In this document: piece by piece, positions 1 to 64,000 of the stretch | Position numbering within the stretch: position 1 is the stretch's first letter | Layout of the letters: every line of letters begins with the position of its first letter | Source of the DNA: Nitzschia sp. pyKryTriq1 | Lineage: Eukaryota; Bacillariophyta; Bacillariophyceae; Bacillariales; Bacillariaceae | Reading direction: 5' to 3' | DNA: 64,000 nt | NCBI GenBank assembly: GCA_956465555.1 | Contig: OY101115.1 | Span: 62,001 to 126,000 of the forward strand | The notes under the pieces: generated by a model | What the model saw: the letters and a program-made list of their open reading frames with translations, nothing else | Told to the model about the DNA's origin: nothing | Databases searched by the model: none | Made by a program: the position numbers and the translations under genes

Positions 1-1167
1 CGATCATCGGCAGTGGTGGTTCGATTCTCCAAACGAAGGCCCGAAGTGATACCTCAGTTTTATTCCGAGGACGATGCGGATTCATGGATGTCGGAATCCA
101 CAACCTATAGTAGTAGTAGCAGTAGTAGAAGTAGTACTCCTAATAGGACTACTACTACTGGTACTACCAAGAGTAATACTATTGGTGTTCAACAACAAGA
201 ACAAAAACAAAAAAACAAGAGGCTCGGTACCATGGAAGAAGGAGAATCTACTCCTCCAAGAAGAACCAAATCATCCGACATCAGAATCAAAGAGGATGCT
301 GATGCTGATGCCCCCGATACTGCTGGCGATACTGCTGGCAATGACGACGATGATGATGATGATGATGGTCGTCCCTCCTCGTCCTCGTCGTCCTGGTGGT
401 CCGAATTTAATTTGAGGCATGCCCAGAAACGAGCACGTTTGACTACAAAATTGTTTCAAAAGAAACACCCGGCTTATTGCCGTGCCATAGTCGGACTGTA
501 CGACGACTGTTGTTCTTTCCGCCCAACAAAGAACAAGAACAAGAACAACAAGAATAAATCTTCGTCGTCGTCTCTTCGTCTTCAAGAGATTATGCTGTCT
601 TCTAATTTCATTCAAATCTTGACGGATACTACTATCACTACTATGAACAACCATCTGATGGCGGCGTCGATTCGAGGTTTGGAACTCCGACTTCTTCCCA
701 AAGACCATTCTTGGCTGCTCCGACGTCGCGTTCATACTCAGACAGTTTTGCACTTGCAGAGCAAACTGAAACAAATTCAGAAACAACTGACAGCACCAGG
801 AGGAAATTCTTCTACTCCTACCGGCAGTAGTAGTAGGATTATTACTTCTTCGGGCACTAACAATGAGCAGGATTTCGGTATTCAAGAAGAACATCATCAT
901 CATCATCATCGCCAGGACGACGGCGGGGGCCAAGAGGAGGAAGGTCGTAGTAGTGGTACCAGTACTACTAGTACTACTGCTACTAGTTCTTGCTGGATGG
1001 CGGCACAACTTCAGGTGTGGTCTGCTCAATCGAGTCGACCATCACGAACATTGGCAAGAATCATGGCTCATGGCGATACCTTTCATGTCGCTACCATGAA
1101 TCGATTAATGCAGCAGCAGGAGGAGGAGCAGGCGGAGAAGCAGCAACAGCAGCAGCAGCAGCACTAG
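1..1167 (+). CDS. Low-complexity protein of the RGLE-motif family, 5'-partial
   Basis: The frame is open from the first base of the window, so the true start lies upstream; the first in-frame ATG (88) would cut off the conserved-looking VVRFSKRRPEVIPQFYSEDD segment. The protein is mostly Ser, Thr, Asp, His and Gln runs, with three ordered islands: an N-terminal VRF...PQFYSEDD stretch, a WWSEFNLRHAQKRAR stretch, and RGLELRLLPKD followed by VHTQTVLHLQSKLKQIQKQ. A C-terminal island SRPSRTLARIMAHGDTFHVA precedes a Gln tail ending at the stop. The same islands in the same order occur in the protein at 4827-6398 (RGLESFLHP, VLRIQRALW, SRPSRVIARLLGHADTLEV), so the two are paralogs. I know this pattern only as unnamed diatom proteins; function unknown. 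No signal peptide or membrane segment is visible in the part present. Confidence 0.75.
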   Translation, partial: RSSAVVVRFSKRRPEVIPQFYSEDDADSWMSESTTYSSSSSSRSSTPNRTTTTGTTKSNTIGVQQQEQKQKNKRLGTMEEGESTPPRRTKSSDIRIKEDADADAPDTAGDTAGNDDDDDDDDGRPSSSSSSWWSEFNLRHAQKRARLTTKLFQKKHPAYCRAIVGLYDDCCSFRPTKNKNKNNKNKSSSSSLRLQEIMLSSNFIQILTDTTITTMNNHLMAASIRGLELRLLPKDHSWLLRRRVHTQTVLHLQSKLKQIQKQLTAPGGNSSTPTGSSSRIITSSGTNNEQDFGIQEEHHHHHHRQDDGGGQEEEGRSSGTSTTSTTATSSCWMAAQLQVWSAQSSRPSRTLARIMAHGDTFHVATMNRLMQQQEEEQAEKQQQQQQQH

Positions 1168-2241
1168 TACAGTATTACTAGATAGCACATCTAGTAGTAG
1201 TAGTACAACAGTCCAGCACCCGGCCAAGAGAAGCAGGACGAAACTAGTACTAGCTAGTAGCGCTAGAGTGGTGGTAGTTAGCAGCAGCGTCTACTACTAC
1301 TACTACTACTATTAATTGCTCTCAAGGTAGTAAGAACTACTAAACTCTAGTAGACAGTGCATTTTTTCGCTGCTGCGTTACGATATACTAGCTAGTAGTA
1401 GTAGTAGTAGTAGTAGGAGCGAGCGTACTAGTAATATCGTCAAGCAGCGAAAAAGTGCACTGTCTAATTTAGTTATTACTAGTACTTTTGGCTTGACTGA
1501 CGGTGAATGCGGGTTCTTCTGCCGCATTATTAAATGCTGCTTGGATTGCTGCACGCGAAGCTTTGATCGCTAGCTGAACGCGAACGTTCGAATGCTGCGT
1601 GGCTTTGATCGCTACTAGCTGAACCCGAACGTTCGGTGTTGGCCCAATCGCAGTCAGTTCACAAACATCCAGCTGGAGATTGTTGAGCGTAAGAAACAAA
1701 ACGTGTTGGAGGCAGGCAGCGACCACGGCAGAAACACTGAAACGCTGTCAAGAGGTACGCTACGGCTTGGTGACAGCCCTACTAGTAGCTAGTAGCCCGA
1801 AGCGGAGAAAATTGACTTTTTGATTCCCCCGCCCCGTCTACCACTACTAGTAGTATGTAAGATTGCAATGGCGGGACGAAACGCGAAACGCTCATGATGC
1901 GCTCCAAAGCGCTGACTCGTCCTCGCCGACGACATCTCGTATTCGTCGAATCGTAAAGATTACATACTAAGTATAGTCTTGTATTCATTCATAAAGTACC
2001 TAGTAGTTTGCAGAAGGCATGGTGACAGAGCATATTATCCAGTAGTTGGACATCAATAGTTGTTTACCATCAGTCAGTCAGTCAGTCAGTCCGACGACAG
2101 TATTCTTCTTCCGACCGACAAGTTGGCACCCGACGACGACAAGATCAACCAAATCAATCAATCGTCTACTAGAAAAAGAACGATTGAATAATGAACGGAT
2201 ATAGCAGCACCACACTCGCACGTACGTGCCATGGTAGGCGA
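1168..2241. other. Intergenic, CTA/TAG-rich
   Basis: No gene supported. The stretch holds many (CTA)n and (TAG)n runs, an inverted pair of Penelope-like 3' ends (own entry), and a short near-duplication around 1553-1635 in which GCTGAACGCGAACGTTCG and GCTGAACCCGAACGTTCG recur about 60 bases apart. The open frames here are made of these repeats and look like chance. Confidence 0.6.
1319..1475. repeat. Head-to-head pair of Penelope-like element 3' ends
   Basis: A forward copy of the recurrent end (CTCAAGGTAG at 1321, then GACAGTGCATTTTTTCGCTG and TTACGATATAC, ending about 1391) faces a reverse copy at 1435-1475 (ATATCGTCAAGCAGCG, then GTGCACTGTCTAATTTAG). A short TAG tract lies between, so the whole can fold into a long hairpin. 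The same end recurs at 8.0, 16.8, 30.6, 41.1, 42.1, 42.5, 46.0 and 62.2-62.5 kb. Confidence 0.7.
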
Positions 2242-2760
2242 TCAAGATCCCCGACCAAAAAAACTTTTGGGGGTCGCTGATGATGTGAGGACGCAGTAGC
2301 ACGATCGTCCTGCGGCCGCCAATGCTGTCGTCGCTGTCGTCGCTGTTGTTGTTGTTGTTGTTGTTGTTTGTTCGGAAGAATGACTCAACAAGAGCTTCCA
2401 TTCGTCTTGAAATTGTGTGGCAAGCGACGATTTCGATGATGATGACAATGACAATGAAGTATAATCATCATATAAAGTAGAAGAATCGGTGGTGGTCCTC
2501 GGTGGAAATATCAAAATCAGATTGCTTTCCAGGCCATGTCCCGTTCCCAACTGCAGTACGTCTTCCAAAATTACTCGAACCGACCATGGCAGCCAAAAAG
2601 TCTGGTGAAGAAGAAGAAGCGGGTGGTGATGGCGATGATGATGATGCTTCTTCTTCTCCTCCTCCTTCTTCTTTCGTAGTAATGCTTTTCGCAGTGATCC
2701 ACAATCCCTTGGCATGAAAGGTCCGATCGGGACGTTCCCTATGCCATAATGTTGACGTCG
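2242..2760 (-). pseudogene. PGS1-like phosphatidyltransferase C-terminal remnant
   Basis: One frame carries RPDRTFHAKGLW (the second HxK motif of the phospholipase D superfamily as found in CDP-diacylglycerol--glycerol-3-phosphate 3-phosphatidyltransferase, PGS1) and then DFLAAMVGSSNFGRR, the usual GSSNFG block. The family's next block, RDLESNLIL, is found as LESNLILIFPP in a different frame only about 40 bases later, followed by LATQFQDEWKLLL and a C-terminal SATPKSFFG that resembles the family's TPLIKNFF end. So the gene changes frame just after GSSNFG and lacks the N-terminal half including the first HKD motif. Low-complexity insertions (poly-Glu, poly-His, poly-Thr) interrupt it. PGS1 makes phosphatidylglycerol phosphate in mitochondria; this copy cannot do so as read. 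A single intron would not easily explain so short a shift; sequencing error is possible. Confidence 0.6.
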
Positions 2761-3951
2761 TAGAAGTAGAGGTACTGGTAGTGTTGTTTTTGTTGTTTTT
2801 GTTGTTGGCAGACAATGATGATGATGATGATGATGATGATCAGGCTGATGATGATGAGGCTGAGGCTGAGGCGGATGATAATTCGTATAGTGTATCCAAT
2901 GCTTGAGATTGCAAATATGATCAAAGACGGTCGGAATCTATGCCTCGCCCGCCGACGTCGGGTTGCCGCATTTCGAGATGTCCAACTGGACGCACCGGAA
3001 CTAGTACAGTTTCTACGGACGATCTACAGCACTAGCACGCTAGAAAATGCTAGAAAATAGTCGCTGATGATGTAAAGCCACTCGACACCCACCAGCATGA
3101 CATGAATGCAAATGGATTGGGTTTTTTTCCGGTTTTCACGTTCAGCTTGACGCGAGACGACGACGCGACGACGCGACGACGACGACTCCTCCTCCCCTCA
3201 CTACTTTTCTCCTCAAATTGTGTGTTTCGAATTCTTTGCCTGTCGTACGCGACATATCAAACACGACTGGAAACATCATCACGCGATCGATCGATGGCCG
3301 ACATTCTACTACTACCGTAGTAACCGGTACGGTAGAGAGAGAGAGTCATTTGAGCTTTTCCTGACGTGTTTCGGGTCTTTACGGAGAACGGGTCAGCCGC
3401 GGTCGAAAGAGTTCAACTTATTGATATAATGCGCGGTAAATGAAGCGTTTTGGTATTGTATCGATTTTTCGCGCGAATATTCATCTTAGTGACTTAATAC
3501 ATTCAATATGATAGAAAGGCGATGCGGGCGTTTTCAATTTTTTTTCACTTTTTTTCACTTTTAAAGTATGTAGAATTCCTACCACACTGTACGAAGGACC
3601 TCGAATAAATCTCGACTGAATCTCGAATCTCTGCTGGCGCGCAACGCATCCATTCAATACGATAGAAAGGCGATGCGGGCGTTTTCATTTTTTTGGGGTT
3701 GGGGTTCTTCATTGCCAAGCCGGGAGTTTGAATGTGGACGCTGTTGAGTGTATTACCACTCTCCTTGCTCCTTGGTATTGTCAAGTTCCATTGGCACATC
3801 ATGATGCATGACTTTGGAGGTCGACTTCGGGCGCAAAAGGCCAAAGATCCTAATTTCAAACAATTTCGAGTGTTTTTGTGTCCTCGATCTGGAACGCTTG
3901 ACTCTGGGACAACTCAACTCAACACCAAGACACGCGATTATCAAGGAGCAG
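2761..3951. other. Intergenic with a 43-base direct repeat
   Basis: No gene supported. Two near-identical copies of CATTCAATAYGATAGAAAGG continuing CGATGCGGGCGTTTTCA and a T run lie at about 3501-3546 and 3651-3694. (ATG)n at 2815-2840 and GACGACGCGACGACG at 3155-3180 are simple repeats. The minus-strand stretch 2880-3060 lies where more of the PGS1 remnant would be expected, but nothing there is recognisable. Confidence 0.5.
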
Positions 3952-4373
3952 TCAGCCATTGACTCGCTTTGCTTCCCAGAAACCATGAACAAAATGGTCA
4001 TTATCAACGGACAGCGCTTTTTCGGGGCCACCTGGTCGCTCATCAAGGGAACGTCGGAGAAGCATGAACGACAGTTCCAAGTCACCATCGTAGCCTTCCG
4101 CTGCCTGTTGAAAGGGATACAGCTTGGTCGTTCCATCTCGACGTTGAAGCGCCTCTGGATACACTTGCAGCAAGGCTCCAATGGCTGGTGGTGGTGGTGA
4201 TTAGGGGGCAAGGAAGAATTTGAAATTTCGTCTTCTTCCGCCTCCTCATCTTGATGACGACGTCGATCTTTTTGCTTGGTTTCTTTGGCATAATTAATTA
4301 CAATATGCAACGCCAACTGACCATTATCATCCGTGACGCGCGAGGCAGCCGGAAATTTGGCAAGAATCATCAT
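3952..4373 (-). pseudogene. Ankyrin-repeat protein fragment, frame-broken
   Basis: The minus strand begins with ILAKFPAASRVTDDNGQLALH, a typical ankyrin-type helix-turn unit of the diatom kind (FPxAsxxxDxxGxLALH). About 75 codons later, in a different frame, comes LLQVYPEALQRRDGTTKLYP and FQQAAEGYDGDLELSFMLLRRS, the next two units of the same architecture. The two parts are separated by an acidic and His-rich linker and a frame change near 4165-4180. A TAG stop lies directly before the first ATG, and no start of normal length is seen. I read it as a relic of a larger ankyrin gene; an unspliced intron ending at CACCAG near 4179 is a less likely alternative. Confidence 0.6.
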
Positions 4374-4775
4374 CTACAGGGGAGATACTTCTTCCATCTT
4401 GTGAACATTGCAAGAGTATCCTAGTACTGGATATTCTAATACTACTATTAATTGAGTCAATGGCCCGCAAACGAACAGTCGTCAAACAAGACGAGGATTG
4501 TTCCCGACAACTCAGATCACACCACCATAACAAAGTAGAGACCAGAAAGAAAGCTGCACAAGAAGTAGTACTGCACGAGCCCCATATCGACTCCTCCTAC
4601 TACTACTAGAGCTAGAGCTACTAGTAGAGTGCGTACTAGCTATAGCTCGAGTAGTAGTGGATTAGGAGGGTATACCGTAAAGTGGTAGAAGTATAACTAC
4701 TACTACTAGCTAGAGTACGGTAGAGCTACTACTACAGCTAGTAGCAGAGTAGTAGCGGCGTCGACAGAAGGTACC

Positions 4776-4808
<33 letters not shown>

Positions 4809-4826
4809 GTACACCAGAAGATGATG
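4374..4826. other. Intergenic, CTA/TAG-rich
   Basis: No gene supported. The second half (about 4590-4815) is nearly all CTA, TAG and ACTAGT-type sequence, including an unbroken (CTA)n run near 4780-4807. Confidence 0.6.
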
Positions 4827-6398
4827 TTAGTTCCTTTCTCGGGTCGGCGTGTTGGTGGCTGGTGTTCTGCTGGGTACCACAGATCCACGATGAGGATGAT
4901 GATGTATATTGTGGTTGTGGTTTCGATTTCGATGCGGGAGTACTAGCAACATGCTGCCACTGTTGCTGGAGGATGGTCCGGATGATAATGATCCTCCTCC
5001 TCCAGCAGATGATGATCTACTAGTAGCAGCAGCAGGCAAGGATGATTGTGATGATGATAATCCATCTTGTTGTTGTTGTTGTTGTTGTTGTTCTTGCTGT
5101 TCCTTTTGTTGCTGTTGTTGTTTGGATACCAACAGCAGTTCTTGTTGGAGCAAATGGGTCACTTCTAGGGTATCCGCATGTCCCAAGAGTCGAGCAATGA
5201 CTCGCGAAGGACGACTGGTCTGTAACGATCGTGTCCGCAAGACTTGTTGTTGCATCGTCGTCATCGTCATATTATGATCATCATCATCATCATCGGTGGC
5301 CTGCTGCTGCTCTTGTTGTTGTTGTTGTGCCCACAAGGCACGTTGAATGCGCAAGACGCCTTGCACATGAGCGATGCGAGATTGTTTGAATATGGGATGT
5401 AGAAAGGATTCCAATCCACGTGGCGGACTTTGAATGAATTGTGTTTGTGGTTGTGGTAGTGGTTGGTGTTGTGGTTGTTCGGATTGTCGGTTGGCAATCT
5501 TGTACCCTTCGAGTAGTTCTTGGGCAAGCGGACCTTGAAGCAACAACGTGTTGTTGTTGTTTTTGGGCATTTGTGATTCTGATGAAGACGATGATGATTC
5601 AGCAGTAGCCTGTTGGTACAAGGCCCCGAGACTGGAAGAGATGGAAGACGCTTGCTGTTGTTGTGGTTGTTGCTGCTGCTGTAACCATTTGGCGGCTCTT
5701 CTTGCATTCTTGTAAAAGTGGACGATCTCTTCCTTGCTCCACCAAGTACTCTCACTGCTGCTTCTGCTTCTTGCATCACTGCTGCTGCTGCTGGAATCAT
5801 CATCTTGAGCTGCTGCTGATGTTGTTGTTGGTTCAACAAGTAGTGATAAAGAGCAGTCCTCCTCGTCACTCGAGCTCCTGCTGGATTTAGTCAATGCCGA
5901 AACCTCAACATCATCATGAGCATCATCATCATCATGAGTATGCTCATGAAATTGAAAGGTCACTCGTGGTCTTGTGCGAGGAGGGGGAAGAGGAGGAAGA
6001 GGGGCAGGGGCTTGATTTGCTTCCGCCTCGTCCTTCTTTTCTTCTTCTACTTCATCGTCGCTATCGTGCAAGATATCAGGAGTGACGGGGAGTCCTTGAC
6101 TCCAAGAAGAAGAATCTCGACAATGACGGGCAGCAGCAGCAGCAGCATGATGATGATGACGCTGCTGGGAGGACGACTTGAATAACTCGTCAACAACACC
6201 GCTGGGGCTGGGAGAGCAAGGTCGTCGAACTTCTACTGCGCTCATGGGCAGCACTGCCGCCTTGCTGGTGCTGTTGTTGTTGTTGTTGTTGTTGGACAAG
6301 GGTGTGGGTGCTGTGGGGCTGCTCATCATTATCATTCTTTTGTAACGAGTACGTGTAGTGTCCGATGTGCGTTTTAGCGTTAGCCGCCGTGTACTCAT
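4827..6398 (-). CDS. Low-complexity protein of the RGLE-motif family
   Basis: A 523-residue intronless frame starting at an ATG at 6398. Most of it is Asn, Ser, His, Asp and Gln runs. Ordered islands are PRVTFQFHEH, STWWSKEEIVHFYKNARRAA, LAQELLEGYKIANRQ, RGLESFLHPIFKQSR with VQGVLRIQRALW, and SRPSRVIARLLGHADTLEV with THLLQQELL. They match, in order, the islands of the partial protein at 1-1167. The Gln runs are long CAA/CAG tracts likely to vary in length. No signal peptide or membrane span. Family function unknown; nuclear or cytosolic location is a guess from composition. The two paralogs lie about 3.7 kb apart in opposite orientation, with two broken genes between. Confidence 0.8.
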   Translation of the reverse strand: MSTRRLTLKRTSDTTRTRYKRMIMMSSPTAPTPLSNNNNNNNSTSKAAVLPMSAVEVRRPCSPSPSGVVDELFKSSSQQRHHHHAAAAAARHCRDSSSWSQGLPVTPDILHDSDDEVEEEKKDEAEANQAPAPLPPLPPPRTRPRVTFQFHEHTHDDDDAHDDVEVSALTKSSRSSSDEEDCSLSLLVEPTTTSAAAQDDDSSSSSSDARSRSSSESTWWSKEEIVHFYKNARRAAKWLQQQQQPQQQQASSISSSLGALYQQATAESSSSSSESQMPKNNNNTLLLQGPLAQELLEGYKIANRQSEQPQHQPLPQPQTQFIQSPPRGLESFLHPIFKQSRIAHVQGVLRIQRALWAQQQQQEQQQATDDDDDDHNMTMTTMQQQVLRTRSLQTSRPSRVIARLLGHADTLEVTHLLQQELLLVSKQQQQQKEQQEQQQQQQQQDGLSSSQSSLPAAATSRSSSAGGGGSLSSGPSSSNSGSMLLVLPHRNRNHNHNIHHHPHRGSVVPSRTPATNTPTRERN

Positions 6399-7962
6399 CA
6401 AACAATGATGATAATCAAGTCTTGCCTTGCCTTGCCTTGTCTACGAGTAGTGATCTGCTTTTGAGAACACCTTACTATCTTCTGCTTTCGTTTCGTTTCG
6501 TTTCGATCAAGACTCACTCCTCGCTCGGTGATGATGAGGCTCTCTCTCTCTCTATCTCAATAAAAACAAACATAAAAATGAAGAGACCAAACCGGACATT
6601 TGGGGTTGACATCGTTAGTCGTACTGTATGATTATTACAGTATTTCATGCAGTTCACACATCACGGAATTTCAGAACAGTAAAGTCAGTGCACGCACGCA
6701 CGGTTCCTCGTCCATGCGTAGACGCTACGGATTTCATGGTACAGTCTCTACGAACCGGTAGAGGTCGAGTAGAAGAGGGCTTTTCTCACTATTTCCGTTA
6801 GTTATTATGTAGTTGCGATGCGACCTACAGATTCAAAAATTTGTTTGCAACGGCTGCGACCAGATGCAAGCCCGGTCATTCAGTCACGAAGAATACATGC
6901 ACCTATATATTGGAAGATATATTGGAACAAACAATAAATCGACAATGCAATTATGGAACCTGCCTGGGCGGTATTTATATTTCAAATCAATAGAGCCTCG
7001 ATCCGAAATTGCCCGATAAAAGCTAAGGATTGTACTTGGAAAGATCTCGTAGCCGGGAACTCATCTATACCACATCGGAATTTTGGCGCGACGGCCCGCC
7101 CGCGCGCTGACGCTACTCCGACTGCTACGCTTCCGACGTCCATGACAAATGGCCTAAGGCCTTTTTCTGTCGTCTGTCAGTCGTTGCCCGTACAGTCGAA
7201 AAGTCGAAAAGTCGAATCCTCTACTAATCGATTAATCGAATCCACAAATGGCAGTTACAAAATAGTCCAAAAAATTTACAAGTCCACAGCGACCTGTGGT
7301 ATAGATGAGTTCCCCGAAAATTCTCTGTCCATAAATACTGAGGATTGAAGAAAGATCCAATGAATAGCACTTCATTAAATGTGATCGATATTCCATGGTT
7401 CGCAACAGTCACGAGTCATTAAATCGATCAGAGAAATAATAATATATAAATGATTTGGCCGACGGCTCAATGCTCCATCATCATCATCATCATTATCATG
7501 CATCATCGTTCATCCTTCAATCGTGTATGATGATTGATGCAGCTACAGTAGCAGCACCTTGCCGCAGTACAAGCACAAGAAACTGCAGCTACCAGGCATG
7601 CAATCCCAATTCTTCTGTTCGCTCTCTTGCGCTTCTCTTTTACAGTATTTCGCCGGTGTGTTTCCCCAGTTTCACTCCCACCCCATGTTTTGATGATGAT
7701 GATGATGATTCGATGATGATTCGACATCGACCCATTCGACATTCATCGTCATTTACGTCGGTCCGTCCATCCGGGTGGACCCCGAGCCGCCGTTTGTTGG
7801 GGGGGGGGGGGTTCGATCGAGCGAGGAGACGTGGGACGAAATACTCTACTACAGTACTAGTACTACTAGCTACTATCTACTACTAGTAGCTAGAGTAGTA
7901 GCTAGCTAGCTAGTAGTAGAAGGTAGTCGTACTGTACTGTACTCTGCTACTACTACTAGAGC
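6399..7962. other. Intergenic
   Basis: No gene supported. Contents: CTTGC pentamers at 6420-6440, a TTTCG run near 6487-6505, a CT-rich stretch at 6540-6555, an inverted-repeat unit at 7057-7315 (own entry), (CAT)n at 7470-7500, a poly-G run at 7799-7812, and CTA/TAG tracts from 7850. Confidence 0.5.
7057..7315. repeat. 259-bp unit bounded by inverted repeats
   Basis: GGGAACTCATCTATACCACA at 7057-7076 is mirrored by TGTGGTATAGATGAGTTCCC near 7294-7314 on the same strand, so the ends are exact inverted repeats of about 20 bases. The interior has no recognisable gene and contains an AAGTCG triplet array near 7196-7215. It has the size and shape of a MITE or foldback element; I could not fix a target-site duplication. 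Confidence 0.5.
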
Positions 7963-8310
7963 TATATCGTAAAGCAGCGAAAAAGTGCACTGTCTAATTT
8001 AGTTGCTACCTTGATGGTTGAGAGCAATGAATCTCTCTCCCGCCGGAACGATACCATCCACGCTAGACATTCCAATTGATTGACTCAATGGACTCTTTTC
8101 ACCCTTACGGGATCATCAGCGCTAATCTGCACATCTCAAGAGACGATGGAACCTAGTCCTATGCTTGCAGCTTTCCTTGACCTCAATAGTAATTGAGTTG
8201 AGTAGTAGCTCGGGCTGTTCCCAGTGGGCACGTAGAATTGCAAGCTTCTCTTCCATGCATAACTGGCAACGTAAAACTAATTGCTTTGCCTTGCCATAAA
8301 ATTTCAACCT
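7963..8310 (-). mobile_element. Penelope-like retroelement, 5'-truncated fossil
   Basis: Read on the minus strand, 8307-8140 encodes a segment with KAKQLVLRCQLCMEEKLAIL, then WEQPELLLNS and CKHRTRFHRLL. This resembles the Cys-containing tail that follows the GIY-YIG domain of Penelope-like elements, and matches the related remnant at 41.6-42.2 kb. Downstream come a candidate structured stretch (8070-8120) and the recurrent 3' end, finishing at 7963 inside a CTA tract. Only the 3' end of an element is present; it is broken. Confidence 0.6.
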
Positions 8311-8713
8311 CGATTTGGGGACTGTACTGAACCTCCTACTACTAGAGCTACAGTAGACGTACGACCAAGCAGTACAACCACCACCACGGCATGTTGTACT
8401 GGGGTGATTCGTCGTACCGTAGTATGGCGGTGTCTTCGTACTACCGTAGTAGTACCAGAACGTAGTACTACAGTCAATTATTGTTGAAAGACGACCCTGC
8501 GTGAGTCCCGAACTATCCCTATGCTTGTAGTAGCAGTAGTAGACGGACGACCAAAACTACTACTACTACTACTAGTCGTATCCAATAAAGTATCATTATA
8601 TATTATTTTACGTTAATAACATGTAAATCGTACTACTACACGCCGTGCTCTGCAGCAACAACAAGCACCCACCAGAAGAAGAAGAATACTCTTCCTCACT
8701 CAATAATATTGAT
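8311..8713. other. Intergenic, CTA/TAG-rich
   Basis: No gene supported; the stretch is dominated by CTA, TAG and GTAC-containing sequence and ends in AT-rich DNA around 8580-8635. Confidence 0.5.
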
Positions 8714-10495
8714 TTACCATTCATCACTGTCGAGCTTGGTCTTGGACGACTTTTTCACAAGATGTTCCCATTTGGAAAAGTCCTTGTCGCTCGACGACGA
8801 TGCATTGAGCTTGCTACGAGAATTCGACTTTTTCATGGCACGTTCTTCCAGATATTCACGTGTCGCTTGTTTCTTCTTCTTGGCTTCTTCTTCCTCTTGT
8901 TGTTGTTCTTCTTCTTCGAGACGACGACGGGAGGATTTTCGTTCGAGACCACGATCCGAGGATTTTCGTTCCAGACCACGATCGGAAGATTTTCGTTCCA
9001 GACCGCGTTCTGAAGATTTCTTTTCCAGTTTGCGCAACAACTTTTGGTTTTGCTCTTCCAGCTCGGCAATACGACGAGCCGCGGCTTCACGCTCCTTCAA
9101 GATGGCATTTTGCATCTCTAAATCCGCAAGGCGACGGGCGGCAGCGGAGGCAGTAGCAGCCTCTTCGCAATCATCATTATCATCATCATTGAGATTGTTC
9201 TTCTTGGAAGATCGGCGCTTGGGACGAGTATCCTCCTCCTCATAATACTGTTCTTGTTCTTTTTGTTGACGGCTCTTTCGTTCGGCCTCTTCGGCTTCTT
9301 CCCGAGCCCGCCTTGCTGCACGACGACGCTCCTTTCGTTCCGCACGTTCTTCCTTGGTCTCGTCACGCTTACTGCGGCGATCTTTGCGGTCATCATCGCC
9401 CAAAAGATCATCGTCCGAAGACAAAACATCTTCCAAGCTTCGACTCGATCCGGCCTTGCGTTCCTTGTTCCAAACTTCAATCAATTCACGCTTTTTGCGC
9501 AACTTTTCAGCCTTGCTGTTTTCATGATTCACAATGGGTTCTTCCTCGTCGCCATCGGAATATTCTTCATCTTGTGGTTGTTGAGCAGCCTTGGAGGGTT
9601 GCGTCTTCATAAAGCTGGCAGTTTCAGCAGGTGCTCTGTAATCCTCTTGTTGCGCAGCCTTGGAAGGAGCTTGACGGGTCTTGTAGACTGGTTCTTTTTC
9701 TTCTTCTTCGTCTTCAGCAGCACCTTTTGAGCTTACAGAAGCCAATCCTTGTTCCAGGTCGTCTTCGGGATCTGCAATGTTATTTGGTTTTTCTTCATTG
9801 GTGTTCTTGGTATCCGCCGAAGCGTCCGACTTATCGTTCTTGTTGCGGCCACCGCCGCCGCCAAAGAAGAAGAATCCTCCTCGGGCCTTCTTCTCGGTAG
9901 GAGGAGCCGCTTCTTCAAGAGGAGCGTCCTTCGTCTTCTTCTTCTTGCTGTCATCCTTGACTTCTTCATCCTCTTCATCACCGGCGGCAGTCTTGCCAGC
10001 AGCAGCAGCGGCGGCGGCGGCGGCTCGGCGACGACGCATGAAGAAAAAGGCGACGGCACCCAACAGAAGGACCACGACTCCTGCAATGGCACCAATCATG
10101 GCAGTCGATCCACCACCACCGCCACCGCCGTCTCCACCACTCGAGCAAGAGTGTTGACAAGCGGCCGTTTCGGGCGCAACAGGTGCGGGTAGTTCGAGTG
10201 GCAGTACCGTTTCGACTAGACATTTGCGATAATTTTCCATTTGCAATTCACAGCAACATGCTTGGTTGATCGAGGCGTACTCACAGACGCGTTCATTGGA
10301 GACATTGCAAAAGTCACTTCCCATGGAAGGTGAGGCAAAGGCTTGCGTCGACAGGTAGGCCGACCGAATGTTCGATTCAAACGAGGTGGTAAAGGTCGTC
10401 GCATCAAAGCAACCACACTCTCCGGGCGGACTCATGTTGATGCACATGAATGCCTCTTGCATTTCGCCGGGACAATTACCACTAGCAGCAGTCAT
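8714..10495 (-). CDS. Single-pass membrane protein, Cys-rich head and charged coiled-coil tail
   Basis: An intronless 593-residue frame with an ATG at 10495. Residues 1-118 hold twelve Cys (8, 18, 27, 29, 63, 71, 80-82, 92, 113, 117), suggesting a disulfide-linked luminal or extracellular domain. A Gly-rich linker leads to one membrane helix (about 132-153, AMIGAIAGVVVLLLGAVAFF), then RRRR, fitting a cytosolic C-terminus. The tail of about 430 residues is highly charged, with Glu/Lys/Arg coiled-coil stretches and a nine-residue repeat RGLERKSSD present about three times near residues 485-515. There is no ordinary N-terminal signal peptide, which is odd for a Cys-rich exodomain; either the helix acts as a reverse signal-anchor or an upstream exon is missed. 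I do not recognise the family. Confidence 0.8.
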   Translation of the reverse strand: MTAASGNCPGEMQEAFMCINMSPPGECGCFDATTFTTSFESNIRSAYLSTQAFASPSMGSDFCNVSNERVCEYASINQACCCELQMENYRKCLVETVLPLELPAPVAPETAACQHSCSSGGDGGGGGGGSTAMIGAIAGVVVLLLGAVAFFFMRRRRAAAAAAAAAGKTAAGDEEDEEVKDDSKKKKTKDAPLEEAAPPTEKKARGGFFFFGGGGGRNKNDKSDASADTKNTNEEKPNNIADPEDDLEQGLASVSSKGAAEDEEEEKEPVYKTRQAPSKAAQQEDYRAPAETASFMKTQPSKAAQQPQDEEYSDGDEEEPIVNHENSKAEKLRKKRELIEVWNKERKAGSSRSLEDVLSSDDDLLGDDDRKDRRSKRDETKEERAERKERRRAARRAREEAEEAERKSRQQKEQEQYYEEEDTRPKRRSSKKNNLNDDDNDDCEEAATASAAARRLADLEMQNAILKEREAAARRIAELEEQNQKLLRKLEKKSSERGLERKSSDRGLERKSSDRGLERKSSRRRLEEEEQQQEEEEAKKKKQATREYLEERAMKKSNSRSKLNASSSSDKDFSKWEHLVKKSSKTKLDSDEW

Positions 10496-12700
10496 GATGA
10501 TGATCTTACGTTTTGGTTTTTAGTATTTGTTGGATAGATAAGATGATAATGTCTTGTTTCCTTCTCGAGAGGGACGATTTGGTTTTTATGAACGATGTCG
10601 AATGGTCGGTGGTAGTTCTTTGGATTTGCTGATGGTCGTCGTCGTCGTCGTCGTCGTGCGTCGTGAGAAAACGGAACAAAGAAAAAGCACAAGAAGTACG
10701 TAATACCGGTAGCGACCGGTACCGGTATGGTGATAGTCATTCTCAGGGACTTTTGAGCGTTTGTAGCGGCGTTTGGATACTCCGGAAACAATATGTATCT
10801 TCTTTGTTTTCGAAAAGACCGACCGATGGTCGGTTCCGCTTCGCTCCGCCACCGAGAAGAGACGTAGAGTACTGGTACAGTACGAGGGGCCTTCAGAATG
10901 TCCGAGTGTGGTTTGGCGCTGGCAGCGCGAGATTGCGTAAGTCATGCATGGGAGCGCAGCACGGCGCATGCGACAATACCCAATCAATGGTATCTCAATG
11001 GAATCTCACCAAAGGAAGCTGTCAACTGAAAACATGAAACATTTAAATTGTAAACCGACACCATGTAGAGACATTTGACCAACTAAGTGAGGTCGCTTGG
11101 AATTGGAAGATGATAGTTCACCCCCTCACCATGCCTTATCTGGAGGGCATACGAGGTACAATGGGTCAATTTTTTCGCCTGCCAATGAGCCTTATTCCTT
11201 TGCACATTCCCTTGGTAAACAAGATGTTCAGATGTGAATTCTTCTTCAGTTCCCTGTTCCGAAGAGTACTCCCAAACATGAACTTTATGAGATTGGCTAT
11301 AGAGTTTGCCGCAACTGAGCGACGGGAACTCCAAACGGATTTTGTCCCCCACTTTAGTTTATCACCGGCCACCAAAATAACATTTAATCAACGGCAATTG
11401 ATCCCCTCCTGCTCACCACAGGCACAACCAACGCCTCCAACTCTTGCATACCCCGAAACTCCTTATTAAGAGGTAAATTTTGATGCAACTTCATGGCCAA
11501 AAGGTTACAAAACCAAAGAGGTAGCTCTTGTCAACCATTTTGCCTAAGTACGGCCTAAGTAATTTTTCCAACTTTTTTTTTCCCAATTTGTCCTCCGGAG
11601 CTTTTCCTTAAGATGAAAGAATTATAAAACTTAGCCACTGGAGCGCGATGGTGGGGCCGCTGCCCACACGCGCGTATCTGCGCAGCCTTGGGGGAGAATT
11701 TTGGGATTGAAGGGGCGCCTGACAAGTACAGTATGGTAAAGTAGTAACGCTACGGGGTACCCGGTACCGCACGGGTACCAGGTACCTGGTACGATGACGT
11801 AAAGTAGCGGACGACAGGCTAAAAGCATGCCATGTTTAACGGCCTAACGTAGGCTATTGCGTTAAATAAGAGAGCAGGCTCTATTTGACGCCAGATGTCG
11901 AATCTTTTGCGAGACGAGCGAGGACGCACGAGAGGAGACGACGATAGCTGGTGGTGCTGGTTGCGAGTAGTAGGGTTTGTGGGCGGAGCTACAACCGTGA
12001 CAATCCTCTCGCATCCCTTAGCTAGTTAGAGCGAAACTACAAAATAGTTGATTCTAGTAGTACGCTACGTACCAAAACATGCTTCATGCAGAACAACGCT
12101 AGTACTACTTCAGCTGCTAGTACTACTAGCCTGGGCTTTAAGACAACAGAAGACCACCGCCGCGGCATGCTCCAGTACTCAAGAACGGCTTTCTTGAAGC
12201 AACAACAAGAGCTTTTGATCATGACCAATGCCGCAGCACGCCGAACGTTTCTCGTCGTTTGTCAGGGAAATTACAATATCATTTTTATGATGAGCAGTAC
12301 CTGCTGTACCTGAAGTACGATCACTACTCGTAGAAGGGCTGCTGGTTCGGCACTTCTTGCAATGAATAACGTTCTTCATAGTCTACTAGAGTAGAGTAGT
12401 CTTTCATGATCCTACTAGTGTTCTTGGACATTCCAAATGCTCCAATGTTTCACCAAGTCGTCGTCCAAAGTCGATCAGCGCCGCCGAGCTTGTAGTGCCC
12501 AGCACTTACTTGAGGGGCAGCTGCTGGTCGTCGAGGAAAAGGGTTGGAAATAGGCAGATCGGACGATGGCGATCCTCTTCGTGTGGGAAATAATGATGAT
12601 TCCGTACTAGTCTTTGATTTGCTGATGATCACTTGCACTTGGTCGTGGTGGCCGTAGTGCTGCCTTTTACTCGCTGGTTCTACTACTACTACTACTACTA
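10496..12700. other. Intergenic
   Basis: No gene supported over 2.2 kb. The open frames at 11083-11469 overlap on both strands and show no recognisable domain. A short dispersed repeat lies at 11545-11735 (own entry), and GTAC/GGTACC palindromes cluster at 11750-11795. A minus-strand 66-codon frame (12179-12379) starting MKNVIHCKKC could be a tiny gene, but nothing else supports it. Confidence 0.5.
11545..11735. repeat. Short dispersed repeat, copy 1
   Basis: GCCTAAGTAATT, then CTGCCCACACGCGCGT, GCGCAGCCTTGGGGG and GGGATTGAAGGGGCG recur at 27811-27900 in the same order and strand as GCCTAAGTAATT, CTGCCCACACGCGCGT, GCGCAGCCTTTGGGG and GGGAGTGAAGCAAGGGGCG. The spacing between the first two parts differs (about 100 bases here, adjacent there), so one copy has an insertion or deletion. 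Element type unknown. Confidence 0.6.
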
Positions 12701-14149
12701 TTACGGTTTGTTGGGACATTCCGCAAAAAAGATCTCATCAACCCGTCGTCCAGCAAGATCTTTATGGTAATAGAGACCTTGCCAGGGCGTAGGCTTGGAA
12801 CGTTGTTGTCGTGGTTGTTGTTTCTTCTTTTTGTTCTTGTCCTTTCTAATACTAGCGGTCATGTCTCGATCTTGATCTTGTGGTTCTTGAATACAAAACT
12901 CCATGGTCGACATGAAGATATTCAATTCTCCCCGCTGTCCGGCCTCTGCCAAAGCGATATCGACTGGGACTGGATAATCTCTCGTAGTAGGATGTTCCAA
13001 TACGTAAAGTACTCGTTCGATGCGTTGTGGATTGACGAGATAGGCATGAGTATTGGTAATGTAGCGCGTCTTCCAGTAGGGTTGTTCCGTCAAGGACAAA
13101 TTTCGGGTATTGTCGGGACTAAAAGGCCCCGTCGCCGACCGACCCAAGCCTCCTCGACAGGCCCATTGGCGAAATTCATGGCGTGTCCAATATTTTTGGA
13201 TATTGGTCATTCGTCTGTTCTCCTTCTTCTCCTGTAATAACAATTCATTTGACAATGGATCCAATGTATGATAGGAAAAAGGTTTTCCGCCAACGTAGAG
13301 TAAATCCCAGTCTTTGGGAAGACTGGGAAGAATCCGATGTTGAATCTCTTGCAGGGTGGTCGTCGCACAGGTCGCATCTTCTTCCAATACCCATAGCGCG
13401 TCGGGTCTAGTACTAGTACTAGTGGTACTAGTAGTGACACTATTCCTGCTCATACTCCTAGTAGTAGTAGCCTTCCATCCTTCCAGCGCTAAACGTAGCA
13501 AATGCCAGTGACTCATGAAACATCCGAAATGATGCGGGGTCTCGTATCCGCCGCCGTGCGGCTGCTGCTGCTGTTGCTGCTGCTCCTTTTGAAGACGACG
13601 AAGAAAGCGTGTTGCGTTTAATGGAGGAAGGAAGCCTGTCAATTGAGCATATTCATCCAGTACGATTTGATCGTATCCGTTCATTGCGGGAAACCAGGTG
13701 ACTGTTGCGATGGGAGAGCTGTCACTGTCCCTATCACGACCACCACCAGCAGCATCAGAGGAAATCAGAATGCCTTGATTCCGTTCCAGGAAATCGTCCA
13801 CTCTTTTCTTGCGGGAAGAAATGACAAACGCCTGAATAATAATCGCCTTTGTCGATGGAATACGATGGATAGTTGCTTCTGCTGCTGCCGCTGCTGCCGC
13901 TGTCGTCTCTACGGATGATGATGTCTTGCTGTTGATGGGCGACAGGAAGAAGCTGGACGAGGATGCCGCTGCTGTTGTTGTTGTTGTCGTTGACGACGAC
14001 GACCAGTGAAAGAGGATCCAATAGAGATTCGAGAGACACGCATTGCTCAAGAGGAACAAAAGAGAAAACAGGAGGCGATTATTGCTTCGATACAACATCT
14101 TCGACTGCATTGTACTTGTACCGTATTGTACACAATAGGTTGTTACCAT
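12701..14149 (-). CDS. GT25-like glycosyltransferase, Golgi type II membrane protein
   Basis: A 482-residue frame from an ATG at 14149; the frame stays open to a GTG at 14176, so a slightly longer start cannot be excluded. Residues about 25-49 form a hydrophobic signal-anchor, followed by a Ser/Thr/Ala stem. The catalytic part reads like family GT25 (procollagen galactosyltransferase and LPS glycosyltransferases): AFVISSRKKRVDDFLERNQG (VISLxxRxxRxxxF-type start), TWFPAMNGYD, HFGCFMSHWHLLRLAL (GCxxSH motif), ALWVLEEDATC (the acidic E/D-E-D motif expected to bind metal and nucleotide sugar), and DWDLLYVGG. An Asn-Thr-His-Ala-Tyr-Leu-Val segment follows near residue 370, as in the family. It probably adds sugars to secreted proteins or polysaccharides in the Golgi; acceptor and sugar cannot be told from sequence. 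A poly-Gln insert (about 200-208) and a Ser/Thr insert are typical of this genome. Confidence 0.75.
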   Translation of the reverse strand: MVTTYCVQYGTSTMQSKMLYRSNNRLLFSLLFLLSNACLSNLYWILFHWSSSSTTTTTTAAASSSSFFLSPINSKTSSSVETTAAAAAAAEATIHRIPSTKAIIIQAFVISSRKKRVDDFLERNQGILISSDAAGGGRDRDSDSSPIATVTWFPAMNGYDQIVLDEYAQLTGFLPPLNATRFLRRLQKEQQQQQQQPHGGGYETPHHFGCFMSHWHLLRLALEGWKATTTRSMSRNSVTTSTTSTSTRPDALWVLEEDATCATTTLQEIQHRILPSLPKDWDLLYVGGKPFSYHTLDPLSNELLLQEKKENRRMTNIQKYWTRHEFRQWACRGGLGRSATGPFSPDNTRNLSLTEQPYWKTRYITNTHAYLVNPQRIERVLYVLEHPTTRDYPVPVDIALAEAGQRGELNIFMSTMEFCIQEPQDQDRDMTASIRKDKNKKKKQQPRQQRSKPTPWQGLYYHKDLAGRRVDEIFFAECPNKP

Positions 14150-15570
14150 TTCCTGATGATTCCATCCTCCATCCACAACATGTACTGTAGTAGTTAGTAA
14201 TAGGGAGGCCGCACGTTTTCCGTATGTGACACACGAAAATCAAAAGGATGATGTATCCGTTAGGATTAGGATAGCTCCTGGTCTAAGTACCATGTTGGTA
14301 GTATGATGTTGTATTGTTTTCACATTGGCTATTGTTAACGTCTTTTGCCGTTGAATTCCTAAACAATTATGATTACTTAGATGAATGTTTTCGTCGGCCG
14401 AGCCGTACCGACCATTCCGATTAAAAAAGTACTGTGTGTGTTTCAATAATTCCAGCATATTTTGACCATGATGATGATGATGATGATGCATATTATGCAT
14501 AATCATTATGATGCGGGGATCCCCTCCTTGTTTCAACATACGTAATCAGCACTCCATGATCTACTGAAAACTTTTTCGATACAGTGGACAGATGCGATGA
14601 TTCATTCTGCCTTTTTGCCGGTACTACAGTATTACTAGTAGTAGTAGTAGATGACGAGAACCATTATTTTTGTTCACACCGATTACATGGAAGCGACCAT
14701 CACGCAGTCGCAGCCAGACCACCAGCATACCAACAGCAGGTGGACTCCTCCTCGGTGGGTTTCCAAAAGTGAGAGCGCTATTCTACAACAATACTACGAC
14801 CATGACTCGGAAAGGGGCGTTTCATTATCCTTTTTCTTCAAAAGGCCGTCACCACGCAGCAGCAATACTAGCACAGCAAAAGTCTCGACGATGAGGATTC
14901 TTCGACGACGAACATATTAGCGACTTGGGTAATATACTTCTTGGGGTCGTTATATACGGCGTCAGCGAGGATGGTTCATGGTACGGCATACGATACTCTT
15001 GGACTAAAAAGAGATCAAGGCTCCTTGAACAAGATGATGATCAAGCTCATGTGTCGTGTTTTGGGCGACGACGACTTCTTGTTTTTCGTGGGCCTTGCTG
15101 GAAAGCCTTGTGCTGCCGGCGGTGGCTACGAATAACGAACGACACCCCCCTTACCTCCAGCATATCACATTATGATGCAACGTGAGATTCATTCTTCTTT
15201 TGAATGCTCTATATGCTGCTACACTACAGTATGACAAAGTATACAAGTCTGGTGGAAATGTGCGGCTCTTCCATGCTTCGTCGTTATTCGGGACGCAATC
15301 AAACTACTACTACTCGACTACTCCTACTACAGGATCATGAAGGGGGGATGTTGAACCAAATACAAACTAGCTGCTAGTACTGCTTCTTTATTTATAGGCT
15401 GCGTGGTGGTGGATCCTCAATTCGAAGCCCAACAAGCTGTTCTTGCTCGCCAGCTTCGCGCTTAGTGATCATCTTTGAAAAGTCCCCGCCCCCCCCTCGT
15501 CCTTCTTCTTCCAGGCCCTTGACTTCTCTTCACAGACCGTTCGTTATCACTCTCAGGAAACACGTCTCTT

Positions 15571-15855
15571 TCAAAGTTTGGGTCGTCGGAAGCTTGACCA
15601 GCAGGTATTCTTGCTGCTGGTGGTAGCACCAGCACCATGATCACCATCATCATCATCATCGTAATGATCAACGATATCTAGGGCCGCATCAAGTATGGCG
15701 ATAAGTGATCGCATTCTGCCGCTGGTGCCTTGTTGTCCGGCCTCCATGACGAACGAACCCCCATCATTGTTCTTGTTCTTGTTGCTCCTGATGATGTTGT
15801 TGTTCTTGTTCATCGGCAGAGTGCTGTTATTCAGTGACGACGAAAGCGTAAGCAT
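15571..15855 (-). CDS. Hypothetical small Asn/Asp-rich protein
   Basis: A 94-codon ATG frame with an Asn/Lys-rich start, a central SGRMRSLIAILDAALDIV helix-like segment and an Asp run. Low-complexity edges around one plausible amphipathic helix resemble other small diatom proteins, but there is no homology I recognise and no overlap test possible here. It may be chance. Confidence 0.25.
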   Translation of the reverse strand: MLTLSSSLNNSTLPMNKNNNIIRSNKNKNNDGGSFVMEAGQQGTSGRMRSLIAILDAALDIVDHYDDDDDGDHGAGATTSSKNTCWSSFRRPKL

Positions 15856-16729
15856 ACGAAAAGAATGCTAATAATAGGGCTCTGTTTGTTGTAGATCTCT
15901 CCGAATTGTGATCGACACCTCCTGAAACCATTCAAAAACCAGCTTGTAGTATTGCTAGCTGCTCGTAGTTATACGAAAAGGTCTGGACATTTTTATACTC
16001 CGAAGATGCGAACCGCTCGCTACTATTGTACTGGTACTGTTGTTACATGCCCTTCATCCTTCTCTTGTTTTGATATTTTACAAGAAGATCAGGGATATAT
16101 TTTTAGCAAGAAGCTTGGCATAAATGCTTCGCTCACTCTAGTACTAGTAAAGTAGTACCTGCTACTATTGCAGAGAGAACAACTTGAGAGAACTTGTACC
16201 TCTGGATGATTCGCTTTCTTGATTCGTTCTTCAGCTTGCGTGGAGAATGTTCCTCGTCTCCCGTGCAACCAAAAGTGTATAAGCCCGAAACCGCTTTTGC
16301 TTCCATGGTTAAAGTTTGGACAAGGCGCGTCCGTGTTGGGCGATAACCAATGGGGTATTCTTTCGTTGTTCCTGCTGTGCAGTACGCGTGCTATTATTTA
16401 TTTACTGATTCTCATGATGGATTTGTTCCTTGCATTTCTCTCATTCAAGAATCATCCGAAACGTCGAAACGCTAATATTTTACAGTACGTTCTGAATATA
16501 CTACTCTACTTCTCCTACTCTACATAGTTGTACTATTCTTAGTAGAGAAGTGATGGTTCGACTTTCTGAAATTTTATTACTCTTTTGCGCAGCCAGCACC
16601 ACCGCACATGATGGTGTACTACCCGTAGTATCCAACAAGTAATCGTACTCTACTACTACTACTAGCTAGCTAGTAGTAGCTACTCTATAGTAGTTCTACC
16701 ACTACTCTAGAGTAGTAGTAGTAACAACT

Positions 16730-17015
16730 ATCTATGTCAAAAAGCAGCGAGGAAAAAGTGCAGTCTAACCAGTCGAGTAGAGTGTAGAAGAGCTACTAGT
16801 AGTACTCTGTAGAGTATATCGTAAGCAGCGAAAAAGTGCACTGTCTAATTTACTAGTTCCTACCTTGACGGTCGAGAGCAACGAAGAAGCTTGCAGAGTA
16901 AGTAGTAGTAGTAGTAGTAGAGGACGTACTCTCGACCGTCGTCAAGGTACTACTAGTAGTAGTAAGAAAATGTAAATTAGACTGCACGTTTTCGCCTCTT
17001 TACGATATACTAGTA
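16730..17015. repeat. Cluster of Penelope-like 3' ends, including a head-to-head pair
   Basis: A degenerate reverse copy lies at about 16735-16772 (AAAAAGCAGCGAGGAAAAAG). A good reverse copy lies at 16815-16895 (TATATCGTAAGCAGCG, GTGCACTGTCTAATTT, TACCTTGACGGTCGAGAGCA). A forward partner follows at 16930-17015 (CTCTCGACCGTCGTCAAGG, AAATTAGACTGCACG, CTTTACGATATACTAG). CTA/TAG tracts separate and flank them. Confidence 0.7.
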
Positions 17016-17183
17016 GTAGTAGTAGTAGTAGTAGAGCACTCTGTTTCGCAAGCAGGGCAGGCCTATCATCGCGAATCTCTGCATGCACTCATGTACCCCG
17101 CCGTGACACTAGCAGACACCCATTAACGAATTTGCGAGCGTGGCACACTTGCGCCTTCTATACTTAACATCAAAGGAAAACCC

Positions 17184-17333
17184 GCCGGGCCTCTGCTGGG
17201 ATCGATATCCCGAACTAAGCAAGCCCCCCGGCTAGTAGTGAGATGACAGACGACGCTAAAATGAGCGGTAGTCCAACCAGAGCAGCCTAGGTGCCCGCGA
17301 GCCTCTGCCGGGATTGGCATCCCATGCTGGGCA
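17184..17333. repeat. Two copies of a conserved hairpin motif
   Basis: GGGCCTCTGCTGGGATCGAT continuing ATCCCGAACTAAGCAAGCCC (about 17187-17226) and CGAGCCTCTGCCGGGATTGG continuing CATCCCATGCTGGGCAAGC (about 17298-17336) share CCTCTG and a GGGAT-N4-ATCCC hairpin. A third copy lies at 21538-21586 in reverse. Outer arms also pair (GCCGGG/CCCGGC, TGCCC/GGGCA). It does not fold as a tRNA, though the hairpin superficially recalls a T-arm. Confidence 0.5.
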
Positions 17334-17804
17334 AGCTCAACGACACCCGAGGTAGTTAACAACAACAACAACTAAAGAGTACTAGTAGTAGAGCATATCA
17401 GTTGTTCTTCGTCTTCTTGTTAGTAAAGTAGACGAGTATACCATGGCAAGCCGGACAACTACTGGCTGGAGCCGGCTAGACTCCTCGTAGTAGTTCTAGT
17501 ATTACCGGTAGACGAGAAGAGTACTACTAGCTACTACCTACTAGTAGTAGCTACTACTCTGCTAAGAGAGTAGTAGTAGAGTAGAAAGAACGACAAAACA
17601 GTACTCGTGGAAAACTAGTAGCGTTGGGCACAAAGGGTTTTAGTACGTTGACGCTCTATCATGCAGTATTGCACTGTCTATATTTATTTTTGTAGTATGG
17701 TAGTCTAGAGAATAGGAGTAGTATTTTAGCTGTTGGCTCTAGTCGTAGTCGCAGATACTACTAGGAGGACGACCTTGCGTTGTTTTCATTATTATTTCTT
17801 TTCT

Positions 17805-19526
17805 TTACGCCGATGCGTTATCCGAAACGTCCATATCGTCCATATCCGATTCATCTTCCATCCGACCCACAGTCGAAGCGTCATAGTCATTCGCTGCGGC
17901 TTCCACTTGCTCTTTATTCAATCGAGCCAATGCCTTGATTTCCAAATCCAATGCTTGTTGCATGGCTTCCTTTTCGTCTTCCGACAATGCTTGTTGGACT
18001 TGTTCTCGCAAAGTCCGGATATTACCCAGAATTTCAGTACGTCGGGTCGTAAAGGAATGAAGGACTTGCGACGGTCCTTGTTCCAACGTTTTCCATTCTT
18101 GAGGAATAGTGCGTGCTCCCGGAGCATTGTTGAGAATGTTGGTACCGATGTGAGCTTCGGCGACCGAGTCACCATGAGCACTGCTCAAATCGGCCTTGTC
18201 CATGGCGGCACGTTCTTCGGGAGTACCGATATAGACTTCATCGAGTTGAAAGCCTGCTAGTTTCTTGTGGATGATGCCCAAGAACCAAGCTCCGGCACAC
18301 AGACCGGTAGCTTCGAGCAACAAGGCGGCTCGAAGAAAGATATAGACCAAAGGATTGGACAAGAACTCCAAGGGAAAGGCCGAAGCGACCAATTGCCACG
18401 AGATGGATCCGAGGATGGTAGTAATGATGGCACCCAAGAATCCCATGTTGAAGAATTTTTGAATACTATCCGAAACACCAAAAATGTTGGGGTCGACCCC
18501 AATCTCGACATCCAAAGTCGTGACGCGAGCAATGACAAAGAAACAAAGGGTGACACACATTTGACGTCCGACCATGAATCCGGGAAGATTTCGTCCTTCT
18601 CCACGAAACAATAATTCGCAGGTTTTCATGGCCATGGGATGGTCTCCCCGTTCCTTTTTGGGCAGTTTGGCCACGGCAAAAAAGGCAATTTGCATCCCTT
18701 CCAGCATGCCCACGACGGACATGAGCACAAAGAATAGAATGACCGAGACACCGTTGGGGACACCAGCCCACATGGTGGTCTCTCCTTTGAAGAGAGCGTC
18801 AAGAGTGACGGCCAAGGAAAAAGCGAGAATGGCAATGGACCACACGCAGCGTCCATAGAAAAAGGCGGCTTGGGCGGGAGTTTTGGGAGGTTCGTTGGTC
18901 ACCACAGGCTTTCCAGCGAGCCAGTAGAAAAAATATTGGATCAAGTAGCAACAGTGCATGACTCCCGTCTTCTCAATGATCAAAGTAACGTAGAGTGTAA
19001 ACGTCATGAAGTGGGTGTTGATGTAGTCCAACATGCAGTGCGAGGCGTTGACCTGCGCGGTGAGCTGTCCGACAGTGACAACCGTCAAGACCATGGCGAT
19101 CCCAGAGCCCAAAAAGATGTTTTCGATCCATGCGGGAAAGTTAAAGACTTCGGCACCTGCCAATGGAGCTCCACACAAGTTAATGGTAAAGTTGATAAAG
19201 ATGACCATGAACTGACGTCCCATGAGGTATCGGTCCAAGTTGTCTCCCTTGTGTCCAAGAGAGCAGATCTTGTACGTGATGGGATGAGATTCCTTGTAGA
19301 GATCACGGTTGACGGGGGGAAGACCAACCATGGAGCACTGTCCTCCCTCGACCATGGACATCCAGGTGATACCGACCCACATGACAATGAGGGCGACGAC
19401 CGGACTGACGTCGGCGGCGATTTTGGTGTTGTTATCGAACATCAACGCGGTAACGATGGTGATCGAAAAGATGACCAAGAACATGGAGTAACCCATCTTG
19501 ATGTAGTCTAACGTAGTGTGCTTCAT
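17805..19526 (-). CDS. SIT: Silicic acid (silicon) transporter, SIT family
   Basis: A 573-residue intronless protein starting MKHTTLDYIKMGYSMFLVIF; the frame stays open upstream but the extra residues do not look coding, so the ATG at 19526 is preferred. SITs are sodium-coupled silicic acid transporters of the diatom plasma and silica deposition membranes, and essentially a diatom/ochrophyte family. The diagnostic duplicated motif pairs are present: EGGQ (60-63) with GRQ (103-105), and EGMQ (276-279) with GRQ (320-322). About ten hydrophobic segments run from residue 8 to about 450, and the C-terminal 100 residues are hydrophilic with a Glu/Lys/Gln coiled-coil (about 500-545), as usual for SITs. 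Length matches the family (about 550 residues). The gene diverges from peroxiredoxin Q across 879 bases. Confidence 0.95.
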   Translation of the reverse strand: MKHTTLDYIKMGYSMFLVIFSITIVTALMFDNNTKIAADVSPVVALIVMWVGITWMSMVEGGQCSMVGLPPVNRDLYKESHPITYKICSLGHKGDNLDRYLMGRQFMVIFINFTINLCGAPLAGAEVFNFPAWIENIFLGSGIAMVLTVVTVGQLTAQVNASHCMLDYINTHFMTFTLYVTLIIEKTGVMHCCYLIQYFFYWLAGKPVVTNEPPKTPAQAAFFYGRCVWSIAILAFSLAVTLDALFKGETTMWAGVPNGVSVILFFVLMSVVGMLEGMQIAFFAVAKLPKKERGDHPMAMKTCELLFRGEGRNLPGFMVGRQMCVTLCFFVIARVTTLDVEIGVDPNIFGVSDSIQKFFNMGFLGAIITTILGSISWQLVASAFPLEFLSNPLVYIFLRAALLLEATGLCAGAWFLGIIHKKLAGFQLDEVYIGTPEERAAMDKADLSSAHGDSVAEAHIGTNILNNAPGARTIPQEWKTLEQGPSQVLHSFTTRRTEILGNIRTLREQVQQALSEDEKEAMQQALDLEIKALARLNKEQVEAAANDYDASTVGRMEDESDMDDMDVSDNASA

Positions 19527-20405
19527 GGTGATGACTGTCTCGCTTGCTTTGCTTGTGACGATAATGTAAAGGATAGGTCTAGTAGTAGAGAGAAGAAAGA
19601 GCACAACTTGGTGATGCAAAGACCAAGAATCGATCTATCTGAAAGTTGTGTGCTCATCAACACTTTCGGTTGGGAATTCAATCCCAAAAAGGACGGATGT
19701 GTATTGCCAATTCCACGTTTTGATAAGAAATGTAGATCAACAGTCCTTAAAGTGATATTCATGTCGCAGTGTTATGTAAAGTAACATGTGGATAATGTCC
19801 TCCGAAGTCAACAGTTGTCCTTCGGCTACGTAAACTGAAGTACTATTCAATCCGCATACACCATGGGCATGCGCCCTTTTGTATTTAGCGAATGATGGCG
19901 CCTCCTCCAATAACAATCCGAACGCACCTTCTACCCGGGAATAGAACATTCTAAAAAGAGCGGGAAAACAGCAGACCTCGCTCGCTTCGCTTATTCGCTT
20001 GGCGGAGCGATGAGCGAGCGTCGGTACTCATACGTTCGTTTCTGTTCGTTTGTGGCGTTCTTCTGTGTTCGATGTACGTACGTTGATGAATGACGTGTTG
20101 GCACGGAAAACCAAAAAAGATGCCGATCGATCCGCCATGCATCAGCGGCCTGCCATCATCCGTCGCGACTCCCGCATCATCATCACCATCATCATCATCA
20201 TCATCAAATCGGAACCGCATCCACCACCTCTTTTCAACTTCGTCAGAAGAATAACGTCGGCGCTACCGGCATTAGCTACTACGTTGATCGGATGCAGAGT
20301 GATGGGATGGATCTTTTCATGACGCACGAGTAGTCCATATTTTCGAAAGCATCCTCATCTCGGTCATCGCTTCGGTATTACCCTGCATACTCGCATACTA
20401 ACACC
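19527..20405. promoter_or_regulatory. Shared divergent 5' region of SIT and PrxQ
   Basis: The only non-coding DNA between the divergent SIT and PrxQ starts. It includes CGCTCGCTTCGCTTATTCGC-type repeats near 19978-20030 and (CATCAT)n at 20175-20205. No TATA box or initiator could be placed with confidence. Confidence 0.35.
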
Positions 20406-21011
20406 ATGAAATTCTCGTCCACTGCCCTCTTTCTATCTGCCATGGTTGGCTCGGCCTCGGCCTTTGCTCCGATCGCTACTTCCACCAAGTCGTCGTCGTC
20501 GTCCGCTCTGAACTTGGCCGTCGGCGAAATGGCTCCCGACTTTGCCTTGGTCGATCAAAACGGCAAGACGGTCAAGCGCTCGGCCATCAAAAAGCCCTTG
20601 GTCGTCTACTTTTATCCTGCCGATTCTACTCCCGGATGTACCATTCAAGCCGAAAGCTTTGATGCTCGTATTCAAGAGATTCGCAAGGAATTTGGAGCGG
20701 AAGTCGTTGGTATTTCCGGACAAGATGTCGCCTCGAAACAAAAGTTCGCTCAAGAACTTGGATTGCAATTCTCGATTTTGGCCGATGAGGGAGATGCTGT
20801 CCGCAAGGCATTTAATGTGCCCAAAGCGCTGTTGGGACTCTTTCCGGGACGCGTCACGTATGTTTTGGACAAGGCGGGTGTCTGTCAACTCGTCTACAAC
20901 GAGTTGGGCAATGCGGCCTCGCATGTCGACAAGGCCGCGGAAAAGTTGGCGGAACTCAAACCTGCCAAAAAGGCCGCTGGAGCCAATCCTTTTGCCGCCA
21001 TGTTTTCGTAA
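20406..21011 (+). CDS. PRXQ: Peroxiredoxin Q, plastid-targeted, one-Cys type by sequence
   Basis: A 201-residue BCP/PrxQ-type thiol peroxidase that would reduce H2O2 and organic peroxides using thioredoxin. Residues 1-19 are a signal peptide ending in ASA, followed by FAP, the ASAFAP signature that sends diatom proteins through the ER into the plastid. The mature domain has [25 protein letters not shown] with the peroxidatic Cys78, [22 protein letters not shown] and [10 protein letters not shown]. In most PrxQ proteins a second Cys lies five residues after the first (PGCTxxxC); here that position is Glu83, so the usual intra-helix disulfide cannot form. The only other Cys is in [10 protein letters not shown] near residue 160. 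It may act as a one-Cys enzyme or use that Cys. Confidence 0.92.
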
Positions 21012-21746
21012 ATAATAATAAAAAGAAGCAAGACGAGAAAAGAATAGTATAACAAGATTCATTTTTCTCTTTCCGTGGTCGATCTTTTAGTAGTAGTACT
21101 CTAGCGCCCAGCAGCAACTGGAGACAAGAAGCAAAATCCGTCTGATCATCGGTTAAATTGTTGTTGTGCTAGAGTAGAAACATTCAATCGTCGTCAAGTC
21201 GAGGTTCCCGCAAATAGAATCTGCCCAATCAGCAGTAAGATCTCGAGTGCTTTCTTTTACTCTAATGTGTGTGTGTGTGTGTGTGTGTGTATTTACTACT
21301 AGTACGATACGCAACTCTAGAAAAATCAAGTATACTACTACTATACGCTAGTACTTTTTGTCGAAGTAGAAATACAAAAGAAGTAGGGAACAATGCGTTG
21401 CGAGGAGAAGAAGTAGTCGTATTAGCAGTACAAGGCGAGGACGCATATAGAACGTAAACAAAGACATGACGAACCTGGCCAAACTACTACTAGTAGTAGT
21501 AGTAGTAGTTGTGTTGTTAACTGTCTCTAGTCCCATTGAGCGTGGTTAGAACGGGATATCAATCCCACCAGAGGCTCGCAGGCACTTAGACTAGACTACT
21601 AAGTGCGTTCTTAGACTACCTACTCTTGTTCCCCGTCGGATTCCTGGTCGGATACCACGGCCGCCTGTGCTTCTTCGTCTAGCTCCAGGGTTGGTTGAGT
21701 CCACCAGTAGAGTCTACTAGAGTCTCCACTCCGGCGGGTTGCATTG
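21012..21746. other. Intergenic
   Basis: No gene supported. Contains a (GT)n run at 21266-21290, TAG tracts at 21485-21510 and the third, reverse copy of the GGGAT-N4-ATCCC hairpin motif at about 21538-21586 (see 17184-17333). Confidence 0.5.
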
Positions 21747-22382
21747 TCACATAACTGTTTGATTGGGCGGATTGCCACTTTGTCGACGAAATTGCTCTGT
21801 CGGGCCCCGTTTCGGGAGCCGCAGAGGAATGCGCCGTCGCTCCTTCTCGTAGGCGGCGCACTTCAGTGGTGCTTCTGGGATCATTCTGCCGAATACCATA
21901 AGATGGTCCGAAATGAATAGTCGTGGTTCCCGGATAGCTACTTGTTTAATCCGTTCATTTCCACTCCCCAGAATGTAGTCACAACGCGCCGTGATCATCT
22001 GATCCTCGCGTCTGTGGTGCCACGTCCAATCCTTGTCTCGATGACGCGGTTTGTAGTGGCAAAGCAAATCGCCCAGGCCTCGAGATAAGATCTCGGTCGA
22101 TATGTGCGCTGCCCATTCCGTCCTGATCATTGTCGTACTGCATACCGTACTCTCTAGGTAGGTAGGCCGGTAGGTAAAAAAATTGAGCGAGAAATCGCGA
22201 GAAATTGACGGCCATTTCGAGCGCGCGATGGGGTCAAGAAATCCCCTAAACAAGGACCCCAAAAACCAGTCTGTATGTATGGAGACAAAGCACGAGTTCG
22301 CCATGTTTAGCGAATTCCCGAAGGTCTGCGACGCGCGCGCCAGGTGGTTCGCCTTAAACCGTGCGGGCCGGCCCAGCAACAA
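21747..22382 (-). mobile_element. LINE-type retrotransposon endonuclease fragment
   Basis: A 211-codon minus frame contains KDWTWHHRREDQMITARCDY then ILGS, and PRLFISDHLMVFGRM. The order W-x-W...R...R-x-D-Y-I-L...S-D-H is the C-terminal half of the apurinic endonuclease-like domain (endonuclease/exonuclease/phosphatase fold) of non-LTR retrotransposons, with the catalytic Asp-His of the SDH motif. The N-terminal part of the domain (N, E, GDFN-type motifs) and the reverse transcriptase are not seen next to it, so this is a fragment. The frame itself is intact over about 600 bases, suggesting fairly recent origin. Confidence 0.6.
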
Positions 22383-22485
22383 AACGCATGCTGTACGGTA
22401 CGAGTACAGAACGTACCGGTACCAGTGTTACGGTACCGGTACTGGTTCCGGTACTGGTACGTACACACTCCACAATAAAAAAATA

Positions 22486-23933
22486 CACTGGAGTTGTGGC
22501 CAGCGGATTGGTAGCGGATTACCCCGGGTCATAGGCATATATATAGCCATCTGGCACAATGGCAAGAATCCGCCGTGAAACCGCAACTTCCCGCTAAGAA
22601 ACCCATATGATGCCGATTCCGTAGCTAACAATCCGCTATTCGAGTCACAATGACCCTGTTGACATTTCCATAATATCAATCAAATTCGCTCACTCGCGCG
22701 CATTCGCGTGCACTAACCGCCACCCTCCCGCCACCATCCCTTCCCGAACCCGCCGAGGAACAGCGAACAACCCGCCAGCTCCGCCGCCACGAAACTGCTA
22801 AGAATCCTCCACGCATTCGCTACTCCCACCGCCAGCAATCCGCCACCGCGCAGCGATGTTCCCGCCATAACACTGCCAGGAAACCGCCACGCCAAACACG
22901 CTAGGAATACGCTGCGAATACGCCATGACACCATTAAAACAAGCTACGAATCCGCTACTACTGCTACCTGCTACTGTACTATTATTTTTCTCACTAAAAC
23001 ACAACACACTATACATTCTCATCTCATCTACACTCCCCTCATCTCTACCCAGCTGAGAACGGAGGAGCAGGCACAGATACAACTCTTGTGTGATCTTCAA
23101 AGACTCCAATGAGACTCCTGGAACCGTAACAACGGAAATGTCGGTAAATCCGGTGGCGGATTGGATCCTCTACCGATGGCAATCGTGGCAGTAAATTGTT
23201 TTTGTCTACTGCCGCAAAAGGTGACAGTAGTCGCATGGATTGATTTCCTATTTTTTTTTGTGGTTTGTCCTTCAAACTTGTCCATCCACTCGTTCATAGG
23301 GAGAACAAGAGGACGATACAAGGGACATGCAAGTTTGACGTTTCGGAGGAGGTCTATGTAGCGCTTGGGTAGGACCTCCCCCTCCAAGTTTAGTTCGGGA
23401 TAAGCGGCGCGTGGAATTCCTACCATAAAGGCAAGTTGTTATGTTGTCGCACGCTTCCCGCCATAATTCTATTCTCCGGGAGAAACCCGCTCTTTCCGGA
23501 TTTTCGGCGGGCTGTTCTTTTGTGTGTGAACGTGTAGGTCACCGGAAAGAACCGCCGACAAACTGCTTTCGGCGGATTCCGAGCGGGCTGAAGGAATGGG
23601 AAGACGTCTGTCCGTTATCCAGCTCAACGCGAACCCGCTGGCAAACCGCTGGTAGCGGATTCCGAGCGGGCGTCAGGAATGATAGGACGTCTGTCCGTTT
23701 TCCCGCTGGGCGCAAACCAGCTGAGATTCCGCTATCAGCGGGTTCGTCGCGGGTTTGCGCGGTGGCGTGGCGGATTCGTGGCGGGTACGAGTAGTGGCCG
23801 GTGTCCTTAATGACCCTGCAAATTTTAGAGCTCGAATAGCTCGTATTTAGCGGATTCATAGGGGAAGCGGGGGCGCAGAACCCGCCAGGAAACCGTGCCT
23901 CCCGCTACCAATCCGCTGGCCACAACTCCAGTG
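22486..23933. mobile_element. TIR DNA transposon with TA target duplication (Tc1/mariner-like)
   Basis: The left end CACTGGAGTTGTGGCCAGCG continuing GATTGGTAGCGG (22486-22517) is matched exactly by the right end in reverse (23902-23933): a perfect inverted repeat of about 32 bases. Both ends are flanked by TA (22484-22485 and 23934-23935), the duplication typical of Tc1/mariner elements. Size 1448 bp. The interior is full of GCGGATT/AATCCGC motifs, and two imperfect copies of about 83 bases sharing GGATTCCGAGCGGGC and GACGTCTGTCCGTT (about 23572-23618 and 23656-23702). A 109-codon minus frame (23097-23426, GIPRAAYPELNLEGEVLPKR) is not a transposase I recognise and could be captured host sequence. 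No DDE/D motifs seen, so probably non-autonomous. Confidence 0.75.
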
Positions 23934-24466
23934 TATCGATCCCAACAACAACGCGACGACGACGACGACGACGACTCCCGACGACTCCCCCCGACAATGA
24001 TGATCATTGTTATCGAACATCGAAACAGTACGTACAAGTATCGTATACGTAAACAGTGGTTATTGACCGTCATAAAATCATGGGGCCGTGACCATCATCG
24101 CACAACCAACCAATATATATGAACATCATCTTATTGTTGTATTAGATGGATGTGCTCCTTGATCTGATCGACCGACTAGTCTACTAGTACCAGCAGCATG
24201 CATCTTCTCGACTACCGCTCGGTCCTTCTAACTTCTCACCTGCTCTCTCTTGCTCGAGCAGCACAATTCACTCTTCTTCTCAACGATTGAAATATGCCCA
24301 ACATCCAGAGCCCAACATCCATCCATCCATCGGTCGATACAACAACCAGGATTCAATCTACGAGGAATGCAAGCAACAACAGACTTTTATTATATTTGGA
24401 CGAGGATGGCGGGCTTTTATTTTTTGGAGAGAGGCGTGTTGTGTTGCCTCCTTTTCTGTTATGCGT
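23934..24466. other. Intergenic
   Basis: No gene supported. (GAC)n at 23950-23975 is a simple repeat; the rest shows nothing distinctive. The 3' end of the coiled-coil protein gene lies immediately to the right on the minus strand. Confidence 0.5.
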
Positions 24467-26365
24467 TTATACTGGAACGACTTCTTTGCTTTTGCATGTA
24501 TTCTCATTCCCGCCACCGGCGGTACATACAACGTCGCCGGTGAGAGTGTTAGAGCCAAATCTGCACTGATTTTCAGCTGTGCGGCACGCATTGGCTTCGA
24601 TAGACACCGACGTGGCATAGTCGTAGCCAACGTAATAGCAACTTAATTTTTCGTTACACGAGTTGGCTCCAATCGACACCGAAGTGGCTTCCTTCACGCC
24701 GATTCTGTAGCAACTCTGGGATCCACGACAAGAATTAGCTCCAATCGTCACCGAAGTGGCTTGGTAGTAGCCAATGGATTCGCAGCTGTAGCTAGCGGCA
24801 CATGAGTTGGCGCCAGCAAAGCTTCCCGATGTCAGATATTGACAGGCGCCCTCAGAATTGCAAGAACCCTGGCATACGGTATTCTGGCCTGTCCAGGTAG
24901 CACAAGCTTGAGTGCCTTGACAACAGTTTCTACCTTTGCCACTCTCTTGACACCAGGCTGTGACGGCGGCTGCCGTTCCCGTTTTGCACTCAAACGTTTG
25001 ACCGTTGAGCTCTGGGCCTCGGATGGAAGAGAAAGCCGGACATCCCTCGGCGTTTGGGCCTTCGAGTGTAAAAACTCCCGTGGATACGAACATGGCCGTC
25101 AGAATGACGTGATCTGTCGAGCAACAACCGAGCGCGGCAACCTCTTTGCCATCGACGAGAGCGCCGATCTGGACGCCATCGGCAACGCACGCTTGAGACA
25201 AGCGTGCATTGGGATCATTCAAACACACAAGGGTTTCTCCAGCTTGGCAGGTCAGAGACGTCGAAGTTGGCGTGAGTTCGCTCATCGTCTCTTCAAGAGC
25301 GTCGATCCTCACTTCCAGCTCTGCTTCTTCTTCGAGCAGAGCTATGAGCTCCTTCAGGTCCTTGAAACTCCGTCCGTTTGGAAAAATTGCCTCGATTTCG
25401 TCCTTGGTTGGTTCTTGACCTTGCTCGAACAAAGCTCTCAAAGAAGCAACATCTTCCGAGGCCAAGCCCATCTCTCCGGCAAGTTGGTTAATCTCTAGCT
25501 GGAGATCTTCCAATCGAGCGTTGATGTTGTCGAGGAGCTTGGGGATCTGCTCAAGTAGATCTTCTTCCAGCTGGGCTTCTTCTTCGATAAGAGAAAAGAG
25601 ATCCTTCAGGTCCTTGATCTTGGCGTCGCCAAATAATCCATTGTCTTGCATTTCACGGAGACGGGCCTCGATCTCTTCCTTTCCTACTAGATCCTGACCA
25701 GCCAAGAGGTCTCTCAAGGCTTGAACATCGTTCGCCTCCAAGTTCAACTTTTCGACAAGCTTCTCAATCTCTTCCTTGACATCTGCCAATCGAGCCTCGA
25801 TCTCGTCGACGAGCTTGAGTCTCTGTTTGAGGAGGTCTTTTTTCAGCTTGGCTTCTTCTTCGACCAGAGCCGTGATCGTCTTGGAGAGCTTTTCCATGTC
25901 TTTAGGACGTGTGCCGAATGAAAATAAAGCTTTGCCTTCGTCAGAGAGATACGCCTCGAGCTCGTTCTTCTTCATGTCTGCCACTGCATTCGCGAACGTT
26001 CTCAAGTCGTCAAGGTTGGTATTCGCCGCAATAGATTCGTCATTGAGAAGGGCGTTCATCTTGTCCATGAGATCCGCCATCTCTTCTTCAATCTTCATGA
26101 CCTTCTCCTTCTCCTTGTCAAGATCGTCAGGTTTCAACTCGCGTTTATGAACGACAGCAGCAGTAGCAGCTGTTCCTCGACGCAAAGTGGCGGAGGACGA
26201 GGATTGGACTGCTGGACCAACAAACAAGCCATGGCTGGTGGTTGATGGGCTTGTTCCTCCTCCTTTGCGGATAGTACTAGTATGTCCTCCTGGTTCGTTG
26301 TCCGCAGCAGAAACAAGGAACGCCGTGGCTGCCAAAACAGCACAAGCCTTGGTGAAGATCATCAT
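24467..26365 (-). CDS. Secreted coiled-coil protein with Cys-rich repeat C-terminus
   Basis: An intronless 632-residue frame from an ATG at 26365. Residues 1-20 (MIFTKACAVLAATAFLVSA) are a signal peptide. Residues about 75-360 are Glu/Leu-rich coiled coil made of three related units of about 75-90 residues, each with a KDLxxLIxEEAxLexdLLeQ core and a LEINQLAGEMGLASED / VEKLNLEANDVQALRDLL core. After SELTPTSTS comes a Cys-rich domain with about 24 Cys, ending in 23-24-residue repeats of the form TSVxIGANSCxxxxSCYxxG (three to four copies, about 530-610). No membrane anchor is seen, so it is probably exported and disulfide-stabilised, perhaps to the frustule, mucilage or trail material. The repeat resembles right-handed beta-solenoid turns; that is inference. 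Diverges from the CPDase gene. Confidence 0.85.
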   Translation of the reverse strand: MMIFTKACAVLAATAFLVSAADNEPGGHTSTIRKGGGTSPSTTSHGLFVGPAVQSSSSATLRRGTAATAAVVHKRELKPDDLDKEKEKVMKIEEEMADLMDKMNALLNDESIAANTNLDDLRTFANAVADMKKNELEAYLSDEGKALFSFGTRPKDMEKLSKTITALVEEEAKLKKDLLKQRLKLVDEIEARLADVKEEIEKLVEKLNLEANDVQALRDLLAGQDLVGKEEIEARLREMQDNGLFGDAKIKDLKDLFSLIEEEAQLEEDLLEQIPKLLDNINARLEDLQLEINQLAGEMGLASEDVASLRALFEQGQEPTKDEIEAIFPNGRSFKDLKELIALLEEEAELEVRIDALEETMSELTPTSTSLTCQAGETLVCLNDPNARLSQACVADGVQIGALVDGKEVAALGCCSTDHVILTAMFVSTGVFTLEGPNAEGCPAFSSIRGPELNGQTFECKTGTAAAVTAWCQESGKGRNCCQGTQACATWTGQNTVCQGSCNSEGACQYLTSGSFAGANSCAASYSCESIGYYQATSVTIGANSCRGSQSCYRIGVKEATSVSIGANSCNEKLSCYYVGYDYATSVSIEANACRTAENQCRFGSNTLTGDVVCTAGGGNENTCKSKEVVPV

Positions 26366-28328
26366 CTTGTCGTTGGTGTCGGTTTCGAAGAAGTACTAGT
26401 AGTGTCTTCGTTACTTTGTCGTTGGAAGCGGCGTCGGAAGCCAAGAATAAGAGAGGAGCCGGTAGAACACGCCGGAATGATGAAGCGAGCAAAGAGGGAC
26501 ACGTCAAACAAAGCGATGTGAGTATTATCATTCATCAATGCATTTCTTCACGAAGGGATCCATTATCAGACAATCGCCTGCCCTTCTCGTTTCTCTTCTT
26601 ATTGGATGCTAGATCATCGTCAACAATCCAAACAAGAACAAAGTAGTAGACAACATAGTACATACATGCAGCATGCATACTAAGAAATAGATAGTAGTAC
26701 AAACTGGTGAGTATTGGACACTTTCCTCTCATCGTCTTACCTTTTTTGCTGTCAAAGCCCTTCTCGAGATTCGTCTCAAGCAGATTGTGAGGTTTGTGGC
26801 AGTTTTTGTTTTGTTTTTTCGGCATCGCCACGAGATTGAATGAGTTGCATTTTCTCGAAGGACGGCGGGCGTGGAAGACGCAGCAGCAGGAAAGCACGGT
26901 TCTAAGACTGCACTTTTGCGCCCCAGATGACCATGCGTGTTTTGAAACTTTCGGGCTTCTTGTGAACTTCGCAAGACGACTCCCTATATGTCTCTGGGCA
27001 TATAGCTTTACCATTATTCGCACTACGTCCACTTGTTCGCACTACAGGTACTACTAGGGATGTTTTTCTTTGTCTTCTACTCGTACAAGTCTATACTAGG
27101 ACGGAGGTAGATTAGACTACCAACACCAATTAAAGTACAAGTACAGTAGGATACCATTCAGTTCTTGCCGAAATAGATGAGCTTATTTGGGCCTATAACT
27201 CTGTGTAGATGACTTCCTTCTTGCTTTTTTCTACCAATTCTGTTAAATGTTATATCTCGCCACATCAGGATAGTCATCGGAACCATTCATAAATGACTTC
27301 TCTGGGCATTAGTTACATTCGCACTGCAGGTACCACCACCTGTCCATCCATACCGGTATGCTCGCTATATAATAACTTCGCCACAACGTCATGATCGGTT
27401 TCATGGTCATAAGTAATGAATTCTTACTTCAGGTACTAGGGATCTTTTTGTTTGTCTTTTCTACCTAATCGCTCGTACGAGTCTGACAGCTTCTTTGGGC
27501 TTTTTTTACTCCGAGCAGATGACTTCCTTAGTGTTCTTTCGCAATCGTGGTGCAACATCAACATCAACATGGACATCCACAGCTCCAAGTTTATCAGGGA
27601 AAAGCGAAGGAGATGAAGGAAACAGAATTCAACTTTGTCTTTAAAACATAGAAATTGTTTTCTCCAAACTCGGGTTTTAACGCGGCCTGTCTTCGACCGC
27701 GTCCATATCGGTATCAGTTTTCTCCAGGGTCTCGGATCGCGGCTCGTCCGTCTTCCGTACGTTGGAGCAGGAAGTCCTCTTGTTTGACCATTATTTATTA
27801 TTTTGCCTAAAAGCAAGTAACGCCTAAGTAATTCTGCCCACACGCGCGTCGTTGCGCAGCCTTTGGGGAAACATTTGGGAGTGAAGCAAGGGGCGACTGA
27901 CGAGGTCTTGCCGTGCGGCACCACAGAGAACTCGCCATCTCGCTACGGTACGTCATTGTACCGTACATGTACCGTACAACCTCCATCCATCCATCGATTC
28001 CTTCCTTGCTTCCACGTGGCGCGTTTTTCAATGCTTCATTATTTTTGTCCGCAGGCACGCACCCACGCGCTTCTTGCTTGGGCCTGTTTTCCTCCTCGCC
28101 AAGGCAAGCGACGCATGCACTTTTTGTTCCTGTACGATAGATATCATACGTACAGGTACCGACAATGACGCCCGACCATGACGCTACGATGAGAAACAGG
28201 AGATTCTTCATAGAGCGATACAAGTATACCCTCACTCTGCTCTGTCTGTTCAGAACAAACGCATCGCATCCTCATCCTCAGATCCGATCCGATCCGATCC
28301 TCTCATTATCTTTATTATTATTTGTAGT
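26366..28328. other. Intergenic with degenerate repeats
   Basis: No gene supported over about 2 kb. Between 26985 and 27480 a block of roughly 300 bases is partly repeated (TTCGCACTACAGGTACTACTAG with GGATGTTTTTCTTTGTCTTC at 27036, and CAGGTACTAGGGATC with TTTTTGTTTGTCTTTTC near 27430; TCTGGGCAT at 26991 and 27301; AGATGACTTCCTT at 27207 and 27518). Copy 2 of a short dispersed repeat lies at 27811-27900. A GATCC array (28275-28303) lies just before the next gene. Confidence 0.45.
27811..27900. repeat. Short dispersed repeat, copy 2
   Basis: Second copy of the element described at 11545-11735; here GCCTAAGTAATT and CTGCCCACACGCGCGT are adjacent. An open minus frame across it (27436-27924) is a by-product of the repeat and its flank, not a gene. 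Confidence 0.6.
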
Positions 28329-29876
28329 ATGGAGACTATCAAAGAAAAGGAAGAGCAGCCGCTGCCTCTTCCTCCGCTTCCGCCGCTGCTGCCAACGAAA
28401 GGCGAAGAAGAAGAAGGAGAAGAAGAAGCCAACAAAAACAGCAACAACAAAAACAAGGATATTTTGCAGAGCAAACAACATGATGAAGAACTATACAACC
28501 GTATTTTGGCCAACTTGAGCAGTTTGGGTATTTCTACTACTAGTAGCAATACGACTTCTTCTTCTAACAGCACCAGCACCATCAGCAGCAGCACGGAAAG
28601 TATTGGACATCGCAATGTCGTTCATCGTCGAGTCCAATCCACGACCTTGTTTTCCATTTTGGACCCTCCCAGTATCAGCAGCAGCACCCATCGACATCGT
28701 GTCCGATCCTTGTCGCTGGCAGAAGCCTTTCCTTCACTGGATAAATATTATCCCGGATCGCACTTGCTCGATCATGGCCATCGAAGTCTGGTCGATACGC
28801 CGCCGTCCAGCAGCAGTGGACAGCCCAATTATTATTTTTGTTCCTTATGGTTGTTACCACCCTTGCCATTACGGAAACAATTATCGAAAGAAATTGCCCA
28901 ACGGGCCATGAAATATGCCGTCCCAGCAGGATCGAGTGCACCCTTTATGCCCCATGTGACGATTATTGGAAGTATCGCCTGTGGTTCCATACGAGAAGCG
29001 ACGCAATTGGGAGAACAATTCAAGGCGGGATTACAATTATTCACAGAAGGAGGAGGAGGAGGCGTTCCATGTCGATTTGATCCGAATCGATCCTGTTTGG
29101 CCATGTATCATGATGATAATGGCAATGATATTGATGATGATGACGAGGAGGAGGACGCGGACGGGGACGCAGACGGGGACGAAAAAGAAGAAAAGGACGA
29201 CTCTAGTACAAAAGCTGCCCAAAAAAAAACAAGAAGAAGAAGAAGAAGAAGAACAAAGAAACAACAACAACAACAATCTTCGCTGGTTTGGTCTCAATCT
29301 TGTATTGCCGTCATGGAACGAAGTGAAGAGTATATGAAAGTATTGGAAATGGCACGCAAAATTTTGAAATTGCCACCGGGAGAATGGATGTTTCCCGGTC
29401 CGATTTGTGAACCGCATTACAGTCATTTTTATGGCAGCAAGAATCCCATGATTGTTCATGATGATGATGATGGTTATACTACTAGTAGTAAGAATGGTAT
29501 TCCAGCACCGCCCGATTTTGTCGCGACCGAAGCTTCCTTGTTTTTGACGACACCGGGAACCTTGGCAGGAGTAGCCAAATGGAGAGAAATTACTCGCATC
29601 CCACTGACCACGGCCAGCACAACAACAACAGCAGCAGCAGCAGCAGCAGTATCAACGACATCGGCATCAACATCGACATCAACATCGACATCAACATCAA
29701 CATCGACATCAACATCGACATCAACATCGACATCGACATCGACATCAACATCGACATCAACAACAGCATCGACAACAGCATCGACATCAACCACCACAAC
29801 AAGAACAACAACGACGATTACTGCTGCTAGCAGCAACTTACTACAGGTACCTACTCTAGCTACCGGTAGTACATAG
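28329..29876 (+). CDS. 2H-family cyclic phosphodiesterase-like protein
   Basis: An intronless 515-residue frame. The core has YYFCSLWLLPPLPLR, then FMPHVTIIGSI with the first His-x-Thr (209-211), WSQSCIAVMERSEEYMKVLE, and EPHYSHFYGSKN with the second His-x-Ser (363-365), then ASLFLTTPGTLAGVAKWREI. This order is that of plant-type cyclic phosphodiesterases of the 2H phosphoesterase superfamily, which open 1'',2''-cyclic phosphates such as ADP-ribose cyclic phosphate from tRNA splicing. The domain is split by a long acidic and Arg-rich insertion (about 260-320), and flanked by a Pro/Glu/Asn-rich N-terminus and a Thr/Ser C-terminus coded by an ACATCG-type hexamer array (29650-29765). Both catalytic pairs are intact, so it is probably active. 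No targeting peptide. Confidence 0.85.
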   Translation: METIKEKEEQPLPLPPLPPLLPTKGEEEEGEEEANKNSNNKNKDILQSKQHDEELYNRILANLSSLGISTTSSNTTSSSNSTSTISSSTESIGHRNVVHRRVQSTTLFSILDPPSISSSTHRHRVRSLSLAEAFPSLDKYYPGSHLLDHGHRSLVDTPPSSSSGQPNYYFCSLWLLPPLPLRKQLSKEIAQRAMKYAVPAGSSAPFMPHVTIIGSIACGSIREATQLGEQFKAGLQLFTEGGGGGVPCRFDPNRSCLAMYHDDNGNDIDDDDEEEDADGDADGDEKEEKDDSSTKAAQKKTRRRRRRRTKKQQQQQSSLVWSQSCIAVMERSEEYMKVLEMARKILKLPPGEWMFPGPICEPHYSHFYGSKNPMIVHDDDDGYTTSSKNGIPAPPDFVATEASLFLTTPGTLAGVAKWREITRIPLTTASTTTTAAAAAAVSTTSASTSTSTSTSTSTSTSTSTSTSTSTSTSTSTSTTASTTASTSTTTTRTTTTITAASSNLLQVPTLATGST

Positions 29877-29934
29877 TAGCGATGATAGTAGTGGTATTAC
29901 TAGCAATGAGCAGCTACTCTACTACTACTACTAC

Positions 29935-30335
29935 TAGTCTGCTACCCCCCCCCTACAAAATCACAGGGGGCGTAGCTATCTAGTCGGCGTAGCCGTGGAT
30001 GTAATGCGCGAGACTTTTGGTTGAAAATCCCATTAGGGGGGTCTATTTTCGGATTTCGTGCGTTCTCGATTCTGATTGGCGGAGATTCGTGGACACTTTT
30101 GTCACAGTGTTCGTTTACGGCAAGCTATTCAAAATTGGATTGGCTCGACGACGTAGGACACGACCCCTAGAATATTCAAAAAATTGATGTCGCAAGGACA
30201 TGCGGGATTGCTCGGTCGTCGCCGGTGTTTTGATTATTATTTGATGCCGACGCACGCCGGCCGGCGCAGACCACTCTTTTTCAAGGATTTCAGTCGAATC
30301 GATCGAACCATGCATTGAATCCTAGTGATCGAACC
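29935..30335 (+). repeat. About 390-bp dispersed repeat, copy A
   Basis: Starts TAGTCTGCTACCCCCCCCCT, continues with a C-run/G-run hairpin (ACCCCCC ... CAGGGGGCGTAGC), GCGTAGCCGTGGATGTAATG, TCACAGTGTTCGTTTACGG, GTCGCAAGGACATGCGGGAT and ends TCGATCGAACCATGCATTG. The same unit lies reversed at 46059-46724 with a middle insertion. Ends and outer thirds are well conserved, the centre (about 30115-30185) is not. Element class unknown; no coding capacity seen. Confidence 0.7.
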
Positions 30336-30574
30336 AAGGATTTCAGTCGAATCGATCGAACCAAGCATTGAATCCTAGTGATCGAACCTAGCATTTATTC
30401 CTAGTGATCGAACCAAATGGGGTGTTTGGGGGGCGGTGCATAGGGTATGGTTTATCCCCTTGATGGGTACCAACTAACCCCTCTATCGAACCAACTAACC
30501 CCTCTATCGAACCTAGCCTTAACTGCAAGTTACGGGCGGGGGTAGCAGCCCATACCTTCAGATACCCATCATAC
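30336..30574 (+). repeat. Dispersed repeat with CCTAGTGATCGAACC units, copy A
   Basis: Repeated units GAATCCTAGTGATCGAACC, then ACTAACCCCTCTATCGAACC twice, then GCAAGTTACGGGCGGGGGTA, GCAGCCCATACCTTCAGATA and CCCATCATACTATATCG. The same series occurs at 47520-47815 in the same orientation, and both copies end directly at a Penelope-like terminus (TATATCGTAAAGC). Confidence 0.65.
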
Positions 30575-30666
30575 TATATCGTAAAGCAGCGAAAAAGTGC
30601 ACTGTCTAATTTAGATACTACCTTGACGGTTGAGAGCAATTAATCTCTCCCCTGCCGGAACGATAG
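30575..30666 (-). repeat. Penelope-like 3' end, 92 bases
   Basis: Reverse copy: TATATCGTAAAGCAGCGAAA, GTGCACTGTCTAATTTAG, TACCTTGACGGTTGAGAGC, CTGCCGGAACGATAG. Near-identical to 7963-8057 over its whole length. Read on the minus strand it ends in an open frame KLDSALFRCFTI followed by TAG. Confidence 0.7.
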
Positions 30667-31450
30667 GAGTGTAAGATGGGTGAGTGGAATTGTCGACTAC
30701 ACGACACGGGACTGAGGAAGTGGTTCCACGAGTCATTAGTCAGCAGACGAAGTACAGACTACGGAGATTTCAACAGCGCGTCGTGGTGGCGCGTCGCGAC
30801 GATCATGTCGTATCAAATTATATATATGCCCACAATGAAGAAACGTGCGCGACGGACAGACGTGACTCATTCCGTTTTTGTGAGTTTGTCAACCGTTCCT
30901 GTGCTGCTGTACCGCTTACTGGTACCTGTACCGGTAGCCAGTACTAGTAGCCACGACGCCAGAAGGAATGACAATCCAGACATTGACAATTTACGTGTAC
31001 GGGATCGAAATCCATGTACATATCCATACCTGTATGTAAGAGTATCCTTCCCGGTGGCGCCAACAATACCAATACATACTGTAATGTGAACTTTCACACA
31101 TTATTGCGATGGGAAGGCGGCGAATTAACATATGCCTTGAGGCATTAACCGGAAACGAAGAACATGCTCCTGGGCAATGATGTAGTGCTTGAGTCTTGCA
31201 CGGTGTCGGTAGGGTGTTCGCTCGGTAGTATGATACGCACGATCTGGCGTGTGTGGGCGCGGTGCGTGAACTCACAGGGGCAGGCGGGCGGGTCAAAATC
31301 AAACGATAATAGCCGCTTTTCTTGCGCGTCATCATTGCTAGCCGAAAACAAAAAGCAGCCAAAAAGAGCACAAAAGTGACAATAAAAGTGAGAAGAGATC
31401 CTCACTTTCACTCTCCTCACTCTCTTTCGAAAGGACGAGATATTCTGTTA
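30667..31450. other. Intergenic, 5' region of the RXL protein gene
   Basis: No gene supported. An open frame at 30676-31089 has no recognisable feature and is crossed by longer frames on both strands. The 120 bases before 31451 are in frame with the next gene but contain no ATG. Confidence 0.45.
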
Positions 31451-34102
31451 ATGAAGATGTCGAAGACTCGTTCCTTATTGATCGCCAGCCGTCGTCAATC
31501 GGCGCTTTGGCTCCTGTTTCTGATCGTGCAATACTGTAGCAGCAGCGCAGCAGCAGGAACTACCGATGGAGTCGTCGCCCAAACGCGCGGAGATCGGAAG
31601 GAGAAGACCGGGCGATTTCCCAGCCACCTCCGGGCCGTCGATATGGAGTTTACCTTGCCAATCAGCGGCGAGGATGATGATCATGATCATGATCACGTTG
31701 GTAGTACTAGAAAGCTTGAGGGCGATGGCACGTTTAACACCCACGTGCGAATGACTGTGGAAGGATACTCGACCGGACTGACTTCGGAATACCATGCGGT
31801 GGTGGAAGACATTTTCAAATCGGTATACAACACCTTGTCATCCAGCACGGATGATGATCAGTGCTCCGATCCTCAACCTTTTATCACACTGGAAGAGGTA
31901 ACACTTTTGCCTGAGACCATCGATACTTCTTCTTCGTCGAGCGATCTCTCCAACTTTACTTTCGTACTATCGATCAGCGGAAGTTCTCTCAAGCCGTGTG
32001 GCTACTTTGCCGAGGCCACGGAGACTCCTGATCTTTTCTCTGTGGGAGAACCAGCAGATGGGCAGGAATGCGAGGCTTGTACCAAGGAAGGTGTGGACGA
32101 AAACGCGTTTGTACTTCAGTTTAACGTCCTCTACGCTGCAGCCGTGGATGAAGCGGATGGCGTTGACGGCTCCGATGGAACGCTCGAGAGCGAAGCCCGC
32201 AATGTAGTCCTTCGGGATGTGGAACAAATCAAATACCCGATTTGCGAACCGCCCATCGGAGCATCCGTGAACACCTTTACAACCACTGTTGTGTTGACAG
32301 CCGATTCCGATCTCTTTGCTAACGGATTAGCCGAGGCAGAACTGAGGTTTATTAAAGCGTACGACGAAGTGAATGCTCAAAACGGCTGCTTCGTGGATCC
32401 ATTAAAGCGACGCATCATCAGCGTTCGGTTTGACATAGACGAAGGAAGACGCAACTTACAAGACGAAGTCGCTGCTCCTACGGGAGCGCCTTCCGTCTCA
32501 AACATCCCCACGTTCACTCCAAGAATCACAATTCCAAAGACTTCCATTGACATTGTTGCGGATATCACTGGAGATTGTGTTGGATGCCCTGGCGATCAAA
32601 ATCTCTTTGATCAAACGAGTGCTGGCAGCACCACCCGTCGTGACCTACAACTGGGACATACTACTCGTACTCTTCAGCAGGGTACATGCAATGGCGAGTG
32701 CCGTGGCCCGACAACTCAAGAGTTCATGGTTGTCTTTCAGCCTGGTGGCGGATGCGTGGTAGAGCTAGACTCTGTGGATTGTCCAGTGACCAATGATGAC
32801 AGCAACAGCAAGTCCAGTGAGGACGATGACGCTTTGGCACTTCGGTCTTACCTGGATCTCGAAATCACATTGAACGCATCATCGTGGCTGCGGCTGATCT
32901 CCTGTGACGAAGATGCGATTAGCTCTAACGACGATGAAGCCCACCCCGCCATTGTCATTATTGAAAACTTATTCCTCGCCACTTATAATGGACTCGTGGC
33001 CGAGTATTGTGATCCTTTCGGAAGAATCGTGGTCTATACCGAGACTGTCAGGGAAGACAATGATGAAGATGACGGAGACTTGCTCAAGACCATCGAGAAA
33101 AGTGTGAAAAAGTACAGTGCTGGGGATCAGGTCGACAAGCCGGTGACTTTGGAACTTCGCTTTCTGGTAGTGCGACTATGTCGCCGCGGAACAGTTGACT
33201 TCGACAAGCTGTCCAGCTTTGACTCTGACGAGGACTCTGATGATTGTGATGGTTTGTTCTTTGACACCATCACTGATCTGGAGACGAGAGAGGAAGAAGA
33301 AGAAGATGACCACAGGAGGGGACGAAAGAAAACTCGGAATCTACTACGGAGCTCCGTGTTTGCGTCTTTGCTGTTCCAACAAGAAGGGCTAGACGAGGAT
33401 GAAGATACTTTCGAGAAGGATTTCCATGTAACCCTTGGTCGCAGTAGACCCAACTTTCACCACCAATCCTCTTGGGAAGACGCCCCGTCGCGCTCCACCA
33501 CATCGTCGGTACTTCGAAGAGGACTCCTGGTTTCTTCGACCAACGACATCAATACCTGCTATTGCCCGAATGATTCGGTGTCACGCCGCCCTCCAAGACT
33601 CGAAGAATTCCGTTTGGCCTACGAAGAGATTCTCGAATACGTAACGTCCGAAGAAGTCGGCAACTGTACCAATCCCTTTGCCCAGACTTCCTCTTCGCCC
33701 TTTGCTCCATCGGAGGGATCCTTCTCTGACATTGGTGGTATCTGCCCTTGGAAGGGGAATGACATTGTAATTGCCGAAGAATACAGCACGCTGCCGCCGA
33801 CGGACGAGCCGACCGCGTCCCCGAGTATCAGTACCACCGCACCGCAAGCTCCCGGAGAATCATGCAATAACGATCCTGATTGCATTTCTGAATGCTGCTG
33901 TGACACCTGTGGCGATTGTGCGCCGTGTGACCCGGAGGTTTTGACATGCGACCAATGTTGTACTAGCGATCCCGAGCAGTGTCCCGCTCCCTGCGATCCT
34001 GATCCTTCTTGCAGTTGTAATTGCTGCTTTGAAGACTGTGGCCCGGATGATGTGACATGCGACCAATGTTGTTCTAGTAGCGATCCCGAGCAGTGTCCCT
34101 GA
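31451..34102 (+). CDS. Secreted RXL-motif-rich protein with Cys-rich tail, candidate cell wall protein
   Basis: 883 residues from the ATG at 31451 (a second at 31457 is possible). A signal peptide is evident (about 1-36, LIASRRQSALWLLFLIVQYC then SSSAAAG). The protein is acidic, with two or three copies of a loosely repeated domain: VEDIFKSVYNTLSSSTDDDQ with ITLEEVTLLPET and FTFVLSISGS (about 110-200), AEAELRFIKAYDEVNAQNGC (about 300), and IIENLFLATYNGLVAEYCDP (about 500). RXL tripeptides follow acidic or Thr-rich linkers: RKL (87), RNL (333), RDL (397), RTL (406), RNL (629), RGL (689). In silaffins and cingulins RXL is an endoproteolytic processing site. The C-terminus has many Cys, with TCDQCCTSDPEQCP and TCDQCCSSSDPEQCP as a duplication. 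Secretion is well supported; a role in the frustule is inference. Confidence 0.8.
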   Translation: MKMSKTRSLLIASRRQSALWLLFLIVQYCSSSAAAGTTDGVVAQTRGDRKEKTGRFPSHLRAVDMEFTLPISGEDDDHDHDHVGSTRKLEGDGTFNTHVRMTVEGYSTGLTSEYHAVVEDIFKSVYNTLSSSTDDDQCSDPQPFITLEEVTLLPETIDTSSSSSDLSNFTFVLSISGSSLKPCGYFAEATETPDLFSVGEPADGQECEACTKEGVDENAFVLQFNVLYAAAVDEADGVDGSDGTLESEARNVVLRDVEQIKYPICEPPIGASVNTFTTTVVLTADSDLFANGLAEAELRFIKAYDEVNAQNGCFVDPLKRRIISVRFDIDEGRRNLQDEVAAPTGAPSVSNIPTFTPRITIPKTSIDIVADITGDCVGCPGDQNLFDQTSAGSTTRRDLQLGHTTRTLQQGTCNGECRGPTTQEFMVVFQPGGGCVVELDSVDCPVTNDDSNSKSSEDDDALALRSYLDLEITLNASSWLRLISCDEDAISSNDDEAHPAIVIIENLFLATYNGLVAEYCDPFGRIVVYTETVREDNDEDDGDLLKTIEKSVKKYSAGDQVDKPVTLELRFLVVRLCRRGTVDFDKLSSFDSDEDSDDCDGLFFDTITDLETREEEEEDDHRRGRKKTRNLLRSSVFASLLFQQEGLDEDEDTFEKDFHVTLGRSRPNFHHQSSWEDAPSRSTTSSVLRRGLLVSSTNDINTCYCPNDSVSRRPPRLEEFRLAYEEILEYVTSEEVGNCTNPFAQTSSSPFAPSEGSFSDIGGICPWKGNDIVIAEEYSTLPPTDEPTASPSISTTAPQAPGESCNNDPDCISECCCDTCGDCAPCDPEVLTCDQCCTSDPEQCPAPCDPDPSCSCNCCFEDCGPDDVTCDQCCSSSDPEQCP

Positions 34103-34311
34103 GGCGGCTATGATTGTATTGCATTCTACTACTACTACTGGAGTATCAAAAAACGTTCAAATCATAGCTAATTCAGTAGTGATGGCAACTACTACTACTA
34201 CTATCATGTAAGTTCGAATGAATGTTTTTGAGTGTTATAATGCAGGACCGGCAGGACTGTATCGTTGACGACTCTCCTCTCTATAAATACATGAGAAGTA
34301 GCTTTGTCTAG

Positions 34312-34611
34312 CTAGTCGACGACGACTGTTGGACCACTTTCCATATCCTCTTCGTCTATTACTAGTTCTTCAGAACTCTTCCTAATGTTGTTGTTGTTGT
34401 TGTTTTTGTTGCCGGGAGGCAAAATGGTCGTCTTGTTGCTGATCGCACTACTAGTCCCGATTGCACCACCACCACCACCTTTTCGTGTTTTTCCTCCATG
34501 TACCGATTCATCCTATTCATCGTTGTAGTCATAGTCTGGTGCTTGTTCTTGTTCTTGTTCTTGTTCTTGTTGCTGTTGCGTTTTCTGCTCTACTTTGTTT
34601 ATCAAAGACAT
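34312..34611 (-). pseudogene. 100-codon small gene interrupted by one in-frame TAG
   Basis: On the minus strand an ATG at 34611 opens MSLINKVEQK, then a Gln/Glu run and APDYDYNDE, followed by TAG (34513-34515). Without any frame change the reading continues DESVHGGKTRKGGGGG, AIGTSSAISNKTTILPPGNK, an Asn run, IRKSSEELVIDEEDMESGP and TVVVD to a second TAG at 34312. The composition on both sides is that of a small acidic diatom protein, so this is either a gene recently broken by one change, a read-through case, a 32-residue peptide followed by UTR, or a sequencing error. Not recognised as any family. Confidence 0.4.
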
Positions 34612-34967
34612 GGAGTTGAGAGGCTGTAGTAGTAGTGGTAGTAGTAGTAGCGAGGACTACTACTCTACTACTAGTAGCTAGCTAGTAGTAGTAGGAGGAG
34701 GAAGAGTTTGCCGTGGATACCTACAGTACCTGCGCTGTACCCATACACCCCCCCCCCCCCGCCCGCCCGGCCATGCAGAGACCCCGCGCAAATTATTTGA
34801 CTTCACGCCACGTCATCATTCCTTTTCGTTCGATTAGTTTGACTCTTCTAATAATACTCTATCGGGTCATGATGGCGGTGACGACGTGTCTGATTGGAGG
34901 AGAAAGCGTGATGTCATCCATTCATTCATTCATCTTCATTTCACAGCACAACAACATATCACATCAG

Positions 34968-35002
<35 letters not shown>

Positions 35003-35173
35003 CGTATCACGTCATCTTCCCGCACCACGAATGCATCATCCGATGGACACAACATCATGTTTCGGGTTGTTTTCTTCTTCTTCTACAACAAACAACAATG
35101 TTATAGTGCAACTTTTGCTAGTACAGTAAAATACAACTCAAATAATACTCAATACTCAGTATAAAAGAATATT
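34612..35173. other. Intergenic, 5' region of the SLC10A7-like gene
   Basis: No gene supported. TAG/CTA tracts (34627-34700), a C run (34747-34760) and a CAT run (34970-35003). ORFs here are coded by these repeats. Confidence 0.5.
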
Positions 35174-36974
35174 ATGGCAGCAGACGACAAAGCAAACAAG
35201 AAGAAGGAGGAGCATCATCATCATCATCATCATGACGATGACGAGGACAGCACTCTTGACCTAACCGAACAGACTATTCCGAATAATAATACATCTCGAT
35301 TCAGTTCCGCCCTGTTTTCGGTAACGGGCAACTCCTCCTCACCACCAGACGAAGAACAAGGCGTAGTATTACTAGTAGAGGATGACAAAGACAACAAGAG
35401 CAACAACAAAGAACAAGGAGAAAAAGAAACAGAAGAAGAGATTATTTCGACATCGTCACCATCGTCATCATTATCTTTGTCATGCTGGCGCAAGATGTAT
35501 CCACGAGCCGTGAAATTCTGGTGGGACAATGAATTTGTATGTTTGGTCGTGGTGGTGATTTTATTGGCCCGGGCCTATCCTCCCCTCGGAGCTGTGTATT
35601 TGGCACCGGATATTACATCGACTTGGATTGCCGTCATTTTCATTTTCAGTAAGTAAAAATACAGGTACTCGTACACGTAGTACAGCTTGTTGTTGAATGC
35701 AACTACTACTTTATATGAATGCAGGAATATGACGACTCGATGGATACTACTTCATCTCGTGCTGCCAATGATAATAGTACTCTAACATTCGTTCATCTCT
35801 CTCTCTCTCTCTCGTCCAATAAAAAATAATAGTCATGGCCGGTTTGGGACTCAAAACGGAAGAATTCTCCAAGGCCTTTCAACGACTATGGTTCAATACG
35901 GTCGTTCAAGTCTTTAACTTTGGTGTCGTCAGTAGTGTCGTATTTGGCGTCAGTCGGGCATTGGTCCAAATCAATGTCATTTCGCAATCCTTGGCCGATG
36001 GCATGGTCGTCTGTGCCGCCTTGCCACTGACGATTAATATGGTACTCGTCTTGACCAAAAGTGCTGGCGGTGATGAAGCGTCGGCGATTTTCAATGCCGC
36101 CTTTGGCAATATGGTCGGTGTCTTTTTAAGTCCCATCCTAATTTTGGGATATTTGGGCGTGAGTGATAGTGGATCGGTCGAACTATGGGAAGTCTTTTAT
36201 AAATTGGCATTGCGAGTCGTGGCACCCGTCACTTTGGGTCAATTGCTACAAAAGTTTTGTCCACCCGTCGTGGCGTTTACCAAAAAGTACAAGCATTATT
36301 TCAAACAGGCACAACAATACTGTTTGATCTTTATTGTCTATACCGTCTTTTGTGAGACCTTTTATGCTGCTGCTGCAGATGACGATGACAACGCTGTCGA
36401 CACGACCAGTATCGGAGATATTTTCATCATGATTGCCGTCCAATTCTGTTTGTTGTGCGGATTGATGATTTTGTCATGGTATACCTTTCGATGCTTGTTT
36501 CGGGATGAACCAACATTACGAGTCATGGGATTGTTTGGATCGACCCAAAAGACGGTCGCCATGGGCGTACCATTGATCAATGCGATCTATCAAGGCAATC
36601 CCTTGATCGGATTGTATACCTTACCGCTCTTGATTTGGCATCCAATGCAATTGGTAGTCGGAACCTTTTTGGCACCCAAACTCGCCAAGTGGGTGGAACA
36701 AGAACAAGAACGATTAGGACAACAAGGACAACAAGGACAACAAGAACAACAGCAACCACAAGCACATGATGATGATCATGATGATGATGATGGAGGCGAC
36801 GAAGGTGACAATGAAGAAGTGGCGAAAAAAGATTCAGAGGACGACGAAGAAGAAGCCGGTACCAAGGCTGCCTCTGGGTCGTCGGACGAAGAAGCTTCAC
36901 CACCATCACCAACTGCTAGTGCTGCTGCTGCTGCCGCCGCTGAAACGACAACAACCTCCAATAATAATGAATAG
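35174..36974 (+). CDS. SLC10A7-like (bile acid:sodium symporter family) transporter, two exons
   Basis: Exons 35174-35648 and 35833-36974, joined across a 184-base GT-AG intron (TTCA|GTAAGT ... AATAATAG|TC) to give 538 residues. The join restores [20 protein letters not shown], the family's SxLSLKTEEL-like block. Residues 1-100 are a hydrophilic His/Asp/Glu tail; about ten hydrophobic segments follow from [20 protein letters not shown]. Further family blocks are [39 protein letters not shown] and [20 protein letters not shown]. The C-terminus is a long Gln/Asp/Glu/Ser tail. Human SLC10A7 affects calcium handling and protein glycosylation in the secretory pathway; whether this homolog transports an organic anion is unknown. 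Convergent with the V-ATPase D gene. Confidence 0.88.
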
Positions 36975-37575
36975 AGCTGCTGGCTGTCGTCGTCAGGATG
37001 ATGTACTATATATTATAGTATTGATCTTTGCTTCAATTCCATACCATTCCATTCTCTACTCTAGTAGCAGGAGTTTTGTACGAGTAGAGTAGCAGCTACC
37101 TACTACTACTAGTAGTAGTAGAGTAGTAGAGAGTAGAAAGGTACTCAAACAAGGAGGCAAACTCTATTACTACTACTAGAGCTAGTAGTAGTACACGATG
37201 GAGACTACTTCTACTACTACTACTAGTAGAGGACGAATACGTACGAAAGCGATCGGCAACTTTTGGAGAACCCCGACTACGAGTACTATCATCGATAGTG
37301 TACGAGTATAGGGCAACTATACCAGTACTGTATCGAAGGTACTACCAATGGACCAGCACTCACTAGTAGACTACAGTACTATTACTAGTAGTAGTAGTGT
37401 GGAATACGGTAGGAGTTTACAGTAGGAGTAAAGAGAGTCAGTCGAGTCTATACCAATACACGTACTGCTTCTACTTTCAATGTCTCGTCTCGTTACGAGT
37501 GTGTCACTGCCTGGCCCGGCCCGGCGCCCACACCAGAACCCATTCATTCATTCGTCAAGTCAAATCAAGTTGTAG
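36975..37575. other. Intergenic between convergent genes, CTA/TAG-rich
   Basis: No gene supported; about half is CTA/TAG tract (37090-37230, 37370-37400). Confidence 0.55.
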
Positions 37576-38733
37576 TTAAAAGACGACATCTTCATCTTCA
37601 TTGACATCATAGACGGCAGTAATATCGGCATCATTTTCTTTGCCACCACTGTTGCTGTTGCTGTTGTTGCTGCTGCTTTTCCCAGACATAATGGCGGTCG
37701 CCGCCGCCTTTTCCTTGGCCTTTTGTTCCAAGGCCTGTTCGACCTGTTTCTTTCCTTGCACCAATTTGAGACGTGTAAAGTCTTCTCGTTCCAATTCATC
37801 CAATTCCCGCCCAATATAGGCCAAGGTCCCTTCAATTTTGGGAATGGTAACATTCTCCAAAGCATTGACACGACGATTAGTCACCTTGAGAGCTTCATCC
37901 AAAGTCACAAAGGAAGTTTGAAGAGAAGCGAGTCTGATTTTGTTTGTTTTGTTTTGTGCGTTTGTAGGAAATGGTGGTAATGAAGGCATGAGGATGGGTG
38001 AGTCGTCAAATAAAAGTCGTCATGATGTAAAAGGATTCACTTCACTTTTACTTTGACTTTTTACTTACTTGATCAAATTCTCGAGCAGGACTGTAAATTT
38101 CTCACGCACCGCGACAATCTTTTTTCCTCCACCGACCAGACCCAAACTCTGATTGTCATGCATCGCACCGGTATCGTATTTGGTAAAGACGGGCAGTTTG
38201 ACACCGGCGACATTGTCGACACCGGCCCCGACACGGATCCGGGCCGTCATACCGCCCTCGGCGACCTTTTGTTTGAAATTTCCCGCCGCATATTCGGCCT
38301 GGGTCAAGGAGAAAAAGGCCGAAGACGAGTCGGTCGCCATGGAATTTTTGGTTTCGGCAATCATCTTGGCGTAATCACGAAATTTGACCTAGTAGGTATC
38401 AAAATTATAGTAGAAGCAAAGCAAAGCAAAGGTGGAAAAGAAAGAAGTGCACGCGTAGACGTTTAGAACGAGAAGTTGGGAAGAAACAACGACTGCAAAA
38501 CGATCACCCAAGCGAGAGACGCGACGCGCCCCAGCCCACAGTACGAACAGTGTTTTATAGTTCAAATCAATCCATCATCATCATCGATATGTGTGTTTTC
38601 GTTCTTTTTCGTTCGTTCTTCTTACCTTCAAAGCATCGGCCTTTTTCTTCAAGAGCTTGTGTCCACCTTGAGCAGCTTTGAGCTTACCCTTGAAGATTTG
38701 CTGGTTCATTCGCGTGGGAGGTACTTCTGCCAT
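37576..38733 (-). CDS. ATP6V1D: V-type H+-ATPase subunit D, three exons
   Basis: Minus-strand exons 38733-38626, 38388-38069 and 37933-37576 give 261 residues. The joins were set by GT-AG borders and by the family sequence. Exon 1 reads [20 protein letters not shown] to ALK; exon 2 begins [17 protein letters not shown]; exon 2-3 restores [20 protein letters not shown]. Exon 3 has [20 protein letters not shown] and [19 protein letters not shown], hallmark blocks of subunit D. This is the central rotor stalk of the V1 sector, transmitting rotation between ATP hydrolysis and proton pumping at vacuolar and endomembranes (in diatoms also the silica deposition vesicle). The C-terminal 45 residues carry a Ser/Asn-rich insertion. 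Length matches the family (about 250). Confidence 0.95.
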
Positions 38734-39737
38734 GGTGTCGGTTTCAGTTTCAGTATGAGTAGTAGTTGCAACAACAGCAGTCTTTCTTTGTTTAAAAGTA
38801 TATAGACGATAGATGTATATATATAGGGAGAGAGGAGAGATGGATGGATGGATAGATACTGATGTACAGGAGGATCTATATTCGAAGATCGATCAATCGG
38901 CACTGCGGAACCGAAGGAATTCGAGTAGCGGGAACTTTTCAGTTCGTCGGTTGAAAATTGGTGTGCTTGTAGGGAGGTACAAACAGCAACAGCAACAACG
39001 ACAGAAGTAGGACTACTCTAGATAGAGCAACAACAGCAATGGATTCTTCTTCTCTTTCCGCAGCAGCAACAGCAGCAGCAGCAGCAAAAAGAGCAACAAC
39101 AACGAAGGCACTTTTCTTGCTTGTTAGCCTGCCTTGCTTGTTATGCTGGATGATCAATTGCAAAACGCAAGAAGCGCCTTCGCTCGAGGCTCGGCCAACT
39201 CGTTTTTGTATACACTTTGCGCGCCGGCACATTCGATTTGTCCGTGTCGGCGTGAAATGGATCCGTTGAATATCATACGTATGGCTAAACTCCGGGTAAT
39301 GGAAGGGAATTTAGCGAGCGCGCAGCGGATGCATGGCTGGACAGACGCAATCGATACGAACGAATACAACATCATAAATAAATAATAGTAGCGAGGTCTC
39401 TCCTGAATGTCTCGCGAGCTCCGAGCTCCGGAGGAGGAGCTCCGGAGCCGCAGCCGCGCAGTACCGGTAGGCCGCAGTTCAGCACAGGCAACGCAACACG
39501 CAACACGCAACACGCAGTACGGTAGCGCATCTTCTATCGATCGGCATGCATGAACGACCATGACGTCTTGTTGTCGGGGTCGTTGCTGTTGATCCTGCTC
39601 CTGATATATTGTTTGTGTTCTTGTATCACTACTTGTAAGAGAACGAGAGACCCTTTCCTCCTTCTCCTCACAGTAACAACAACAGTAACAACAACAGCAT
39701 CTTGATTTCAGTTTCAGTACCAGTACCAGAAAATATC
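38734..39737. other. Divergent 5' region of V-ATPase D and NDUFB7
   Basis: No gene supported over 1 kb. Includes (ATGG)n at 38838-38855, CAG/CAA runs at 39040-39110 and CGCAACA repeats near 39487-39515. A 76-codon frame at 39039 is made largely of an Ala-coding run. Confidence 0.5.
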
Positions 39738-40010
39738 ATGGGTGGACACGATAATAGTCACGACAGTCATCGCAACAATCCCGCGGCCGAACCCACGGCC
39801 AAACAAGACATTGCCGCACTCAAGGCGGCCAAGATTCCACTGGCCTTTCGAGACAAGTGCGGACATTTGCTCATTGATCTCAACTCGTGTCGACGTGCCA
39901 ACTTCTTTTCACCCAATGCCTGTGGACATCAACGTCATACCTATGAGGAATGTGAATATTATGCCTGGTTGGATCGAGTTCACATCAAACAGTCGTCGGA
40001 GCAAAAATAA
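39738..40010 (+). CDS. NDUFB7: NADH dehydrogenase (complex I) subunit NDUFB7/B18
   Basis: A 90-residue protein from the ATG at 39738 (the in-frame extension upstream has no ATG). It has FRDKCGHLLIDLNSCRR and NACGHQRHTYEECEYYAWLD, giving two Cys-x9-Cys pairs that form the CHCH helical hairpin of the B18 subunit, plus the YxxCE-Y context typical of the family. This accessory subunit of mitochondrial complex I is oxidised and trapped in the intermembrane space by the Mia40 route, so it needs no cleaved presequence, in line with its start MGGHDNSHDS. No introns. Confidence 0.9.
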   Translation: MGGHDNSHDSHRNNPAAEPTAKQDIAALKAAKIPLAFRDKCGHLLIDLNSCRRANFFSPNACGHQRHTYEECEYYAWLDRVHIKQSSEQK

Positions 40011-41611
40011 GGAGCAAAAGGAGGAAAAAGAAAGAAGGAACGAGGAAGACTGAATTGGATTGTGGATGGATTGTGGATGAATCAAGGATGGGTCGAGGGA
40101 GAATGGGTGGCGCTCACGTCTCATGCTATACTATACTACATTATGGAACGTGGGGGCGGGGCGGAAACACACATGGGGCATTCTACGCTCTGCTATACTA
40201 GAACTAGTACAAGTACTAGTACTAGTAGTAGACTACATTCGTCTACTATACTGGTACTGGTACTGATACTGGTACAGTAGTAGTGCGCAGGGTGCTGCGT
40301 CGTTGTGGTTGTTGTTGTTGTTGTTTTGGTGGTGGTGGTGGTTGGCAAGAGGTAAACGACTTCTCTCTTTTTACGAAATAATATAATGCTGTGTGTTTTA
40401 GGAGAATCTACCATATGCTGTATTATTATTTTTGCTTGCTAGTAGTAGTACAGCCAGTCAGTGATTTCTTTCTTTCTTTCCCCCCCGTCTAGCTACTGTC
40501 TACTAGAGAGTACAACAGTAGGAGAACGCGTATACGAATAATACTAGTACTGCTTCACGATATAGTACTACTATTAGTAGTACTAGCAGTAGGGTTTTGG
40601 AATTGTATCGGTTCCATCTACTACTAGTAGTAAGTAACTCTCGTCTAGCTCTACTACTACTAGTACCGTCGAGTGTCGTCCTAGCATCCGGTGTGGCGTT
40701 TGGCGTTAGTACGAAGTAGTAGTAGATAGACCACGTACTACTAGCTAGTAGCCTACTAGTAGTAGTAGCTACTACTAGGATGAAAACTCTATACTACTAG
40801 TTGAGATGTCGGACACGTCCGACATCATTATTTATTCGATTAAGTCGGACACGACTGAAGGCGGAAACTATACTCGGAAGCTTGGAATCTTGTTCGAATC
40901 CTGCTTGGAAACTTTTATTTATGAACACTGGTATTCGCAAAGATCCTATCTTAACAATGGATCTTGTGTCCTCGTCTCGCCAGTATTATCGCAAGAGTAT
41001 CCAGAAGGTGATGAGTCCCAGAAGACGAGTAGTTTCTAGAACCTAGTCCAGACTAAACTGTTATAAAATTGGAATCTACTGATTTAGTAACACCGTACAT
41101 TCTGACAACCAGCACTGCAGTGCACTTTTTCGCTGCTTTACGATATAGTAGTAATAGTAGTAGTAGTACTACCGGTAGTAGGCTACTAAAACTACGTATC
41201 GTGCCGGTCGTGGTCATGATAGTAGTAGTAGTACTATCATCCCTCATCATCATCATCGTAGGAGCTTTGTTTGTTCTTCTTCGTATTCTTGTTGCGTCCT
41301 TTGTTGTCTTCTTGTTCTGTAGTAGTAGTAGTAGTAGTAGGAAACTACCAGTACTACCGCCACCCCAGCACCACCATGATTTTGTTGTTACTAGTACCTA
41401 CCTCTGATGCATTGAAAAAAGAATACTCTAGCCTCGTCCTACGACTACTAACGATCCTGCTGGGTTTCGTGTTTCGTGTTGTTCTTTTTGTACTACTACT
41501 AGTACTATTACAAGTACTACTACTAGTAGTAGTAGTACTATGTGATGCCGCCGTGGTCAGTTCCATGTACTGTAGTACTACTACCTTCTTCATCAGGACT
41601 TAAAGTCCAAG
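40011..41611. other. Intergenic, CTA/TAG- and GTAC-rich
   Basis: No gene supported over 1.6 kb. Short palindromes of the ACTAGT/AGTACT type are dense at 40195-40280, 40495-40800 and 41145-41180. A solitary forward Penelope-like end lies at 41118-41147 (CAGTGCACTTTTTCGCTGCT then TTACGATATAG). A plus frame at 40806-41039 (SDTTEGGNYTRKLGILFESC) is not low-complexity but is not recognisable. Confidence 0.5.
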
Positions 41612-42174
41612 ATGCTTGACCAGATCGAAAGTTTGGATTTCAAAGAGTTGACCTGTAACTGTTCCAATGTTGATTGCTGTGCAGATGGTGATTGTCGTAA
41701 GTCCGTGGTGGTTTATCGGTTGAATTGCCACCTGCGTGCGACAAATTCTACATTGGGAACACACAGCAGAAGTTCAAGACACGCTTCCAACAGGTGTCCG
41801 GTCTCTCCTGCAAAGGAATGTACCGAGTAACACCTTTGTCCGCCACATGATGGAGCACCTTCGTGAAGAAAACACTCCCTACAGCCCTCAAATCATTCGT
41901 GACATGACCCAAGTTGAATTTTTATGACAAGGCAAAGCAATCAGTTGTATGAAATCGTTCGGTAACCTGCGCTGCCAGCTATGCATGGAAGAGAAGCTAG
42001 CTATTACGTGCTTCCTGGCAGCAGCCTGATCTTTTGTTGAATACGGCGAGTGAACTCGACGAAGGATGCAAGCACAGGACTCGGTTACTAGCGCTGATGA
42101 TCCCGTACACTTGCTCTCGACCGTCAAGGTAGCAGCTAAATTAGACAGTGCACTTTTTCGCTGCTTTACGATAT
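41612..42174 (+). mobile_element. Penelope-like retroelement, 3' fragment with GIY-YIG relics
   Basis: The stretch opens with a Cys-rich segment (DFKELTCNCSNVDCC), then a VVYRLNCHL piece, and close by FYIGNTQQKFKTRFQQ, which has the YIG-x-T-x-x-x-x-x-x-R pattern of the GIY-YIG endonuclease that follows reverse transcriptase in Penelope-like elements. Further on are relics of the tail segment also seen at 8140-8307 (CKHRT). It ends with the recurrent terminus at 42107-42174 (CTCTCGACCGTCAAGGTAGC, TAGACAGTGCACTTTTTCGC, TTTACGATATAG) running into a TAG-rich tract. The element is 5'-truncated and broken in several places; the reverse transcriptase is absent. A second, shorter end copy lies at 42525-42574. 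Confidence 0.65.
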
Positions 42175-42524
42175 AGTACTAGTAGTAATTAATTGTAACA
42201 AGAGGCCGCGATTTCGATCGCGAGGGCGAGTTGCTGTGTTCATTCGTCTCCCCACATTCTCCAGGTTCTTGTGCGGCGGCGGCACTAACTGTAGTAGCAG
42301 TAGTAGTACTGCTTTTGTAGCAGGAGTACATACTTCCGAGTAGTAGTACTACCTCGCTACACTACTATACTACTCCTCCTGTTGCATCATACTATGCTGC
42401 CGGAAATTTAAGAAATAATAATTTAAATACGGACGAGGTTCGAAGAATCATCAAAGATAGAACCATATTCGCATACTTCTACGCATGTCGTACAAGAAGT
42501 ACCGGCACTCGGGTAGTACTAGTA

Positions 42525-42574
42525 CAAGGTAGCAACTAAAATAGACAGTGCACTTTTTCGCTGCTTTACGATAT
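42525..42574 (+). repeat. Penelope-like 3' end, short copy
   Basis: CAAGGTAGCAACTAAAATAG, ACAGTGCACTTTTTCGCTGC and TTTACGATATAG, flanked by TAG/CTA sequence. About 400 bases downstream of the larger copy in the same orientation. The rest of 42175-42801 is CTA/TAG-rich DNA without a gene. Confidence 0.7.
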
Positions 42575-42801
42575 AGTACTAGTACTAGTACATTACTACT
42601 AGTAGAATATAATTTACTTCACAACCTAGTAGAGTAGTATTAGATCTGCCGTCTTCTTGCTACTAGTAGTACGTGAATACCTCCTCCTCCTCCTCCTTCG
42701 TTTGCGCATGGTGATCTCTCTAGCTACTAGTAGTAGTAGAGTAGTAGCTACTCTACTACTAGAGCTAGTACTAGTACCTTCTTCTTGAGGGTATCATGCA
42801 T

Positions 42802-44883
42802 CTAGGAAGAATGTTTTGTTGTTCGGAGGAAAAAGAAATCTCTCGACGACAGCTCCTCTAACTTTCGCCTCTTGTTGTTGATGTTATTGTTGTTGTTGTT
42901 GTCGTTGGATGGACTTGGTCGTGCTGGTGCTTGTTGTTGTCCTTGTTGGTGTTGATGCTGATTTCCTGCTGGTGGTTCTTGTGATCCCCCCCCTGCTGCG
43001 AGTATCATAGTACTACTAGTCGAAGTAGTCCCTTCTTCTACCCCACCACCACCAGATGATGATGATCGTCTTGCTGCTGCTGATGCATGATTATCATCAA
43101 TCGTCGTCGTCGTCCGGAACAGAGGCCCATCCACTTTCTCATCGGATAGTAGTAAAAAGGAGGAGTTACCACTACTACTATTACCACCACCACCAGAGTT
43201 CGCTCCTGCTGCTCCTGCAGCTAGGTATCCCCCTGACAAGGAATCTCGTCCAGAGGAGGAATAAAAGCCGCCGAATGCTGGGTTTTGATGCGTAGTAGTA
43301 GTAGTAGTCGTAGTAGTAGCAAATGATGGGGAGGAAGAAGAATCGCCACCACCTAGTAGTAGTGCTGGACCATGATGATGGAGGAATGATCTTCCGTCGG
43401 TGGTGCTGTTGGTGCCGCCTCCTCCTGCTGCTCTAGACAAGGGAACAAACGGCGACGTCTCGAGCAGCACCATGCTTTCGTCTCTTTGTTGGTGGTGGAA
43501 AGGAAACACCAAATTGTTGTTGTCCCGTCCTCCTCCTCCGCCACCACCACCTCCTCCTCCCATCGTCGTGGTGGTGCTGGTAGTGTCTGTTCCACCACCA
43601 CCGCCGCCTCGGGGGTATGAACAAGCAGCAAGAAGAGATGACGATGCTGGTGTCCTCATGTTGTTGTGGGGAAGGAACAACGAATGCGATGATGTTGCTG
43701 TTCCTGTTTGAGCAGGGGGAGTAATCTGGGAAATTCGGGAGAGTGGATTTGGCTCCAAGATAGCGAACATGTCAGCGATTTGTTGTTGCTGGTGTTGATG
43801 TTGTTGTGCTCTGCTAATAGTAGTATTGGCGGCGTTGTTGCTGGTTGTACTAGCAGCCAAGAATGATGAAGTTGTTGCTGGTGCTCCCGAGGATAATCCC
43901 CCAGCAGTAGTAGTAGGCGGATGATGATCCTCTAGCAATTCTGCCATCATTGATCTCAAAGCCTCCCTTCTTGATGATTCATAAAGACTGTTGTTGTTGT
44001 TGTTGTTGTTGTTGTTGCTGTAGTTGTTCCCCTCCAGCATGATCGGTGGTTGGCGGGTGGTGTTCATTTGCAAAAAATTGAGGGTCTGCTCCTCCTCGTA
44101 CTGCTGCTGCTGCTGCCGGCGTAGTAGGATGTCATCTACGAGTACTAGTCCAGCAGCAGCATTCGAAGAGTTTGATTGGTGCGGCCTGCTGGACTGGTGA
44201 TGGTGAAGAGGCAGCAGAGAGGAGGAAGAAGAGAAAACGTTACCATGAGTTCCCATCACTGGTGCAAATGTCGGAACAAGAAGATGATGATCGTCGTTTG
44301 TTTGCTGCTGGTGGTGGTGGTGCTGCTGCTGCCGTAGTAGAGTGTTAATAGTACTTCTTTCACCACGAGAAGCAGTAGAAGCAGCAGCAGCAGCAGCCAG
44401 TTTGAGTCTCGCAATGAACATTTTCAGATTTGTGTTTTCCTGCCGTAGCTCGACGTTCCTTGCTTTGAGTTCCGTCTGCCTTTCTTGCATGACCTCAAAC
44501 TCGATTCGTTTCCTCTCTCTGCTTTGCCAAGCAGTAATCCTGCTGCTGGCTCGGTGTCGACGTTTCTCTTCATCATCTTCCACAGCACCCCCACCAGGAG
44601 CTTTTCCTTCTTGTTGTTCTCGGTGCTGCCCTTCCACAAGTTCATTGGCTGCTTGACACGCGGCTGCAATATTTCCTCCATACAGCAAGAAACATGGGTC
44701 GAGGATGCTGTTGCTACTGCTGTTGTTGTTATCGGGGGAAGAGGATTCTTCTTGCTGCGGCATTGCGAGGAGCATAGTGGATGATACCGAGGTAGATGAT
44801 GGTGGCAGAATAGTATTGGTGCATCCGCCGTCTTCGTTACCTTCCTTGTTGTTGCGTGTTGCGGTAGGTTTGGTTCTCATCAT
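42802..44883 (-). CDS. bZIP transcription factor with Ser at the invariant Asn
   Basis: An intronless 693-residue frame from an ATG at 44883. The bZIP lies near the N-terminus: basic region KRRHRASSRITAWQSRERKR (107-126), then IEFEVMQERQTELKARNVEL leading into a zipper with Leu at 139, 146, 153 and 160 in perfect heptads. In bZIP proteins the basic region has N-x7-R; here the spacing to Arg122 puts Ser114 where Asn contacts DNA bases. The remaining 530 residues are Gln, His, Asn, Ser, Thr and Gly runs of activation-domain type; LDPCFLLYGGNIAAACQAAN before the basic region is a more ordered island. It should dimerise; whether it binds the usual ACGT-type sites is doubtful given the substitution. 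Target genes unknown. Confidence 0.85.
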   Translation of the reverse strand: MMRTKPTATRNNKEGNEDGGCTNTILPPSSTSVSSTMLLAMPQQEESSSPDNNNSSSNSILDPCFLLYGGNIAAACQAANELVEGQHREQQEGKAPGGGAVEDDEEKRRHRASSRITAWQSRERKRIEFEVMQERQTELKARNVELRQENTNLKMFIARLKLAAAAAASTASRGERSTINTLLRQQQHHHHQQQTNDDHHLLVPTFAPVMGTHGNVFSSSSSLLPLHHHQSSRPHQSNSSNAAAGLVLVDDILLRRQQQQQYEEEQTLNFLQMNTTRQPPIMLEGNNYSNNNNNNNNNSLYESSRREALRSMMAELLEDHHPPTTTAGGLSSGAPATTSSFLAASTTSNNAANTTISRAQQHQHQQQQIADMFAILEPNPLSRISQITPPAQTGTATSSHSLFLPHNNMRTPASSSLLAACSYPRGGGGGGTDTTSTTTTMGGGGGGGGGGGRDNNNLVFPFHHQQRDESMVLLETSPFVPLSRAAGGGGTNSTTDGRSFLHHHGPALLLGGGDSSSSPSFATTTTTTTTTHQNPAFGGFYSSSGRDSLSGGYLAAGAAGANSGGGGNSSSGNSSFLLLSDEKVDGPLFRTTTTIDDNHASAAARRSSSSGGGGVEEGTTSTSSTMILAAGGGSQEPPAGNQHQHQQGQQQAPARPSPSNDNNNNNNINNKRRKLEELSSRDFFFLRTTKHSS

Positions 44884-46058
44884 CGTCGGCGTCTTATGTT
44901 CTTCTTCTTGTTCTTGTTGCTGCTAGAGTCATCAAGAAGTGGGAGAAGGATGACTTCAATGGAGTACTAGACTGTATTCCCTTCCTTGGTTGTGGGGACT
45001 CCTCGGTTATTTTGTGACATGTAAACGATCCTGATGTCGCATCAGTAGTCTAACTTTGTGATGCGATGGGGAGAGCAGCAAAACCATTATACAGAGAAAG
45101 CTTCTCTTCTGCACATCATGCATGTTGTCCCGGTGCGAGTTGAAGAGAACCAAATAATGGCGAAGTTTATCGGCCGGAGGAATTATTGATACTTTCACTT
45201 TCGTTGTTAAAAGAGATAGAGAAAACAAGAATTAATCGAATGCGATATTATGCCGCCTTCTGTGGTATTCGTCTGAAGGCACTTCTTCAACTCGATCCAT
45301 AAAATACGGATTCTTTTCTTTCCTTAATTAGTTTATCATTAACCCGCTCGTATTGAAGCAACTACGCTGCTACTAAGTACTCGTATATAAAAAATTGTAT
45401 GGCCATCGATATCGGGGAATGTCAGGACATATTGTTCCTGCCAAGATCGATGCTGCTGATGCCATGCATAGTTGCATGTGATCCCATTTATTTAAGCGGC
45501 GGCACGCGCACAGTATTCTTTGCATTACTATGAATCGCTTTGTTCCTTCTTTGTTCCTTTATTTGTTGCGATTTTTCTTCATTCGTTCGCTAATCGGACA
45601 ATCTCAACTTGAATGAAATTCCCACGATAGAGACGTTATCCATTGTTCTTTTTCCCACGTTCTGACTCAGTTTCTGCTTTAGCTAGCCAGGGCATATCTA
45701 CCCAATCAATCCGACAAGAATCAAACATTCGCTAGTTGGAAGCACGTGGCGGGTCAATATGTATTTTTTTTTCTACCCATCCAATACTAGCTCATGCATG
45801 CCGCCCTCAATGGATCAACTTACGGAGTATTGCCTCCGTCCGGAAACTCGAACAATGTGAATTGCACAAAAGTAAATCCGATGTTTCTGTATGCACGTCA
45901 CGAGCGAGACAGGCGACCAATACAGCTGCTTTGGTATGGCCTCTCTTGCTTGTCGTTCCTCCGGCGGAAGAGAGATTGCTCTCGACCGTCAAGGCAGTAA
46001 CTATAAATTATTACTCTCTATTAGCTAGTCGACACTGATCGACTTTACGCCCACCTTC
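44884..46058. other. Intergenic
   Basis: No intact gene supported. At 45940-46000 a degenerate Penelope-like end is visible (TCGTTCCTCCGGCGGAAGAG, then TTGCTCTCGACCGTCAAGG), forward, aligning with the region inward of the terminus at 8057. Upstream DNA to 45790 may belong to the same relic but cannot be assigned. Confidence 0.45.
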
Positions 46059-46724
46059 ATCACTAGGATTCAATGCTTGGTTCGATCGATTCGACTGAAA
46101 TCCTTGAAAAAGAGTGGTCTGGCACCGGTCCTAATGATACAGTAAGAAAAGGACCGGGAGAGCGAGGATGGTGGCAAGGATAGCGAGCGGCGAATTCAAG
46201 AGTTTCATGATCGTCAATCCGACAATCAGCAACAGTACTGTAGATAGATGTATAGAGTAATCAATAGACTTCTATTTGTGTTACAATGCTGTTGTTGTTG
46301 TACTTGTTCTTGCGATCGAGTGTTGGTCGCAAGAACAAGATGCGTGCGCGCCGCTTTTTCCCGATGTTGTGATCTCTTGTTGTGTGATGGATCGCCCCCC
46401 GGCGTGCGTCGGCATCAAATAATAATAATCAAAACACCGGCGACAACCGAGCAATCCCGCATGTCCTTGCGACACGACGCATCTAATCAACTTCCGTGTC
46501 CGAGCGAAAATATTGCGCAAATCAAAAGTCCGATAAAAGGTGGAAAGCGAACACTGTGACAAAAGTGCGCACAGATCTCGGCCAATCAGAATCGAGAACG
46601 CACGAAATCCAAAAATAGACCCCCCGAATGGGATTTTCAACCAAAAATCTCGCGCATTACATCCACGGCTACGCCGACTAGATAGCTACGCCCCCTGTGA
46701 TTTTGTAGGGGGGGGTAGCAGACT
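46059..46724 (-). repeat. About 390-bp dispersed repeat, copy B, with a 280-base insertion
   Basis: Reverse copy of 29935-30335. It reads CACTAGGATTCAATGC, GAAATCCTTGAAAAAGAGTG and GTCTG up to about 46121, is then interrupted by roughly 280 unrelated bases, and resumes at GGCGTGCGTCGGCATCAAAT (about 46400) to end GGGGGGTAGCAGACTAAG near 46724. The inserted DNA contains CGATCGAGTGTTGGTCGC and GTTGTTGTTG and no recognisable ends. Confidence 0.7.
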
Positions 46725-46872
46725 AAGTACTCGTATACAAGGCCCGGGTCTGAGTTTTTGGTCGACCACAACGACCACGAGCGAGACTCTCTACATCGCT
46801 TACTACCTTGTGTGCACTCTAGAGGTTTTCACAAACCACAATAAATAACATCAATGCATAGAATTAATTAAT

Positions 46873-47065
46873 TTATATTGTTGTGGTCACATTAGGGTAG
46901 ATGGTTTGTTTCTGAAGGCTCTCTGGACGATCATTCAGCACGATTTCTGGTACTTGCTTAATTTCGAACCATCCGGTTGCCGGATCTATCATGGTTACGC
47001 ACCACAATATAAGGTCTTTGTTGCCTTTGCGGCGAATTTGGTAGGGTCCAATCATGTCTAACTTG
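46873..47065 (-). mobile_element. Ty3/Gypsy-type LTR retrotransposon integrase fossil
   Basis: The minus strand encodes LDMIGPYQIRRKGNKDL, then LWCVTMIDPATGWFEIKQVP, the start of an integrase catalytic core (D-x-I-G-P-Y and the VTMIDPATGWFE block) of Ty3/Gypsy elements. Only about 60 codons are present; no LTRs, gag, protease or reverse transcriptase could be found beside it. A short, broken remnant of an old insertion. Confidence 0.65.
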
Positions 47066-47519
47066 TTTCAAAATCAATTGTTGAGAAAAGATATTACGCT
47101 GACTTGGCGAAATATTAGTCTTGCATGACTTTCACATGGTTGACCAGATGAATCTATTTCATGTGGTGTGAATCTCATTTTATGTGGTGAGCTATTTTCG
47201 GTGCCTGTTTGGCAGTTGTAGTCTAGTACATAGACTTGTAGTTTCTGTTGAGTCTTTGCAACGGACGGGGGCCAGTCGTACGTCGCGCGTCTCACACGCA
47301 CCCGAGTCATTACGGGCCGACCACGTCATCGACTGGTCGTGGCTAGGGCGTCTGCGCATGCACGGCGCGCACTAGCGTGGAAGATCCTTCAGGACATTAT
47401 CTACCGACGACGGGCAGACTATGGTCGTACGAGTCGCGTAGACCGTGTGTATTGCACTACCGCCTACCGGTATTCCTGTAGCGGTATGTACCTGGCACCA
47501 GTACTGTAGCATTTAGCGT
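47066..47519. other. Intergenic
   Basis: No gene supported and no repeat recognised. The minus frame 47074-47310 could be further degraded flank of the Gypsy fossil but has no identifiable motif. Confidence 0.4.
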
Positions 47520-47815
47520 CTTGAATGAATAAAGTCTTGAACCCAACATTCAAGTCCTATTGATCAAATCAAACATCGAATCCTATTGATCGAACCCAGC
47601 CTTGAACAAGATACAAGTACCGTTACGACATTACTGGCTACTAGTAGTAGTAGTAGGAGGAGGACGGGTACTTTCGCAACCCATCTATCGAACGGAACCA
47701 AGTAACCCCTCTATCGAACCAAAAGCCTTACTGCGCAAGTTACGGGTGGCGGGGGTAGCTGCCCATACCTTCAGGTGTACCCATCATAGTACGTAATAGT
47801 ATATCGTAAAGCATT
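47520..47815 (+). repeat. Dispersed repeat with CCTATTGATCGAACC units, copy B
   Basis: Parallels 30336-30585: GAATCCTATTGATCGAACC, then AAGTAACCCCTCTATCGAACC, GCAAGTTACGGGTGGCGGGG, CCCATACCTTCAGGTGTACC and CATCATAGTACG, ending at a truncated Penelope-like end (TATATCGTAAAGCA). A TAG tract (47640-47658) is inserted in the middle. Confidence 0.65.
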
Positions 47816-48099
47816 GTTGCTTGCAGCGACGGCGACGACAAGATGGTGATACAATAATACTATGAATACTACCCAGCAGTGGCTTTTTCTTTCCCTCATT
47901 TTTATTACTAATATTATTATTATTACGATTGTACAACCACCACCACACACAACAAATACGAATATATGTAAGAATGAAAATGAACTAGCAGCATCTTTGC
48001 TTTCTTGCTGGCTTTCTTGCTTCCTCTAGCTAGTAGTAGACTAGCTTCCTACTAGAGGAGCTCTAGCAGCTACTAGACTAATACTACTCCAGCTCTGTA

Positions 48100-49675
48100 T
48101 TAAATCCAAGCCGCACCATCCGCGACCCCCAATACTCCTGCTACCATCATCATCATCGTCGTCATGAACAACGACAACGACAACGACAATCCCATGCCGG
48201 TCATTTTTGTCCTTGCCGCCGCCGAGCCTGCATTATTTCCGCCACCACCATCCCCCGCGGGTGCGGAATCATCCGTCTTGGCGGAAGGAACGACTCCTGG
48301 CAAGACGGGAGGTAAGGCAATGGGCGAAAATCCAGTAGGGATATCGACCGGAGCCATGGTTGGTTCAATGTAGACCGTTGGCCGGGGCGTAATGGTCGGA
48401 GCCGGACTGATGGTCGGTGAGACCGTATCGTAATCCAATCCAATGACTCGATCAATATAATGCAAGATCCCATTGCGAGCGTACATGTCGCAATTGTAGA
48501 GGTAGGCACCTCCCACATAGAGATTCTGCCCTCCATCGGGGTTGAGTCCCCATAGACCACTGCCAGGCTTGCCTCGTAGTTCGACGGCGATCATTTCCTG
48601 TTCCACCGTTTCGATTTCGGTTTGATTGGCAATGACATCGCAAAACATCAATCCCTTGAAGATATGACGTTTGATGATATCGGCTCCATCCAACGTCCCA
48701 AAGACGACTCGACGAAAGGCGGTATTGTCGGGTGCCAACAAGGTGAGGGGAGAATCCCGATCGACCAAGTCGGTCAATTGAACAAAGTCAATATTCTCGA
48801 CGAGAAGAGAAAAGTTTGGATTTTCATTGGATTGATCATAGATACTCCTCGAGACGGCAGTCGGAGTAATGGCCGTATCAAGCATGTGCAAGTACCTAGT
48901 AGTAGTAGTAGAAGTAGTAGTCGTACAGAGTAGTAGTAGAGTACGTGGTTGGTGCAAGAGAGAGAGCGAGAAGCAATCAAGTGTGAGTGAGGGGACTTGA
49001 GGAAGGAAGGAAGGACGGGAGGAAGGAAGGAAGGAAGGAAGGAACACGCTCGCAAAAAAGCACCAAACAACGTTAGTACTACTGTACTGTACTGTACTGT
49101 ACTCTGTACTTACCCATCCAAGGCAATCAAATCTCCAAAATCACTTCGGGCTTGTTCAATTTCAGTATTCTTGATGCGAGGACGATCTCCACTTCGTTTG
49201 AGTTCGTAGGTTAATCCATTCAACATGGTAATTTCGGTCGGTGCCATGTTGACCAATTCTTCTCGTGTCAATGCGGGAATGGTAATATGATTCATCAAGA
49301 ATTCCGTCGCATGTCGGACCCAAATGGGTTCCAGTAGGCGTTGAAAGTCTTCATTGTTGAATTGGGCAAAGGCCTCCCGTGAGGGACAAAAGACGGTCAA
49401 GGAGGAATTGAATTGTTGCGATATTTCTTCACTGGTCAACAAGGCTTGAACAAAGAATCTATTGCAATCGCCGGTATCCCAATCGGTGGAGACGGCAGTG
49501 AATTCGGTAAAGTCACTGATAAAGGGTGGATAGACGGGCAAATCCAGCACATGAAAGATACTAGTATATTGTATCATGATGATAGTGGTGATGATGATGA
49601 TGATGATGATGGGCAGCGGCGGTGGTGGGAGTACAAGTACAAGTACAAGTACAAGTGGAAACGAAGCATGAAGTC

Positions 49676-49708
<33 letters not shown>

Positions 49709-50878
49709 AGATATCAATGCATGAATGAAGGAACGCAAAGGCAAGGCAAGGCAAGGCAAGGCAAGGCAAGGCAAGGCAAGCCAAACCAAGCCAAGCCAAG
49801 CCAATACTGATACGGACTGATGATACTGATACTGATACTGACTGACTTACCCATTGAGTGCGACACGGTCCGTCAAGATGACTTCTCGCGATTGGAATCG
49901 AAGACGACCGCCGGTAGTGGTAACCCACATGTGCGTTCCGAGTTCGGTGATGACCAAGAATTGTTCCCAATCATTCTCATTGTTATAGGCAAAGACGCCC
50001 GCTTCATAGTAGACCATATCGGTAATCAAATGACACAAGACAAAGTCCCGGGTATAGTCTTTCATTTCCGGTGTCAATAGTGCGGGAACATTAATTTGAG
50101 CTCGATTGAAACGTCGATTGGGTGGTACCAAAAAGGTAATCCCATGCTCGTAGTTCATGGAATTGATCTTTTCATCCAATCCTACATACAAGGCCAAATT
50201 GGCCATGGTAGAATACGTAAACATATCGGACGTGTCACGTTCGAGCATGTGTTCAATCAAATTGACTGCCATGTAGGGTGGAATAATGACTTGATCCAAA
50301 ACATGAATGACGATTCCATCACTGGTGGTAAGATTGGCTTCTTGAAAGGCAGTCAACGGGACATTGTCGACCTTTTGAAACCGTTGATCAATCGTAATGT
50401 TCCCTACCGAATTTTCCATTTTTTCTCGGCTCCCATTAAAGATTTCACTCGTCGTATACGCGCCTTCTTGGGCAGTGACCAAATGCCACAGTAGGATTTC
50501 TCGCAAATGGCCAAAGAACTCGGGTTGCGAGACATATTTGTTCCAAACATTGACATCTTGATCTCTCCAAACATTAAAGGCATCCGTCGTCGGAGCAAAG
50601 ATGGTACCGGCAATCGTCGAGGGAGAAATCCCGGCACGGTCCAAGAGTTGAAGGAATTTCGAAAAGCGAACATCATTCGCCAGGAAGGTAGCGGCACTGC
50701 TGGTAGAGGCTGCTGTGGCTGTGGTTTGGGCTTGACAAAACAAGAAGGAATTATTGTTGTTGTTGCTCTTGTTGTTGCTGCTGCCCGTCATCATCATGAT
50801 GGCCACTCCTGCCATCATGGCACAGAGCCGGAGCAGACATGGAACATTGGTTTGCTTGTTCTTGGCAGAGAGCATCAT
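48100..50878 (-). CDS. Four-domain fasciclin (FAS1) surface protein, three exons
   Basis: Exons 50878-49851, 49560-49114 and 48895-48100 (introns of 290 and 218 bases, GT-AG) encode 756 residues. A hydrophobic N-terminus (about 12-32) is a signal peptide. Exon 1 carries two FAS1 domains: FAPTTDAFNVW with IVIHVLDQVI, and FLVPPNRRFN up to VALNG. Exon 2 completes that HVLD motif and adds a third domain (TVFCPSREAFAQF). Exon 3 begins with YLHMLD and adds a fourth (LTLLAPDNTAFRRVVF, ILHYIDRVIGL). The tail is Thr/Pro-rich (PTISPAPTITPRP) and ends in a hydrophobic segment (LSLSLSLFMTTMMMMVAGVL), consistent with GPI anchoring or a C-terminal membrane helix. FAS1 proteins mediate adhesion; a role in diatom adhesion is inference. 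Both introns are phase 2 and interrupt the same Gly codon of the NG-x-x-H-x-LD motif. Confidence 0.88.
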
Positions 50879-51771
50879 CGTGTCTCGTCTTGTCTTATCT
50901 TGTCTTGTCTCGTCTTATCTCGTCTTGTTCAACTTTATGCGCAGCAGGCACTTTTGTTCTTGTTGATCTTGTTGATATTGTTGATCTTGTTGTACAGCGG
51001 TGGGTCTCGTCGGACGAGCAGCAACGAAAGAAGAGAAAGAGAAAGAGTACAAAAGTAAAGTAAAAGTATCTCTACCGCAACTTTTATTGGGAAACGGGAT
51101 GAGCGGCAGCGCGATCGATGAGGCGAAAGGACGGACGGAGGCGGCGGGTCTGACAAGCAAGATAGAGAGAGAGAGAGAGAAACAAGCCCTATCGTATCCA
51201 AAAAAAGACACAAAAGCAAAGACATAAAAAGCAATAAGAGTGGACGGAGCGGAATGAACGATTGATGACCCTTGGGTAGTCGTTGAATGACCGCGACTGA
51301 AAAGGGGGGGAAAGGAAAAAAGGTACACTGTATGTAAGTGTATTGTAGAGGAAGACAGGAAGGGGGGGGGAGCTTATCAAAATCAATCATCCCCGAAATA
51401 AAAAACTCATAACCCAACTCAATTCCACGTCATCTTCTCTCAAAGAACATACTGTACTTTACTACCGTTATCCTTGGTACTACTGTACTACTTGCTCGTA
51501 TCATGCCACGTGGAAGGAATCAATAAGGATCGATTGAATGAATACAGTACGTAGGGATTGGACAACGAAGAACAATATATAATTGTCATCCTTGATAGCT
51601 TATTGGAACCAACTCGATTTACCAAATCGCACTCTTTAACGACAAGCAAAGAGGTACAGTACATCTCCTGGTAGCTTCCAGCATCCGTACGATACATAAT
51701 ACTGTACTGTATGCGCCACCGTCCGATGCGCGCTGAAGCATACACATCATCATCATCATCAGCAACATCCT

Positions 51772-51803
<32 letters not shown>

Positions 51804-51945
51804 TCCGATCTATCTTTCTATCTGTACATCATTCATTCATCATATCATCATCAAGAAGAAGCAATAGAGTTGACTCGTACAACAAAACAAAACAAAACAC
51901 AACAACAACAACAACAACAACAAGAACACTGCTTCTTATAGCGTG
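50879..51945. other. Divergent 5' region of FAS1 and mL46 genes
   Basis: No gene supported over 1.07 kb. TCTCGTCTTGTC-type repeats at 50880-50930 lie just upstream of the FAS1 start; GA runs at 51030-51050 and 51165-51182, G runs at 51305 and 51362, and CAACAG/CAACAA runs at 51770-51930 next to the mL46 start. Confidence 0.5.
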
Positions 51946-53550
51946 ATGACGATGATGACGATGACGATGTCGATGTCGTTGTCCAAAGCGATTGCGAGGC
52001 GATCATCCTCCTCGTCCATCCTCGTCAGCATTAGCAGCAGGAGCCTTCCTCCTCGTGCCTTCTTCTTGCCGTCTTATTATTATTATGTGGGTAATGTAGC
52101 TGCTGCTCGTGCTGCTAGTAGTACTGCTACTAATACTACTACTAATACTAATATTACGGCAGAAGAAGAGGAAGACTCCTCGTCGCTTCCTTCATATAGC
52201 GAACGCAAGCAGGCTCGGAAACAAGAAAGGATTGCCAAGTATCAATCGAAATTGCAACGTGCGCGGAATGTCAAACAACGCAGGAGTAATAATATTGATA
52301 ATGACCATTTGATGAAAAAAGAAGAATTTCAGGCATGGTGGCAAGCCAAATTGGCACGGGAACAACAATGGGATCGACAAGCACGGCAACAAAACAAGGA
52401 ATGGAAGATTCAAGTGACGGCCTTGGTTGAACGATTGCCTCAAATCTTGCCGGATATTCCCGACTATGAAAAAGACTTTGAGGAAATGCAAGCCCATTTG
52501 GGACAATTCAGAGGAAAGGACTATCCCAAGGAATTTTCATCCTCATCCTCGGCCAAAATACCCAAGGATGGAACCGCACCGGTATCCAATGAAGAATTGA
52601 TCGGTAAGTACTACTACTACTACTACTTGTGGTATACTAGAATTTCTCATGGAGGCTGGAGAAAAGAAGATATGATATGACATGAAATGATATGATGTGA
52701 TGGAGACGAGGAGCCGATGATGGCTCACTGGCTGCCTAGCTGGCCGGCTGACTAGCTAGCTAGCTAGCTAGCTGGCCCGTCCTCTCTTTCTCGTACTTTG
52801 TGTTTCGACATCCAATCATCAATCATCCTGCCTCTCACTTGCTGTCTTTGTTTGCTTGCTTGCTTGCTTGTTGGTTGTTGGTTGGTTGGTTGGTTGGTTG
52901 TAAATAATGATACAGCCATGTTGCCGGAAGGATTCCACTTGGCTCCACGAGAAACACCCGCCGATGAATCGGGACAAACGGATACGTTGGATCGCAAATT
53001 AAAAGAAAGTGTCTATTTGCTGTTGGATGGAAAATTTCCTACCACCACACTAACACTACTATCATCATCAGAATCAGAATTGGAATCAGAATCATCACCA
53101 TTGCAACAACAACAACAACAACAGCAACAACATGAATCGCTCTTGGAAGCAGCTCAACGGGCCGTGCAAGAACACACATCCTCCTCCTCCTCCTCTTCCA
53201 AGAAGAAGTCTTCTTCGTCTTCTTCACTAGAACTCTATTGTCCCTCTCAAGCACCCGTGGCGGTGCACATGACCAAACATCATGATGATGATCATGCCAA
53301 GTACTTTGGAACGAAAACATTCTTTATGAAATTGCAATACGATGATGGGACAGTCGTCGTCGACAACAACGACGACGAAAAACAACAACCCAAAGTCGCA
53401 TGGTTGGCTCCGTCCGAGATTGTGGCCTTGTACAAGAACAAGAACAACAACAACAACAAGAACAACAACAATAGCAGCAACATCAGCAACAGTAGCGAGA
53501 AGGAAGACGATGCGGAGGATCAAGCCAAATTTTATCATTATCTACTATAA
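51946..53550 (+). CDS. MRPL46: Mitochondrial large ribosomal subunit protein mL46, two exons
   Basis: Exons 51946-52603 and 52916-53550, with a 312-base GT-AG intron (ATCG|GTAAGT ... TACAG|CC), give 430 residues. The N-terminus (SLSKAIARRSSSSSILVSIS then SRSLPPRAFF) is basic and Ser-rich, like a mitochondrial presequence. The C-terminal half follows the mL46 Nudix-fold pattern: TDTLDRKLKESVYLLLDGKF, LLEAAQRAVQEH, APVAVHMTKH, FGTKTFFMKLQYDDGTV and KVAWLAPSEIVALY. The usual Nudix box is not conserved in this family, and none is seen. The body has long Ser and Gln insertions and an Asn/Lys run near the end. The basic middle part (YSERKQARKQERIAKYQSKL) would suit rRNA contact. The assignment rests on this pattern and is good but not certain. 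Confidence 0.7.
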
Positions 53551-54551
53551 AAAAACATGCGGTACTGTACTTCGTACGTACGAGTACTACAGACAGTACT
53601 AGACCAACAAAGAGGAGGAAGAAGAAGAAGAACGACAGAATAATGAATAATAATAAACAAGAAGCAAGAGATGGGTATTACAGTATTACAGTATTGAGTG
53701 AGTGAGTGAGTGAATGACTGAGCGAGGTAGTGAGCGAGGTAGTACTGTTTGTAGTACAAGAAAGGTGATGACGATGATGCATGCATGCTCTAGAGCTGGT
53801 AGACTCTTATCCTCTACTACTAGCTAGTAGTAGTAGTATTGTCTGCCTAGTAGTAGTACGCTGGGTCGATCGAGAAGAAGAAAAAGAAGCCGTAGCACCC
53901 AACGGTACTAGTAGTAGCGCTACTACTACTACTAGTACCACCACAGTAGTAGTAGTCTCTCTTCGTCTAGCCTAACAATCTACTACTCTAGTAGTCTACT
54001 CTACTGCTACTAGTAGAGTAGCTCTACCTACTACTAGTAGAGTAGCTCTACCTACTCTAGAGTAGAGTAGAGTAGTAGTACGATAGCAGTAACATCAACC
54101 ACCAAAGGAAGGAGTCGTAGCTCGCGTCACGAGGAGAGGGCTCCATCTCTGTTCATTCGTATGGTACCAATCAATCTGGTCGAAGGCGCCGACTCATGTG
54201 ACTATCTCGCGTTTCACACGGCGGTCAGGCGATAAAAAGCTACTACCGGTAGGGCAGTAAAGATTCCTCTATCTACAGGTCATACCCCCCCCCCCCCCAA
54301 TCTTATTTGTGAAACAACAAAAGAGAAAACGGAGAAAGAGGAAGTGCTACTGCTGTTGGATATCATGTCCAAGTCTACGTACTGTTTGTGGTGGTACTGT
54401 TGGCGGCGGAGCCCACGCTGGTTCCAATGACGGCTCCAATGACGGCTCCAACTCCGGTACCAACTCTTTGCTCCGGTCATCGCCTAGCTGTACGTTGCCT
54501 ACAAGGTTCCTTTAGCCATTCAAATGTGTCCATGTTAATTGACGAACATAC
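53551..54551. other. Intergenic between convergent genes, CTA/TAG-rich
   Basis: No gene supported. GAGT tetramers at 53696-53715, dense CTA/TAG/GAGTAG tracts at 53810-54080, a C run at 54287-54299, and CAATGACGGCTC repeats at 54425-54450. Confidence 0.5.
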
Positions 54552-57500
54552 TTAGCTACTTTGCTTTGTGGTAGCTTCTAGCAATGTCTCCAGAGGAGAT
54601 TTTCGAGTCTCATCCGGAACAAGAGCGGCTCCGACAATCGCTCCAATCGCGCCGGCTTTTTGGAGTTCCTTGATATAGTTTTCGGGACTTCCTCCTTTCA
54701 TTTCACCCGTCACGATTCCGACACGGCCTTCGGCTAAAATGGCAGTTTCTTCGCCGTGCTTCTCACGGAACTTCTTCAAGGCATCGCTTTTCAAGATATC
54801 TAGGGCTTGCTGACCTGACATGTCGAAGGAAAAGTCTTCGAGGTTGCGATTGGAAATGATGAGTCCAGTAACGCCACCCGCAGGTACCACGTCAAGGTCT
54901 TCGATTTGTTTCGTAGATGTCACAGTGACGAATGTTTGCATTTTCAGGCTTGCAGCGATCTTTGTCAAATATACCAAGTCCTTGGCTTCCAAGGCGGCTA
55001 CCATCAAATTGACGGCATCGGCGCCTGCAAGTAGCATCTTGTACAATTGATACGGGTACAGCAGCAAATCAGATGCTAGAATGGGCGGAACGACCACGCC
55101 CCCCTCGTTGGATCCATCGCTCTTTTCCAGAGCAGCTTTCGAGCTGCTGTCTCTCGCACTTGTGACATCGTCCAAAGTGCCACCAAACAAAACGGCGTCG
55201 CAGTTCACACTCATAGCTGGGACTCCCGCCAGTGTGAACTCCTTCGCCAATTTGGAAATGTCGTAGCGCTTTCGCAAACTACCAGATCCTGGTTCTAGGC
55301 GTTTGCATTCGGGAATGATCACAAACGAGCCCTTGGCGGCAGCCTCTCTAATGGGTCCAATCCAATCTCTGGGCTTTGGCTTGGACGGATCTACCATGCT
55401 CAGTCGACACTGCGAGACAAGATTCGACAGAGGAACTCGCTCTCGAAATCGATCGACCTCGGTCTCTTTATCCCACATGAAGCCTTCCAGTGCGGAAGTA
55501 GGAGTGGCTGTCTTTTCGGCCACACTCCATTCGACTGTTGATACGGTCATGGCACGTCCCGAGTGAATTTCTCGTCTTCGCAAGATCAGCTCTCCATCTT
55601 CGTCTCGAGGGGCTTTCTTTTCGCTATCAAATGCTTTGACTCGATCGTCCCGATCCTTCCCAGATTTGTCTTGGATTCGCTTTTCTTCTGCTTCTTGCAG
55701 GACCTTTTCCTCTTGTGCTCTAGCGGCTTCTGCAGAGGCTCTACCAGGCACATAAATAGGCCGTCTCGATTCTGGGAGTAAGGTCAAGCAACGAAAATGG
55801 TATGAGACACGAGCTTGCTTGCTCAATACAACATACCCATCTGCGTACTGTATGATGCTGGTCGGTAGCGTATGTACGAGTATACTTACTGCTTCCGAAT
55901 AGAACGTAGCCCGAGGCACTTCCGTACTGACTGGTCCGTTCTCGACTACCAATCGTACTAGGATTGGCATCAAGAGATCCAATCACACCGTTGGAAAAGA
56001 AACCTGAAAGAGACGGTAGCGTTGGAAGAAACTCCATCACCGTTTGACTTTCGTAGCCTGCCTTTCCCATAAAGAACTTGTTTCCCCGATCCAAGGTTGG
56101 GAATAGGAAGCAACCGGTAGGTGTAAAAGGCGGTTTGATGCTGGTAGCGGCCGTCACCTCCCCGTCCTCTTCCTTCTTGGACTTGATCATTTTTTTGCTT
56201 TCCGCCAACACCCGTCGTTTGTATCCTGTCCACAAGGCGTCGACTTCCTTTTTGGCAAAGGGCGATTCTCGGACATAAAAACGAAGACGTTGTCCTGGCT
56301 GGATGTCGACACTCCCCAGGGGTAGCGTGACGGACCCATCCTTCATGGAGGCCGTAGCGACTTGATGGACTGCAAACGCATGACCCTTTCCTTCGGCGAG
56401 TCTGGCCAATTCACTGGGCGTCCGTCCCAAAGCCCCCCCGCGCTCCAACCCGACCAATATCGCTTTGCGCATAAAGGCTTGATCGTCATCGCTCAAGGTT
56501 TTCATCAAAAAGTTGGCCTCGGCCAGTACCGGCTTGGGGATGCGGGCCTTGGCATAGGCTTGTGCCATTTCGGCTTTGTTGTTCTTGCTGCTCATTGTAT
56601 TATCATCGTCATTGTCATCATCGTCTTGATCGACTTCTTCGTTGTCTTCTTCATCTTCTTCGGCTTGCACCAATTCGGTAGCAGACTCATCCAAAGCAAT
56701 CGCTGAAATGGTCGTTTCTTGTCCCTTGACAATTTGATAGACACCACCCACAGGTTTGGCACCTTGGGCAATCATCATTTGTACTTCGATATCCCCACTC
56801 AAGACAACGCCGACACATCCATCGGCCAACGTTTGAATGCATGAACCATTGCCATTGCCATCACCATTTTGTTGTTGCTGCTTCGCGTCATATCGAAAGA
56901 GACGAGCTCTTGACAACGATGAGACAGTACTGGCAATGGCACCAAAAATGGTCGGACTGACATGAATCGATAATCCTTGTAACAAATCGTCCAAACTTTT
57001 TTGAAAGGCCGGTGAAGGAATGACCATGACTGCCGCGGTATTACTGCCCGTGTTTTTTTCATCATTATCATCATCATCATCATTATTCGCCGCCTTTAAT
57101 CCCACAGCTGCCATCCAATCTTCCTTGGATCTTGTTTCGTAATCATCCGGTACATCATCTCCCAGGACATGAAAAGTCTAACCATACGGTAAGGTACGTA
57201 GTGATGATGGTATATAATAGAGAGTGAGTGAGTGAGTGAGTGAGTGGAAGCCATGACACGAAAGTGAAGCGAAGCGAAACGAAACGATACTATACTGTCG
57301 AAGCATCATCTATACTCACTTGTACATTAACATCGGGCAAAATCGCCAAGGTCACAGTGACTCCTGGAACACCTTCTCGTTCAATCGGACGACATGCCTG
57401 CTGCTGAACAGTACCCGACACGTCTTTGCCAAAGTCATGATCCTCCTCTGATCCAGCTTCTTCTTGTTGTTGTTGTTGTGATGGTGCTGGCGGAACGACA

Positions 57501-58120
57501 GCACAATAATTCAAATTCGCTAGACTGCTGACGAATCCACCATTCGTCCCACCGATTAAATTTTGAATGCCCAGTGTTCCATAATGCGGCGATGCAAATG
57601 CCGCTTGGAGGAGTGTGGGTACCACATCCGAAGGTCTAGCATTTCCATCGTATAGACTCGAGACGGAAACAATGGCCAAATCAATCTTGGCGGTACTACT
57701 ATCAGTGGGAACCGGAAGACCTTCCAGGGCCATGTCCATGGCTTCTTCCAAGGCAGTCGTCATTTCTAGGGCTTGCGAATATCCACTCGACAAGACTTGA
57801 GGCTCTACTGCTGCTGCTGCTGCTGCTGCTGTTGTCGCCGCGGCGTCAACATCTTCTTTTGCAGTATTGCTGAGAACATGCAACGAACGAGAACACAACT
57901 CTTGTTGCTGCTGCTGCTGCTGCTGATAATGGTGCGGTCTCGGGCTAATACTGCTGGTGGTGGTGGTGGTGAGGAATCCATCCACTGTCGTCGCTGCTGC
58001 CGCAAGGAACAGCAGGAGCAACACCACCACAAGTAGATGACGACGATGATGGTGCTGAGGAATCCTCGTCGATTTGCTTTTTCTTCTTCCCATCTTTGCT
58101 CCTTCTTTTTGTTTCACCAT
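54552..58120 (-). CDS. FIST domain fused to indole-3-glycerol-phosphate-synthase-like barrel, plastid, three exons
   Basis: Exons 58120-57320, 57177-55890 and 55771-54552 (introns 142 and 118 bases; GT-AG) encode 1102 residues. The start has a hydrophobic core (LLVVVLLLLFLAAAATT) and VDGF, fitting a signal peptide with Phe at the cleavage site, so plastid import is likely. Residues about 110-690 are FIST_N and FIST_C: IDLAIVSVSSLYDG, GIQNLIGGTNGG, then GLERGGALGRTP, and GFFSNGVIGSL with SGYVLFGS at the end. A charged coiled-coil linker leads to an IGPS (TrpC)-like region: EGFMWDKETEVDRFRERVPL, FVIIPECKRLEPGSGSLRKR, VLFGGTLDDV, PYQLYKMLLAGADAVNLMVA and ISNRNLEDFSFD. By manual alignment the ECKR Lys is kept, but the second catalytic Lys (CKDF) is Ser in LASDL, the EV Glu is Thr, NN is SN, and the SESG Ser is Met. 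Catalysis of the tryptophan step is doubtful. Confidence 0.85.
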
Positions 58121-58860
58121 CACTTGCTTGATTTTTTGTGATTTACGATATATGATTTATGGATGATTGGTCTCCAGTACAAATAATATAGTCTGCAGTC
58201 TCCGACAGAATGAACGCCGTACTTGTGTAGCCATCCGCCAGCCAATGTGTACCTTCCTTCTTTCCTCGCTCGCATCCAGCGAGCGTCGCGTTTTCGGGCG
58301 TTCGTCATGGTCGGCATCAAGAACCAAGCCAAAACAAAAAGCACATTCGTCATTCGTCCTCGTCGCCGTCCGTCCAACCGTCCGTCCTTCCGACTTCGCC
58401 GTTTCTTGCGTTCGTTTTTCGTTCGCCGTCTGTCGACGGTCCGTCCATCCTCCAGAGTATGTATATTTGTAGCCTCTAATAAGACTACTAATACTATACT
58501 AAATAAGGATACCATGCATACGTATGTACGGTATCGAATGATGGCAAGGGCATATATATATCATTCTACTGTACCAGGTGCTGTATGTATTGTACTGTAC
58601 TGTAGCCCTGATAAAAATAATGAGCCAATCATTTTCGAGATAGGCACGTCATCCCCACTGCTTCAGTTTCGCAATTTCAAAAAAATAATTTCGTGGTTGT
58701 CAATGCATGCATCTATCGATCGATAATCGCAAAGGAGAACATCCACGGATACTGCTTTTTGGGAGGAGCTAGCTAGCGGATGTGTCAGAATTTAGAGACA
58801 GACAAGCAAATAATAATAATAAAAGCGCGCAGGTACTGTACCAGGTACCGGTAGTTATTA
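58121..58860. other. Intergenic
   Basis: No gene supported. Contains CGTCCGTCC-type repeats (58360-58450), TA-rich DNA near 58550 and a GTACTGTACCAGGTACCGGT palindrome cluster just left of the Tigger-like element. Confidence 0.5.
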
Positions 58861-59960
58861 CAGTCGGGTGTGCGATTTAACGAGGTCTACGTCAGAACGG
58901 CTTCTTCCTCGTTAAATCGCGCCCTATAATGAACGGAAACTACGTAGAAAATGTACTAGGTTCTACGTACAATGCAAACAATAAGGAACACGTAGAAAAT
59001 GTACTGACATGCGCGTGGGTTAGACTACTTTGGGCCAAAGAAGGCATTGATGCTCGTCTGCCTGCTTCGACTCTTGGCTTCCGCTTCTTTCATTTTGACT
59101 CGGCGGTTGTGCGAAAACACTTCATCTCGCGCTTTTTTCAAGAAAAGGACCGCACCCGTGGCACCAGAAGAGTCAAGACACTCCTGCAACTCCAGCAGCT
59201 TGGCAGTCACCGCAGCATAATCAACTGCAGTCTCCTCCACCTCTTCTTGCACACTATCATTGTCACTGATCTCTTCTTCTTCCTCATCACTCAAGACTTC
59301 ACTAATTGTTGTTGCATTGATGACATCAAGCTTTTCAGTGCTGAGATATTCTGAAATTTCCTCCGAAGCCTCAAGATTGGCCCATTCCTCCAGGTGGTGC
59401 TCAAGTGGTTTCTCCTGACAATCGACCATTTCAATCATGTGCCGGACGGATTCAACTACTGGATCGAACTCGTCTGCATCCTTTGGGATTCTCAAACGTT
59501 TGAGCATCACAACAAGCTCTTCAATCTTGGGGGCCAATGGATGATCCTTCAAAGTTGGTGCTGTTTTGCCATGCTGTTGTACAAGAGTGGCAGTTTGTGT
59601 GATTGGCAAAATATCTGCTTTCATCCAGCACCGAGCCACTGTCTCCTCACTCATATTTCTCCAGACTTGAGACATAATCTCCATAGCATCAAGAATATGT
59701 GGGTTGTGGCCTTCCATGAGGCCTGCAGTCCCCGGCATACCCCCCACCTATTGATGTTCTTCGCCGGTTTCATTGGCTACACCATGTCCGGTGCTTACGT
59801 ATGTCCCCTGTCCCGTACGTACAGTACATATTTTGACGGACCGACAGACACCCGAGTCCCGACTCATGATTCAGTCATGAACAAAAATGACTGGCGGGAA
59901 TCCACTCGTTAGATCGTGCCCCAGACGGAATAAAACCCCGTTAAATCGCACACCCGACTG
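58861..59960 (-). mobile_element. Pogo/Tigger-type DNA transposon, deletion derivative
   Basis: The ends CAGTCGGGTGTGCGATTTAA CG and its reverse complement (59939-59960) form a 22-base perfect TIR (about 25 with one mismatch), flanked by TA at 58859-58860 and 59961-59962. A second inverted copy of the inner part (CCTCGTTAAATCGCG) lies at 58905-58919. The 1100-bp element carries a minus-strand frame (59747-59025, 240 codons) reading DAMEIMSQVWRNMSEETVAR then CWMKADILP, an acidic stretch, and RSRQTSINAFFGPK. This is the C-terminal region after the DDE catalytic core of pogo/Tigger (CENP-B-like) transposases. The catalytic core and DNA-binding domain are missing, so the copy is non-autonomous through internal deletion; its frame is open, which suggests youth. 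Confidence 0.8.
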
Positions 59961-60301
59961 TACGAAGCCTATTATCCGAACGGAGAGAAGAATCCGACCT
60001 CGATCCTACTAAAACACTCTCTTCTGCCACCATTGAATTTGCACTACGGGGTTCGGTGCACCACCTTTCTCAATCTCAATCTCAATCTCATCATCATCAT
60101 CATCATCTATCGTTAGTGTTATTATTAATAGTCTTTTTCATAGACTCGCTACTCCGCCTACCGCATCTATCTCTCCCCCTTCTTCCTTCGTCTCCTACCT
60201 CTACTCCTCTTTGTCGTCGTCGACGTCGGCGTCGTCACTTTTTATCCGAACCGACTTTTACCACCACCACCACCACCAGCATCATTTTCATTTTCATCAT
60301 C

Positions 60302-61909
60302 ATGGGATCTTCTTCTTCCTCCTCGTCCGAGTCTCCCACCACCAATAACAAAAACAAAGCGGCAGCGACTACTACTACTACTACTACTAGGCCTCTCACA
60401 GCCCGACCTCTGGCTACGATGCATGCAAGAGATGCTCATACCGAACAGACTTGTCATGAGTTGTTGAAACGGACGGAAATGTTTCAAAAATTGCCCCAAG
60501 ATCGGCTCCAAATACTCGTCCAACACATGGAATACAAGGTCGTACCGAAAAATACCGTCTTGTTACGACAAGGCGAATTGTCGGATCGATTCTTTTTGTT
60601 GGAATCGGGAGATATACGACGTAAAAAGGTCGATCCGTCGACTGGTAAAGTTCATAATATTGAATATGCCGTCAAGGCCAACAGTATCAATTCGATGAAA
60701 GTTATTGCGGGAGATCCTGTGGTAAGTTTGTAGCTGACTTGTCTTGCCTTGCCTTGCCTTGGTCGTCATCTCTCGTGTGTAAGATTATGATCATGATCAT
60801 TGTGGAATTATGGAATTATGTATGTATATACAACGTCTCACTTTCGTTTCCCCTTCATCTCGATCTCGATCTCGATGATTTTTTGTACACTCGATCATAC
60901 TTACTACTGGATATGATAATTTTAGTTTGCCACTACCAAATGTACTTCGAATGAATGCAAATTGTTTGAAATGAAACGAGACGTCTTTCTCAATATTCTC
61001 CATCAACATCCCGACATTACCTTGAGTATTAGCGAATCGCTCTGCGAAGAAATTCGCAAGGGATCCCGCAAATATGCCACCCCCATGCTCGAACAGCAGG
61101 GGCAGGGCGATGTCAATATTCCGGCCGTATCGATCGCCGCCGGAATTGAATCGTATTACCGAAGTGCCATGAATGCCATGTTGAATGCAAGATTGACCGG
61201 GGTCAAGGGAGAATTCTTTCCCAATATGCATGTTCAAGTACCCACTCGGATTTCCTATATTTGTGGATTCAAAGTATTACGAGCCAAATTGGATGAACAT
61301 GTCGATGCGGACGACTATACGTATTCCAATCTGGTCCGACTGGGAACGGCATTGGCGCCAGGAATCATCATGAATCCTATTTCCAGTGTCTTGGAAGCCT
61401 CCAATGCGGGTCATATGAATCCAGAAGCCATGTCGACACGATGGATGAGAGGATATGTTCCTCGGGGTGGAAGAGAAATTATTTTTGGATTGGGATTGAA
61501 TCAAATGAGTGACTACTTTGAAGAACGAGCCCAAGTATTGACCGGAGGAGATGGAATGATGGCCAATGCCATTGGATCGTTGGTGGCCGGTGTCGTTTCC
61601 GGATATTTGTCCCATGTACCGCACAATTTGAGTACCTTTAAACTACTCGAGCCGCACAAAAAGTACGGCGAACTCTATCAACAATTTGTCGACAAGTCGG
61701 TCCCCTCCGTGGTGGATCGAGCCGTTCAACATTGGCCACCCTTGTCACGAACAGTCGCACGAAGTCTGCTGGCAACCGTCTTTCCACGAGGAGTCATTAT
61801 CCGAACGACACAAATCGTTGGATCCTTTATGATTTTGAATGGAACCATCAACTATCTTCAACTACGAGAACACCACAAGATTCAGCGAGCACTGGGTAGT
61901 GCCATCTAA
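60302..61909 (+). CDS. Cyclic-nucleotide-binding domain joined to a carrier-like region, two exons
   Basis: Exons 60302-60721 and 60926-61909 (intron 204 bases, GTG|GTAAGT ... TTTTAG|TTT) give 467 residues. After a Ser/Thr/Asn tail, residues about 50-165 look like a cNMP-binding domain: ELLKRTEMFQKLPQDRLQIL, VVPKNTVLLRQGELSDRFFL LESG, and TTKCTSNECKLFEMKRDVFL NIL across the splice. The Glu-Leu/Arg phosphate-binding cassette is not clearly present, so nucleotide binding is uncertain. The rest contains moderately hydrophobic stretches (VRLGTALAPGIIMNPISSVL, RGGREIIFGLGLNQMSDYFE, AIGSLVAGVVSGYLSHVPHN, RGVIIRTTQIVGSFMILNGT) whose P-x-x-S/R...G...R-G-x-x-R-E spacing resembles mitochondrial carrier repeats. 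If right, it is a carrier with a regulatory domain. The carrier reading is the weaker part. Confidence 0.7.
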
Positions 61910-62817
61910 CAGAGACAGTACTCTATGATGCTATGCAATGCTATGCTATGCTATGCTAGCCAGTAGTAGGCTAGTAGTAGAGTAGTCGGAGTATGAACTG
62001 AATTGCTGTCTGTGTGAGCCTTGGAGTTTAAATGTTTTGCTTTTGCACGTGCTAACTTTTTAAAAATACACACAACCACAAAACACTTCTCTACTGCTTA
62101 CTTTATTAGCCTCATCTACTAGTAGTAGTAGTAGTAGTAGTAGTAGCTCCTACTACTAGCTAGTAGTAGATATCATAGTAGAGTATATCGTAAAGCGAAA
62201 AGGTGCCCTGTCTAATAATTTAGTTACTACTACTATTACTAGTAGTAGTAGTAGTAGAGGTCTACCTTGACGGTCGAGAGCAGAAAATAAATCTCTCTTC
62301 TCTCTTGCGCCGGAACGAAGGATCTATACTACTACTACTACTAGTAGAGAAGAGCCACGCGCTCGGGATAGTAGACAGCCCACTGATTGATTCAGTGGAC
62401 TATTTTCACCCATGCGCTCTACTAGTAGTAGTAAAGAGCTATATCGTAAAGCAGCGAAAAAGTGCACTGTCTAATTTAATTACAGTAGTAGTAGTAGTAC
62501 GCTTCTACGCAGCTTGCTATCCGTATCCAGGTAAGTTCGACTGTAGTAGAGCGGTAGACTACCACAAGCTACTACTCCTACTAGAGTAGTAGAGTAGTAG
62601 CGTTTGTAGAATAGATGGTACTAGCAGATTTGCACTTCAATGAATGAGTCATCTACAATACTAAAATGGAGAGTGTAGTCTACGAATCAATACAGAGTTC
62701 TTATATAAATATTATTCTTGGCCTGTAGTATGTTGTGGCACATGCATCTTCCCCAAGGAATTTCCAGCTCCTACTACTGCTAGTAGTAGTAGTTGTAGTA
62801 TTCCATAGCGACTACTA
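61910..62817. other. Intergenic, CTA/TAG-rich, with two Penelope-like copies
   Basis: No gene supported. ATGCT pentamers (61926-61960), TAG tracts (62118-62145, 62235-62260) and two reverse Penelope-like copies (own entry). Confidence 0.55.
62183..62490 (-). repeat. Two reverse Penelope-like 3' ends with a conserved stem-loop
   Basis: Copy 1: TATATCGTAAAGCGAAAAGG at 62183, TACCTTGACGGTCGAGAGCA at 62264, CGCCGGAACGAAGG at 62311, and, further inside, the stem-loop GACAGCCCACTGATTGATTC with AGTGGACTATTTTCACCC (62374-62410). Copy 2 is the end alone at 62440-62490 (TATATCGTAAAGCAGCGAAA, GTGCACTGTCTAATTTAA). TAG/CTA tracts are inserted between the parts. The stem-loop corresponds to 8070-8100 in the copy at 7963-8310. 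Confidence 0.65.
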
Positions 62818-63987
62818 CTAGATGGTATCCATGCTGGTTCCTGTCGTCCAGCTTTGACGGGACCTTGCATAATCCGAATCCACTCCAAACAACTCTTCGT
62901 CCATGGGACCTCCTACCGATCCACGTCGATCTCTTCGAGGTGGACGGGTGGTGCGTCGTCCTCTTCGGTAATAGCGATCGTCTTGTTCTTCGTCGTACAA
63001 GTCGTCGTCGACTCCTCCTCCTCCTCCTCCACGTCGATCACGACCGTACGAAGGCAAGCCACTTCGTACCATATGAGGTCCCTCGCGGATATATTCATCA
63101 TCTTCGACAAACAACTCATCGCTTCTGGCTCCTCCTCTTCGAGGCGGTGGTGGAGGAGGAGCACCATAACTTCGATCCGTCCTGGGGAAGTAGCCATTGT
63201 CGACTAAATCATCTTGGGGATACTGGCTGCGACGAGGAACACCGCGACGTTCGGGATAGGCCGTATCATCCCAGTCGGCTCCTCGCATGGGCATACGACC
63301 CAGTCCTTGAAGGTCTTGACGGTTGGGGCGGAATCCTCCACCTCCGCGACGTCCTCCTCTTCTTCCTTCTTGATTCTGAATGTCTCTCCATTCACGTTCT
63401 CGTTCCGATTCACGATTCTCGTCAAGGTCATACAAAGTATCCTTACGACCTCGCGGCATTTGTCGTTCAAACGTACTGACCGGCATGCCATTTCGTTCGT
63501 CTCGGGAGAAAAAGTGGGGCATGGTGCCGCCGCCGCCATTGGCAAAGTCATCATCGTCGTCGTCGCGGCTTCGAGTCGCTCGAAAGGGAGTCGAATCTTC
63601 TCGCGTATTGCGATAACGATCCCATTCTTCGTTTTGCATCGGCATCCGACCGACCCCTTGCAAGTCTTGGGTATCCGGTCGGACGCCGGCGCCACCACGG
63701 TAGACGCGTTCGCCAGGCATCATCATACCGTACTCTTCGTCATCTTCATAGTATGGACCACCAGCAGTACGACGACGACGATCAGTCGGGATGAACCGTG
63801 GATTGGAGGTAGTCACATCCATGTGAGGACCACGTTCCATCCGCCGCTCGAAAGAGGATCGACGACGAGGACGAAGGACTTGATGGCCTTCGACCGGTCG
63901 ACCACCGACTCGAAGAGATCCTCCTCCACCACCACCACCATCATACGAGTAGTCAAAGTCATTATCGTTATCACCATCCAGCATCAT
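62818..63987 (-). CDS. Arg/Gly/Asp-rich protein with duplicated QDLQG-GRMPM motif, possibly 5'-partial
   Basis: A 389-residue frame from an ATG at 63987; the frame is still open to the window edge, so the real start may lie outside. Composition is Arg, Gly, Asp, Tyr, with RRGG and RG clusters and Gly runs. A motif of about 20 residues occurs twice: RPDTQDLQGVGRMPMQNEEW and RPNRQDLQGLGRMPMRGADW (about residues 104 and 220). FERxxxRG and GP-[HY] blocks are also loosely repeated. Such RGG-type disorder is common in RNA-binding proteins, but no folded RNA-binding domain is visible; the DLQGLGRMP motif may be a short docking sequence. No signal peptide or membrane helix. Family not recognised. Confidence 0.7.
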   Translation of the reverse strand: MMLDGDNDNDFDYSYDGGGGGGGSLRVGGRPVEGHQVLRPRRRSSFERRMERGPHMDVTTSNPRFIPTDRRRRTAGGPYYEDDEEYGMMMPGERVYRGGAGVRPDTQDLQGVGRMPMQNEEWDRYRNTREDSTPFRATRSRDDDDDDFANGGGGTMPHFFSRDERNGMPVSTFERQMPRGRKDTLYDLDENRESEREREWRDIQNQEGRRGGRRGGGGFRPNRQDLQGLGRMPMRGADWDDTAYPERRGVPRRSQYPQDDLVDNGYFPRTDRSYGAPPPPPPRRGGARSDELFVEDDEYIREGPHMVRSGLPSYGRDRRGGGGGGVDDDLYDEEQDDRYYRRGRRTTRPPRRDRRGSVGGPMDEELFGVDSDYARSRQSWTTGTSMDTI

Positions 63988-64000
63988 GCGATCCGATGAG

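Follow-up and report, generated by a model that had tools for sequence, protein, structure and literature searches.

A FIST region fused to an indole-glycerol-phosphate-synthase-like barrel in a diatom gene: sequence, paralogues and a possible non-catalytic role in the plastid

The window, a stretch of 64,000 nucleotides making up positions 62001-126000 of contig 1 in a Nitzschia sp. genome of 40.65 Mb and 20 contigs, contains a gene in which a FIST region is followed by a linker and a barrel of the indole-glycerol-phosphate synthase (IGPS) type (Table 1). The first in-frame ATG lies at 58120 and the next at 58093, and the model begins at the latter, from which the protein is counted as 1093 amino acids. 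In the linker, residues 685-755 (71 residues), Glu, Lys, Asp and Arg account for about half of the composition.

Table 1. Positions in the window of the FIST–IGPS gene and its parts (E. coli numbering for barrel residues)
Feature	Position	Strand	Remarks
Whole FIST–IGPS gene	54552..58120	-	Three exons, stop codon included
Exon 1	57320..58093	-	Signal peptide with DG|FLT motif of plastid type, then a low-complexity stretch and the beginning of FIST
Intron 1	57178..57319	-	142 nt, GTGAGT...TTAG, without coding bias
Exon 2	55890..57177	-	Holds an acidic insert and the bulk of FIST_N and FIST_C
Intron 2	55772..55889	-	118 nt, GTAAGT...CCAG, between FIST and linker, without coding bias
Exon 3	54552..55771	-	Charged linker, entire IGPS-like barrel, stop
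FIST region	55969..57424	-	Residues 224-661, intron 1 inside; 112.7 bits for the whole protein with a profile made from 30 FISTs of cyanobacteria
IGPS-like barrel with N-terminal extension of cyanobacterial type	54555..55598	-	Predicted TIM barrel
E-C-K motif, E53 and K55 kept	55302..55310	-	Alignments and predicted model
Ser at K114	55071..55073	-	Alignments and predicted model
Thr at E163	54924..54926	-	Alignments and predicted model
Ser at N184; next N185 and R186 kept	54852..54854	-	Alignments and predicted model

A preliminary description of the locus had claimed a single three-exon fused gene with frame-keeping GT-AG introns, and this is what is found: both introns have these borders, the frame is continuous over them, and coding bias is confined to the exons. 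With codon preferences trained on seven stretches of the same genome, a small training set, the scores in the expected frames are 0.144, 0.215 and 0.194 for exons 1, 2 and 3, while the next-best score of any exon frame is 0.005 (exon 1) and both introns are negative in every frame. The occurrence of FIST and IGPS in a single open gene is far beyond chance (Pfam IGPS, PF00218, E 4.5e-23; FIST_N, E 1.2e-5), and, judged from the sequence, the two almost certainly form one fused gene.

The N-terminus of the fusion protein has, by eye and from its hydropathy, a hydrophobic core followed by the motif DG|FLT, and the rule described for diatom plastid presequences places F, Y, W or L after the cleavage site (PMC11528492). 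By this motif a presequence of plastid type is present, in line with the plastid setting proposed earlier, and we infer that the protein is located in the plastid. The starts of two other IGPS-like proteins of the genome (L005 and L006, described below) also have, by eye and hydropathy, a hydrophobic stretch with Phe at the likely cleavage site, and the same pattern occurs in an open frame just upstream of the canonical IGPS gene (L007), provided that this candidate is indeed its first exon. In the stand-alone FIST protein of the genome (L008), the hydrophobic N-terminal stretch is weaker.

The C-terminal region belongs to IGPS both by sequence family and by fold, as had been proposed: it matches the Pfam family, and structure prediction gives a TIM barrel with a confident core. 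The first catalytic Lys, K55 in the motif ECKR, is retained as claimed, and so are E53 and R186. The changes K114S, E163T and N184S are agreed upon by MAFFT and profile alignments, so that three of the four altered positions of the preliminary description stand as given; at the fourth, S215, the alignments give Lys and never Ser, in an uncertain register, with the predicted model setting strand 7 earlier than the alignments do, and the Met proposed there is not firmly placed. Two of the lost positions are the general acid and the general base of IGPS. The SPSKG motif reads EPGSG, and of 21 near-invariant polar IGPS positions 10 survive in the fused barrel and 20 in L007, the TrpC-TrpF of the same genome; within the fused barrel, polar positions have not been lost significantly more than non-polar ones (Fisher p 0.41). 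The best NCBIfam TrpC score of the fused barrel is 136 bits against a cut-off of 370, a comparison that is uninformative here because L007, taken without its first exon, also falls under its cut-offs (307.5 versus 380 and 228.9 versus 260). From the residues lost, the fused barrel is very probably devoid of IGPS activity; E53, K55, N185 and R186 are kept, and therefore some chemistry or ligand binding could still be accommodated. A TrpC-TrpF-like bifunctional enzyme was considered as the identity of the fusion and rejected, as the protein has no PRAI match.

PF00218 has four matches in the genome, namely the window barrel, L005, L006 and L007, and the full catalytic set occurs in one of them. 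This is L007 on contig 9, a TrpC-TrpF fusion in which E53, K55, K114, E163, N184 and S215 are present and E214 is Leu, and which provides a separate normal IGPS, such as the preliminary description had suggested looking for. In the IGPS-like protein L006:3169-4386, likewise on contig 9, positions 114, 163 and 184 are occupied by N, A and V; L005:3417-5186 on contig 4 retains K114 and E163, with Asp, Ser and Gly at 53, 184 and 215, respectively. Within the frames of L005 and L006 no FIST match was found; their matches among solved chains are, save two weak ones, IGPSs or designs on the IGPS scaffold, and the tree, in which their branches are long, does not place them firmly. A stand-alone FIST protein is encoded on contig 7 (L008:856-2427), with both FIST_N and FIST_C over cut-off. 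The single match for tryptophan synthase alpha, C4:608160-608819, lies inside a 679-residue frame, which is possibly a TrpA-TrpB fusion such as that reported for Thalassiosira (PMC3901274). Both the TrpC-TrpF and the TrpA genes sit on contigs other than that of the window. In Phaeodactylum, editing of I3GPS-PRAI is reported to have given 1 auxotroph subclone among 35 screened (PMC7431573), and two IGPS frames are reported for the same diatom (PMC3901274). Auxotrophy in spite of two such frames suggests that a TrpC-TrpF enzyme, and not a paralogue, carries the tryptophan pathway in diatoms.

Concerning ancestry, the closest sequence matches of the fused barrel are cyanobacterial IGPSs (119.6 bits, up to 39% identity); the loci used were the best 30 by similarity to the diatom query, and 75 of 146 genomes had a match. 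The N-terminal extension of the cyanobacterial form is present in the fused barrel and was found neither in L005, L006 and E. coli TrpC nor in the frame directly upstream of the L007 exon. In two trees the fused barrel groups with cyanobacterial IGPSs, with support 100/98 when 18 of 33 cyanobacterial rows were taken and 100/99 when 15 of 33 were taken, and AU tests do not reject a position outside the cyanobacteria (p 0.27) or beside the canonical diatom IGPS (p 0.16). The branches leading to the fused barrel are long, 5.07 and 5.8 changes per site, and because of this its evolution is taken to have been fast. Compared with the N-terminally extended cyanobacterial TrpC, which it resembles in extension and sequence, the diatom barrel differs by replacement at K114, E163, N184 and S215, by a 17-residue insert before strand 3, by a longer segment around strand 7 and by its fusion to FIST.

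For the FIST half, the motifs proposed earlier were recovered in part: FIST_N scores 25.8 bits and passes its cut-off of 23.2, while FIST_C reaches 16.2 bits against a cut-off of 28.5 and is represented by weak pieces of the cyanobacterial profile. That profile matches residues 224-422 with 76.1 bits, 471-582 with 15.2 and 610-661 with 17.9, in colinear order and with the last two weak, and it gives 146.6 bits for the stand-alone L008. A search of 146 cyanobacterial-phylum genomes with L008 gave matches, including a few weak ones, in 58, and the FIST loci used here are the best 30 by similarity to this diatom query. Cyanobacterial FISTs are also what the fused FIST resembles most (best 80.5 bits, 30% identity); beyond the 30 proteins it matches at E 10 or better only the locus L122 with 46.0 bits, a Desulfobacterota protein with 36.8 and an actinobacterial one with 20.0, and L122 is itself a cyanobacterial FIST that falls within the 30-protein group in the tree. 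No cyanobacterial FIST of sensor type was matched by the fused FIST at this threshold. In a tree with 18 of the 30 core rows, the fused FIST sides with the cyanobacterial FISTs (100/99), yet not inside them, and because of this a plastid origin is less sure for the FIST than for the barrel. In the cyanobacterial loci, searched about 1.5 kb to either side, the commonest neighbour occurs in 9 of 30, by eye a metallophosphoesterase-like protein, and the next in 5 of 30.

The two FIST proteins of the genome differ in which positions they have lost. Three bacterial FIST sets (30, 11 and 5 rows) have 28 columns in common, of which L008 keeps 20 and the fused FIST 15. When these columns are split, post hoc and by a criterion devised in this analysis rather than by a published definition of the FIST family, L008 keeps 5 of 8 polar columns and the fused FIST 1 of 8, while the other columns are kept in 15 and 14 of 20 cases, respectively. 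Among the changes in the fused FIST are Cys to Thr, Glu to Val and His to Tyr, all three residues being kept by L008. Of 112 near-invariant cyanobacterial columns, the fused FIST keeps 53 and L008 keeps 51, about half in each, and from this follows that calling the fused FIST degenerate depends on which positions went. The stand-alone cyanobacterial FIST and the diatom copy on contig 7 are colinear with the fusion through both FIST halves, whereas the fusion has the IGPS barrel joined to it, carries acidic inserts and lacks the conserved Cys, Glu and His. The FIST domain of FBXO22 is reported to bind protein and to have no obvious ligand pocket (PMC11185555), and this description, together with the polar positions lost, argues against the ligand-sensing role first ascribed to the FIST half.

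The same fusion or a close relative was not encountered on the genome contigs searched with the barrel, nor on viral contigs searched with the barrel, a barrel alignment and a FIST alignment. Canonical IGPS queries found seven viral-contig loci, on the same contigs when repeated; their motif is the canonical KASPSKG, and in the tree the five viral IGPSs included fall outside the fused-barrel group, on which grounds a recent viral origin was rejected. In the matches listed for the 146 cyanobacterial-phylum genomes, every open frame was too short for FIST plus IGPS, the longest being 397 amino acids for IGPS and 491 for FIST. A search of open-licence papers for a FIST domain together with IGPS, a fusion protein or the plastid found no such fusion among the papers listed.

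Pseudoenzyme IGPS barrels are already known from complex plastids, in proteins of the AMR1 type and in the TrpF-TrpC protein of Leucomyxa (PMC11528492). Plasmodium AMR1 and two IGPS-like proteins of Vitrella, as portrayed in the cited parts of PMC6380595, resemble the diatom protein in having an IGPS-derived TIM barrel with active-site residues that are not conserved and long extensions outside the barrel, and the photosynthetic relative also has a canonical IGPS; they differ in that no FIST domain is mentioned in those parts, the comparison being with their published description. None of the three complemented E. coli trpC, a result that the authors qualify by noting that the protein was undetected, and the IGPS-like plastid proteins were proposed to act outside tryptophan synthesis (PMC6380595). 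AMR1 is required for apicoplast biogenesis (PMC6380595) and its loss raises DOXP and MEP (PMC8022201). The plastid-biogenesis role is that of AMR1, to which the diatom fusion is likened in kind. Leucomyxa, also an ochrophyte, has a plastid protein whose TrpC barrel is considered dead, but there the partner is TrpF and not FIST, and the organism is described as lacking the other steps of the tryptophan pathway (PMC11528492).

The reading that we favour, to which we would give about even trust, is that the fusion is a non-catalytic scaffold or adaptor of the plastid, retooled in the manner of AMR1-type IGPS-like proteins. It would be a nucleus-encoded, plastid-targeted union of two proteins of cyanobacterial type, a widespread FIST and an IGPS of the cyanobacterial form, where each module keeps its family signature while the barrel has lost key catalytic positions and the FIST most of its conserved polar ones. 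Separate copies with the lost residues, TrpC-TrpF and the stand-alone FIST, remain in the genome. In the plastid stroma the FIST would bind a partner protein, and the barrel would hold a second protein or a small phosphorylated molecule that it leaves unconverted. Residue loss in both modules, combined with copies elsewhere that have those residues, is what makes the fusion fit such a function. Structural precedent for FIST as a surface that binds protein comes from FBXO22 (PMC11185555), and AMR1 and the two Vitrella proteins are the precedent for plastid barrels of IGPS type that lack IGPS function (PMC6380595).

Alternatives differ in what they make of the same residues. The least improbable, though itself unlikely, is a new enzyme, in which the kept Lys55 and Glu53 would serve the barrel in another reaction, possibly one whose substrate is a phosphorylated sugar or an aromatic compound, and FIST would regulate it or bind a partner. 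The retention of E53, K55, N185 and R186 and the confident core of the predicted barrel speak for such a reaction, and the scaffold has been re-purposed by design, as designed retro-aldolases and Kemp eliminases are among the matches; the loss of both general acid and general base and the change of SPSKG to EPGSG speak against it. Less probable still is the regulator of tryptophan or indole metabolism that the preliminary description proposed, where FIST would sense an amino acid and a dead barrel would modulate IGPS or tryptophan synthase. Such a regulator has a parallel in plant TSB-like, a tryptophan-pathway-derived pseudoenzyme paralogous to tryptophan synthase beta that has lost key residues and activates TSA (PMC12727527), but TSB-like comes from another enzyme, and in that source allosteric TSA activation is demonstrated for TSB-like only. 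This diatom does have a canonical TrpC-TrpF and a TrpA-domain protein, and the FBXO22 FIST fold is said to resemble chorismatases, which act on a tryptophan precursor (PMC11185555). On the other hand, most FIST-wide polar positions are lost in the fused FIST, IGPS-like plastid proteins are reported to be retained after loss of tryptophan synthesis (PMC6380595), and the intact IGPS and TrpA genes lie on other contigs. Apart from the ancestry of the barrel, nothing that we found points to this regulator.

It is highly improbable that the FIST senses a ligand other than tryptophan, such as haem or nitric oxide, in the manner of bacterial NosP and CdpA: responses to nitric oxide or haem, perhaps by way of FIST, are reported for bacterial proteins of this family (PMC8846402), but the FIST-conserved His, Cys and Glu are Tyr, Thr and Val in the fusion. 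We give least credence to the view that two distinct genes, or one in decay, have been taken for a functional fusion. The gene model was built from the genome sequence, and the long barrel branches indicate fast evolution, both of which would suit this account; against it, the frame stays open for 3.3 kb over two introns of consensus form, coding bias is seen in each of the three exons, and exon 3 on its own shows no presequence by eye, while the other IGPS-like proteins of the genome have one.

To extend the scaffold reading further, the fusion may be the red-plastid algal counterpart of AMR1: a plastid-borne IGPS, displaced by a non-plastid TrpC-TrpF, would have been captured by a cyanobacterial-type FIST and turned into a plastid-maintenance factor shared across red-derived complex plastids. 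We consider this doubtful; what would add most interest to the fused barrel is whether it has an ancestor in common with AMR1, on which the apicoplast depends. If true, a malaria-parasite gene with an unexplained mechanism would be tied to a photosynthetic and genetically tractable group. Three IGPS-like barrels with plastid-type starts beside one full-set IGPS suggest that such proteins occur beyond the relatives of apicomplexans. In diatoms IGPS-like plastid proteins can be knocked out and tagged, and the FIST partner offers a concrete handle, through its interaction partners, on the function of the barrel.

Elsewhere in the window, an open frame of 240 residues at 59025-59747 has no Pfam match at E 0.001; by eye it looks like the C-terminal portion of a DDE transposase. 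A long low-complexity protein at 42802-44883 has a weak bZIP match under cut-off, and adjoining open frames with Fasciclin domains occupy 48100-50878 on the minus strand. A silicon transporter gene lies at 17805-19619 (genome C1:79892-81523), with four more within 240 kb on the same contig; eight silicon transporter matches, which mark the genome as a diatom's, are present in all, seven of them at 873-885 bits.
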